Shown in pieces: positions 1 through 39,911 of a DNA stretch of 39,911 bases. Where the stretch lies: positions 1-39,911 of the IMG/VR virus record IMGVR_UViG_3300009103_000066. One strand, written 5' to 3'. How positions within the stretch are numbered: the stretch's first letter is position 1; every line of letters begins with the position of its first letter. Source of the stretch: a virus. The notes beneath the pieces were generated by a model, which worked only from the letters and a program-made list of their open reading frames with translations, was not told where the DNA came from and made no database searches. The position numbers and the translations under genes were made by a program.

Positions 1-23
1 CCTGACACCGCGCCCCCTACATA
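1..23. repeat. Left copy of 23-bp terminal direct repeat (circular join)
   Basis: The first 23 bases are identical to the last 23 (39889-39911). An open reading frame continues in frame across the overlap and ends in a TAATG overlap with the next gene, so the repeat marks where a circular or circularly permuted molecule was opened. Unit length is therefore 39,888 bp. Confidence 0.93.
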
Positions 24-129
24 CAATGCGTATCCACTGTGGAGCCGGTCGGAGAGGAAGTGGTATTGGAGATACCCTGATCCGACGCAGCCGCATGGGT
101 TCAGCATCGTGCCGGTTGGTTCCCCCTAA
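1..129 (+). CDS. 3' end of internal virion protein gene that crosses the join
   Basis: This is the C-terminal end of the gene that starts at 38896. Reading frame 1 from base 1 continues the frame that reaches 39889-39911, and stops at TAA 127-129. It adds 42 codons beyond base 39888, giving a full protein of 373 residues. The stop overlaps the ATG of the next gene (TAATG at 127-131), the same arrangement used elsewhere in this late operon. Function is described under the 5' part. Confidence 0.85.
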   Translation, partial: PDTAPPTYNAYPLWSRSERKWYWRYPDPTQPHGFSIVPVGSP

Positions 130-2462
130 TGGGGTGGGACATCGAAGGAAACTGGGTCGACGACGTGCCGACCGAGCCCGAAGTTCAGGGTACAGGGATC
201 CCCGAGTGGGCGCAGAGAGCGAACTTCGGGACCGGCCAGCCACGCTTCACCCCGAGCCTTCTGCATGGTGTGATGGAAGGCACCGCCGGACTCGGCGGGA
301 TCGTCGACCTCGCGACGACCGGCCTCGACTGGGCAGGCGCTCCGGTCGAGCCGACGAACTACGCCGGCCAGATCCGCGAGCAGTTCCCCGACTGGTTGCA
401 GGACTTCCAGCCCGAGGGCACGCAGGAGCGGGTCCAGTCGGGGATCGCGAACGCAGGCACCTCGTTCATGGTTCCCGGGGCTGGTGGCCTCGGCTACGTC
501 CGCGCCCTTGCCCCTGGCGCTCGAGCACTCGCGACGGGTGGGCTCGCGGCTGGAGCTCGCCAGTACGGGAAGAGCGCGGTCGCCGACTACGGGACACATG
601 CAGCACGGCTTGGTGGTGCGAACGTCGCAGCCAACCTCGGAGCTCAAGCCGCACAGGCCAACTTCGACGAGGACAACACGCTCGCGCAGATGGCGATCCC
701 GATGTTGGCCGGCGCGGCCGGCGCACCAATCGGGGCCAGGATGGCGTCTGCGCCGAAGCAGCGCCGCGCGGTCCAGGCCGCTCGTAACATCGCGCAGAAC
801 GTACCGAGGGGTCGCTCGCTGACGCTCGAGACGATGGACCGCCTCACCAAGCGCATCACTGGTCGCCTCTCGAGCGGCGAGGTCACCGATCACGATGTTC
901 TTCGCGCCCGCGAGGTGATCCAGAGCGCACTCACGGGCCGCGGGAACCCGATCACGCAGGCTCAGATCGACGCAGCCCGAGAGGCGGGTGACGTCTCTCT
1001 CGCGAGCACGTTGGAGGCTCAGCGGTCGCTGATCTCCGACGTCATGGAGGAGCTGCGGCTTGCGGCGAACCTGCAGAACCAGCAAGGCATCGCGCCGACT
1101 TCGGTGGGTGTGATCGAGGGGGCCGGGATCGACGCAGGCCGACCGTTGACCGCGATGCACCGCGCAACGGCGGCCGACCGTGGAGACTTCGTTCAGGACG
1201 CCCTGCGGCGCAACGAGCTCTCGAGGGCAGCGGCCGAGCAGGAAGCCTCCAGCCTTCGCCCAGGAGCGACGGGCACGGCGGGCTCGATTCGGGACGCCGC
1301 TCGCGCGTCTGCACGGGAGGCGATCGACGAGGCAAGCGTCCCATTCCGCGAGGGTGGTGAGTTCGAAGAGTTGCTCGATCAGGCTGGTCGCATCCCGCTC
1401 CACAGCGTCGACACCAAGATGCGGCGACTGCGCCAGAACCTGACCCCCGCCGAGGACCGCTTCGACAACCAGATCCTGCGGCGGATCGATGCACACTCGG
1501 ACCTTGCTGAGTTCGATGCAGGCACTCGAAACGTCCGAAAGCAGGCAACGATCTCGCCCAGAGACCTCCGCGCGTTGACGCAGGATCTCGACGCCAAGAT
1601 CAACCGCATGGACCCCTCGCCCGAGAGGTCGCAGCTCGTGCAACAGCGGCAGGCGATCGACGCCTTGCTCCTGAGCCGAGCACCGTCAGACGTGCGAGCA
1701 CGAGCTCGACAGATCAAGCAGCAGTATTCGCAGATGAAGGATCGCTACGAGCCGGGGCCGCCGAAGGGTAGAGAGCGCCTCGATGCTGGCAAGCGTTCGG
1801 CGCGGCGTGGTGCCCAGAGCCTGCTCTACAAGGAGACCGGCGACCCGATCCGCGACATCGTGAGGTCGGAGAGTCCCGTGGCAGCAGTCCGCGAAGCGAA
1901 GAAGATCGTGGGAGACGACCCTGATCGACTCGCCGAACTCGAGGCTGGCCTCTGGGCTGAGATCTTCGACGAGGCGCTCGATGTCGATTCGACGATCGGG
2001 AAGGTCAAGACCGCACAGAAGAAGACACGCCCCGGGTCTGGGCTGATCGAGGCATACCGCGAGGTTGCCGGAGATGGGAAGGCTAACCAGATCGAAGGCA
2101 TCTTGAAGCGGTTGCGCCAGTCTCGCATTGACAAGAGCGTCAGCGGCGTTGCCGAGTTCGGAACCGGCAGTGCGGGGCTTGCCGGCGAGAGCCGAGGCAT
2201 GCTCGGGGGCCCCGCCGACATCATGAAGATGGACACGTCGGTGACCGTGAGGCTCGTCGGCGTGCTCGCGAAGATGGCTCTGGGCGGCGATGAGGTCGGC
2301 CTCTCGAGGATCATCACGCAGGCGATGCTCGATCCCGAGGTGATGTACGACGTGCTCTCGATGCCGACTCGCGAGGGCTTCGACGCCTGGAAGAAACAGA
2401 TCGCGCGCCACGCAGCACGCACGAGCGTGCGCGAGGGCGGAAAGGCCAAGACCGATGAGTGA
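129..2462 (+). CDS. Large internal virion / DNA-ejection-type protein (777 aa)
   Basis: A 777-residue protein, starting at an ATG that overlaps the stop of the preceding gene (TAATG). Residues 1-130 are aromatic and glycine-rich. A hydrophobic Ala/Gly-rich stretch lies near 190-210. Most of the rest is charged and predicted helical, with long Arg/Glu/Gln-rich segments (about 220-560). I see no catalytic motif. Its place between other virion proteins and the tail fibre gene, its size and its helical, alanine-rich make-up fit the internal virion or pilot proteins that podovirus-like phages eject with their DNA. This is inferred from context and composition; I do not recognise a named family. 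The last 8 bases overlap the tail fibre gene. Confidence 0.6.
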   Translation: MGWDIEGNWVDDVPTEPEVQGTGIPEWAQRANFGTGQPRFTPSLLHGVMEGTAGLGGIVDLATTGLDWAGAPVEPTNYAGQIREQFPDWLQDFQPEGTQERVQSGIANAGTSFMVPGAGGLGYVRALAPGARALATGGLAAGARQYGKSAVADYGTHAARLGGANVAANLGAQAAQANFDEDNTLAQMAIPMLAGAAGAPIGARMASAPKQRRAVQAARNIAQNVPRGRSLTLETMDRLTKRITGRLSSGEVTDHDVLRAREVIQSALTGRGNPITQAQIDAAREAGDVSLASTLEAQRSLISDVMEELRLAANLQNQQGIAPTSVGVIEGAGIDAGRPLTAMHRATAADRGDFVQDALRRNELSRAAAEQEASSLRPGATGTAGSIRDAARASAREAIDEASVPFREGGEFEELLDQAGRIPLHSVDTKMRRLRQNLTPAEDRFDNQILRRIDAHSDLAEFDAGTRNVRKQATISPRDLRALTQDLDAKINRMDPSPERSQLVQQRQAIDALLLSRAPSDVRARARQIKQQYSQMKDRYEPGPPKGRERLDAGKRSARRGAQSLLYKETGDPIRDIVRSESPVAAVREAKKIVGDDPDRLAELEAGLWAEIFDEALDVDSTIGKVKTAQKKTRPGSGLIEAYREVAGDGKANQIEGILKRLRQSRIDKSVSGVAEFGTGSAGLAGESRGMLGGPADIMKMDTSVTVRLVGVLAKMALGGDEVGLSRIITQAMLDPEVMYDVLSMPTREGFDAWKKQIARHAARTSVREGGKAKTDE

Positions 2463-3717
2463 TGTGAAGGACTGGTCGTCGACCAACAGCAATAACAACC
2501 AGTCTTCGCCGAATGGTGCCCAGACAAACTGGACCGGCGCAGACCTCGGCCCCTGGGCCCGCGAGACGATGGCGGCCGTCCATCGATACTACAGCGACCC
2601 TGCGTGGGTAGCGCCATTGGTCGACGAAGCAACCAGCGCGACGAACCCGGCCGACACCGCGACATTCACGGTCGCATCGACTTCTACCCTGGCCTCACAC
2701 TTCCCGACGGGCCGCCTCATGCGGATCGAGACGGCTGGTGGTCAGGTTCTTGCGTTCGTCGTTTCCCATACATTCAGCTCTGGGACGAACACCATCACAG
2801 CGAGCCAAACGATACCAAACGGCGCGCTGGCACTTTCGGGTATCGAGTTCTGGGCCGGACATACCGGGGACACGTCATTATCACCGCAAGCGGTTGGAGC
2901 AATGTCTTTCGGCGGCTCGGGGACGGACAGCGCGCGAAACACAAAGTATGGCTCGAGTGCAACGAACCTTCCCGATGGGATCTTCTGGAACAACACAGAC
3001 ACCAACACGCTCGAGATGACAGACAGCGGTGCGTGGGTTCCGATCGCAGCAGTCGGTCCAGGTAGGGGGTGGGAGGATGTCGAGGGGACACAGGGCCCCC
3101 AAACTCTGCGAATCTCAGCCCTCAATAACGATACCCCCACCTTGGCGCTCAAGGTTGGGGCAGACGAGGCGCTAATCAAATACGATAGCCTTAGCAGCCT
3201 CTTCTCCGTTGAGGGAGCGACGACTGGGCAGTCTACGAAGAAGTCCCGCCTCATCATCGAAGACGCGTCTGGCAAGCCTTACTTCCAGTACCACGACGGC
3301 GCTGACTGGTCTGGTGCCGCAAACTGGGTAGACGCAATCGGAATACCCGGCCACAGCAGCGGGAGGAACACCGGCTGGTACTACGAGTCGAGCCAGATAA
3401 GTTGGTCGAATCAAACCGAATCGTCTGTCACCCACGGCCTGAAGGACGACGACGGGGCCGACGTTCGGCCGAGGCTGGTTCAGCTATCGGCGGTTCTTAC
3501 TGGATCGAACCACGGTGGCTTCGTCGTTGGTGAAGAGGTGTTCCTGGCTGGAAGCTGGGCGTCGGGCGGCGCGAACGTCGGGTGGGTTCTTGCTGCATCC
3601 ACAACCGACATCAGATACCGATTTGAAAAGATAACTGTCCAAGATATCGACAGCAACGACGCATACGAACTAACCACAGGTGCTGGGTGGCGACTCATCA
3701 TCAGAGCATGGAGATAG
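2455..3717 (+). CDS. Tail fibre / receptor-binding protein (420 aa)
   Basis: The N-terminus (W8, Asn/Ser-rich, then ARETMAAVHRYYSDPAW near 35-51) matches the virion-anchoring start often seen in podovirus and siphovirus fibre proteins. The rest is Ser/Thr/Gly-rich and beta-strand-like: a segment with T-F-T-V and G-T-N-T-I-T-A turns (about 70-120), a G-x-F-W-N-N-T-x-T-x-x-L-E tail-fibre-like motif (about 174-186), and a C-terminal domain with an aromatic-rich end. It is the last large virion gene before lysis genes, a usual place for host-recognition proteins. I see no enzymatic or chaperone motif. Receptor binding is inferred. Confidence 0.65.
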   Translation: MSDVKDWSSTNSNNNQSSPNGAQTNWTGADLGPWARETMAAVHRYYSDPAWVAPLVDEATSATNPADTATFTVASTSTLASHFPTGRLMRIETAGGQVLAFVVSHTFSSGTNTITASQTIPNGALALSGIEFWAGHTGDTSLSPQAVGAMSFGGSGTDSARNTKYGSSATNLPDGIFWNNTDTNTLEMTDSGAWVPIAAVGPGRGWEDVEGTQGPQTLRISALNNDTPTLALKVGADEALIKYDSLSSLFSVEGATTGQSTKKSRLIIEDASGKPYFQYHDGADWSGAANWVDAIGIPGHSSGRNTGWYYESSQISWSNQTESSVTHGLKDDDGADVRPRLVQLSAVLTGSNHGGFVVGEEVFLAGSWASGGANVGWVLAASTTDIRYRFEKITVQDIDSNDAYELTTGAGWRLIIRAWR

Positions 3718-3719
3718 AA

Positions 3720-3890
3720 ATGAAAAATCAGAAGACAACGATCGCAGGATTCCTCACTCTCGGTGGCGCAGTCCTGACTGTCGTCGCGGCCGTGTTGTCC
3801 GGCGGCGATGTCGGTTCCGCGATCATCAACGTGTTGCTGCCCGCGCTGGCCGGCATCGGGCTGATCGGCGCGAGCGATGGCGGCGTCTGA
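3720..3890 (+). CDS. Small membrane protein, holin candidate (56 aa)
   Basis: The ATG at 3720 follows the fibre stop by two bases and has a GGAG ribosome site at 3710-3713. The 56-residue product has a short basic N-terminus (KNQK), then a hydrophobic Gly/Ala/Val-rich stretch (residues 8-27), a polar Gly-Gly-Asp turn (28-30) and a second hydrophobic stretch (31-50), so one or two membrane passes. Its position just before a coiled-coil/TM protein and an M15 peptidase suggests a holin. An in-frame upstream ATG at 3687 lies inside the fibre gene and lacks a good ribosome site. Confidence 0.6.
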   Translation: MKNQKTTIAGFLTLGGAVLTVVAAVLSGGDVGSAIINVLLPALAGIGLIGASDGGV

Positions 3891-4185
3891 TCCTGGCACC
3901 GCCTCGGTCTCGAATGGATCCATGTCCACGCGCACCCCTCCGAACGGAACCTCGCGCGAGATGGGCGAGATCTCGACGATCGTTTCTGAGCTTCGCCACG
4001 ACGTGAGGAACTACCGAACGATCATCGGTGCGATCGATGATCGCCAGCGCGAGCAAGAGCGCAGGATGATCGAGCTCGCCGCCGAGATCGCGCAGTTCCG
4101 CGCTCGCGTCATGACGGGTATCGCAGTTGGCGCTGCGATCCTCTCGTGCGGGGCATGGATCCTCGAGCTCTGGATGGGTGCATGA
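3877..4185 (+). CDS. Coiled-coil protein with C-terminal membrane helix (XhlA/holin-like, 102 aa)
   Basis: Residues 1-28 are Ser/Thr/Pro-rich. Residues 29-75 form a charged heptad-like helix (EISTIVSELRHDV onwards), and residues 79-98 are a single hydrophobic segment (GIAVGAAILSCGAWILELW). This order, a cytoplasmic coiled coil followed by a C-terminal membrane anchor, is that of XhlA-type holin partners. It starts inside the holin-like gene (14-base overlap) and its stop overlaps the endolysin ATG, so the three are probably translationally coupled. It could also be a general membrane anchor; the lysis role is from context. Confidence 0.55.
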   Translation: MAASDPGTASVSNGSMSTRTPPNGTSREMGEISTIVSELRHDVRNYRTIIGAIDDRQREQERRMIELAAEIAQFRARVMTGIAVGAAILSCGAWILELWMGA

Positions 4186-4547
4186 AGCCGAGGCTCGCGT
4201 TCAAGGAAGGCGTCGTCTGCGACTTCGCAAACCTTGACCGTGAGTCGATCCGCGTCCTGCAGGCTGCGATGAAGACCGCGCCGGACATGATCGACGACCT
4301 CGTGGTGGTGACATCGGCTGTCGACGGCCAGCATGGCGAGAACTCGATGCACTACATCGGTCGCGCTTGGGACTTCCGCTTCAGTGGTGACCGCCCAGGG
4401 GCGATCGTCCCCGACCCGAGCGGCAAGATGAGCCAGCACTCGCTCGCGGTTGCGTGGGCCCGGCGCATCGCGACGGTGCTCGGCCACGGTCACGACGTCA
4501 TCGCCGAGAAGGATCACGTCCACGCCGAGGTCGATCGGAGGTTCTGA
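4182..4547 (+). CDS. M15-type peptidoglycan peptidase (endolysin)
   Basis: A 121-residue single-domain enzyme. The M15 metal-site pattern is visible: S-x-H-Y-x-G-x-A-x-D around H57 and D64, then D111 and H114 in DHVHAE. These would bind zinc and cleave D-Ala-D-Ala or L-Ala-D-Glu bonds in peptidoglycan; family members of this size serve as endolysins. There is no signal peptide, so export would depend on the holin-like genes just upstream. The start at ATG 4182 overlaps the previous stop (ATGA). A GTG at 4146 would add 12 residues and is less likely. Confidence 0.78.
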   Translation: MKPRLAFKEGVVCDFANLDRESIRVLQAAMKTAPDMIDDLVVVTSAVDGQHGENSMHYIGRAWDFRFSGDRPGAIVPDPSGKMSQHSLAVAWARRIATVLGHGHDVIAEKDHVHAEVDRRF

Positions 4548-4548
4548 G

Positions 4549-5328
4549 ATGGACCCGATCGACATCCTCGTGATCCCTGACGCGCACGCGAGGCCGGACA
4601 CCGACCTCTCGCGGTTCTCCCTGCTCGGCCGCGCGATCTGCGGGATCCGGCCAGACAAGGTCGTGTGCCTCGGCGACATTGGGGACTTCGAATCGCTGTC
4701 GAGTTTCGACCGGCCTGGATCGAAGCAGGCCGTGGGTCGCCGCTTCGCGGCAGACCTCGACTCGGTGCGCGAAGCGCAGACCCTCATCTTCGACGAGCTC
4801 GACAAGTTCAACCGACATCGCCGCGGGAACGCGGCCCTCGAGGTCGACGCTTGGCACCTCACGCTCGGGAACCACGAGCAGAGGTTGCAGCGTGCGATCG
4901 ATGCTGACCCCGCGCACCTCGACGGTGTGATCTCGATGGACTCGATCACCGAGGGCTTCCCTTGGATCGTCCACCCATACCTCGAGCCAGCCTGGATCGC
5001 CGGGATCGCGTTCGCGCACAGCTTCGCAACGGGCGTCGCTGGACGACCCGCGAGCACCGCGCAGCAGATCCTGCTGAAGCACTTCACGAGCGCGGTGGCC
5101 GGCCACCTCCACACACTCTCATTTGCGACGGGGACGAAGACCGATGGCACCCGCATCAACGCTGCGATCTGTGGGATGTACGACGACACCGAGCAGACGT
5201 GGTGTGGGCCGCAAGTCCAGCGGCTCTGGCAAAGTGGAATCGCCGTGTTGCGACACTGTGATGGAACCGGAGGATTCGACTTCGAATGGTGGAGCCACCG
5301 GCGACTCAAGCGCGCCTTCGGGGATTGA
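4549..5328 (+). CDS. Calcineurin-like metallophosphoesterase (259 aa)
   Basis: All metallophosphoesterase motifs are present in order: D11-x-H13 in IPDAH, GDIGD at 42-46, GNHE at 107-110, H157, and GHLH at 185-188. The fold binds two metal ions and hydrolyses phosphodiester bonds in nucleic acids, nucleotides or phosphoproteins; the substrate cannot be told from sequence. The ATG at 4549 sits two bases after the endolysin stop. Phage copies of this family are common, but placement at the distal end of the late operon, behind lysis genes, is unusual. Confidence 0.82.
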   Translation: MDPIDILVIPDAHARPDTDLSRFSLLGRAICGIRPDKVVCLGDIGDFESLSSFDRPGSKQAVGRRFAADLDSVREAQTLIFDELDKFNRHRRGNAALEVDAWHLTLGNHEQRLQRAIDADPAHLDGVISMDSITEGFPWIVHPYLEPAWIAGIAFAHSFATGVAGRPASTAQQILLKHFTSAVAGHLHTLSFATGTKTDGTRINAAICGMYDDTEQTWCGPQVQRLWQSGIAVLRHCDGTGGFDFEWWSHRRLKRAFGD

Positions 5329-5638
5329 CTTCCGCAAGCTGATGGCCGCGTTCCGAGCGCGGTTCTCTCCGCTGTACCCGGTGACGTTGCGGCGCTGCAA
5401 GCTGCCCGATGGTACGTGGGGAGATACGGGGATCGCGCAAGTCAAAGGCCAACCGCGCATCCAGATCCGGGTCTCAAAAGATCTGGATGACGCGGCGGCC
5501 CTCTGCGTTACGGTGCACGAGCTGGCTCATGCAATCACCTGGAGGCACGATGGCGCGGAGCTGCTCCGCGAGAGCGACCACGACGCCGAGTGGGGTGTCG
5601 CCTTCGCGCGCCTCTGGCGCGAGCTCGTGGACGGTTAG
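5261..5638 (+). CDS. SprT-like zinc metallopeptidase-like protein (125 aa)
   Basis: HELAH (H86-E87...H90) gives the zincin HExxH signature, and the downstream DHDAEWG-AFARLW segment (106-119) fits the third-ligand region of SprT-like phage proteins. Related domains act in DNA-protein crosslink repair, though phage copies are uncharacterised. The start is uncertain. ATG 5261 overlaps the phosphoesterase gene by 68 bases and adds a low-complexity Ser/Gly N-terminus; ATG 5342, after the phosphoesterase stop, would give 99 residues that still contain the whole domain. Neither has a clear ribosome site. Confidence 0.65.
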   Translation: MEPEDSTSNGGATGDSSAPSGIDFRKLMAAFRARFSPLYPVTLRRCKLPDGTWGDTGIAQVKGQPRIQIRVSKDLDDAAALCVTVHELAHAITWRHDGAELLRESDHDAEWGVAFARLWRELVDG

Positions 5639-5649
5639 GTGGTAGACAT

Positions 5650-5684
5650 GAGAAAGCCCTCCCCCGTCACGGGGAGGGCTTCTC
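5650..5684. terminator. Bidirectional hairpin terminator between converging operons
   Basis: The arm GCCCTCCCC (5656-5664) pairs with GGGGAGGGC (5671-5679) around a short loop. The flanks GAGAAA and TTCTC extend the pairing with one bulged A, leaving A-rich and T-rich edges suited to both strands. It lies 11 bases after the stop of the last rightward late gene and about 110 bases before the end of the last leftward gene. Confidence 0.85.
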
Positions 5685-5791
5685 TGTTGGCGGGGCCCCT
5701 GCTGGATTTCCCTAACTGCCCAGGGTGACGCCCGAGCAGGTTTGGAACAGGCCAAGAACCTTATCCGCGCAGTTGGGACAGTGCGTCCCAC
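5685..5791. other. Intergenic gap with a small inverted repeat
   Basis: There is no gene in this stretch between converging blocks. It holds one short inverted repeat, TGGGAC (5774-5779) and GTCCCA (5785-5790), with a 5-base loop, directly at the end of the leftward HTH gene. This may help termination or mRNA stability. Nothing here resembles an attachment site with a nearby integrase. Confidence 0.45.
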
Positions 5792-6124
5792 CTAGTCAAT
5801 TGACGACATCGCATCCATGACGAGCGCCTTCGCCAGCGCCAGCTTCTGGCGCACGGTCAGCCCGGAAGTCAACTCGATGAGCGTGTCGACCTCGCCTTGA
5901 TCAGCGGGGTCTTCGCGGATCAAAGCCTGGACCCGGGCTGCGTACTTAGGCGTCATCGCGCACTTCCCCAGCTCCCAGTTTCGAACTGAATGAGTTGTGG
6001 ACCCGATCGCATCCGCGACTTCCCGGCTGGTCCTCGTCTTCAGCACTCTTCGGATCCGCTGCCTCGATCTCTGGATGTCCCTGTCTCGGATCTCGTCCGA
6101 TACCCCGTTACTCGGAGCGGTCAT
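5792..6124 (-). CDS. Helix-turn-helix regulator (110 aa)
   Basis: The start at 6124 is set by a strong GGAGG ribosome site just upstream; a longer reading frame exists but its extra N-terminus is shadow of the next gene. Residues 32-66 (TSREVADAIGSTTHSVRNWE and following) form an XRE-like HTH, with the recognition helix around THSVRNWE. The C-terminal 40 residues are helical and may dimerise. It is the last gene of the leftward block. It could bind the palindromic sites described below, alone or with the 14360 regulator; this is inference. Confidence 0.7.
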   Translation of the reverse strand: MTAPSNGVSDEIRDRDIQRSRQRIRRVLKTRTSREVADAIGSTTHSVRNWELGKCAMTPKYAARVQALIREDPADQGEVDTLIELTSGLTVRQKLALAKALVMDAMSSID

Positions 6125-6149
6125 CTCGCCTCCCCCCTCTCTCTCATGG

Positions 6150-6386
6150 TCACTTCCCTCCCTCGTCTTCGGTTTTTGGACTCTGAATCCCTCTCGGTGT
6201 CTCACCCGGGACGTGCTCGGCCGCGATGTGCTCGCCCGTCCACAGGACGACCTCTTCCTCGTAGCCGCGCGAGCCGATGCCGTGTTTTGAGTTGTCCACG
6301 TAGAAGAGGTAGATCTCTTTCGCGTATTGGAAGTCCACGGTATCGAGGACTTCACCGATGTTCCCAACGGTGACTCGGAACGACAT
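6150..6386 (-). CDS. Small hypothetical protein (78 aa)
   Basis: ATG at 6386, preceded by AGGGAGA. The product has a beta-rich N-terminal half (SFRVTVGNIGEVLDTVDF, then IYLFYVD) and a polar, acidic tail ending EDEGGK. Family not recognised. It sits one base downstream of the 6388-6693 gene in the same operon, and its C-terminal coding bases lie just before the HTH gene's ribosome site. Confidence 0.55.
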   Translation of the reverse strand: MSFRVTVGNIGEVLDTVDFQYAKEIYLFYVDNSKHGIGSRGYEEEVVLWTGEHIAAEHVPGETPRGIQSPKTEDEGGK

Positions 6387-6387
6387 A

Positions 6388-6693
6388 TCAGTCTCCCTTC
6401 AGAGCCGGGTGATCATCCCCGACGACATAGATGTGGACGTAGTCACCACGATTGAATCGCGGCTGTCCCTCACGCAGACCTCTGAACTCGCACCGTCCCC
6501 GCACCCAAGCGCGCACACGATCGCAGTGCTCGGGCCGACAGGCCCAGTACGCGCGCGACTTCACACCGTTGGCCGCGGGCGGCCCCCACGAGCTCAGGAA
6601 GGTGTCGATCCCTCCGTAGAGAACGGTGTGCGAGTCGAACTGGTCGCCGATGCGATCATCGACGTAGCGTTCGCAAAAGTCTTCTAGGGTCAT
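6388..6693 (-). CDS. Hypothetical protein (101 aa)
   Basis: ATG at 6693 has a near-perfect AAGGAGGGAAAC leader, which decides the start against a longer upstream frame. The product is charged and rich in aromatic residues, with cysteines at C7, C50, C55 and C67 and a C-terminal RGDYVHIYVVGDDH segment that looks beta-stranded. I do not recognise the family. Confidence 0.6.
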   Translation of the reverse strand: MTLEDFCERYVDDRIGDQFDSHTVLYGGIDTFLSSWGPPAANGVKSRAYWACRPEHCDRVRAWVRGRCEFRGLREGQPRFNRGDYVHIYVVGDDHPALKGD

Positions 6694-6710
6694 GTTTCCC
6701 TCCTTGCGCC

Positions 6711-7145
6711 TCAGGGCGCGCTGAAGAAGCAGTCGCATTGCGACGGCTCCGAATGGTGGAACCCGGGCGCGGCACACCAGGGGTCGTCGATCTCGTCGAG
6801 GATCCACTCCTCGTCCGCGAACGCGGCGAGCGCGAGTTCGATCGCGTCCGCCCACTTCCCGATCTCGGCTTCGAGCTCGACCGGGTCTCGCCAGTACTCG
6901 TCCCCGCAGTCGAGGTTCTCGGCGATGGCGACGGCTTCAACCGCCTCCCATGCGAACAAGCCCTTGAACGCGGACTTGATCGAGTCCCCGTCGCGGTTGA
7001 TCCCGCGACTGTCGGCCCACTCGAACCAGTCGTCGACGTGCTCCAGCGGGAGCAGCCTCGCGGTGGTGATCTGGTATTCGAGTTTGCTCGGCGGCTCGGA
7101 CGCTTCGATCTGCTGCTCTACCCATGCTTCGGATGATCTGCTCAT
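6711..7145 (-). CDS. Acidic hypothetical protein (144 aa)
   Basis: ATG at 7145, with a GGGGGG-type ribosome site. The product is strongly acidic, Trp-rich and helical, for example DDWFEWADS near 38-46 and KWADAIELALAAFADEEW further on, ending in a Cys/His-containing tail (FHHSEPSQCDCFF). Family unknown. Small acidic phage early proteins sometimes mimic DNA or bind host factors, but nothing in the sequence proves that here. Confidence 0.6.
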   Translation of the reverse strand: MSRSSEAWVEQQIEASEPPSKLEYQITTARLLPLEHVDDWFEWADSRGINRDGDSIKSAFKGLFAWEAVEAVAIAENLDCGDEYWRDPVELEAEIGKWADAIELALAAFADEEWILDEIDDPWCAAPGFHHSEPSQCDCFFSAP

Positions 7146-7155
7146 GGTCCCCCCC

Positions 7156-7377
7156 CTAACCGTTGTTAGGGTGAACGGCGTAGCGGTTCAGAATCGAGAT
7201 GACCTGCGCCTTGGTCTTCGGCGTCGGGATCTCGTCGATTTCGAAATCCCTGACCTCGGCACTGTCGCCCCCCTCGACCCATTCGCGGCCTGCGCGCTCT
7301 GCCACTCGCCTGCTCGTGCAGTAGATGTATCCACTCGAACCATCGGAAAATGAGAACAGGTCAACTCGATAGATCAT
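7156..7377 (-). CDS. Small hypothetical protein (73 aa)
   Basis: ATG at 7377, preceded by GGAGGAG. The product starts with a beta-rich stretch (MIYRVDLFSFSDGSSGYIYC), then a helix with basic residues, and ends with PTPKTKAQVISILNRYA. That last pattern (Lys-Thr-Lys followed by a short helix ending in Leu-Asn) is seen in many small phage proteins of unknown role. Confidence 0.6.
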   Translation of the reverse strand: MIYRVDLFSFSDGSSGYIYCTSRRVAERAGREWVEGGDSAEVRDFEIDEIPTPKTKAQVISILNRYAVHPNNG

Positions 7378-7381
7378 CGCG

Positions 7382-7624
7382 TTACTCCTCCAGGCGGCGC
7401 AGCGCGTCGCGCGCCTCGTTGATCGAGGACACCGCGTCCTCGGTATCGATCTCACCGCGGTGGATGAGATGCAGGTCTTCGATCAGCCTCCCGGTCGCGA
7501 GGCGCAGAGCGAACACCGGATCCGCTTCGGCGCGGATCTGATCGAGAACGATCTGAGGTTTCCCCGCGTTGTGCGCGGTCCACCAGCGCGCGTGCCAGGA
7601 TCCGTTAGTTGTTGCGGTGCTCAT
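7382..7624 (-). CDS. Small helical hypothetical protein (80 aa)
   Basis: ATG at 7624, preceded by GGAGGGAAGC, which sets the start. A short polar N-terminus with Trp residues is followed by a helical body (VFALRLATGRLIEDLHLI, then a charged helix to the end). Its first bases and ribosome site are part of a 24-bp direct repeat shared with the start of the neighbouring 8009 gene, and its first 20 coding bases overlap the end of that gene. Family not recognised. Confidence 0.55.
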   Translation of the reverse strand: MSTATTNGSWHARWWTAHNAGKPQIVLDQIRAEADPVFALRLATGRLIEDLHLIHRGEIDTEDAVSSINEARDALRRLEE

Positions 7625-8009
7625 GCTTCCCTCCCTGCTCGCGGCGAAGGCGGCGAACATATCGTGCGGCGGCGTCCTCTCCGTAACTCGCTGCGCATCG
7701 CTGACTACAGAAATGTCCGAGGCCCCAGAGGCCCCGACGCGGATTCGCGAGCGAGACGTACACCCTTCCGCTGTTGAGACGCCTTGTGAAATCGTCGAGA
7801 TCTTCGTCGTAGAAGTCGTCGCTTTTTGCGCCGTTCACTACGAGCCCTTCCGACTTCGCCGCTCTCAACGCGTGTTCTTTGGTCTCGTAGTGCTCGTCCT
7901 CGCGCACGCGAGTATCCCCAAACGAGATGCTCCAGCGATCGGCTTCGACGATGCGAAGCTGCTTCGCGCAGAACAGACATCGGGGAATCTCAGTCCTTGC
8001 GGTGCTCAT
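7605..8009 (-). CDS. FCS-like zinc-finger protein (134 aa)
   Basis: The start at ATG 8009 is chosen from its GGAGGGAAGC ribosome site. The product has CLFC near residues 12-15 and HFCSQRC around 100-106, together a C-x2-C...C-x3-C zinc site of the FCS/MYM type often seen in nucleic-acid or protein-binding proteins. The central part is charged, and the C-terminus is basic (RYVRRLRREQGGKHEHR). A regulatory or host-interaction role is possible; the family as a whole is not one I can name. Confidence 0.6.
   Translation of the reverse strand: MSTARTEIPRCLFCAKQLRIVEADRWSISFGDTRVREDEHYETKEHALRAAKSEGLVVNGAKSDDFYDEDLDDFTRRLNSGRVYVSLANPRRGLWGLGHFCSQRCAASYGEDAAARYVRRLRREQGGKHEHRNN
7612..7635. repeat. 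24-bp direct repeat, copy 1 (start cassette of 7624 gene)
   Basis: This stretch is identical over 24 bases to 7997-8020. Each copy contains, on the minus strand, the ribosome site GGGAGGGAAGC, the ATG and the first codons (Met-Ser-Thr-Ala) of a leftward gene. Confidence 0.85.
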
Positions 8010-8020
8010 GCTTCCCTCCC
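7997..8020. repeat. 24-bp direct repeat, copy 2 (start cassette of 8009 gene)
   Basis: Exact partner of 7612-7635, 385 bases away. After the shared first codons the two proteins do not resemble each other, so the repeat is a shared translation-start cassette and not a whole-gene duplication. Confidence 0.85.
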
Positions 8021-8428
8021 GGTCGCCTTCTCGATCGCGACGCGCAAGTACCTCTCGACGAACTCGGGATATCCGCCCGTGAGTGCGGCGAGACTCGCCG
8101 TCGCGGCTTCGAGCAGATCCGGCGCGGCGGCGATGAGCCGCGCGTTCTCGGTCGCGCGCTCGCACCGCGCGAACTCTTCTCCCAAATTCAGCAGAGCGAG
8201 CGCCGCGTTGACGATCGCGAGCGCCTGCCTCGGATCAGGGAACGCGGCCAAGTACCTCGCGAGACTCCAAGCGGCCGAGCATCTAAGATCGATGCTGACA
8301 AAAGCACCAGGGACACCGATTACATCTTCCGAAGGCCCAACCAACTCATAGAGTCGATGCTTTGTCTCGCAGAGAACGGGCTCGCGCAGAGCAGGGTGTG
8401 TCCAGCGATCTGTGTTCGACTTGCTCAC
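8006..8428 (-). CDS. Hypothetical phage protein with NARLIAAAP motif (140 aa)
   Basis: GTG start at 8428, with AGGAGG seven bases upstream. The segment ENARLIAAAPDLLEA (about 93-107) is a short helix recurring in many small early phage proteins of unknown function. The N-terminal half contains a VPGAFVSIDLRC segment. The ATGA-type overlap with the next gene downstream and the tight overlap upstream place it firmly in the leftward operon. Confidence 0.6.
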   Translation of the reverse strand: MSKSNTDRWTHPALREPVLCETKHRLYELVGPSEDVIGVPGAFVSIDLRCSAAWSLARYLAAFPDPRQALAIVNAALALLNLGEEFARCERATENARLIAAAPDLLEAATASLAALTGGYPEFVERYLRVAIEKATGREA

Positions 8429-8634
8429 CGTGTTTCCTCCTTCTCGTTCGCGGCGCGCGCGCCGTTCTTCTCTGCCTCTGCCATGCGTGTCAACCGAATC
8501 GTGACGAGAGCGAACGCCTCCAGGTCGTGGCGAGTCATCTTCCTGTATGTCAGCGGACCGCCGCCGTGACCTTTGCGATCGGCGAACATTCGCTCGGCCA
8601 GCCCGCGGGCGATTTTCCGTTCGTCAGCGGTCAT
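8425..8634 (-). CDS. Small basic hypothetical protein (69 aa)
   Basis: ATG at 8634 overlaps the stop of the upstream gene (ATGA). The product is basic and helical, with a Gly-rich KGHGGGPL turn near 21-28, and ends in a charged tail (ANEKEETR). Translation probably depends on the gene before it. Family unknown. Confidence 0.55.
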   Translation of the reverse strand: MTADERKIARGLAERMFADRKGHGGGPLTYRKMTRHDLEAFALVTIRLTRMAEAEKNGARAANEKEETR

Positions 8635-8828
8635 CGCGCAGCCTCCAACTGCTTGCGGATCTCATCCGCGGTTCGTCGATCGTGTGCACTCGCGCAGCCG
8701 AACTCGGCGAGCGCGAGGGCGAGGTCGAGTGCTCGGAGCAAGACGACCTTCTCGTTCGGGTTCAGCGAGATCGAGATCGGCGAGGCGGCGAACAGCTCGT
8801 CCACCTGTGCGCGTTCTTCGGCGGTCAT
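8631..8828 (-). CDS. Small helical hypothetical protein (65 aa)
   Basis: ATG at 8828, preceded by GGAGGGG. The product is mainly helical with a Leu/Ala-rich core (KVVLLRALDLALALAEFG, about 27-44). That helix is amphipathic and not clearly a membrane segment. Both this gene and the next start Met-Thr-Ala-(Glu/Asp)-Glu-Arg, a brief similarity that may be a trace of duplication. Confidence 0.55.
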   Translation of the reverse strand: MTAEERAQVDELFAASPISISLNPNEKVVLLRALDLALALAEFGCASAHDRRTADEIRKQLEAAR

Positions 8829-8840
8829 CGGTATCCCCTC

Positions 8841-9485
8841 CTAAGCCCAGGGGAAGTACGGTTCAGCGTGGACGCCGATCGGCGCACCATCCGAATCGTG
8901 GAAGTGGTAGACCCCGGCCCGCCAGACGCCGTTGTTTCCGAAGGCGTTCTCGAGCTCGTAGGTCGGGTTGGCTGAGTAGCCGGGCGTAAACCGCTCGCTC
9001 TCGACCTCGGAGTTCTCGATCGCGTCGCCGTCGACGGTCCAGCCGAGGTTCCAGTCGAGCAGGCCGACGTCGGCCGGCGAGTCGACACGCCGGAGCTCGG
9101 GCCCCTCGTAGTTGCCGCGGACGTCCCCACCGCGATGCTTGCACGTCGCGATGTAGACGTTCTCGGCGTAGTACCACTCGGGAGTGCCGACGGGGACGTA
9201 GATCGCGAACGTGAAGACGTCGCTGAAGTCCTGCTCGTGGTTGAAGACGTTGTCGCGGGAGACCTGTTCGTACTCAACGCCTTCGCGCTGCGAGAGGTAC
9301 CTCGCGATGATCGCCTCGGACTCGCCGTCGCCGTCCCACTCGAGGAACTCGTCCTCGCCGATGGAGTCGTAGAGCCCATCCGACAGGTCGGGCCCGGCCA
9401 CGGCGTTGAGGAACGCCTCGGTCTCAAGCGCGGCGTCGCACAGCCAAGTGCCGCCGTCTTCGGGGGTCAGGATCAAGTCGCTCAT
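8841..9485 (-). CDS. Acidic hypothetical protein (214 aa)
   Basis: ATG at 9485, with a GAGGAGAG ribosome site. The protein is very acidic (a run of Glu/Asp around residues 40-58, including EDEFLEWDGDGESE), with aromatic-rich beta-like segments (VFTFAIYVPVGTPEWYYAENVYIA, split by turns) and a His-containing C-terminal part (VYHFHDSDG). No catalytic motif is clear. Family unknown. Confidence 0.6.
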   Translation of the reverse strand: MSDLILTPEDGGTWLCDAALETEAFLNAVAGPDLSDGLYDSIGEDEFLEWDGDGESEAIIARYLSQREGVEYEQVSRDNVFNHEQDFSDVFTFAIYVPVGTPEWYYAENVYIATCKHRGGDVRGNYEGPELRRVDSPADVGLLDWNLGWTVDGDAIENSEVESERFTPGYSANPTYELENAFGNNGVWRAGVYHFHDSDGAPIGVHAEPYFPWA

Positions 9486-9498
9486 CGTGTCTCTCCTC

Positions 9499-10062
9499 CT
9501 ACTTCCGAGCGGATACGAGGCGGCGCGTGCCCCTCGATGCTTTGCGATCCCACGGAGTCGCCCAGACCGTGCCGGCTTGGTACGCGACGCGGACTCGCGA
9601 ACCGAACAGATCGATGACGCGAGCGTCGTAGTACGCGCTGGTCAGCAGGACGACGCGGTCTCCCACGAAGATCCCGTCGACGTGGGGGATGCCGGCGCGG
9701 TTCACGTCGCCCTGGACGATCGCGCGGTTCCACTTCTCGGCGTCCTCGTCGCAGGGAACCCCGTGGCCGACGCGGTCGCACTTCAGGCGATCGGACTCGC
9801 GATCGGTGCAGGTGCAGGGCGCGGTGGGGTTCCCCAGTCGGACGGTCTGGCCGTCGATCTGGCTGGTCAGGTCGCCGGGCTCGATCGAGCGCGCGGCGCG
9901 GTGGGTGGTGGTGCAGTAACTGTCCCCCGCGTGATCGGCCGGAGTCGGAAGCGGGCTTCCCGCGCCGCAGTTCTTGCACTCGACGCCGCCGTAGTAGTGC
10001 TCCCACTGATGGCCTTGCACCGTGCAGTCGGTCGAATAGTCGGTCTGGTCTCGGTTGCTCAT
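9499..10062 (-). CDS. Zinc-ribbon protein with C-terminal beta domain (187 aa)
   Basis: ATG at 10062, with AGGAGGGAAGC upstream. The N-terminus has C13...GHQWEHYYGGVECKNCG, a C-x-x-G-H plus C-x2-C zinc-ribbon-like site (13-33), followed by several further Cys/His (C50, C83, C85, C95, C104). The last 50 residues (VGDRVVLLTSAYYDARVIDL onward) look like a small SH3/Tudor-type barrel. It is the first gene after the internal promoter at 10085-10113. Function unknown; nucleic-acid or protein binding is plausible. Confidence 0.62.
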   Translation of the reverse strand: MSNRDQTDYSTDCTVQGHQWEHYYGGVECKNCGAGSPLPTPADHAGDSYCTTTHRAARSIEPGDLTSQIDGQTVRLGNPTAPCTCTDRESDRLKCDRVGHGVPCDEDAEKWNRAIVQGDVNRAGIPHVDGIFVGDRVVLLTSAYYDARVIDLFGSRVRVAYQAGTVWATPWDRKASRGTRRLVSARK

Positions 10063-10084
10063 CTGGCTTCCCTCCTATGTGGAG

Positions 10085-10113
10085 AGATTAGACCGGATTT
10101 CCGGTCAAGACAA
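10085..10113 (-). promoter_or_regulatory. Leftward promoter with palindromic operator
   Basis: On the minus strand: TTGTCT (10113-10108), a 17-base spacer, then TAATCT (10090-10085), about 23 bases before the ATG at 10062. The spacer contains a palindrome at 10091-10106 with arms GACCGGA and TCCGGTC, the same motif found at the other control sites of this genome. Likely drives the distal leftward genes under repressor control. Confidence 0.65.
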
Positions 10114-10317
10114 GGGGATCCCCAGGCAGTGCCACGAGTACGGGGCCACAGAAGGCGCTCTAATCGCACCGGAGCTCGACACCTCTGTCTGGGGTGCCTG
10201 TCGGGGAGAACTCGCTCTACAGGCGATCCTGCGAAGCCTCAGGGACGGTTCTGGGACCGGGGGCCAGGGGTGGGGGTGAAAATCGCAATTTGGTTTTTAC
10301 CATGCGGAGTGGGCGGC
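10114..10317. other. 204-base gap without a convincing gene
   Basis: It holds the palindrome GGGGATCCCC (10115-10124) and GC-rich runs near 10256-10277. A 28-codon minus-strand frame beginning near 10303 lacks a ribosome site and is proline-rich, so I do not call it. The gap separates two leftward transcription units. Confidence 0.5.
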
Positions 10318-10500
10318 CTAGACCGGCACCGGCCACCGCGTGGCCCCGTTCATCTTTCGGCGAACGGCCATCTTCGGGTACAACCGGGCCGCGGCCTTCG
10401 CCGCGCACGGCGAACACACCTCGAAGGTGAGATGGTGCTGGGTGACCGGGTTGCGGTGAACGATGTATTCGTCGCCGCAGCGCCTGCACCAGCAGGTCAC
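10318..10500 (-). CDS. Small four-cysteine zinc-finger protein (60 aa)
   Basis: I start it at GTG 10500, which has GGAGAGG at proper distance; longer frames would overlap the tiny membrane gene upstream. The product begins VTCWCRRCGDEY and continues to VCSPC, so it has Cys pairs C5/C8 and C31/C34 forming a treble-clef or zinc-ribbon-like site, then a basic tail (KMAVRRKMNG). Probably a small nucleic-acid-binding protein. Last gene of the proximal leftward unit. Confidence 0.55.
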   Translation of the reverse strand: MTCWCRRCGDEYIVHRNPVTQHHLTFEVCSPCAAKAAARLYPKMAVRRKMNGATRWPVPV

Positions 10501-10529
10501 GGGCCGCCTCTCCGACTCGCGCTCGTAGC

Positions 10530-10643
10530 TCAAGAGTTCGACCAGAGCCACTTTGTCGCTGCGATCGCGAGCGCCCACCACGTCAGGAAGATCGCGATGA
10601 TCAGGGAGCCAATGACCTGATCGATTGTAGGCCGACGTCTCAC
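10530..10643 (-). CDS. Tiny membrane protein (37 aa)
   Basis: GTG at 10643 overlaps the stop of the winged-helix gene (GTGA) and has GGAGGG upstream. The product has three arginines at the N-terminus, then one hydrophobic helix (IGSLIIAIFLTWWALAIAA, residues 11-29), then KWLWSNS, the shape of a small inner-membrane protein with its N-terminus inside. Role unknown; such proteins can alter the host membrane or exclude other phages, but that is inference. Confidence 0.5.
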   Translation of the reverse strand: MRRRPTIDQVIGSLIIAIFLTWWALAIAATKWLWSNS

Positions 10644-10900
10644 GTCACAGCCCTCCACGAGGTTGCGTTGCACTTGGTGATCGAGCAGCGGCGAGTCCCG
10701 CAGCGAACGGCGAGCAGGGATCGCTCGAGCTCAGGGAGCCGCTTCCACGCGCCGTCGATGCCCTTGTACTCGGCGATCTCGCGGCCAGTGACTGGCCGCT
10801 TCGCGACGCGGAGTGCAGCGAGCACTTCCTGGGCTCGCGCGGACAGCTTCCCCTCGGCCTTGAACTCGTAGTACGCCTGTCGCGATGTGCTCGCGATCAT
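10640..10900 (-). CDS. Winged-helix phage protein (86 aa)
   Basis: ATG at 10900 overlaps the upstream nuclease stop (ATGA). The pattern is a classic short phage winged helix: LSARAQEVLAALRVAKRPVT (helix 1), GREIAEYKGIDGAWKRLPEL (helix-turn-helix), then a wing with C-x4-C-x4-C spacing (CGTRRCSITKC) and a final W-R-A-V. Proteins of this form probably bind DNA. It follows the recombination genes and may regulate them or act in recombination. Confidence 0.65.
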   Translation of the reverse strand: MIASTSRQAYYEFKAEGKLSARAQEVLAALRVAKRPVTGREIAEYKGIDGAWKRLPELERSLLAVRCGTRRCSITKCNATSWRAVT

Positions 10901-11643
10901 CGCTCGGGATCCCAACCGGTGGCGGGGTCGTAGCACCAGTCCACGCGCTGGCACCAATAACAGTGCTTGCTGCTGGGTCCACGAGCCTCGGGCGGTCGCT
11001 CCGGCATCGCCTCTGACGTCGCGAGCAGCGACATGTCGACGAGGTCGAGGGCGAGGCTCATGTCGTAGAGGATCCGCTCGGTGTAGATGTTCGCATCGTC
11101 GCGCGAGACCACGATGACGATCGCGTCCTCGAGGCCCAGCGCGTGCATGTAAACGGTGAGCTGCGCGAGGTATGACGGGTTCCACTTCGCGTAACCGTGC
11201 TCGTACAGGCGATCCATCTGCTTGGATCCGGTCGACTTGATTTCGAGGAGCGACTCGGTGGGTCCCGGGACGCGATCGAGTTCGATGATCCCATCGATGT
11301 GTCCCAGGAACGGCGCGACGCCGACCTCCAACTGCTGCGAGTGCACCGTGATGTTCGCCATCTCGAGGAGGTCCAGAACGAACTGCTCGTAGAGGTTCCC
11401 GAGCATCATCAGCTTCAGGCCGCGCGAGGTCGAGATCCGATCAGCATCGATCGGGATGTTGTTGAGCCGACCCCAGCGGTCGCGCACGCACTTCCCGGCG
11501 CTCGACATGCGATCGGACTTGGTGAAGTCACCGAGCTCGCGCTGTTGCTTGGCGCGCTCGTTGTCCACGAGCGCTTCGTCGATTCGGTTCTCGATCCACC
11601 ACTCGCGAATCGGTACCTCTTTGAGTTCTTCGATCGGCATCAT
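10897..11643 (-). CDS. Cas4-like PD-(D/E)XK nuclease with Fe-S cysteines (248 aa)
   Basis: Two ATGs lie side by side at 11643 and 11640 after an AGAGGGGG leader; I use the first. PD-(D/E)XK motifs: GHIDG with D117, EIK at 134-136, and Y159-x-x-Q-L. Four cysteines fit the 4Fe-4S site of Cas4/AddB-type nucleases: C52 (in SSAGKCVR) and the C-terminal cluster C228-x2-C231-x5-C237. Such enzymes resect DNA ends to give single strands. With the Sak4-like and DUF669 genes upstream it completes a phage recombination module. There are no cas1/cas2 genes or arrays here. Confidence 0.8.
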   Translation of the reverse strand: MMPIEELKEVPIREWWIENRIDEALVDNERAKQQRELGDFTKSDRMSSAGKCVRDRWGRLNNIPIDADRISTSRGLKLMMLGNLYEQFVLDLLEMANITVHSQQLEVGVAPFLGHIDGIIELDRVPGPTESLLEIKSTGSKQMDRLYEHGYAKWNPSYLAQLTVYMHALGLEDAIVIVVSRDDANIYTERILYDMSLALDLVDMSLLATSEAMPERPPEARGPSSKHCYWCQRVDWCYDPATGWDPER

Positions 11644-11659
11644 GTTCGTTTCCCCCTCT

Positions 11660-12514
11660 CTAGTGTTCGATGTTTTGCTGGCCCCAGTGGCGGGCAAGAA
11701 TCGTGAAGTCGGGCCCCCCGACACCGCCATCCTGGTTGATGTCGGCCCGTTGCTCTTCGGTCTCGCTCGGCGGTTCCTCGGGGAGCGCCTGGGGCTCCGA
11801 CCAGAGGTCGTCGATCGATGACCGGAAGGCACTGTGCGGGCTTCCGGCGATGTAGGTCCGCGTGGTCCCACCACCGAGCCCCGGATGCAGCAACATCTCG
11901 AGGGAAATCTTCACGTCCTCCCACGCGGGCTGCGAGGCGGTCTTCCCCGACAAGGTGTCTAGCTGGATGGCATCGACGAGGTTGATGGTGAGCGGGTTCG
12001 AAGCGTCGATGAGGACAGCCCAGACCTTCATGTTCCCGGTCGCCGCGGTCACCCGGAATGCGACGTGAGTGAAGGTGAGCTGGGTTCCTGGCGCAGAAGA
12101 GGTAGCGGCCCAGGCCGCGCTGTCGCTGAATGCGGCGGTCGCCGCGCAGTCCAGCGAGATCCCGTCTGGCTCGCCGCTCCCCACCTCGAGCATACGGGTC
12201 GTCCGCAGGTCGGTGTCGAAGTAGTGGAGGCCGGGACCGTAGTAGTCCGTCGAGACCGCCTGCTGAGCATTCCAGAGGCCGTCGGTTGCTCGGTCCAGGG
12301 CGACAAGGATGGGTAGCCACTCGGGGACCGTGGTGATCCCGGTGAAGGTACCGTCGGATGCTCCACCCTCGGCGAACAAACGGTACTGGTAGCTTCGGCC
12401 GACGTCCTCGAGGTCTAGGTCGTTCTTGCAGCCAGTGTAGGTGCCCCACTGTGTGGGTTCTGCAGCCGCAGCGCCGGCTAGAACGAGGGACAAGGAGACG
12501 GTTCTGATGTTCAT
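11660..12514 (-). CDS. Secreted protein with dockerin-type calcium loop (284 aa)
   Basis: Residues 1-18 form a signal peptide (basic start, then SLSLVLAGAAAA with a likely cut after Ala-Ala-Ala). The body (20-250) is beta-rich with no enzyme motif I recognise. The C-terminus has DINQDGGVGGPD followed by FTILARHWG: positions 1, 3, 5 and 12 (D, N, D, D) match a dockerin/EF-hand calcium loop. Only one loop is present, where cellulosomal dockerins have two. Single loops of this type end many secreted proteins of Planctomycetota. ATG 12514 overlaps the preceding stop (ATGA). A secreted protein inside a recombination operon is odd and suggests acquired cargo. Confidence 0.65.
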   Translation of the reverse strand: MNIRTVSLSLVLAGAAAAEPTQWGTYTGCKNDLDLEDVGRSYQYRLFAEGGASDGTFTGITTVPEWLPILVALDRATDGLWNAQQAVSTDYYGPGLHYFDTDLRTTRMLEVGSGEPDGISLDCAATAAFSDSAAWAATSSAPGTQLTFTHVAFRVTAATGNMKVWAVLIDASNPLTINLVDAIQLDTLSGKTASQPAWEDVKISLEMLLHPGLGGGTTRTYIAGSPHSAFRSSIDDLWSEPQALPEEPPSETEEQRADINQDGGVGGPDFTILARHWGQQNIEH

Positions 12515-12741
12515 GGTGTACGTCCCACCATCGGGGGGACGGGCCCGAGAGATGCCCGCCCCACCTTTCCCTTCACTTCGGCCTCCTTGCGCAGTTGCCG
12601 GCGTAGACGGGCGACCTCCTTCTGCGAATCCCCGCGTCGCATCCTGACGATGTCAAGCTGCTCCGCCGCACTGCGGGAGCCTCTCTCCTTTGCGCGTTCC
12701 GCCGCTCTCTCCCTGCGGCGCTCGTGTCCAAATTTCGGCAT
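12511..12741 (-). CDS. Small basic coiled-coil protein (76 aa)
   Basis: ATG at 12741, after a G-rich leader. The first 55 residues are very basic and helical (GHERRRERAAERAKERGSRS, then MRRGDSQKEVARLRRQLRKE), like a small DNA-binding or bridging helix. The last 18 residues (from VGRASLGPV) are encoded by one copy of a repeated hairpin element, so the natural C-terminus may once have been shorter. Its stop overlaps the dockerin gene's start. Confidence 0.5.
   Translation of the reverse strand: MPKFGHERRRERAAERAKERGSRSAAEQLDIVRMRRGDSQKEVARLRRQLRKEAEVKGKVGRASLGPVPPMVGRTP
12521..12570. repeat. GC-rich hairpin element, copy 1
   Basis: About 50 bases closely matching 12772-12824. Each copy holds a hairpin on the pattern GGGG(A)CGGGC, a loop of about nine bases, then GCCCGCCCC. 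This copy encodes the C-terminal end of the 76-residue gene. It may act as a terminator or as an RNA-processing or stability element for the leftward transcript. Confidence 0.6.
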
Positions 12742-12771
12742 CAGTCCGCCCCCCTCACTATCATGCTTCCA

Positions 12772-12824
12772 CGTCCCACCATCGGGGGGGGGGACGGGCC
12801 CGAGAGGTGCCCGCCCCCCCCTTT
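12772..12824. repeat. GC-rich hairpin element, copy 2
   Basis: Intergenic copy between the SSB-like gene and the 76-residue gene. It differs from copy 1 mainly by longer G and C runs and one A/G change in the loop. The two copies bracket the 76-residue gene. Confidence 0.6.
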
Positions 12825-12845
12825 CTAGCCACCCACCAGCGGCTC

Positions 12846-13400
12846 TTAGAAGGGCAGATCGTCGTCCACGACCTGCTGCGGGTGCGTGATGCCATCGGGC
12901 GCGGGGGCCCCGCTCATCGGGCCTGGGTTGATCGGCTGCGGGGGCGCGGAAGACTCCGCGACGCGACCCGAGGAGAACGCGCGGATGCCGTTCTGCCTGC
13001 CGTGCTTGTCCCCGTACATCTCGCGCTGCTGCTCGTTCTTGATCCGCTGGCAGGTCACCTCGGCGTTGACCACCGCGTCCACGAGCTGATCGGTATCGGT
13101 GAGACCGTTGCGCGCGATCCCCAAGGCGTCGGTCAGCGACGCGAGCACGCGCTGGCCGATCTCCTGCGCGATCGGGTTGTTGTTGAAGACGTTGATCCCT
13201 TCGAACAGGCGGCGACCGTCGTACTCGCCTCCCATGATCGAGAGTTCCAGCACCAGCCGGTGGCCCGTGTTCGCTCGGGTCTGACGATACTCGGCCTTGT
13301 TGATCAGCACGCGGTAGGTACCGGCGGGGATGCACTCGAAGCCCCCCGACTCCGGTGCGGTGGTGTCCACGGTGGACAAGTCGATGCTCGGCATCTGCAT
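12846..13400 (-). CDS. DUF669 / SSB-like single-strand DNA-binding protein (184 aa)
   Basis: ATG at 13400, with an AGGAGG ribosome site. The N-terminal 130 residues follow the DUF669 pattern (P-x-G-x-Y at 25-29, then VLINKAEYRQTRANTGHRLV, a Leu/Gly-rich beta core and a charged helix). The C-terminus is flexible and Pro-rich and ends DDDLPF, the acidic tip with terminal phenylalanine typical of SSB proteins that recruit partner enzymes. It probably coats single-stranded DNA made by the Cas4-like nuclease and hands it to the Sak4-like protein. Confidence 0.8.
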   Translation of the reverse strand: MQMPSIDLSTVDTTAPESGGFECIPAGTYRVLINKAEYRQTRANTGHRLVLELSIMGGEYDGRRLFEGINVFNNNPIAQEIGQRVLASLTDALGIARNGLTDTDQLVDAVVNAEVTCQRIKNEQQREMYGDKHGRQNGIRAFSSGRVAESSAPPQPINPGPMSGAPAPDGITHPQQVVDDDLPF

Positions 13401-13402
13401 TG

Positions 13403-14197
13403 CTAGTTGACCTCCTTCTGGTCAGTGATGGCGTCGAACGACGCCTTGATTGCGGTGGTGAGTTGCTTCCATCCCGAGTCGATCCCAATCGGAGAGATCG
13501 ACTGCGGCAACGCGTAGCGGTTCTTTGCGATGAGCGAACCCTGATCCTCGAGCCAGAGGGTTCGCTCCCCGGTGGTGCGGGTGGTGGTGACCTGCCGGCC
13601 GCCGTCTTCGCCCTTCGTCACCGCCGCCCGCTCGAGGTCGAGGTACCCGAGGACGTCGACGAACCTCAGGATCAGCGGCGACAGCACCCTCTGGTGCGTC
13701 GCCAGCTCGTACCGAGTAAACGGCCCCTTCACCGGGTCATCGATGGTCCGCGCGGCGACGTGCGAGATCAGGACGATGTTCATCCGCTTGTGGCGACTGA
13801 GGGTGATGAGCCGGAAGAGCGCGTCCCGAGCCTTCGCGGCGGCGAACTGGTAGCCCTTGCCGTACCCGATCTGTTCGATGTGGGACTTCCCGTTCTCTTC
13901 GGCGACCTCGTCGAAGATGATCGGTTCCAGGCCATCGCAGGCGTCGATCACGAGGGAGCGGTACGAGTGCTCCGCTTGCGTCAGCTCGTGGATGATCCCA
14001 ACGAACTCGGAGAACGAGGTCGGGGTGGGGACGGCATCGACCTGCTGGAGGCCGAGCCCGTGCTCGAACGGGATGAGCAGTGGCTTGGGTGCGCCGAGCG
14101 CGAAAGTGGTCTTCCCCGCTCCGGGGGGGCCACATATGTCACAAATGAGTGGTTGCATGCCTCCCGCGGTGGTCACGCGGGACAGGTGGGTGGTCAT
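13403..14197 (-). CDS. Sak4-like RecA-fold ATPase (264 aa)
   Basis: Start at ATG 14197 with GGAGA upstream; a longer frame to 14287 runs into the promoter and is rejected. Walker A is GPPGAGKT (23-30) and Walker B SLVIDACD (81-88); later ISHVAARTIDD and GERTLWLEDQG segments match the phage AAA/RecA-like family that includes Sak4 single-strand annealing proteins. It is expected to promote strand annealing or exchange with the SSB-like partner encoded two bases downstream. It is the first gene of the leftward operon. Confidence 0.8.
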   Translation of the reverse strand: MTTHLSRVTTAGGMQPLICDICGPPGAGKTTFALGAPKPLLIPFEHGLGLQQVDAVPTPTSFSEFVGIIHELTQAEHSYRSLVIDACDGLEPIIFDEVAEENGKSHIEQIGYGKGYQFAAAKARDALFRLITLSRHKRMNIVLISHVAARTIDDPVKGPFTRYELATHQRVLSPLILRFVDVLGYLDLERAAVTKGEDGGRQVTTTRTTGERTLWLEDQGSLIAKNRYALPQSISPIGIDSGWKQLTTAIKASFDAITDQKEVN

Positions 14198-14240
14198 GTT
14201 AGTTGTCTCCTTCTCCGGTCGAATGACCGAACAAGGCGCC

Positions 14241-14269
14241 AGGGTAACCGCAATGCCGGTCAGCCGCAA
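14241..14269 (-). promoter_or_regulatory. Leftward early promoter with operator
   Basis: On the minus strand: TTGCGG (14269-14264), a 17-base spacer, TACCCT (14246-14241), about 44 bases upstream of the ATG at 14197. The spacer carries an imperfect palindrome read on the plus strand as AACCGCAATGCCGGTC (14246-14261), whose right arm matches the genome-wide motif exactly. Confidence 0.55.
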
Positions 14270-14308
14270 GATGAGACAATCAGACATGGGGGGGGGGAAG
14301 ACGTGAGC

Positions 14309-14324
14309 GATCGGCCCTCCGGTT
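14309..14324. promoter_or_regulatory. Operator-like palindrome in the divergent control region
   Basis: GATCGGCCCTCCGGTT matches the motif GACCGG-N4-CCGGTC at 10 of 12 fixed positions. It lies 22 bp centre to centre from the next palindrome (14331-14346), which puts both on the same DNA face and would allow cooperative binding. No promoter is evident directly on it. Confidence 0.55.
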
Positions 14325-14351
14325 GCCTTTGTCCGGCCTTCCGGTTACTGT
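14325..14351 (+). promoter_or_regulatory. Rightward promoter with operator, leaderless start
   Basis: TTGCCT (14323-14328) is followed by a 17-base spacer and TACTGT (14346-14351). The spacer contains GTCCGGCCTTCCGGTT (14331-14346). Transcription would start near 14358-14360, at the ATG of the regulator itself, so its mRNA from this promoter would be leaderless, as known for lambda cI from PRM. Confidence 0.5.
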
Positions 14352-14359
14352 CTGCCGGT

Positions 14360-14611
14360 ATGACTCTCGCCGAATTTCTTACACAAAGCAACCAATCTCA
14401 GCGGGCATTCGCGCAAGCTGCTGGAATCTCTCAGACAACGGTCTCCGACATCGCCTCTGGACAGGGGATGTGGCTCAACACCGCCGCCTTGATCCGCCAC
14501 CACACGGGGGGCCTCGTGGACTACACCGACCTGGTCTCGGAGGAGGTTCGGGCCGTCATCCAAGGGGATCAAGAAGACCAAGAAGACCAAGGGGAGCGCG
14601 ATGCCGCGTAG
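14360..14611 (+). CDS. Cro/CI-like HTH regulator (83 aa)
   Basis: Residues 14-36 (QRAFAQAAGISQTTVSDIAS and following) form a clear XRE-type HTH, with the recognition helix at SQTTVSDIASG. The C-terminus is acidic, ending in two QED repeats (71-76). It lacks a peptidase domain, so it is Cro-sized. It has no ribosome site and probably uses a leaderless transcript. It is the first rightward gene beside three operator-like palindromes and is the best candidate for the protein that binds them. Its last 11 bases overlap the replication gene. Confidence 0.75.
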   Translation: MTLAEFLTQSNQSQRAFAQAAGISQTTVSDIASGQGMWLNTAALIRHHTGGLVDYTDLVSEEVRAVIQGDQEDQEDQGERDAA

Positions 14612-15317
14612 CCGGCCTCACTTCAAGGTGCACGTCTCCGCGCGCACCCACCCGAAGACCGCGAACGTCTTCGGAGACAACGATCTGCTCGCCGCATACA
14701 CCCGCATCGGGATGCTGATGGTCGAGCGTTACGCCTCCAAAACCGCCGACACGATCACTGTCCACAAGTCGGAGTTCGGCTGGATAACTGGAAGACATCG
14801 AGCGGACGTTGCGAGGAAGTTGCTCGAACGTCTCGCGGAAGTCTCGCCGATGTCCTTCGAACTTGATGGAGAGGTTGCGCGTATCTCGCTCCGTAACTTC
14901 TCGGAAAAGCAGGGATTCCGTTCAAAGAATGTACAAGAAGGGTCTCCCTCAGAACACAGAGCACAGAACACAGAACACATAGGGGAGAGTGAAGAACCGG
15001 AACCTCCGGTTCCGTCCCCCCTCTCGGACTCCCAAGTCGAGCGCCTGCAGGCCCTGCACCCAGGTCTCTACACCGCGCACGAGGTGCGCTGCTGGTACCA
15101 GCACAAGCTCCCGGCGATGAAGCTGCGCGGGATCACGAGGTACTACAGAGCGGCGGGGAGCTGGTTTCGCAATGTCAACCGAGCCGAGATCGACCTCGCC
15201 GTCGCCTGGGTCGAAGACCGCAAGATCATCGAGATGAAGGAGAGGCTACCCGCGAAGGCTCCGGTCAAGGGGACCGATGCCGAGTGGGCTGCAATGTTCG
15301 AAGGGGGGAATGAGTGA
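14601..15317 (+). CDS. Putative replication initiator (238 aa)
   Basis: ATG at 14601 with GGGGAG upstream. Residues 1-105 look like the winged-helix N-terminus of phage replication proteins (KVHVSARTHPKT, then a helix LLAAYTRIGMLMVERYAS and a HTH-like VHKSEFGWITGRHRADVARK). A low-complexity linker (110-140) is coded by repeats. Residues 140-200 form a second helical domain (HPGLYTAHEVRCWYQHKL). Position just before a DnaB-like ATPase fits an initiator or helicase loader. The family is inferred by architecture and context. Confidence 0.55.
   Translation: MPRSRPHFKVHVSARTHPKTANVFGDNDLLAAYTRIGMLMVERYASKTADTITVHKSEFGWITGRHRADVARKLLERLAEVSPMSFELDGEVARISLRNFSEKQGFRSKNVQEGSPSEHRAQNTEHIGESEEPEPPVPSPLSDSQVERLQALHPGLYTAHEVRCWYQHKLPAMKLRGITRYYRAAGSWFRNVNRAEIDLAVAWVEDRKIIEMKERLPAKAPVKGTDAEWAAMFEGGNE
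14950..14978. repeat. Iteron-like repeats, possible replication origin
   Basis: CAGAACAC occurs three times, at 14950, 14964 and 14971, spaced 14 and 7 bases. They lie inside the linker-coding part of the putative initiator gene, next to a less GC-rich stretch (14895-14945). In lambda-like phages the origin sits in the same place within gene O. Suggestive only. Confidence 0.35.
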
Positions 15318-16315
15318 ACGAGGAACAAGCGTCGGAGAGCGCAGCGCACTGGTACGAGTGCCTCGCAGGAGAGTCGAGATACTCGCTGCCCGTTCGCGCG
15401 TGGTGGATCGATGTCCACCTACCGGCGCAGGAAGGCGGCGTCGATCGGTGGGTTGCCGAGCTCCAGGGGACTGACCTCGAGCGGGAGAAGGTTCGCACTG
15501 CGGCGTTCGCAACCCTCGCAGAGGCCGAGTGCTTGCCGGCGAGACGCATCGTCCGAAGCCTCGCGCGAGCACTCCACGGTGGCGAGGTGCTCGAGGAGCA
15601 AGTCGCTGACGAAGTCGTCGTCGACACCGCGCGCGTCTGGCCGAGCGGATGTCAGGCACTCGATGATCGGTACGGCGGGATCCTCGGGCTCACCACCATC
15701 GCCGGCCACCCGGGCGTCGGGAAGAGTTTCCTCGCGCTCGGTGCCGCGATCGAGCAAGCCAAGCTCGGCCACCTCGTAATCTACGTGAACACCGAGTTGC
15801 CGAAGGCCGTGATGTACAGCCGGATCCGAAACTACCTTCGCGACCCCGAGCTCGGCTATGCGATTGCTTCTCACCTCAAGATCTGCCACGTCGGAGCGGG
15901 GATTACTCCCGAGATGCTGCTGGACTGGATCCGCGACAAGGTCAACGAGAACACGGTGTCACTCGCGAGCAGGAAGGTGTGCGTCGTGATCGACTCGGTG
16001 AACCGGATCGCGCAACTCAGCCAGGGCGATGGTGCCGGGTACTTCGCCGAACTCCAACGGTGGAGCAACTGGGGACGTGTTGCCGCGAAGGACGAAGCCG
16101 CACTCAACTGGATCGAGGTCAACGAGTTGTCTCGCGCGGGCGAAGAGAAGGGCGCGATGGCTGCATACGCCGCCGACATCTCGATCCGCATCACCAAGAC
16201 CGACGTCGCGGGGTGCATGCACTTCGAAGTTCCGAAGGCTCGCTATGGCGAGCCCGGCGTCATCGGCCGCATGTTCCTCGACCACGAGACCGGAACCTTT
16301 GTGAGGCCGCAGTAG
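15314..16315 (+). CDS. DnaB-like / RecA-fold replicative ATPase (333 aa)
   Basis: GTG at 15314 overlaps the initiator stop (GTGA). Walker A is GHPGVGKS (131-138), followed by a conserved acidic residue after beta-2 (VIYVNTELP, E161) and Walker B VCVVID (222-227). Residues 1-110 are a separate helical region. At 333 residues it is shorter than host DnaB (about 470), which suits phage helicase-type ATPases of the C-terminal RecA core. With the initiator upstream it probably forms the replication start complex; no phage polymerase is present, so host replication enzymes must be used. Confidence 0.75.
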   Translation: MNEEQASESAAHWYECLAGESRYSLPVRAWWIDVHLPAQEGGVDRWVAELQGTDLEREKVRTAAFATLAEAECLPARRIVRSLARALHGGEVLEEQVADEVVVDTARVWPSGCQALDDRYGGILGLTTIAGHPGVGKSFLALGAAIEQAKLGHLVIYVNTELPKAVMYSRIRNYLRDPELGYAIASHLKICHVGAGITPEMLLDWIRDKVNENTVSLASRKVCVVIDSVNRIAQLSQGDGAGYFAELQRWSNWGRVAAKDEAALNWIEVNELSRAGEEKGAMAAYAADISIRITKTDVAGCMHFEVPKARYGEPGVIGRMFLDHETGTFVRPQ

Positions 16316-16842
16316 TGGCTCGGGCTTACGGACTCGACCTGGGCTCGATCACCGGGATCGCGTGGAGCGAAGACGGCACTGTGAGCTCGAGCCGGTCGGA
16401 AGCGGTCTCGTTCAAGCCCGCGCGCGGGGAGTCGCACGGTGTGAGGTTCATGCGGTTCAGGCGCTGGCTCGCGGACACGATCGATGAGCCTGAGGCGTCG
16501 ATCGTCTTCTACGAGTGGGTGCATCCGGCGACCCACAGGTCTGCATACGCGACACAGGCGTATTGCGGGTTCTTGTCCATCCTCGAGGCGTTCTGCGAAG
16601 AGCGCAACATCGCGTATATGGGTCTCGGCGTCGCGGAGATCAAGAAGCACGCGACTAACAATGGCAACGCGAGCAAGGCCAAGATGCTCGCCTCCGCGTA
16701 CAGCAAGTTCGGTGCGCTCGACAGTGAGGACGCAGCGGATGCGCTGTGGGTACTCGACCTTGGACTCAGCAGGATAGACTGGGGGGACTTCGGTGCAGCA
16801 CGAGACGACGTCTGGCGAACTCGGCCAGATCCCGAACTGTGA
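16315..16842 (+). CDS. RuvC-like Holliday junction resolvase (175 aa)
   Basis: GTG at 16315 shares a base with the previous TAG. RNase H-fold acidic residues are in the expected order: D8 in YGLDLGSITG, E67 in FYEWVHP, then D139 and D142 in SEDAADAL. The segment AEIKKHATNNGNASKAKML (108-126) is the typical phage RuvC DNA-binding stretch. It resolves branched DNA formed by replication and the recombination module before packaging. Confidence 0.85.
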   Translation: MARAYGLDLGSITGIAWSEDGTVSSSRSEAVSFKPARGESHGVRFMRFRRWLADTIDEPEASIVFYEWVHPATHRSAYATQAYCGFLSILEAFCEERNIAYMGLGVAEIKKHATNNGNASKAKMLASAYSKFGALDSEDAADALWVLDLGLSRIDWGDFGAARDDVWRTRPDPEL

Positions 16843-17122
16843 AGACCACAGTGACCTGATCTGGATCGAGCCGATGAACGCGATCAGCCTCAAGTGGCAA
16901 CGGGGCCGGGAGAGGTACGGCGAAGAGTATGTCGGGGCTCGGCCAATCGTGGAGTGCCACGCCGAGATCCTCGACGCGTGTGCGTACTTGTGGCGCGAGC
17001 GGGCCGCATCCGACCTCGATGGAGAGGTGATCGATGAGCTGATCCGCACCCTGCTTGGGGTGCTCGAGGGCGTGCGGACGCAGATCAAGGGGGCGTCATG
17101 TACGAATACCACTGCCGCGTGA
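16793..17122 (+). CDS. Hypothetical protein, possible MazG-like helical fold (109 aa)
   Basis: The start is uncertain: GTG 16793 has a GGGGGA ribosome site but overlaps RuvC by 50 bases; ATG 16874 lies after the RuvC stop. The shared part has LKWQRGRERYGEEYVG followed by CHAEILDACAYLW, a pattern like the helical E-x-x-D region of small MazG-type nucleotide hydrolases, though the full metal-binding set is not clear. It lies between a resolvase and a nuclease, so nucleotide metabolism is reasonable but unproven. Confidence 0.5.
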   Translation: MQHETTSGELGQIPNCEDHSDLIWIEPMNAISLKWQRGRERYGEEYVGARPIVECHAEILDACAYLWRERAASDLDGEVIDELIRTLLGVLEGVRTQIKGASCTNTTAA

Positions 17123-17667
17123 TACGCGTTGTCGATGGCGACAGCCTGAAGCTCGAGGTCGATTGTGGCTTCGACGTTCGGGCGTGGATCAATGCTCGCG
17201 TCATGGGGGTCAACGCTCCAGAGGCGCGAGGAGATGAGCGCGAGCTCGGGAAGGCCGCGCGCGAGTGGTTGTCGTGGGTGCTGCTCGGCGGATCGGATGC
17301 AGACAGTCCGCTGGTCTTCCGAAGCTACAAGCGCGACAAGTACGGGCGATGGCTCGGTGATATCATCATGGACCCCAGGCGCGTGGACTACCACCAACTC
17401 TACCCTGCGAGGTACGGGAGCGGAGGCTATGTTGGCGCAGAGAGACTGTCGCTCTCGTTGGCCGACTGGATGGTTGACGTCGGAATCGGGATCGGGTGGA
17501 ACGGCAAGGGCACGAGGCCCGCGTTCACCGGAACCGCCCTGGAAGACTACGCAGACGGGTTCGGTATCCCGGCCGCAGAGCTGCTTCAGCTCACCGAGTA
17601 CTCGATGTCGTTAGGGCAGAAAGACTGGTGCGAGGAGGTGGCGGGGAGTGTCGAGGGCCGAGCGTGA
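17098..17667 (+). CDS. Staphylococcal-nuclease-like (SNase) protein (189 aa)
   Basis: The OB-fold SNase pattern is clear: VIRVVDGDSLKLEVDCGF (8-25), R34 before MGVNAPEARG (36-45), a helix with KAAREWL, and YKRDKYGRWLGDI. Canonical enzymes have I-D-T-P-E where this has V-N-A-P-E, so one calcium-ligand Asp is replaced by Asn (N39); E42 and nearby arginines remain. It probably degrades host DNA or processes phage DNA, if the change is tolerated. There is no signal peptide, so action would be inside the cell. Confidence 0.75.
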   Translation: MYEYHCRVIRVVDGDSLKLEVDCGFDVRAWINARVMGVNAPEARGDERELGKAAREWLSWVLLGGSDADSPLVFRSYKRDKYGRWLGDIIMDPRRVDYHQLYPARYGSGGYVGAERLSLSLADWMVDVGIGIGWNGKGTRPAFTGTALEDYADGFGIPAAELLQLTEYSMSLGQKDWCEEVAGSVEGRA

Positions 17668-17879
17668 TCGACCTGTTGGAGCCAGTCGCGAAGTACGGTG
17701 CGGCGCTCGTCGCTGCGGGTGCTCTCGTTTGGTGGGTTCACTACATCGGTGCTCGCCGCGCGAAGACCAAGGCCGAGCTCGACGCAGCAAACGAGGTGCT
17801 TGATGGACTGCAGCGCGCTCAGAAGGCTCGTGATCGCTTCCGCCGCCTGTCTCGGCGTGATCGGATCGACCGCCTGTAG
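17664..17879 (+). CDS. Rz-like inner-membrane spanin (71 aa)
   Basis: GTG at 17664 overlaps the SNase stop (GTGA). The product has a short N-terminus, one membrane helix (YGAALVAAGALVWWVHYIG, 11-29) and a charged coiled-coil-like domain (TKAELDAANEVLDGLQRAQK and on) that would lie in the periplasm. A proline-rich lipoprotein gene overlaps it out of frame, the classic nested Rz/Rz1 layout. Expected to link with the outer-membrane partner and fuse the membranes at lysis. Confidence 0.7.
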   Translation: MIDLLEPVAKYGAALVAAGALVWWVHYIGARRAKTKAELDAANEVLDGLQRAQKARDRFRRLSRRDRIDRL

Positions 17880-18042
17880 GTATCCGGTGCCGGTGAAGGT
17901 GCCGCCTCCGCCTCGTGCAACCGAAGAGGTGCGCCTCGAGCTACACGCCCTCGAGGGCACAGAGACGTGCAAGGCGACTCGCGACTTCCTGCTCGACGAG
18001 GTCTCGCCGTACTTCGGTGCGATCAATGCGCTGAACCAGTAG
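17803..18042 (+). CDS. Rz1-like outer-membrane lipoprotein spanin (79 aa)
   Basis: ATG 17803, with GAGGTG upstream, lies inside the Rz-like gene in another frame. The product has a lipoprotein-type signal (RRLVIASAACLGVIGSTAC) with the lipidated cysteine most likely C25; position -3 is Ser, not the usual Leu. After it comes a proline-rich stretch (YPVPVKVPPPPR), as in Rz1, and a longer helical tail. It implies a host with an outer membrane. Confidence 0.65.
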   Translation: MDCSALRRLVIASAACLGVIGSTACRYPVPVKVPPPPRATEEVRLELHALEGTETCKATRDFLLDEVSPYFGAINALNQ

Positions 18043-18052
18043 CCTGCGACAT

Positions 18053-18081
18053 TTGACCGGGACTCCGGGCTGGGGTATCTG
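18053..18081 (+). promoter_or_regulatory. Late rightward promoter with operator-like motif
   Basis: TTGACC (18053-18058), a 17-base spacer and TATCTG (18076-18081). The palindrome GACCGGGACTCCGGGC (18056-18071) overlaps the -35 box, with 11 of 12 fixed positions matching the shared motif. It lies in the 104-base gap just before the terminase small-subunit candidate and could start late transcription. Confidence 0.6.
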
Positions 18082-18146
18082 GATTTGGGAGTCGAGACAG
18101 GTGCGCCTGCTCGGTGAGTGATGAGCCCGTTCAGTGCAGAGGTCGA

Positions 18147-18506
18147 ATGGCGAAGCCCGGTCAACACCCCAACTCGCTCAAGAACCTGAAGCCCTTCAAG
18201 CCGGGCCAGTCGGGGAACCCTGGGGGAAAGCCGAAGAACTCGTTCTCGACGCTCGTCAACCGCGAGCTCGAGAAGCGGAGCAAGAAGGATCCCGAGCTCA
18301 CAAAGCTCGAGGAGTTGGCTCGGGACTACGTCGATCAACTGTTGGCCGCAACGATACGCGAGCGCCGGGACTACCTCGCGCGTGTGTGGCCGGAAGTGAA
18401 GCAAACACAAGTGACAGGCGTGGAATCTGCGGAGGTGCGGTTCTCGTGGGTAGGTGAAGAGTCACCACCCGACGAGTCGACCTCTGATGACAGCACCGAA
18501 GAGTAA
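18147..18506 (+). CDS. Terminase small subunit candidate (DUF5681-like, 119 aa)
   Basis: ATG 18147 is preceded by AGAGG; an upstream GTG at 18114 is possible. The N-terminus has FKPGQSGNPGGKPK (17-30), the signature of DUF5681, a domain found at the start of many small phage packaging proteins. The centre is helical and charged, with an acidic Ser/Asp/Glu tail. It opens the late block, where terS normally lies, but terL is 6.5 kb downstream, separated by two very large genes. Confidence 0.55.
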   Translation: MAKPGQHPNSLKNLKPFKPGQSGNPGGKPKNSFSTLVNRELEKRSKKDPELTKLEELARDYVDQLLAATIRERRDYLARVWPEVKQTQVTGVESAEVRFSWVGEESPPDESTSDDSTEE

Positions 18507-18548
18507 GCGCGCGGGGCTCAGGCGCGACCCTGGCACCTCCTTCCCGGC

Positions 18549-21266
18549 GTGTTGCGCCTGGGCTCCGCGCCAATGATGCCGGGCTCACCGAGGGTACGAG
18601 CGCAAGCATCTCACCAGATGCTGGATCCGCGGCCGTGGCGGGAGAGGGTCAGCCGCTCTCCGGTCGCTGCGACTGGTGGCTTGCTGGGCGCAGCCAGTGC
18701 CACGACTCCGCACTACCTCGGCGGCCTCGCACTCGAGGCTGCGTCGGGCTTCCCGGCCGCTCGAGATCCAGAGCGCGAGCGTTGGGGCCCGGAGTTCTTC
18801 CAGGCCGCAGGCCCGCTCCCCTTCAACCCGCTCGGTGCAGTCGACGAGATCCTCGCGACGTTCGAAGGCGCAGACCAGCAGGTTGATCGCTTGCCGTTCG
18901 GGCCCGAGGCGCGAGCACTGATGGAAGGCGCGCAGCAGCACGCGACCGATGTCGGCGTGCCGATGCCGTTGCAGTTTGCCGCGGAGATGGCTGCGCCCGA
19001 CGTGACGGGCAAGGTCGGCGCGCTTGCGGGTGTCGCCGGCAAGCTGTTCGGGCCCGCTGGTGCGCTGTCAGGCGCTGCGGGGAAGCTATCCGGTCTCGGT
19101 GCGATAGAGCTCCTCGAGATGATGGCCCCGATTGCGGGCTTCACTGCGGCCCGCAAGCCCTGGTCGATCAACCCGAAGACGGGCCGGCTCGGGACCGACT
19201 CGGATTACATCGGAGACTCTAACTACGGCGAAGGCGCTACGGCGTACACCAGCGGCCACTACATGGGCGAGCATGAAGGCACCGCGCATTGGTACCAGGG
19301 GAACTTCGCGAGGGATCAAGTAGCACAAGGTGAAGGGTTCGAGACGGTCTACTTCACACCAGACGGCGACGAGATCGACGTCGAGTCGCTGCCAACGATT
19401 GAGCAGGACGCCCTCGAGTACTCGCAGATGTCCCCGACAGAAGCGCGTCGCATGTTCGACATCCGACGTGGCGTGTTCGGCCTAGCACCGCTCGACGACG
19501 AATCTGCACGGATGATGGATCTCGCGGACAAGTACAGGGACGAGGGGTATCGGGTCACCGATCGCCGAGCTCCGCAGCCCCCGGTGTACGGTCAGCAGTT
19601 CGACGTGTTCGAAGACGAGCTAATCGATCTCAACAAGACAGCGACCGAGCAACCCCGTTTCGAGGCGGTCGCCAGGGAATTGCTGGACGAGCTCAACCTT
19701 GAGGATTTCGAGTACCAGATACTCGATGAATCAGCCCTTAACGTCTACAACTTCATCGCACAGAGGATGTTTGGCGAGAGGGTTCCTCATCCGCACCTGG
19801 AGGGGGAGACAACCCTCAGGGCGACACAGCGGTCCAAGAGGGAACTGTCCAATCTGCTCGCCGAACGCGGGATCCTCGGTGCTCAGTACTTCGACGAACT
19901 GAGTCGTGGCGGCAATATCAAGTTCTCGATTGGCCCGGAAATCATCGAGCCGGGGTGGGAATGGGGTGGCGCTCACAACGCACCGATGAGTGCGGTTGAT
20001 CAGCTCGATGCAGAAGAAGCCGCCCTGCTTTCCCTCGAGAACGCGGTAGACCGGAGGGCGTCGACCGAGCTCGACGATGCGCTCTGGGAGGAAGTTCGGT
20101 CAGACCTCCTGCGACGCTCGGAGCGCGGTGACCCTGATGCAGGCAACGCTCTCGATCTGGTTGACCAGTGGAGAGCGGACGGGATGAAGATGTCTCGCCG
20201 GACGCGGAACTACGTTTCGTACCTGGACGAGCACAACTACGTAGACCCCGACCGAACGGATCCGCGGCTGATCGGTGACGCCCCGATCGGCGAGCCTTGG
20301 CGCACTACGCCGATCCGGCAGGCCAAGGACTTCGCAGGCGCAGACACGATCGGCATGGCGATGGACGATGCCGAGACTGTCACAGCCCGCGAGACAGACC
20401 CGGAGGTGATCGAGTGGCTGCGGTCCCAGGGCCAAGACATCGAAGCATCCGACGTGCTCGAGGCTCCCGCTTCAGAGATCGCCAACGCCGACCACTACCA
20501 CGCGAGCCCGGTGTGCAAGAACCTGTCGTGCGCGAAGGTCGGTCGGAACCTCGATGCCCTCGACGAAGCGAGTGCCCAGAAGGTCGCAGACAACATCGGG
20601 GAGGCGCTTCCGCCTGCCGTAACCGTCGAGAACGTCCCCGACTATCAGGACACGGTCCTGATGGACGACATCACCAACACGCTGGACGACGAGGGATACC
20701 TCTGGGATGTCGTCGAGATAGATGCAGCCGACTACGGGGGCGCGAGCTCGCGCAAGCGCATGATCCTGCGGGCGGTACGCGAGGGTGAGCTGCCGCCTCT
20801 GCCCGAGAAGACGGGCCCCACCGACTGGTACGAGACGATTGAGGACTTGATCGACGACGCGCCAGACAGCGAGTTTAGTGGCACAGGCGGAAACCCGAAC
20901 AAGGAGCTCGAGGGTATACGAGAACGATTCGCCACTTTCGAGAGAACCAACGGCAAGCACGGACTTGATCCAAGCCAGCCCGTGATCACGATGGGCGGGT
21001 GGAAGTCTGCTCGCAACCCTGGGAAAGCGGCTCCGACACTTCCCGCAAGCAATCAATTGCCTCGGATCATCATGCCAGACGGGCGGATCAAACAAGTCAC
21101 GCCGCGCATGATGGCCCGGCTCATGGGCATCGCAGACGATGTCCCGCTTCCCGACGACTACTACCTCGCGAAGAAGGTGCTCGGCAACGGCATCCACGGT
21201 GAGGTGACGAGGCAGATCATCCAGCCCGTCGCCGAGGCCGGAAGGCGAATGAGGACGAAGCCCTGA
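18549..21266 (+). CDS. Polyvalent-type protein with C5 cytosine methyltransferase domain (905 aa)
   Basis: Residues 590-900 hold a full C5 DNA methyltransferase: motif I-like DFAGADTIGMAM (about 593-604), motif IV SPVCKNLS with catalytic cysteine near 656, motif VI ENV (694-696), motif VIII ADYGGASSRKRMILRA (about 728-743), and the target-recognition end with TPRMMARLMGI and VLGNGIHGEV (GN near 879). In front lies a 580-residue part. Residues 30-200 are Gly/Ala-rich and hydrophobic. Residues 224-252 (GEGATAYTSGHYMGEHEG) recall large polyvalent-protein-associated domains of phage proteins that travel in the virion. It probably methylates cytosines in phage or host DNA, perhaps protecting incoming DNA. 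The start is uncertain: GTG 18549 or ATG 18573. Confidence 0.8.
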   Translation: MLRLGSAPMMPGSPRVRAQASHQMLDPRPWRERVSRSPVAATGGLLGAASATTPHYLGGLALEAASGFPAARDPERERWGPEFFQAAGPLPFNPLGAVDEILATFEGADQQVDRLPFGPEARALMEGAQQHATDVGVPMPLQFAAEMAAPDVTGKVGALAGVAGKLFGPAGALSGAAGKLSGLGAIELLEMMAPIAGFTAARKPWSINPKTGRLGTDSDYIGDSNYGEGATAYTSGHYMGEHEGTAHWYQGNFARDQVAQGEGFETVYFTPDGDEIDVESLPTIEQDALEYSQMSPTEARRMFDIRRGVFGLAPLDDESARMMDLADKYRDEGYRVTDRRAPQPPVYGQQFDVFEDELIDLNKTATEQPRFEAVARELLDELNLEDFEYQILDESALNVYNFIAQRMFGERVPHPHLEGETTLRATQRSKRELSNLLAERGILGAQYFDELSRGGNIKFSIGPEIIEPGWEWGGAHNAPMSAVDQLDAEEAALLSLENAVDRRASTELDDALWEEVRSDLLRRSERGDPDAGNALDLVDQWRADGMKMSRRTRNYVSYLDEHNYVDPDRTDPRLIGDAPIGEPWRTTPIRQAKDFAGADTIGMAMDDAETVTARETDPEVIEWLRSQGQDIEASDVLEAPASEIANADHYHASPVCKNLSCAKVGRNLDALDEASAQKVADNIGEALPPAVTVENVPDYQDTVLMDDITNTLDDEGYLWDVVEIDAADYGGASSRKRMILRAVREGELPPLPEKTGPTDWYETIEDLIDDAPDSEFSGTGGNPNKELEGIRERFATFERTNGKHGLDPSQPVITMGGWKSARNPGKAAPTLPASNQLPRIIMPDGRIKQVTPRMMARLMGIADDVPLPDDYYLAKKVLGNGIHGEVTRQIIQPVAEAGRRMRTKP

Positions 21267-29821: not shown

Positions 29822-30814
29822 ATGGCTGTGACCAATACCTACGACCAAACGATGGTCAGTCAGCGAGAGGATCTCGCGGACTTCATCTACAACATCGACC
29901 CGGTTCGGACGCCGATGCTCCAGGCGGCTGAGTGGACGACCGCGAGCTCAGTCACCCATGAGTGGACCGAGGATTCGCTCACCGCTGCCGCCGCAGACAA
30001 CGAGTGGAAGGAAGGCGAGGCGATGGACGCCTCTGCGGTCACTTCCGGTACTCGTCTCGGCAACTTTGCCCAGATCAGCCGGAAGGACTACGGCGTGTCT
30101 GGAACGGCAGAGGTGGTCAGCAAGGCCGGTCGCGACTCCGAGATCGCTCTCGGTCAGGCGAAGGCCATGCGCGAGCTGAAGCGGGACATGGACGCCGTCA
30201 TTTCGAAGAGCAACCACGCGAAGCGGGTTGCATCCAATGCGAACGAGCCGCGCCTCGCGAGTCTGGAGTGCTGGGTTCGTAACGCATCGCGCGGGACCGG
30301 AGGTGCTGACCCGACGGATTTCGACGGGACTGCCGTCGACACGTCGGCGGCCGACGCGGACTGTCGCGCCTTCACGCAGACGCTTCTGGATTCGGTCATC
30401 GAGGACTGCTGGACGAACGGAGGCAAGCCTTCCCTGCTCATCATGGGGCCGGCGGGTCGCAACCAGTTCAACACGTTCGACGGTCTCGCGAACCTGAAGA
30501 CCAACTCGATCCAGCGCAGCGATCGGTCGGACGGCACGGTCTACGGATCGGTGGACGTCTACCTGTCGGGCTTCGGCATCGAGCTCCGAGCGGTCAACTC
30601 CCCGCACCTTCGCCAGAACGGGCTCACCCCTGCGAAGGATCGCGATGCGTGGCTCATCGATCCCGAGCACCTGAAGGTTCCGTTCCTGCGGTCCTTCGAA
30701 GTCATCGACTTCGCGAAGGTCGGAGACTCGATCGAGCAGGGCGTGCTGGCTCAGTACACCCTCGAGGTGTGCAACACCTACGCGCACGGTCTGGTCGCTG
30801 ACATCGGCGGCTGA
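29822..30814 (+). CDS. Major capsid protein, DUF5309/SU10 type (330 aa)
   Basis: The N-terminus follows the DUF5309 pattern: QREDLADFIYNIDPVRTPML (16-35), SVTHEWTEDSL (about 44-54), RLGNFAQISRKDYGVSGTAE (about 79-98), then a long helix with MRELKRDMDAV and, near the C-terminus, HLRQNGLTP and D-x-x-x-L-I-D-P-E-H segments. This family has the HK97 fold and builds the icosahedral shell. A GAGAGGGA ribosome site precedes the ATG. A hairpin follows the gene, as expected for a highly expressed message. Confidence 0.93.
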   Translation: MAVTNTYDQTMVSQREDLADFIYNIDPVRTPMLQAAEWTTASSVTHEWTEDSLTAAAADNEWKEGEAMDASAVTSGTRLGNFAQISRKDYGVSGTAEVVSKAGRDSEIALGQAKAMRELKRDMDAVISKSNHAKRVASNANEPRLASLECWVRNASRGTGGADPTDFDGTAVDTSAADADCRAFTQTLLDSVIEDCWTNGGKPSLLIMGPAGRNQFNTFDGLANLKTNSIQRSDRSDGTVYGSVDVYLSGFGIELRAVNSPHLRQNGLTPAKDRDAWLIDPEHLKVPFLRSFEVIDFAKVGDSIEQGVLAQYTLEVCNTYAHGLVADIGG

Positions 30815-30827
30815 TCGTTGACCTGAT

Positions 30828-30875
30828 GGGCGGCACGTAGGCCCCCTACTCTACCCCTTAGCCTACGTGTCGCCC
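30828..30875 (+). terminator. Long hairpin after the capsid gene (terminator or attenuator)
   Basis: A 15-base arm (30828-30842, beginning GGGCGGCACG) pairs with 30861-30875 with only one mismatch, which is a G-U pair in RNA, around an 18-base loop. There is no T-run after it, so it may be a partial terminator or an mRNA 3' end protector between the capsid gene and the tandem family. Confidence 0.65.
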
Positions 30876-30911
30876 TGATCGCGCCGAGAGGAGGCGGCGC
30901 GTGGAGGGCGG

Positions 30912-31340
30912 ATGCCCCTCAAGAAGCGCAACTTCGTCCGATCTATCGGGTCTGTCACGGCGGGCACCTATTCGGACGAGGTCGACATGTCGAACGTCAC
31001 GCGCGGCGTCCTGTACGTCACGCCGGACTCGTCGTATTCGGCGAACTTCGACATCGAGGTCTACATGTCGCCGCAGGAGTTCGGGACCACGCCGACGTGG
31101 TACAGGCTCTGGGGTATCCACTGGCCCGACACCGTGATCGCGATCAACGTGGACGTCGGCTACAACCCATTCCTCGAGAACTCAGGGGGTCCGCAGGCGA
31201 TCCCGTTCCCGCTGCCGTACAAGATCTATGACGCAGACCGATCCTACTCATCCGAGTCGGTCACGCCACGGCGCATCCGGTTCCGGCCGGTAGGAACAGA
31301 CGTCTCCCTCTCGATCGAGGGGATGAGGATGGTCTCCTGA
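30912..31340 (+). CDS. Tandem family member 1 (142 aa), possible capsid decoration protein
   Basis: ATG with GGAGGG upstream. First of four adjacent paralogues. Shared marks: SIGSVTAGTYSDEVDMS at the N-terminus, SPQEFGTTPTWYRLWG in the middle, TPRRIRFRPVGTDVSLS at the C-terminus, all separated by beta-like segments. This member has the longest insert between the second and third marks. The fold is probably a small all-beta sandwich. Genes behind the capsid often encode decoration, head-fibre or stabilising proteins; that role is inferred. Confidence 0.6.
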   Translation: MPLKKRNFVRSIGSVTAGTYSDEVDMSNVTRGVLYVTPDSSYSANFDIEVYMSPQEFGTTPTWYRLWGIHWPDTVIAINVDVGYNPFLENSGGPQAIPFPLPYKIYDADRSYSSESVTPRRIRFRPVGTDVSLSIEGMRMVS

Positions 31341-31768
31341 TGCCGTTCGGGGCTCGAAAGATCGTTCACGAGTTCAGCGGTAGCCACCTGACGACGTCAT
31401 CACACCCAGAGGTTGATGCGTCGAGCTTTACTGATGCCCTGCTGCATTGCTCCAGGGCGTCCTCTCAGGAGATCAACATCCACCTAGAGGCCGCGCCAGA
31501 GGACTTCGGGACAAGCCCAAGCTGGCACCGCCTCTATCGAGGCCAAGGTCAAGCCACGGCGCTGCACAACATCGTAGGAGACATGACGTTCACCTGGACG
31601 ACATCGATGCCGAACTCCATCACCATCAGCTTCCCTTGTGAGGTGGACGTTGCTGGAACAGATGCAGACTTTGGATTCATTGACCAGAGGGTTCCGAGAA
31701 GGTTTCGAATCGTGAAGAGTCAGAACATGAGCGGGCTTGCGGTGGAGCTCACCAGGAGACGCGCCTAA
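31340..31768 (+). CDS. Tandem family member 2 (142 aa)
   Basis: The ATG overlaps the previous stop (TGATG). Shared marks: SSHPEVDASSFTDALLH, then AAPEDFGTSPSWHRLYRG, then PRRFRIVKSQ and a final hydrophobic strand. It diverges from its neighbours outside these marks, so the duplication is old. Function as for member 1. Confidence 0.6.
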   Translation: MPFGARKIVHEFSGSHLTTSSHPEVDASSFTDALLHCSRASSQEINIHLEAAPEDFGTSPSWHRLYRGQGQATALHNIVGDMTFTWTTSMPNSITISFPCEVDVAGTDADFGFIDQRVPRRFRIVKSQNMSGLAVELTRRRA

Positions 31769-32115
31769 TGCCGATGAAAGAAAGGCACTTCGTAGTCTCC
31801 CTGGGAGACATCTCTACCGGATCTGCATCCCCCGAGGTCGACCTATCGAGTGCAAACTGGGCCTATGTCTACGGGACAACGTCTGGCGCGAACACCAACA
31901 TTCGAGCAGAGGCTGCACCAGAAGAGTTCGGAACGAGTCCGACGTGGCACCTCTACGGGAACCAGATACAAATCCCAACCTCTGGGACGAGCTTCTGCCT
32001 TGCCATTCCGTTCGATGGGTACATCGATTTCGTGACACCGCAGAGGTTGCGGATCAAGGTGACGGCGGGTGCGCTCAACGACGCATACATCGAGGGCATC
32101 AGAGAAATCGGATGA
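31768..32115 (+). CDS. Tandem family member 3 (115 aa)
   Basis: The ATG overlaps the previous stop (TAATG). It has SLGDISTGSASPEVDLSS, AAPEEFGTSPTWHLYG and TPQRLRIKVTAG, matching members 1, 2 and 4 in order and spacing. It is the shortest form and so the best guess at the core domain. Confidence 0.6.
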   Translation: MPMKERHFVVSLGDISTGSASPEVDLSSANWAYVYGTTSGANTNIRAEAAPEEFGTSPTWHLYGNQIQIPTSGTSFCLAIPFDGYIDFVTPQRLRIKVTAGALNDAYIEGIREIG

Positions 32116-32492
32116 AGAAGCGGCACACAGCCGGAATCGATCTCGGCTCTGTTGCGTCCAGTGGGTCGAGCGCAGAAGCGGATCTCTCCTCGATGGACTC
32201 GGCGCTGGTCTACGTGACAACGGGATCTTCGTCGGGCAACTCTGTGTTCGCCCTCGAGGCTGCACCAGAGGACTTCGGTGAGACTCCGACGTGGGGTCTG
32301 TTGGGCACAGAGAACGTCACCCTCTCTGCTTCGACGTCTCGCGTTCTTCCGATGCAGAGGCTCGGTGCGATGCTTTTTAGCGGGGCGCACGCCACCGGAT
32401 CCACGACGTGCCCGAGGCGCTTCCGAGTCCGGCACATCAGTGGGTCGACGATCGAGAGCGTTTGGGTTGAGGGCGTGAGGTCGGTTGCATGA
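32112..32492 (+). CDS. Tandem family member 4 (126 aa)
   Basis: The start at ATG 32112 overlaps the previous stop (ATGA); a longer frame from 31737 is shadow of member 3. It has DLGSVASSGSSAEADLSS, AAPEDFGETPTWGLLG and CPRRFRVRHISG, closing the family array. The next gene again overlaps by four bases, so all members are in one translationally coupled run. Confidence 0.6.
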   Translation: MKKRHTAGIDLGSVASSGSSAEADLSSMDSALVYVTTGSSSGNSVFALEAAPEDFGETPTWGLLGTENVTLSASTSRVLPMQRLGAMLFSGAHATGSTTCPRRFRVRHISGSTIESVWVEGVRSVA

Positions 32493-32851
32493 ACTGGCAA
32501 ACGATATCTGACCCCGAAGAGATGACGAAGCGTGGCTCCCTGAGGACGAAGATCAAGATGGAGTCCGACGGGAAGACGATCACGACTCGTCATGAGCAAG
32601 ACGAGGACTACATACGCGAGATGTTGGAAGTCAACGTCGCGCTACAGAATGCAGACCGACGATCAACAAGCCTGTGGGACAACCGCAACCTCGTGCATGT
32701 CGCGCGGATCCCAGAGGAACTGATTCTGCGGTGGCAGATCGAGGAAGGAATCAACTTCTACCGTTGCTCAGATGAGGACAGGGCTCGCCTGTTCGCAAAG
32801 CTGAACGATGGAGACTACAGCAGGCTCAGGACAGCGCCTGGCCGCATCTAG
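32489..32851 (+). CDS. Head/neck-region hypothetical protein (120 aa)
   Basis: The product contains LVHVARIPEELILRWQIEEG (about 69-88) and a C-terminal RLFAKLNDGDYSRLRTAPGR. This pattern (His-Val-Ala-x-Ile-Pro, a Trp helix, then Lys-Leu-Asn-Asp-x-x-Tyr-x-x-Leu-Arg-Thr) recurs downstream of the capsid gene in podovirus-like genomes, where it has no assigned role. The N-terminus is charged. It starts inside the last tandem gene's stop (ATGA). Confidence 0.6.
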   Translation: MNWQTISDPEEMTKRGSLRTKIKMESDGKTITTRHEQDEDYIREMLEVNVALQNADRRSTSLWDNRNLVHVARIPEELILRWQIEEGINFYRCSDEDRARLFAKLNDGDYSRLRTAPGRI

Positions 32852-32862
32852 GAGACACCCAC

Positions 32863-33312
32863 ATGTCCGAAACCACCGAAACGGTGACAGCCACATACAC
32901 CACCCTCTCCGCGCAGCAGGAGTCCGGGTCTTCAACGCTCATCGGCGAGATCAATGCATCGGTCAGGGCGGTCCTCGCGGTTGGCGGGTTCGATGACCTC
33001 AACCCCGGTTCCGATGTCCTCCGCTTCGCCCTTCCTGGCGACGAGCACTATCGAGAGATCAAAGTGTCTCTCGTTGGTGACTACGACAACCCGGCGATCG
33101 AGGTGGTCTACTCGGGAGAGGAAGGCAGTGAATACGCCAACGACAACCAGACGGTCGTGTTCATCAATCGACAAGGCGAAGGGAACTTCGTCTATGAGCC
33201 GGGCAAGTTCAGCCAGCCGCCGAGGGCCATCCAAGACCTGTCAACCACGCCGACGAACCGCATCGGGATGATCATCGCTCTCTCGGTTCCTCAGAACTAC
33301 GTGCTGGGGTAA
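32863..33312 (+). CDS. Hypothetical virion protein (149 aa)
   Basis: ATG with AGGAGAC upstream. The product is Thr/Ser-rich at the start, then beta-rich (FALPGDEHYREIKVSLVGDY, and QTVVFINRQGEGNFVYEPG) and ends in a hydrophobic strand. Likely a structural beta protein, possibly a decoration or head-fibre component. No named family recognised. Confidence 0.5.
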   Translation: MSETTETVTATYTTLSAQQESGSSTLIGEINASVRAVLAVGGFDDLNPGSDVLRFALPGDEHYREIKVSLVGDYDNPAIEVVYSGEEGSEYANDNQTVVFINRQGEGNFVYEPGKFSQPPRAIQDLSTTPTNRIGMIIALSVPQNYVLG

Positions 33313-33315
33313 CAA

Positions 33316-34041
33316 ATGGCCGCAATCACAAGCTACGACACGCTCAAGCAAGCCGTCACGCACTACACCGTGTTCGACGATTCGAGTGACATGTTCGAGA
33401 CGTTCCTGAGGCTCGCGGAGGATCGGTTCAACCGCGACCTGAGAGTCCCAGAGATGGTCGAGAACGATGTGGTAACGCTCGGTGCCCAGTCGACGTTCTT
33501 CGGCATCGACAAGGAAGACTTCGACGGTTCCCTGCCGACGCAGGACGTCATCGAGTTCATCGATGTCTCAAACGCGACATCGGGTGCTCTCAGGCTCATT
33601 CCGATGGAGAGGTTGATTCGACTGGCCTCGTATTGGGCCGCGACCGCGTTCGAGCCCGAGATGTATGCACTACAGGGTTCGAATATGTACTTCGCACCGA
33701 AGGCAGCAAGCAAGAGTGTCAACTTGGTGTACTACCGAAAGGTCACACCGATCACCTCTGCTTCTGATGCGAGCAATCACAACATGATCGCGAGGTATGG
33801 TGGACTGTACTTGTACGCCATTCTTCTCGAGGCTGCCGCCTTCATGAATGATCCAGAGAAGGAGATGTCCTACCTCAAGATGTACGAGAGGACGCGAGAC
33901 GTATTCAATGCTGGTGCAGCGCGGCGGGAACTGAACCCCTCGTTCGACCCGGCAGAGAGGCGGGACGCATCTCTGCCGCCCGCGTCCCAGCTTCCCGGGC
34001 AGAAGGAAGTCCGCGCCCTCAACGAATCAGGAGCTCTGTAG
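33316..34041 (+). CDS. Head-tail adaptor protein 1 (241 aa)
   Basis: The N-terminus ITSYDTLKQAVTHYTVFDDS, then FETFLRLAEDRFNRDLRVPEM, matches the phage adaptor family used beneath the portal in SU10-like and T7-like tails. A conserved FAPKAASKSVNLVYYRK block and a YLYAILLEAAAFM helix follow. The next gene is a clear paralogue. It would form the ring that joins the portal to the tail nozzle. Confidence 0.75.
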   Translation: MAAITSYDTLKQAVTHYTVFDDSSDMFETFLRLAEDRFNRDLRVPEMVENDVVTLGAQSTFFGIDKEDFDGSLPTQDVIEFIDVSNATSGALRLIPMERLIRLASYWAATAFEPEMYALQGSNMYFAPKAASKSVNLVYYRKVTPITSASDASNHNMIARYGGLYLYAILLEAAAFMNDPEKEMSYLKMYERTRDVFNAGAARRELNPSFDPAERRDASLPPASQLPGQKEVRALNESGAL

Positions 34042-34044
34042 AAC

Positions 34045-34710
34045 ATGGCCGCAATCGTAAACTACTCAACACTTCAGGATGCGGTGACGCAGTACCTGAT
34101 CCACTCGGACGACGCGGGCCTCTTCGACACCTTCCTGAAGCTCGCCGAGAACCGCTTCAACAAAGAGCTACGGGTGCGTGAACTCGTTTCTGACACGGTG
34201 GGCACCACAGGTGCGGGGTTCGTCAGCTCGAACACGACCCTCAGTGCCGACTTTGTCGAACCGATCGCAATCTACCTGAGCGCCCCCGTAGGAAACTCTG
34301 GTTCACTCAGTTACCTGCCACCGAACAAGTTCTTCAACTTGAAGTCCTCGCACAGCGGTACCGGGATCCCGAAGTACTACACGATCTTCGGGAATAAGAT
34401 GCACTTCTCGCCGTTCGGCACGTCCTGCACGGCGAACTGGCATTACTACAAGGAGCTCACGCCACTCACGTCGTCGAACGCAACGAACGAGCTCATGCCG
34501 AGCGCAGCGAACCTGTACCTGTACGGGGTGTTGCTCGAGGCGCAGCCCTTCCTGAACCAGCCAGAGAGGATCACCGAGTTCGAGTCGTTCTACGATCGGG
34601 CGAAGGACTCCCTGATCGCAGCCGACGCTCGTGCCCGGTTGCGCCCCGGTGTCGGTCAGAGGATGCGCGCATCTGGTGTAACGGCCGATGGGGTATTCCG
34701 TATCCCCTGA
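34045..34710 (+). CDS. Head-tail adaptor protein 2 (221 aa)
   Basis: It aligns with the preceding gene along most of its length: IVNYSTLQDAVTQYLIHSDD, FDTFLKLAENRFNKELRVREL, FSPFGTSCTANWHYYKELTP and YLYGVLLEAQPFL. A three-base gap separates the two genes; ATG follows a GGAG site. Two adaptors in tandem suggest a two-layer or mixed adaptor ring, or a duplication whose second copy took on a new role. The stop overlaps the nozzle ATG. Confidence 0.75.
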   Translation: MAAIVNYSTLQDAVTQYLIHSDDAGLFDTFLKLAENRFNKELRVRELVSDTVGTTGAGFVSSNTTLSADFVEPIAIYLSAPVGNSGSLSYLPPNKFFNLKSSHSGTGIPKYYTIFGNKMHFSPFGTSCTANWHYYKELTPLTSSNATNELMPSAANLYLYGVLLEAQPFLNQPERITEFESFYDRAKDSLIAADARARLRPGVGQRMRASGVTADGVFRIP

Positions 34711-36272
34711 TGCCGCAGTATCAGCTCGGAGAATGGCTACCGGACCAGCCGCAGATCGCTCTCCCAGGGTTGATTGAGGCGAAGAACGTGCTGCCCACCG
34801 CAACCGGCTACACGAGCTTCTCGTCCCCAATCAACCTTGCGGGGGTCTCTGCGCTCAGCAATAAGTGCGTTGGTGCCGACTCGGGAACAACACAGGGCGG
34901 CAACATCTACACAATCGCCGGCAGCCAGAGCGAGATCAAGGTCATCTGGAACAGTGGTGACTTTGCTGATGCAACCCCGTCTGGTGGCATCACGGGTTTC
35001 GGTAGTGCGAGCTCGCAGTGGGAGTTCGAGCAGTATGGGGACAGGCTGATTGCCTTGGCTCCCGGTGTTGAACCACTAAGCGTCGACACCGAAAGCACTG
35101 GCCCAGGGACAAGCAACCGATTCTCCGCGGTATCCCCCAACGCCTCGAAGGCAACGACTTGCACGGTCCACAAGGACTTCCTGATCCTTGGGAACGTGGA
35201 GGGACGGGGGAACAATGCGAGTGCTATCGGGACACAGAAGGCCGGCCTGCACTGGTCTGCGATCGGTGACCCGACGAACTGGCCGACCGTTGCGACACAG
35301 TCTGCGATCGACGTCCAGAGCGACTTCCAAGTGCTCGATGGGTCTGGTGGCGACATCACGGCCATCATCTCTGCCGGCGACTACGTTGCGGTGTTGCGGG
35401 AGCGCCAAGTCTGGAGGATGGACTATGTAGGCGGCTCTGCGTTCTTCGCGTTCCGAAAGATCGACCACTCGCGAGGTTGCATGCTCCCGAGAACGGCGGT
35501 CGCCGTGAACGGAGTGGTCTACTTCCCAAGCGTCGAGGGCTTCATGGCGTTCGATGGCGCGAGGCTCTATTCGATCGGAGAAGAGAAGATCGACAGGACG
35601 TGGCGGGCGACGATGGATTTCGACAACACGCTCCATTGCTGCGCCGCACACAACGCTGAGACTCATTCGATCTACTGGACAATCTCGTCTGGGTCGGGGT
35701 TGCCTTCGAAGATCTTCGGGTATCGGTACGACATGGAGAGGTGGTTCGAGGTCGATGATCGGGAGACCCAGTGGGTACTCAACACCTTCGCGCTGAACAT
35801 GGGTGGGAACCTCGACGCCACCATCGCAAACGGTGGTCTCTCGGACCAGAACATGGACAACTACACAGAGAACCTAGACGCCTTGGGAGCAGATGACTCG
35901 ACGAGTGCGATGGCGATCTTTGACTCGTCGAACAAGCTCGCGGCGTACACAGACAGCGCCGAGCCGCTCGGCGGAACGATCGTGACTGGTGACTTTGAGA
36001 GCCCACCGCCCACTCGTTCCGTTCTGGGCTACATCCGGCCGATCTACGAGGGTGAAGGCAGCGTGAGTGGAACCGCGGCCGGCAGGGTCAAGCCGGTCGA
36101 TACAGTCGTCTACAAGCCGCTGACCCACGTCGAATCGACTGGGGTCCTTGCTGGTGTTCTGACAAACAGGGTCGGTGGGAGGTACCTCAGGGCGAAGTTC
36201 ACGACGTCTGGTGGGAGCATCGAGAACTTCAGCGGGTTCGACGCAGAGCTCAGACAGGTCGGTACACGGTGA
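34710..36272 (+). CDS. Tail nozzle / stabilisation-type beta-propeller protein (520 aa)
   Basis: The start follows a pattern seen in podovirus nozzle proteins: QYQLGEWLPDQPQIALPGLI, then A-K-N-V-x-P-T-x-x-G-Y (24-34). The body has repeated beta-blades (GNIYTIAGSQSEIKVI, QYGDRLIALAPG, LHWSAIGDPTNWP, VVYFPSVEGFMAFDGARL) as expected for a beta-propeller like P22 gp10 or T7 gp12. It would form the tail tube through which DNA leaves. Confidence 0.78.
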   Translation: MPQYQLGEWLPDQPQIALPGLIEAKNVLPTATGYTSFSSPINLAGVSALSNKCVGADSGTTQGGNIYTIAGSQSEIKVIWNSGDFADATPSGGITGFGSASSQWEFEQYGDRLIALAPGVEPLSVDTESTGPGTSNRFSAVSPNASKATTCTVHKDFLILGNVEGRGNNASAIGTQKAGLHWSAIGDPTNWPTVATQSAIDVQSDFQVLDGSGGDITAIISAGDYVAVLRERQVWRMDYVGGSAFFAFRKIDHSRGCMLPRTAVAVNGVVYFPSVEGFMAFDGARLYSIGEEKIDRTWRATMDFDNTLHCCAAHNAETHSIYWTISSGSGLPSKIFGYRYDMERWFEVDDRETQWVLNTFALNMGGNLDATIANGGLSDQNMDNYTENLDALGADDSTSAMAIFDSSNKLAAYTDSAEPLGGTIVTGDFESPPPTRSVLGYIRPIYEGEGSVSGTAAGRVKPVDTVVYKPLTHVESTGVLAGVLTNRVGGRYLRAKFTTSGGSIENFSGFDAELRQVGTR

Positions 36273-36685
36273 TCGAAGAACTCCCTGATTGGGCGAACAC
36301 GAGACGGCACAACCGACAGCGCGGTGTCCCCGGGAACCGGGGCCTCGATTACACGCGCGAGATCGGTTCAGAGGCCCGCGCCAGAACTGTTGACACCACC
36401 GAGACTGCATCGATCACCGCGACCAACCAGAGTGTCGCGATCAACCCGGAGACGACTTATCTGACGATCTCGGGGAGTGGGTCGCTGTCGAAGTTGACTG
36501 GCGTGACGCGGATTGGTCACCAGATCACGATCGTGTGGGGTGCTGGTTGCACGGCGACGCTCGACGATCAGACCAGCAGCAACTTCGATCTACGGACGAC
36601 GTGGGCATCGTCTGCTGTCGGGACGGTGGCGGTGCTTGTCTGGAACGGGACAGAGTGGCTCGAGCTCAGCAGGAGCATCAAGTGA
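36269..36685 (+). CDS. Fibre-tip-like beta protein (138 aa)
   Basis: GTG at 36269 overlaps the nozzle stop (GTGA). After a charged N-terminus (residues 1-45) the product has repeated Thr/Ser-rich strands ending in KLTGVTRIGHQITIVWGAGC, a gap, then VAVLVWNGTEWLELSRS. This pattern (Leu-x-Gly, Gly-x-x-Ile-Thr-Ile, then Trp-Asn-Gly-x-x-Trp) is common at the ends of phage tail fibres and spikes. It may be a short fibre or an add-on tip to the tail. Confidence 0.6.
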   Translation: MIEELPDWANTRRHNRQRGVPGNRGLDYTREIGSEARARTVDTTETASITATNQSVAINPETTYLTISGSGSLSKLTGVTRIGHQITIVWGAGCTATLDDQTSSNFDLRTTWASSAVGTVAVLVWNGTEWLELSRSIK

Positions 36686-37140
36686 CAGCCGCAGCGCACA
36701 CGCTGGACGCAGCCGGTGTTCCTGTCCTCAAGACGTCCCGCCTCACGGCGCTCGAGGGGCACCAGGCCATCGCCCACTGGCCGGTGATCGCGTCGATCTT
36801 GGAGGGCGTGATCCCTTACACCTGTGGGCGCATCACGCTTGACGACATTCGGGGATCAGTTGAGCGCGAAGACTCGATGATCGTGATCGCGTGGGACCCC
36901 AACCTCAACGAGGTCTATGCGGTCTTCGTCTGCGAAGGCGAAGCGTACCCAGGCAAGAAGGTGTTCAATATCAACCAGTGCGCTGGCCGGCAGCTCGAGG
37001 ACTGGATCCATCTGTACCCAGACATGAAGCGCCTCGCGAAGGCGCTTGGGTTCGAACAGATCGAGATCACGGGACGACCCGGCTGGGGACGCGCTCTCGG
37101 GCTTAGGGAGACCGCGCGGGTCTACATCGAGGAACTGTAG
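36682..37140 (+). CDS. GNAT-like virion-region protein (152 aa)
   Basis: The start at GTG 36682 overlaps the previous stop; a longer frame is shadow. The product has AIAHWPVIASILEGVIPYTC (about 28-47), then MIVIAWDPNLNEVYAVFVCE, and WIHLYPDMKRLAKALGFEQI followed by TGRPGWGRALG. This Gly-Arg-x-Gly-Trp motif after a helix matches a small acetyltransferase-fold family found next to internal virion genes in podovirus-like phages. An enzymatic role is unproven. Confidence 0.6.
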   Translation: MTAAAHTLDAAGVPVLKTSRLTALEGHQAIAHWPVIASILEGVIPYTCGRITLDDIRGSVEREDSMIVIAWDPNLNEVYAVFVCEGEAYPGKKVFNINQCAGRQLEDWIHLYPDMKRLAKALGFEQIEITGRPGWGRALGLRETARVYIEEL

Positions 37141-38112
37141 ATGGGAAGCAAATCCAAGACGAAGAAGAGGATAAACAAGAATCTCCGCAAGGAGTCCCTG
37201 AAGGTCCTTCGCGAAGGACGCAAGGTCTACGAAGAGATGCGCGAGTCGGGTCGACCCGGCATCTCTGCCGAGCGAGAGGATGCGTTGCAGCGATTGAGCG
37301 CGATAGCTCGCGGACGCCCGTCGTTCCAACAGAGCTCGGTTCCTCAACTTGCTCTCGGCGAGTACGAGAAGGTGATGGGCGGCGAGTACCTCTCGCCGGA
37401 TTCGAACCCGTACCTGCAAGAGATCGTCGACCGCTCGGTCGGGTCGGCGATGGGGGCCCAGGCCGGAGGCTTCGCCCAGGCTGGGCGCTTCGGTGGCGGC
37501 GCGATGGCAAACGCAATGGCCGACGCGGGGCAATCGACAGCCGCGAACCTGTACGGTGCGAACTACCAATCCGAGCGCGACCGGATGATGTCGATGCTCG
37601 ACAAGTCAGGGTCGATCGACGACCTGCTCTACCGGCAGGACCAGCGGGATTTGCAGAGGAAGCTCCAGTCAGCAGACATACTCTCGAACGTCGGCCGCGA
37701 GCGGGAAGAGGAAGCACTCGCGCAGTACAACGAGCCGTTGAACGTCATTCTCCGCTACCTCGGGGCCATTACTTCCAACCCGATCAGGGACGAGCACACG
37801 ACCACGACGAAGACGACCGACTACACCGCGATTGCACAGGGCATCGGCGGCGCACTGACGGGAGGGTTGGCAGGGGGGTGTTGGGTGGCCGCCGAGTTCT
37901 ACGGGTGGGGGACTCCAGATTGGTGGGATGCGCGGAACTGGCTCATGGATGGATGGAAAGGCGAGGAGGCCGATAGCTTCAGAGAGGTCTACGCGCGAGA
38001 CGGCATGGACCTGGCGAAGCGTGTTCGGGAAGACGACAGCTACCGCGAAACGGTTCGGCCGATGTTTGAGTGGGCACGCAAGCAGGGTGAGAAGATGAGG
38101 GGAGATTCCTGA
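37141..38112 (+). CDS. Internal virion / ejection protein (323 aa)
   Basis: ATG directly follows the previous stop. The N-terminus is very basic (KSKTKKRINKNLRK). Then SNPYLQEIVDRSVGSAMGAQ (95-114), a Gly/Ala-rich GGFAQAGRFGGGAMANAMAD (115-134) and LYGANYQSERDRMM (142-155), a pattern typical of internal virion proteins of podovirus-like phages. A hydrophobic stretch precedes a C-terminal domain CWVAAEFYGWGTPDWWDARN, also recurrent in these proteins. It probably leaves the capsid with the DNA. Confidence 0.65.
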   Translation: MGSKSKTKKRINKNLRKESLKVLREGRKVYEEMRESGRPGISAEREDALQRLSAIARGRPSFQQSSVPQLALGEYEKVMGGEYLSPDSNPYLQEIVDRSVGSAMGAQAGGFAQAGRFGGGAMANAMADAGQSTAANLYGANYQSERDRMMSMLDKSGSIDDLLYRQDQRDLQRKLQSADILSNVGREREEEALAQYNEPLNVILRYLGAITSNPIRDEHTTTTKTTDYTAIAQGIGGALTGGLAGGCWVAAEFYGWGTPDWWDARNWLMDGWKGEEADSFREVYARDGMDLAKRVREDDSYRETVRPMFEWARKQGEKMRGDS

Positions 38113-38909
38113 TGGAGGATCCATGGGTGCAGATACTTGGTGCCTTGGGTGGTGGCCTTGCCAAGGCGGTCGGCGGTCTCGGCGGCAACCTACTCGGTGG
38201 TGTTAGCAGCAACCTACTCGGTGGTGTTAGCAACAACCCACTCAGTGGTGTTAGCAACAACCCACTCAGTGGTGTTAGCGGCGGTGGCGGCGTTGGGGTG
38301 CAACCTGTTACGCGAACACCCCAAGTGTTTCCAGAGCCACAAGTTAGTTACCCAGCGCCCATCGACCCATACACAAGCGGCGGCTACCAGCCCCCCCCGC
38401 CAGCGTTCGGCTTCGGCCCTGGTGCCACAGAGTCGGCTCTTGAGGTTTACACACCAACCGCTGGCAACACCTACGACACCATGACACAGGAAGAACAGCG
38501 GAAGTATGTGGGTGGCTGGGGTGCAGACGGTGGTGGCTACGCCGACCCGACCCACGCAGCCAACGCTGGTCCATTCGGGTGGAGGAACATGGAGGTCGGC
38601 GGCAAGACGCTGAACCAATACGCCGGAGACGCCGCCGACCTATACAGTCGAGGCGTGGAAGCCATATCACCAGTGACCAACGCGGTGTCTGGCGTGCTTG
38701 ATTTCGCGGACGACGCTCTTGGCGAGTTTCGGGAGAGAAACACCGGGCAGTTCCTTGGGGATTTCTCTGCGGGCCTGCAGGGCGTGAACACAAATCGGGC
38801 GCGTCAGTCCGAAGTAGAACAGACCATCGCCAGCCTCTCGCCGGAGCAGCTTGCTCAGCTCATTGCTGCACTAACGAGTAACAAAAGGGGTCGGTATGGC
38901 ATTCGATAA
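38112..38909 (+). CDS. Low-complexity virion protein with octapeptide repeats (265 aa)
   Basis: The ATG overlaps the previous stop (TGATG). The N-terminus is Gly-rich and hydrophobic (LGALGGGLAKAVGGLGGNLL), then four copies of an eight-residue unit (consensus N-x-L-x-G-V-S-x, 26-57), a Pro/Tyr-rich flexible part (70-100), then a more ordered helical C-terminus. The make-up suits a membrane-active or flexible ejected protein, but I can name no family. Confidence 0.5.
   Translation: MEDPWVQILGALGGGLAKAVGGLGGNLLGGVSSNLLGGVSNNPLSGVSNNPLSGVSGGGGVGVQPVTRTPQVFPEPQVSYPAPIDPYTSGGYQPPPPAFGFGPGATESALEVYTPTAGNTYDTMTQEEQRKYVGGWGADGGGYADPTHAANAGPFGWRNMEVGGKTLNQYAGDAADLYSRGVEAISPVTNAVSGVLDFADDALGEFRERNTGQFLGDFSAGLQGVNTNRARQSEVEQTIASLSPEQLAQLIAALTSNKRGRYGIR
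38187..38282 (+). repeat. Four tandem 24-bp repeats inside a virion gene
   Basis: Units at 38187, 38211, 38235 and 38259, each beginning AACC and ending TTAGC plus two or three bases. The first two share CTACTCGGTGG and the last two share CACTCAGTGG, so two sub-types each expanded once. They keep frame, so unit number can change without breaking the gene. Confidence 0.85.
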
Positions 38910-39911
38910 CATCTTGGGGGCGCTTGCGCCGAACAGTGCATACGCTGCGAGACAGGGGAAGATCGCAGCGATACCAACCGCGTTGGTTCAGGATGCGGCG
39001 AGGGTCCCGCTTGCAGTAGCCGAGCCTCTCGCTGGCGCTGTCAACCGACTCCCGCAGCAGTATCCGCAACTCACGCAGCTCGTTCAGAGCCTTGCACCGA
39101 TCGCGGCAAACGTTGGAGACCCAACCGCGGCGTCGCGGATCCGACTGAACCAGGCCCTGATCCCGTACTACCAGGCCCGTCAAGACGAGGCTCTGGCAAC
39201 AGCGAGAAGCCTCGGCCGGTCGTCTGCCCTCGAGCAAGAGATGCAGACATCTATCGCGGACGAGATCCCCAACTTCGACCCGATGAGCCTTCGACACTTG
39301 GCGCAAGCCGAATCGATCGCCCACCGGATTGGTGGCCCTGACGCCGTGAAGTCTGTTCGGGAGGGGTATGGAACCGCTTCGAAGGTCGACGACGTCCAGA
39401 ACATCCAGAAGTCGTTCTTCGACCTGTCGGCACAGAACCGAGAGGTCGAGTCCGCATATCGAACGCTTGTCGCAGCGAACGGGAACACGGCAGTCGGTGC
39501 TCAGAACATCATCTCCTCGTTCATCCGCATGATCGATCCTGGGTCTGTTGTTCGCGAAGGAGAGTACGATCGCGTTGCCGCAGCAGGCGGTGTGCCGGCG
39601 TGGGTCGCGAGCAACATGAACAAGTACTTCAGAGAGGGCCAGATCCCAGAGAACGTCGAGCTGTACCTGCGCCAAGAGGCGGCTGCGATCGTAAACGCGA
39701 GGCGCGACGGCGAGATGAGGTCGTGGGAGACGACGCGGAAGATGATCTCCGACATCGGCAACGATCCAGAAGTGCTTCGGCACAACAGGCCGATGCCTGG
39801 AGTCGCGACTGGTGGCCGTGTTGAATCGTCGGGGATTCATGGTGGCAAGAAGGATCTCGTCTGGGCATCGGAAGCACCAGAAGATCCGCCTGACACCGCG
39901 CCCCCTACATA
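38896..39911 (+). CDS. Internal virion protein, 5' part of gene crossing the join (373 aa in full)
   Basis: ATG 38896 has AAGGGG upstream and overlaps the previous gene by 14 bases. The protein is Ala/Gln/Arg-rich and mostly helical (for example ALAPNSAYAARQGKIAAIPT, then LPQQYPQLTQLVQSLAPIAA and later helices with LYLRQEAAAIVNARRD). The frame stays open to the last base and continues from base 1 to the stop at 127-129. Its neighbours and helical make-up suggest an internal or ejection protein; no family recognised. Confidence 0.65.
   Translation, partial: MAFDNILGALAPNSAYAARQGKIAAIPTALVQDAARVPLAVAEPLAGAVNRLPQQYPQLTQLVQSLAPIAANVGDPTAASRIRLNQALIPYYQARQDEALATARSLGRSSALEQEMQTSIADEIPNFDPMSLRHLAQAESIAHRIGGPDAVKSVREGYGTASKVDDVQNIQKSFFDLSAQNREVESAYRTLVAANGNTAVGAQNIISSFIRMIDPGSVVREGEYDRVAAAGGVPAWVASNMNKYFREGQIPENVELYLRQEAAAIVNARRDGEMRSWETTRKMISDIGNDPEVLRHNRPMPGVATGGRVESSGIHGGKKDLVWASEAPEDPPDTAPPT
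39889..39911. repeat. Right copy of 23-bp terminal direct repeat
   Basis: Identical to bases 1-23. It lies within the coding frame of the gene that crosses the join, so it is an overlap of the sequence ends and not a separate element. Confidence 0.93.

Follow-up and report, generated by a model that had tools for sequence, protein, structure and literature searches.

A C5 cytosine methyltransferase fused to an N-terminal leader in the head and packaging gene cluster of a podovirus-like phage

The window, the whole 39,911-base IMG/VR virus record analyzed here, encodes a 905-residue protein in which an N-terminal leader, an ART-like (ADP-ribosyltransferase-like) domain, and a C5 cytosine methyltransferase domain are fused in one frame (Table 1). 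The leader is shared with an unrelated payload encoded by the adjacent gene, the two genes lie in the head and packaging cluster, and related phages show exchange of payloads at the leader boundary. We propose that the protein may be a virion-delivered C5 methyltransferase used against restriction, an explanation that, taken as a whole, we hold to be evenly balanced.

The 905-residue protein and its relatives

As the earlier note had said, the gene lies between the terminase subunits, with a candidate terS and terL on its flanks. One further large gene, whose start overlaps the stop of the methyltransferase gene, separates it from terL. A GTG is predicted as the candidate start, and in-frame ATGs lie 24 and 27 bases downstream. 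No restriction partner is found among the Pfam and PHROG matches of the window genes tested. Elsewhere in the window, two adjacent genes (33316-34038 and 34045-34707) both match phrog_2941 (virion structural) and may be the counterpart of the dual tubular tail A genes of phiGT1-like podoviruses, as these are described in the available text of PMC10386132. The gene at 34710 matches an internal virion protein family, and the AAA/KaiC-like ATPase and SNase-like matches (15314-16312 and 17098-17664) are all below the curated cut-offs.

Table 1. Features of the window, and positions of the PTPRAEA DNA word in other loci
Feature	Position	Strand	Details and evidence
Candidate small terminase (terS, DUF5681)	18114..18506	+	Pfam PF18932, E 1.7e-10
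Leader + ART-like + C5 methyltransferase protein	18549..21266	+	905 aa, single frame, no internal stops
N-terminal leader	18654..19118	+	about residues 36-190; leader HMM and shuffle tests
Degenerate ART-like (GEGA) domain plus following stretch	19119..20309	+	residues 191-454, plus ~130 residues to 587; homology to relatives
C5 cytosine methyltransferase domain	20316..21263	+	residues 590-905; PF00145, HMM and motif table, fold
Leader + unrelated payload	21266..24346	+	1026 aa; leader residues 32-179, payload about 384-1008; leader HMM, pair comparison
Large terminase (terL)	24996..26294	+	PF03237, E 7e-9; phrog_2, E 1e-33
SU10-like portal	26294..28441	+	PF23899, E 1e-164
Head scaffolding protein	28827..29816	+	phrog_3927, E 2e-23
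SU10-like major capsid protein	29822..30814	+	PF17236, E 2e-66
PTPRAEA DNA word (~20 bp)	L013 5210, 5693; L005 666, 1149; L006 5538, 6270
PTPRAEA DNA word	L111 ~7960, 8964; L121 1407; also L155, L157, L160

The C-terminal part of the protein matches PF00145 (DNA_methylase) over residues 596-892 with 59.2 bits against a Pfam cut-off of 22 (E 6.1e-16), and the PHROG matches are phrog_116 and phrog_363, DNA methyltransferase. It also matches M.HaeIII in sequence (E 2.2e-4). The earlier note had proposed AlphaFold as a check; in the AlphaFold2 model, built on a seven-row alignment, the methyltransferase part has pLDDT values of mostly 70-95 and the first 509 residues lie below 50, and Foldseek with the predicted fold retrieves M.HhaI (E 2.5e-11) and M.HaeIII (E 4.9e-11). 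NCBIfam TIGR00675 (dcm), a stricter model of the C5 methyltransferase superfamily, gives the window protein 33.7 of the 100.65 bits of its cut-off, and the L109 and L013 proteins also score below it. Membership of the window protein in the C5 methyltransferase family is practically certain.

In the alignment numbering, the segment that we take to be motif IV is SPVC with Cys656, the catalytic Cys that had been placed near 656, and those that we take to be motifs VI, VIII, and X are ENV (694-696), RKR (735-737), and GNG (879-881). The presumed motif I is FAGADT (residues 595-600), in which the first Gly of FxGxG is retained and the second is Asp. The domain, which the earlier note called complete, is therefore better described as near-complete: motifs IV, VI, and VIII and the GN end are present, and a canonical motif I is not. 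Fold and motif order are those of M.HaeIII and M.HhaI, but the window protein differs from both in having SPVC at the catalytic Cys, where the usual C5 methyltransferase motif is PPC, in its altered motif I, and in its fused leader and ART-like domain. Motif I is readable in 33 clade domains, and its second Gly deviates in 5 of these, namely in the window, in L131 and L141 (likewise Asp), and in L122 and L126 (Arg), indicating that this position is not fully strict. Because of the G-to-D change, which may weaken SAM binding, the activity of the window enzyme is uncertain, and we lean only slightly toward an active copy.

The GEGATAY block, previously read as polyvalent-type, lies in the domain between leader and methyltransferase. 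Residues 191-454 of the window protein align at z=15 with L109 (0/300 shuffles), at z=9.4 with L125, and at z=7.3 with L174; directly against L017 they give z=0.7. In the ~130-residue stretch that follows, only the end (545-587) matches L109. The ART name reaches the window domain only through relatives, the best of which, the L174 domain, scores 29.2 of 31.2 bits against ART-PolyVal (PF18760; E 1.8e-6), below the cut-off, and Pfam gives no ART-PolyVal match in window residues 187-484. The ART active site consists of H-Y-D on strands 1, 2, and 5, according to the available text of PMC5512222. The strand-1 His (HGSP) is present in L174, L125, and L017, is replaced by Val in L109, and is missing in the window, where the Tyr of GxY is retained; the window domain thus lacks the full H-Y-D set. 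Homology to the L174-type domain together with the loss of this His leads us to see in it a decayed ART-like domain that looks inactive. L109 has a second ART-like domain ahead of the methyltransferase (sub-cut-off), which the window protein does not have.

The methyltransferase alignment retrieved 42 loci from viral contigs and a single locus from genome contigs, in Prevotellamassilia timonensis, where the open frame spans 3449 aa. Among the ORFs covered, the methyltransferase HMM gives at least 150 bits to 24 distinct ORFs that are complete and to 15 that are partial. Because the complete members are mostly at least 700 aa long (21 of the 24; longest 4525) and carry added domains, the clade is one of large phage proteins with many domains. 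The fusion of a C5 methyltransferase to a polyvalent-type N-terminus is borne out by the unbroken frame and by the fusions in relatives; it had been thought unusual for phage C5 methyltransferases, and in this clade it is the rule (23 of the 24 complete ORFs are joined to extra sequence). Long members carry LPD38 (L111, L134, and L135), LPD22 (L122), or DUF7178 (L127), and Pfam matches no LPD or other catalogued polyvalent domain in the 905-residue protein. In L127 and L141, two of the giant members, a tail protein matching phrog_376 is encoded a few genes upstream; in T7-like maps, internal virion proteins occupy that place. Free-standing matches are weaker and fall below 150 bits (PaV-LD, 139 bits; L150, 113 bits). 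The PaV-LD DNA methylase (HQ683709) is the best full-domain match among annotated phages (28.8% identity), but it is a free-standing 346-aa gene among replication genes. For the 'methyltransferase' of LS06-2018-MD07, the C5 HMM finds no match in the 12.3 kb examined.

The modules are joined in several ways. In L123 and L126 (438 aa), a leader of ~130 aa is joined straight to the methyltransferase without an ART-like domain, and this methyltransferase shares 91-96% identity with the one in L125, where an ART-like domain lies in between. In L124, a leader-ART ORF is followed in frame by a methyltransferase ORF of 294 aa, the two being parted by a single in-frame stop (4086-4088) at the start of motif I; a split gene, decay, and a sequence error are candidate readings of it. 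A stop near residue 585 in relatives was what the earlier note had named as a sign of a sequencing-caused fusion, and the L124 stop lies at the corresponding ART/methyltransferase boundary, whereas 23 of the 24 complete ORFs run on into extra sequence. That sequencing or assembly has joined two genes into the window gene has next to no probability, since the frame of this gene is unbroken and continuous fusions recur in many independent contigs, so that the relatives refute it. Mis-assembly of a free-standing phage methyltransferase is ruled out by the same 23 relatives.

A leader shared by adjacent genes, with payloads exchanged behind it

The first 580 residues had been described as Gly/Ala-rich; the enrichment ends at about residue 190 (G+A 0.31 vs 0.18 in the rest). 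We built a leader HMM from the window methyltransferase protein, the L109 methyltransferase protein (978 aa), and the L002 760-aa protein, and searched 1595 ORFs of at least 120 aa together with 6380 reversed or shuffled decoys. Beyond the seeds, three of the 1595 ORFs match, all N-terminally and over the same interval: the 474-aa neighbor in L109 (E 3e-12), a 646-aa gene in L010 (E 7e-10), and the 1026-aa neighbor in the window (E 1.1e-4). None of the decoys matches at E<=10, and one further round adds L012 weakly (E 2e-4). The large genes directly upstream of the leader genes in L010 (3090-4085) and L012 (1001-2011) lack the leader; their products are very Gly/Ala-rich and start with MPFLAAIPA.

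Over the first 200 residues, the two window proteins are identical at 38 of 121 positions, with z=5.0 vs z=0.4 for the rest, and this score is reached by 3 of 2000 shuffles. The payload of the 1026-aa neighbor has relatives in 37 viral loci, often inside other leader-bearing genes, and its gene product has a predicted structure with pLDDT 34 and no usable fold. Weak DUF7178 hints are seen in two other leader-bearing neighbors (L013, 625 aa; L193, 759 aa).

Adjacent genes that are alike only at the N-terminus (first 100-250 aa) are also found in L109 (z=18), L013 (z=16), L017 (z=57), L125 (z=14), L193 (z=19), and L174 (z=20). We systematically tested 734 pairs of co-directional ORFs, each at least 300 aa long, from 169 loci; 14 pairs pass the threshold of N-terminal E < 1e-4, and 13 of these are adjacent. 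We dropped three pairs in L102 and one in L120 (alike over the full length), L160 (similar beyond the N-terminus as well), L111 (of tail-spike type on visual inspection), and L153 (the same protein pair as L013), and counted L174 and L175 as one lineage; the pair is the same in L108 and L109. Six lineages beyond the window (L013, L017, L108, L125, L174/L175, and L193) thus have adjacent genes sharing only their N-termini. The window pair is absent from the 14 because its BLAST E exceeds 1e-4; its case is made by the HMM and the shuffles, and it is the weakest among the leader pairs.

Terminase or portal genes adjoin the pairs in L013, L017, L108, L125, and L174, and the neighbors in L193 are not placeable. 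In the L174/L175 pair, which sits just after terL, a relative of the window 1026-aa protein is paired with an ART-type protein, and the two share only their first 38 residues (61-68% identical). In L109, L125, and L126, terL directly follows the leader-methyltransferase gene, which in L124 lies between the portal and scaffold genes.

Chance similarity of G/A-rich N-termini was considered and rejected, as shuffled controls and decoys fail to reproduce the likeness, which is modest for the window pair alone. A single universal leader family is likewise unsupported: between the leaders of separate lineages, hhalign shows no significant likeness (E 0.038 and 0.009, probability 1-5%), and the leader HMMs give no convincing match to L125, L193, L174, or phiGT1 gene 5. 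The product of this last gene (L199 4918-6081; QLB38217.1) has a distinct, GA-rich N-terminal part followed by an ART-type domain, and the gene lies in the head module, between the portal and scaffold genes; phiGT1 genes 4 and 5 show no similarity and are ruled out as a leader pair. phiGT1 is a cultured Sulfitobacter phage whose virion was analyzed by mass spectrometry, as stated in the accessible part of PMC10386132. We regard the leader as very likely a shared module and as probably a virion-targeting signal.

Comparison of close relatives locates the exchanges. The large terminases of L013 and L006 are 97.9% identical and their leaders are identical at 138 of 162 positions (85%), with z=1.8 for the rest. 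Behind the leader, L013 carries the ART-like domain and the methyltransferase plus a second gene, and L006 (1255 aa) carries a relative of the window 1026-aa protein. The DNA homology of the two ends at the leader end (L013 5202) and restarts at the TerL start (8652), and the sole DNA match in between is a 27-bp linker. L013 and L005 are 99.9% identical from 5207 onward and do not match before it. Break-points at the leader end are thus seen in two comparisons, 5 bp apart. Between the window and L013, the methyltransferases give z=111 and the leaders z=1.6. In L002, the nearest relative of the window (TerL 97.9%; methyltransferase end 95.8% in DNA), the gene after the methyltransferase is replaced by the 760-aa protein, which has the same leader type. 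Judged by these alignments, leaders track the phage and payloads track their own family.

PTPRAEA or a close variant is found in frame at module borders in L013, L005, L006, L111, and L121, and two copies bracket the methyltransferase in L111. The underlying DNA word is base-identical in several unrelated proteins, for which codon choice alone gives a probability of 3e-4 to 8e-4. A pattern scan specifying 18 bases returned 12 contigs. The word is in frame in long ORFs in five of them (two of the L013 type, L005, L007, and L006) and in four of the seven others that were checked (L121, L155, L157, and L160; not L151, L152, or L154); chosen by their DNA word, the 12 contigs are uninformative on the frequency of the peptide with other codons. 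The linker is absent from the window. We suggest the DNA word as a candidate recombination linker at the borders of swapped modules in polyvalent-type proteins.

Proposed virion delivery and its alternatives

In T4, the leader-targeted injected head proteins are cleaved by the prohead protease. T4 Ip1-3 have in common only an N-terminal leader, which directs packaging, and they are injected and counter type IV restriction, according to the available text of PMC12373910. The window system resembles them in having unrelated payloads with a common N-terminal leader at a variable locus and, with packaging predicted, in its proposed injected anti-restriction role; the T4 payloads inhibit type IV restriction enzymes, whereas the window type has ~150-aa leaders, C5 methyltransferase and ART-like payloads, and a podovirus-like genome. 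P1 DarB is a large head protein whose 30 N-terminal residues suffice to package a reporter in P1 heads (PMC9024508), and it is ejected and protects DNA from restriction (PMC9024508 and PMC5512222, as far as their accessible texts go). Both DarB and the window protein are large methyltransferase proteins with an N-terminal leader, but packaging is shown for DarB and predicted for the window protein, and DarB is described as an adenine methyltransferase-helicase protein, whereas the window protein is a C5 cytosine methyltransferase with no helicase match in Pfam.

Relatives of the window protein also resemble the polyvalent proteins of Iyer et al. (2017), with several enzyme domains per phage polypeptide, ART and metallopeptidase partners (sub-cut-off), and LPD38 or LPD22 alongside the same methyltransferase clade in the four relatives named above; the window protein itself combines the methyltransferase with an ART-like domain that looks inactive, and it has no LPD match. 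The polyvalent methylases described there are mostly adenine methyltransferases, and in the portion of PMC5512222 covered the word 'cytosine' occurs once, in the reference list. The open-access literature covered, including the available text of PMC7824862, yielded no account of a C5 methyltransferase packaged in virions.

In our proposed explanation, the 905-residue protein and its neighbor are a pair of leader and payload proteins of a podovirus-like phage. The leader, specific to the phage lineage and comprising the first ~190 residues, would direct the protein into the assembling head, as in T4 Ip1-3 and P1 DarB. The payload, a decayed ART-like domain and a C5 methyltransferase, would be ejected with the DNA, and the methyltransferase would modify cytosines in the incoming genome ahead of cleavage by host restriction enzymes. 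We hold virion delivery to be the most likely reading because the arrangement matches the design of T4 Ip1-3 and P1 DarB, and the leader common to an unrelated neighboring gene supports it indirectly. Ejection with the DNA is, in our assessment, somewhat probable, and anti-restriction methylation, to us the likeliest use of the protein, falls just short of an even chance.

The protein could instead be a late cytoplasmic methyltransferase that marks progeny DNA before packaging, in which case the DNA in the particle would be protected beforehand and the N-terminus would stabilize the protein or bring it to the packaging motor or procapsid. The position of the genes among packaging genes would fit this, and the PaV-LD relative, free-standing among replication genes, indicates that this type of enzyme can work without delivery; the same leader on unrelated payloads that are not methyltransferases, and the ART-like partner, are left unexplained, and we consider this reading unlikely. 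Somewhat less likely still is a virion-delivered protein whose methyltransferase is dead or nearly so, acting by binding, e.g., as a decoy or DNA-binding effector, with the domain kept as a scaffold. The change of FxGxG to FAGAD and the adjoining ART-like domain without its strand-1 His point in that direction, but Cys656, ENV, RxR, and GNG are retained, and L131, L141, L122, and L126 vary at the same Gly.

Shared N-termini need not mean effectors, because the dropped L111 pair is of tail-spike type, as judged by eye from its sequence. The leader might accordingly be a structural adaptor for internal or tail-tip components, like the N-termini of tail spikes, and the products structural proteins. 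We regard this as quite improbable, since the payloads are enzyme-like (methyltransferase and ART-like), are swapped among close relatives, and lie beside terminase and portal genes rather than fibre genes.

Returning to delivery in the virion, we tentatively extend it to a wider system, which we consider possible and somewhat less than evenly probable: podovirus-like phages may carry a head-delivered, polymorphic effector system in which each lineage has a private leader on one or two genes beside the terminase or portal gene, and in which payloads (C5 methyltransferase, ART-like, metallopeptidase-like, and others) are exchanged, partly via the PTPRAEA linker. The C5 methyltransferase clade would be one such cargo, the cytosine counterpart of DarB. 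If this is true, leader-directed protein injection, known from T4 and P1, would also occur in podovirus-like phages that are uncultured, and cytosine methylation would be added to what phages deliver along with their DNA. Neighboring genes whose likeness is confined to the N-terminus would then provide a sequence rule for finding injected effectors of unknown function, and the leaders would be testable packaging tags to carry foreign proteins in phage heads.

Follow-up and report, generated by a model that had tools for sequence, protein, structure and literature searches.

A tandem array of four paralogous genes behind the capsid gene of an SU10-type podophage probably encodes capsid decoration proteins

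The window analysed here is the whole 39,911-base stretch of IMG/VR virus record IMGVR_UViG_3300009103_000066, and its plus strand carries head genes in the usual arrangement of terminase, portal, scaffold-like protein (a label given from place and composition alone), major capsid protein, four small genes (g1-g4), adaptor and nozzle (Table 1). The initial annotation had described four tandem genes with overlapping starts and stops behind the capsid gene, and its coordinates for them (30912-32492, plus strand) proved exact. SU10_MCP and SU10_adaptor genes flank the array, placing it in an SU10-type podophage head module. A gap of 97 bases separates the capsid gene from g1, all four frames are intact, successive genes overlap by 1 to 4 bases (TGATG, TAATG, ATGA), and g4 likewise overlaps the gene behind it (ATG at 32489); because of these overlaps, translation of g1-g4 is likely to be coupled. 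In the list of open reading frames, g4 begins farther upstream with a TTG (31737), whereas homology puts the start at 32112. Third-position G+C is consistent with coding (0.68-0.88 in g1-g4 vs. 0.82 in the capsid gene). The phrog_3982-like gene downstream of the array is followed by a 149-aa gene (no significant Pfam or PHROGs match), two SU10-type adaptors and a nozzle-like protein. The two adaptors are 38% identical (score reached by 0 of 1000 shuffles) and group in a tree (91/92), so the window phage has duplicated a neck-ring gene as well; mapped relatives show one. Elsewhere in the window, a protein of 905 aa (18549-21266) whose C-terminal part matches a DNA methyltransferase (phrog_116, E 6.3e-19) adjoins a 1026-aa protein that has no PHROGs match at E 0.001.

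Table 1. Features of the array and its surroundings in the window.
Feature	Coordinates	Strand	Evidence or remark
Major capsid protein (SU10_MCP, HK97-type)	29822..30814	+	PF17236, E 2.1e-66; phrog_1328 major head protein, E 2.6e-64; directly upstream of g1
g1, paralogue 1, 142 aa, putative decoration protein, jelly-roll fold predicted, additional loops	30912..31340	+	
g1 signature SPQEFGTTPTW	31068..31100	+	Strand C-D connection; sequence, alignment, segment identity
g2, paralogue 2, 142 aa	31340..31768	+	
g2 signature loop APEDFGTSPSW	31493..31525	+	Sequence, alignment
g3, paralogue 3, 115 aa, best-predicted member	31768..32115	+	
g3 signature loop APEEFGTSPTW	31915..31947	+	Sequence, alignment
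g4, paralogue 4, 126 aa	32112..32492	+	
g4 signature loop APEDFGETPTW	32262..32294	+	Sequence, alignment
phrog_3982-like gene, function not assigned by family	32489..32851	+	E 5.2e-10; downstream boundary of the slot; same place in L043-L045 and L047-L053
Two SU10-type adaptor genes in tandem	33316-34041, 34045-34710	+	PF24175, E 5.7e-21 and 5.6e-21

The four genes are true paralogues, as had been proposed: blastp finds all six pairs (E 1e-10 to 1e-20), the local score of each pair was reached by 0 of 1000 shuffles, and pairwise identity is 30-40%. The motifs said to unite them are indeed shared, with corrections. 'PE(D/E)FG' is not universal, since g1 reads SPQEFGTTPTW; the S-x-E-V-D piece is present (SDEVD, HPEVD, SPEVD and SAEAD, with A and not V in g4) but lies at about residues 21-26 rather than at the extreme N-terminus; and the P-(R/Q)-R-(I/F/L)-R piece, likewise present, sits about 20 residues ahead of the C-terminus rather than at the end. 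Conservation peaks in the central motif, which forms the predicted strand C-D loop (72% pairwise identity, 43 of 60 cells). Pairwise identity is 17-25% in strands D and E and in the D-E and E-F loops, where most of the length changes lie, and the alignment shows the same core residues in g1, g2, g3 and g4. Between the copies pS is 0.65-0.72 (near saturation) and pN 0.43-0.51, with synonymous sites saturated; a close strain of the window phage was sought and none was found. Against Pfam and PHROGs, g1-g4 gave no family match of significance.

A tblastn search with g3 (E up to 1) returned zero matches in 50,697 phage records, and no relative was confirmed in viral contigs scanned with the family alignment and with g3, or in genome contigs scanned with two family alignments. 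Matches of g1 to neck proteins of large phages reached E of about 7-8 only and were judged to be chance. A DNA pattern for P[EQ][DE]FGxxP[TS]W picked out four stretches (L039-L042), also taken as chance: L039 had no match at the motif, and the matches of L040-L042 were weak (E 0.0012) and in a frame overlapping an open frame of 995 or 916 aa. The family is absent from the 30 distant loci reached by a first capsid scan, and relatives were reached solely with the nozzle protein as bait. Among loci L043-L128 (n=86), 47 hold both capsid and adaptor genes and give 44 distinct slot sequences between the two; two family members occur in four of these (the L047 group, L048, L050 and L052), one in a single slot (L053) and none in 39. 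Just 338-394 bases long, 24 of the 39 family-free slots have space for the phrog_3982-like gene only; in carriers, the family members lie between the capsid gene and the phrog_3982-like gene. Of 14 relative records searched in full, some of them fragments, 8 lack the family. The claim that a four-copy array is unusual is therefore borne out among the 44 distinct slots, where the maximum elsewhere is two members.

At the signature position the relatives read SPDGGSTW or similar, so that the window's APEDFGTTPTW is a lengthened form. The Asp-box (BNR) is an S-x-D-x-G-x-x-W motif in a beta-hairpin, and the family profile weakly picks sialidases and reelin at the SPDGGSTW-type motif (E 0.012 and above). 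None of g1-g4 matches the F5/8 type C domain (PF00754), and 1 of 13 family members matches it below the cut-off (21.1 vs. 28.2 bits, E 3.5e-4). An insert some 70 residues long (GHTISTGGRVTISGTTNYNG...) lies close to the N-terminus of the first family member in L047 (4119-4658); it may resemble the small domains common in phage tail proteins.

The capsid-to-adaptor slot behaves as an exchangeable cassette site. Nine slots are about 1.25 kb long, and the three that were read (L107 5158-5853, L070 505-1191 and L121 5121-5968) hold two other small genes apiece, of 113-115 and 94-96 aa and beta-rich by eye, which are candidate non-homologous decoration proteins. The score of the first L107 slot gene against g3 was reached by 14 of 1000 shuffles, too weak to call, and the second shows no clear likeness to g3 (104 of 1000 shuffles reach the score). 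This second gene is related to a tandem paralogue pair of another family in L119 (3219-3494 and 3498-3797; 91 and 99 aa; 0 of 1000 shuffles), so that tandem small paralogues behind the capsid gene have arisen at least twice in the sample. The slots of L045 (1413-5009) and L043 (247-3915) carry genes of 154 aa (with a start that is signal-peptide-like by eye), 306-377 aa, 636-656 aa and 110-128 aa; the 636-656-aa gene has a Sulfatase domain (PF00884, E 1.6e-12, searched in L045 only), and a sulfatase is unusual within a phage head module. In L082 (2081-2818) and L092 (4393-5127), a 244-245-aa gene lies between the phrog_3982-like and adaptor genes; it reads VAxCIPTRGEMEVGTAFDLALMCGYDSRF near its start and is glycosyltransferase-like by eye.

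A 13-member tree places all four window genes in a single clade (97/91) apart from every relative, which argues for tandem amplification in this lineage; an older amplification lost from the neighbours would be the other possible origin of the four copies. The forks inside the clade are weakly supported. The first copies of L047 and L050 are orthologous (95/95). The tree of capsid proteins pairs the window with L049 as its sister (100/99) and sets it next to L045, and the minimum number of presence/absence changes on this tree is two. L049, the nearest relative by capsid protein, is without the family, so the array genes are accessory, and L045 has a different cassette. When neighbours are compared, the capsid proteins are more similar to each other than the family copies are in 6 of 6 relative pairs (for L047-L050: MCP 65, copy a 57, copy b 44); since the adaptor is also less alike than the capsid protein in 6 of 6 pairs, and the phrog_3982-like gene in 4 of 6, this divergence is not special to the array.

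AlphaFold2 models of g1 and g3, made with family alignments as input and resting on 11 and 13 sequences, predict jelly-roll-like beta-sandwiches for both. The g3 model (pLDDT 86.2, pTM 0.77) has seven strands; the g1 model (pLDDT 74.1, pTM 0.72) has eight strands of 3 or more residues and two stretches with pLDDT below 50 (69-77 and 83-91). Differing folds among the members had been named as a check on a common role, and the two modelled members do not differ in fold. With VIA-align, g1 matched 8fwg_l1 (Milano, Z 10.6), 9hz8_0 (7-7-1 capsid, 10.4) and YomS (10.3), the next match standing at 8.5; the Milano and 7-7-1 alignments cover 119 residues, with rmsd 4.2 and 4.5. For g3 the order was YomS (Z 10.8), a Klebsiella phage baseplate-cup protein (9.4), 8fwg_l1 (8.6) and 9hz8_0 (8.1), so that decoration proteins are not distinct from background, 7-7-1 being level with C1q-type folds (8.1). 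Foldseek placed 9hz8_0 at rank 2 for g3 and listed 8cjz_A (Carin1 capsid; E 4.9e-3, TM 0.47); 8cjz_B is deposited as 'Capsid Decoration Protein' and belongs to the Bbp16 family. By Foldseek alone, g1 met plant-virus coats first and Milano 41st, and g3 retrieved mainly uncharacterised viral proteins from BFVD (TM reaching about 0.7). Small beta-sandwiches resemble many unrelated folds, and the match lists are full of C1q, CBMs and plant-virus coats. We took 9hz8_0 as the decoration protein from its length and the paper (7-7-1 gp002 has 135 residues), and Milano chain l1 is presumably gp10, going by length and the paper's description.

These results suggest that g1-g4 are probably four paralogous capsid decoration (cement) proteins of an SU10-type podophage; their position, size and fold fit the cement role of Bbp16 and of the Milano and 7-7-1 proteins, and we therefore read them as shell decorations. 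Of the suggestion that the array builds decorations or fibres on the head, the first part agrees with position, fold and synteny, the location itself being putative and drawn from genes and models; fibres find nothing in support, because the proteins are single small domains. Hetero-oligomers and diversifying selection for surface display, which had also been suggested, would be conjectural for these copies. Most likely, each protein would be a small jelly-roll-like beta-sandwich that binds the outer face of the capsid shell, with the conserved N-terminal strand, the C-D signature loop and the P-R/Q-R-x-R strand making up a common core or docking side, and the loops of varying length from strand D to strand F would face outward. 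The genes would be translated as a coupled block right after the capsid gene. They arose by tandem duplication within the phage lineage, starting from an accessory slot in which relatives have no copy, a single copy or two. The four copies could each take their own quasi-equivalent sites, mix at random in one coat, or display differing binding loops on one core; the conserved core and length-variable D-F region would fit the random mixture or the differing loops. A mosaic coat, in which shared docking is combined with different quasi-equivalent positions or a random mix and the D-F loops give several weak specificities, is a tentative proposal, possible rather than probable; if true, it would be a combinatorial surface built by gene duplication.

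The main rival explanation, which we consider unlikely, holds that g1-g4 are neck, collar or tail-attached beta-sandwich proteins, such as short whiskers or receptor-binding modules. The slot lies between the capsid and adaptor genes, the g3 model matches the Klebsiella phage baseplate-cup protein (Z 9.4), and one relative gives a weak, sub-threshold match (E 3.5e-4) to the F5/8 type C domain, a fold that serves glycan binding. The jellyroll collar protein gp13 of Milano places such a fold also at the neck (PMC10491603). However, the genes of the same size and fold examined directly behind a podophage capsid gene are cement genes or their homologues (Bbp16 of BPP-1 and nine relatives), and the top matches of the g1 model are capsid decorations.

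It is also conceivable, though quite improbable in our judgement, that no more than one or two of the proteins play a structural part and the rest are assembly aids or redundant copies decaying without function. Four intact overlapping frames with third-position G+C of 0.68-0.88, and identical core residues kept in g1-g4, speak against decay, and about 30% identity without a frameshift would argue for long-retained function, as against the wide divergence of the copies (30-40% identity) and the absence of the family from L049, closest by capsid protein, which marks the genes as dispensable. That g1-g4 are soluble or secreted effectors unrelated to the particle and co-expressed with the head genes seems very improbable: while the sulfatase-domain gene and its signal-peptide-like neighbours (by eye) in L043/L045 indicate that genes for other than shell proteins can fill the slot, the N-termini of g1-g4 are not signal-peptide-like (by eye), and the fold matches of g1 and g3 favour virion proteins. 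With g1-g4 as probable capsid decorations, the analysis defines an unnamed family from six distinct sources, placed in a recognisable capsid-to-adaptor slot that in other phages holds unrelated small genes, enzymes or nothing. Should all four reach the virion, the array would offer a system for the sorting of paralogous decorations among quasi-equivalent sites, and would let one ask what extra copies buy the phage.

Among known systems, Bbp16 of BPP-1 is a jelly-roll cement protein that infectious particles require and that sits as dimers on the shell, with eight strands and a C-terminal extension (PMC3863775). Its family (PF21190, phrog_427) includes the epsilon15 gp8 gene and Carin1 8cjz, and in BPP-1, as in 9 of 9 other loci, a Bbp16-type cement gene comes immediately after the capsid gene (for L137 and L143 the preceding gene has just a hypothetical annotation and was taken as capsid by size and place). 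In the same way, g1 lies immediately downstream of a podophage capsid gene and is predicted to be a small beta-sandwich or jelly-roll; its model has eight strands and that of g3 seven, compared with eight in Bbp16. Each of the 84 phage records that match Bbp16 does so at a single place, whereas the window has four copies. Searches of g1-g4 against Pfam Bbp16 and phrog_427 gave zero matches, and the L053 copy alone, of 13 members scanned, matches Bbp16 (20.6 bits vs. a cut-off of 27.1, E 5.6e-4). Membership in the Bbp16 sequence family was rejected on hhalign comparisons of two family alignments with a 10-member Bbp16 alignment (Prob 0.5% and 0.9%); a single-sequence comparison looked better aligned (P 0.0071, Prob 5.4%). 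On present evidence, the array proteins thus appear to form a family of their own despite a probably cement-like way of working.

The closest solved decoration folds to g1, and among the closest to g3, are Milano gp10 and 7-7-1 gp002, which like the array proteins are small and jellyroll-like or beta-rich (identity to the models 9-11%). In Milano, capsomer interfaces are cemented by a dimer of the jellyroll-like minor capsid protein, for which the authors suggest an additional role in weak binding to cell-surface components (PMC10491603), and the 135-aa decoration protein of 7-7-1 forms dimers that bridge capsomers (PMC12796354). Unlike the window podophage, Milano and 7-7-1 have contractile tails and T=9 heads, and the passages cited name for each one such protein, held with unrelated linker proteins (PMC10491603, PMC12796354). 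The C-terminal domain of YomS/XepA from B. subtilis prophages gave the best Z for g3 and the third for g1. These proteins are pentameric and their authors suggest a place at the capsid vertex; XepA, however, was not found in mature phage, and YomS is a prophage lytic-cassette protein whose head role is unproven (PMC6834076). The literature searched, which covers few subscription journals, listed no report of tandem paralogous jelly-roll decorations. As proposed for the window phage, Shigella phage Sf14 has more than one kind of decoration per head (gp33 and gp20), but these have unrelated folds, a beta-tulip and a Hoc-like one, unlike the paralogues of the window (PMC11821841).
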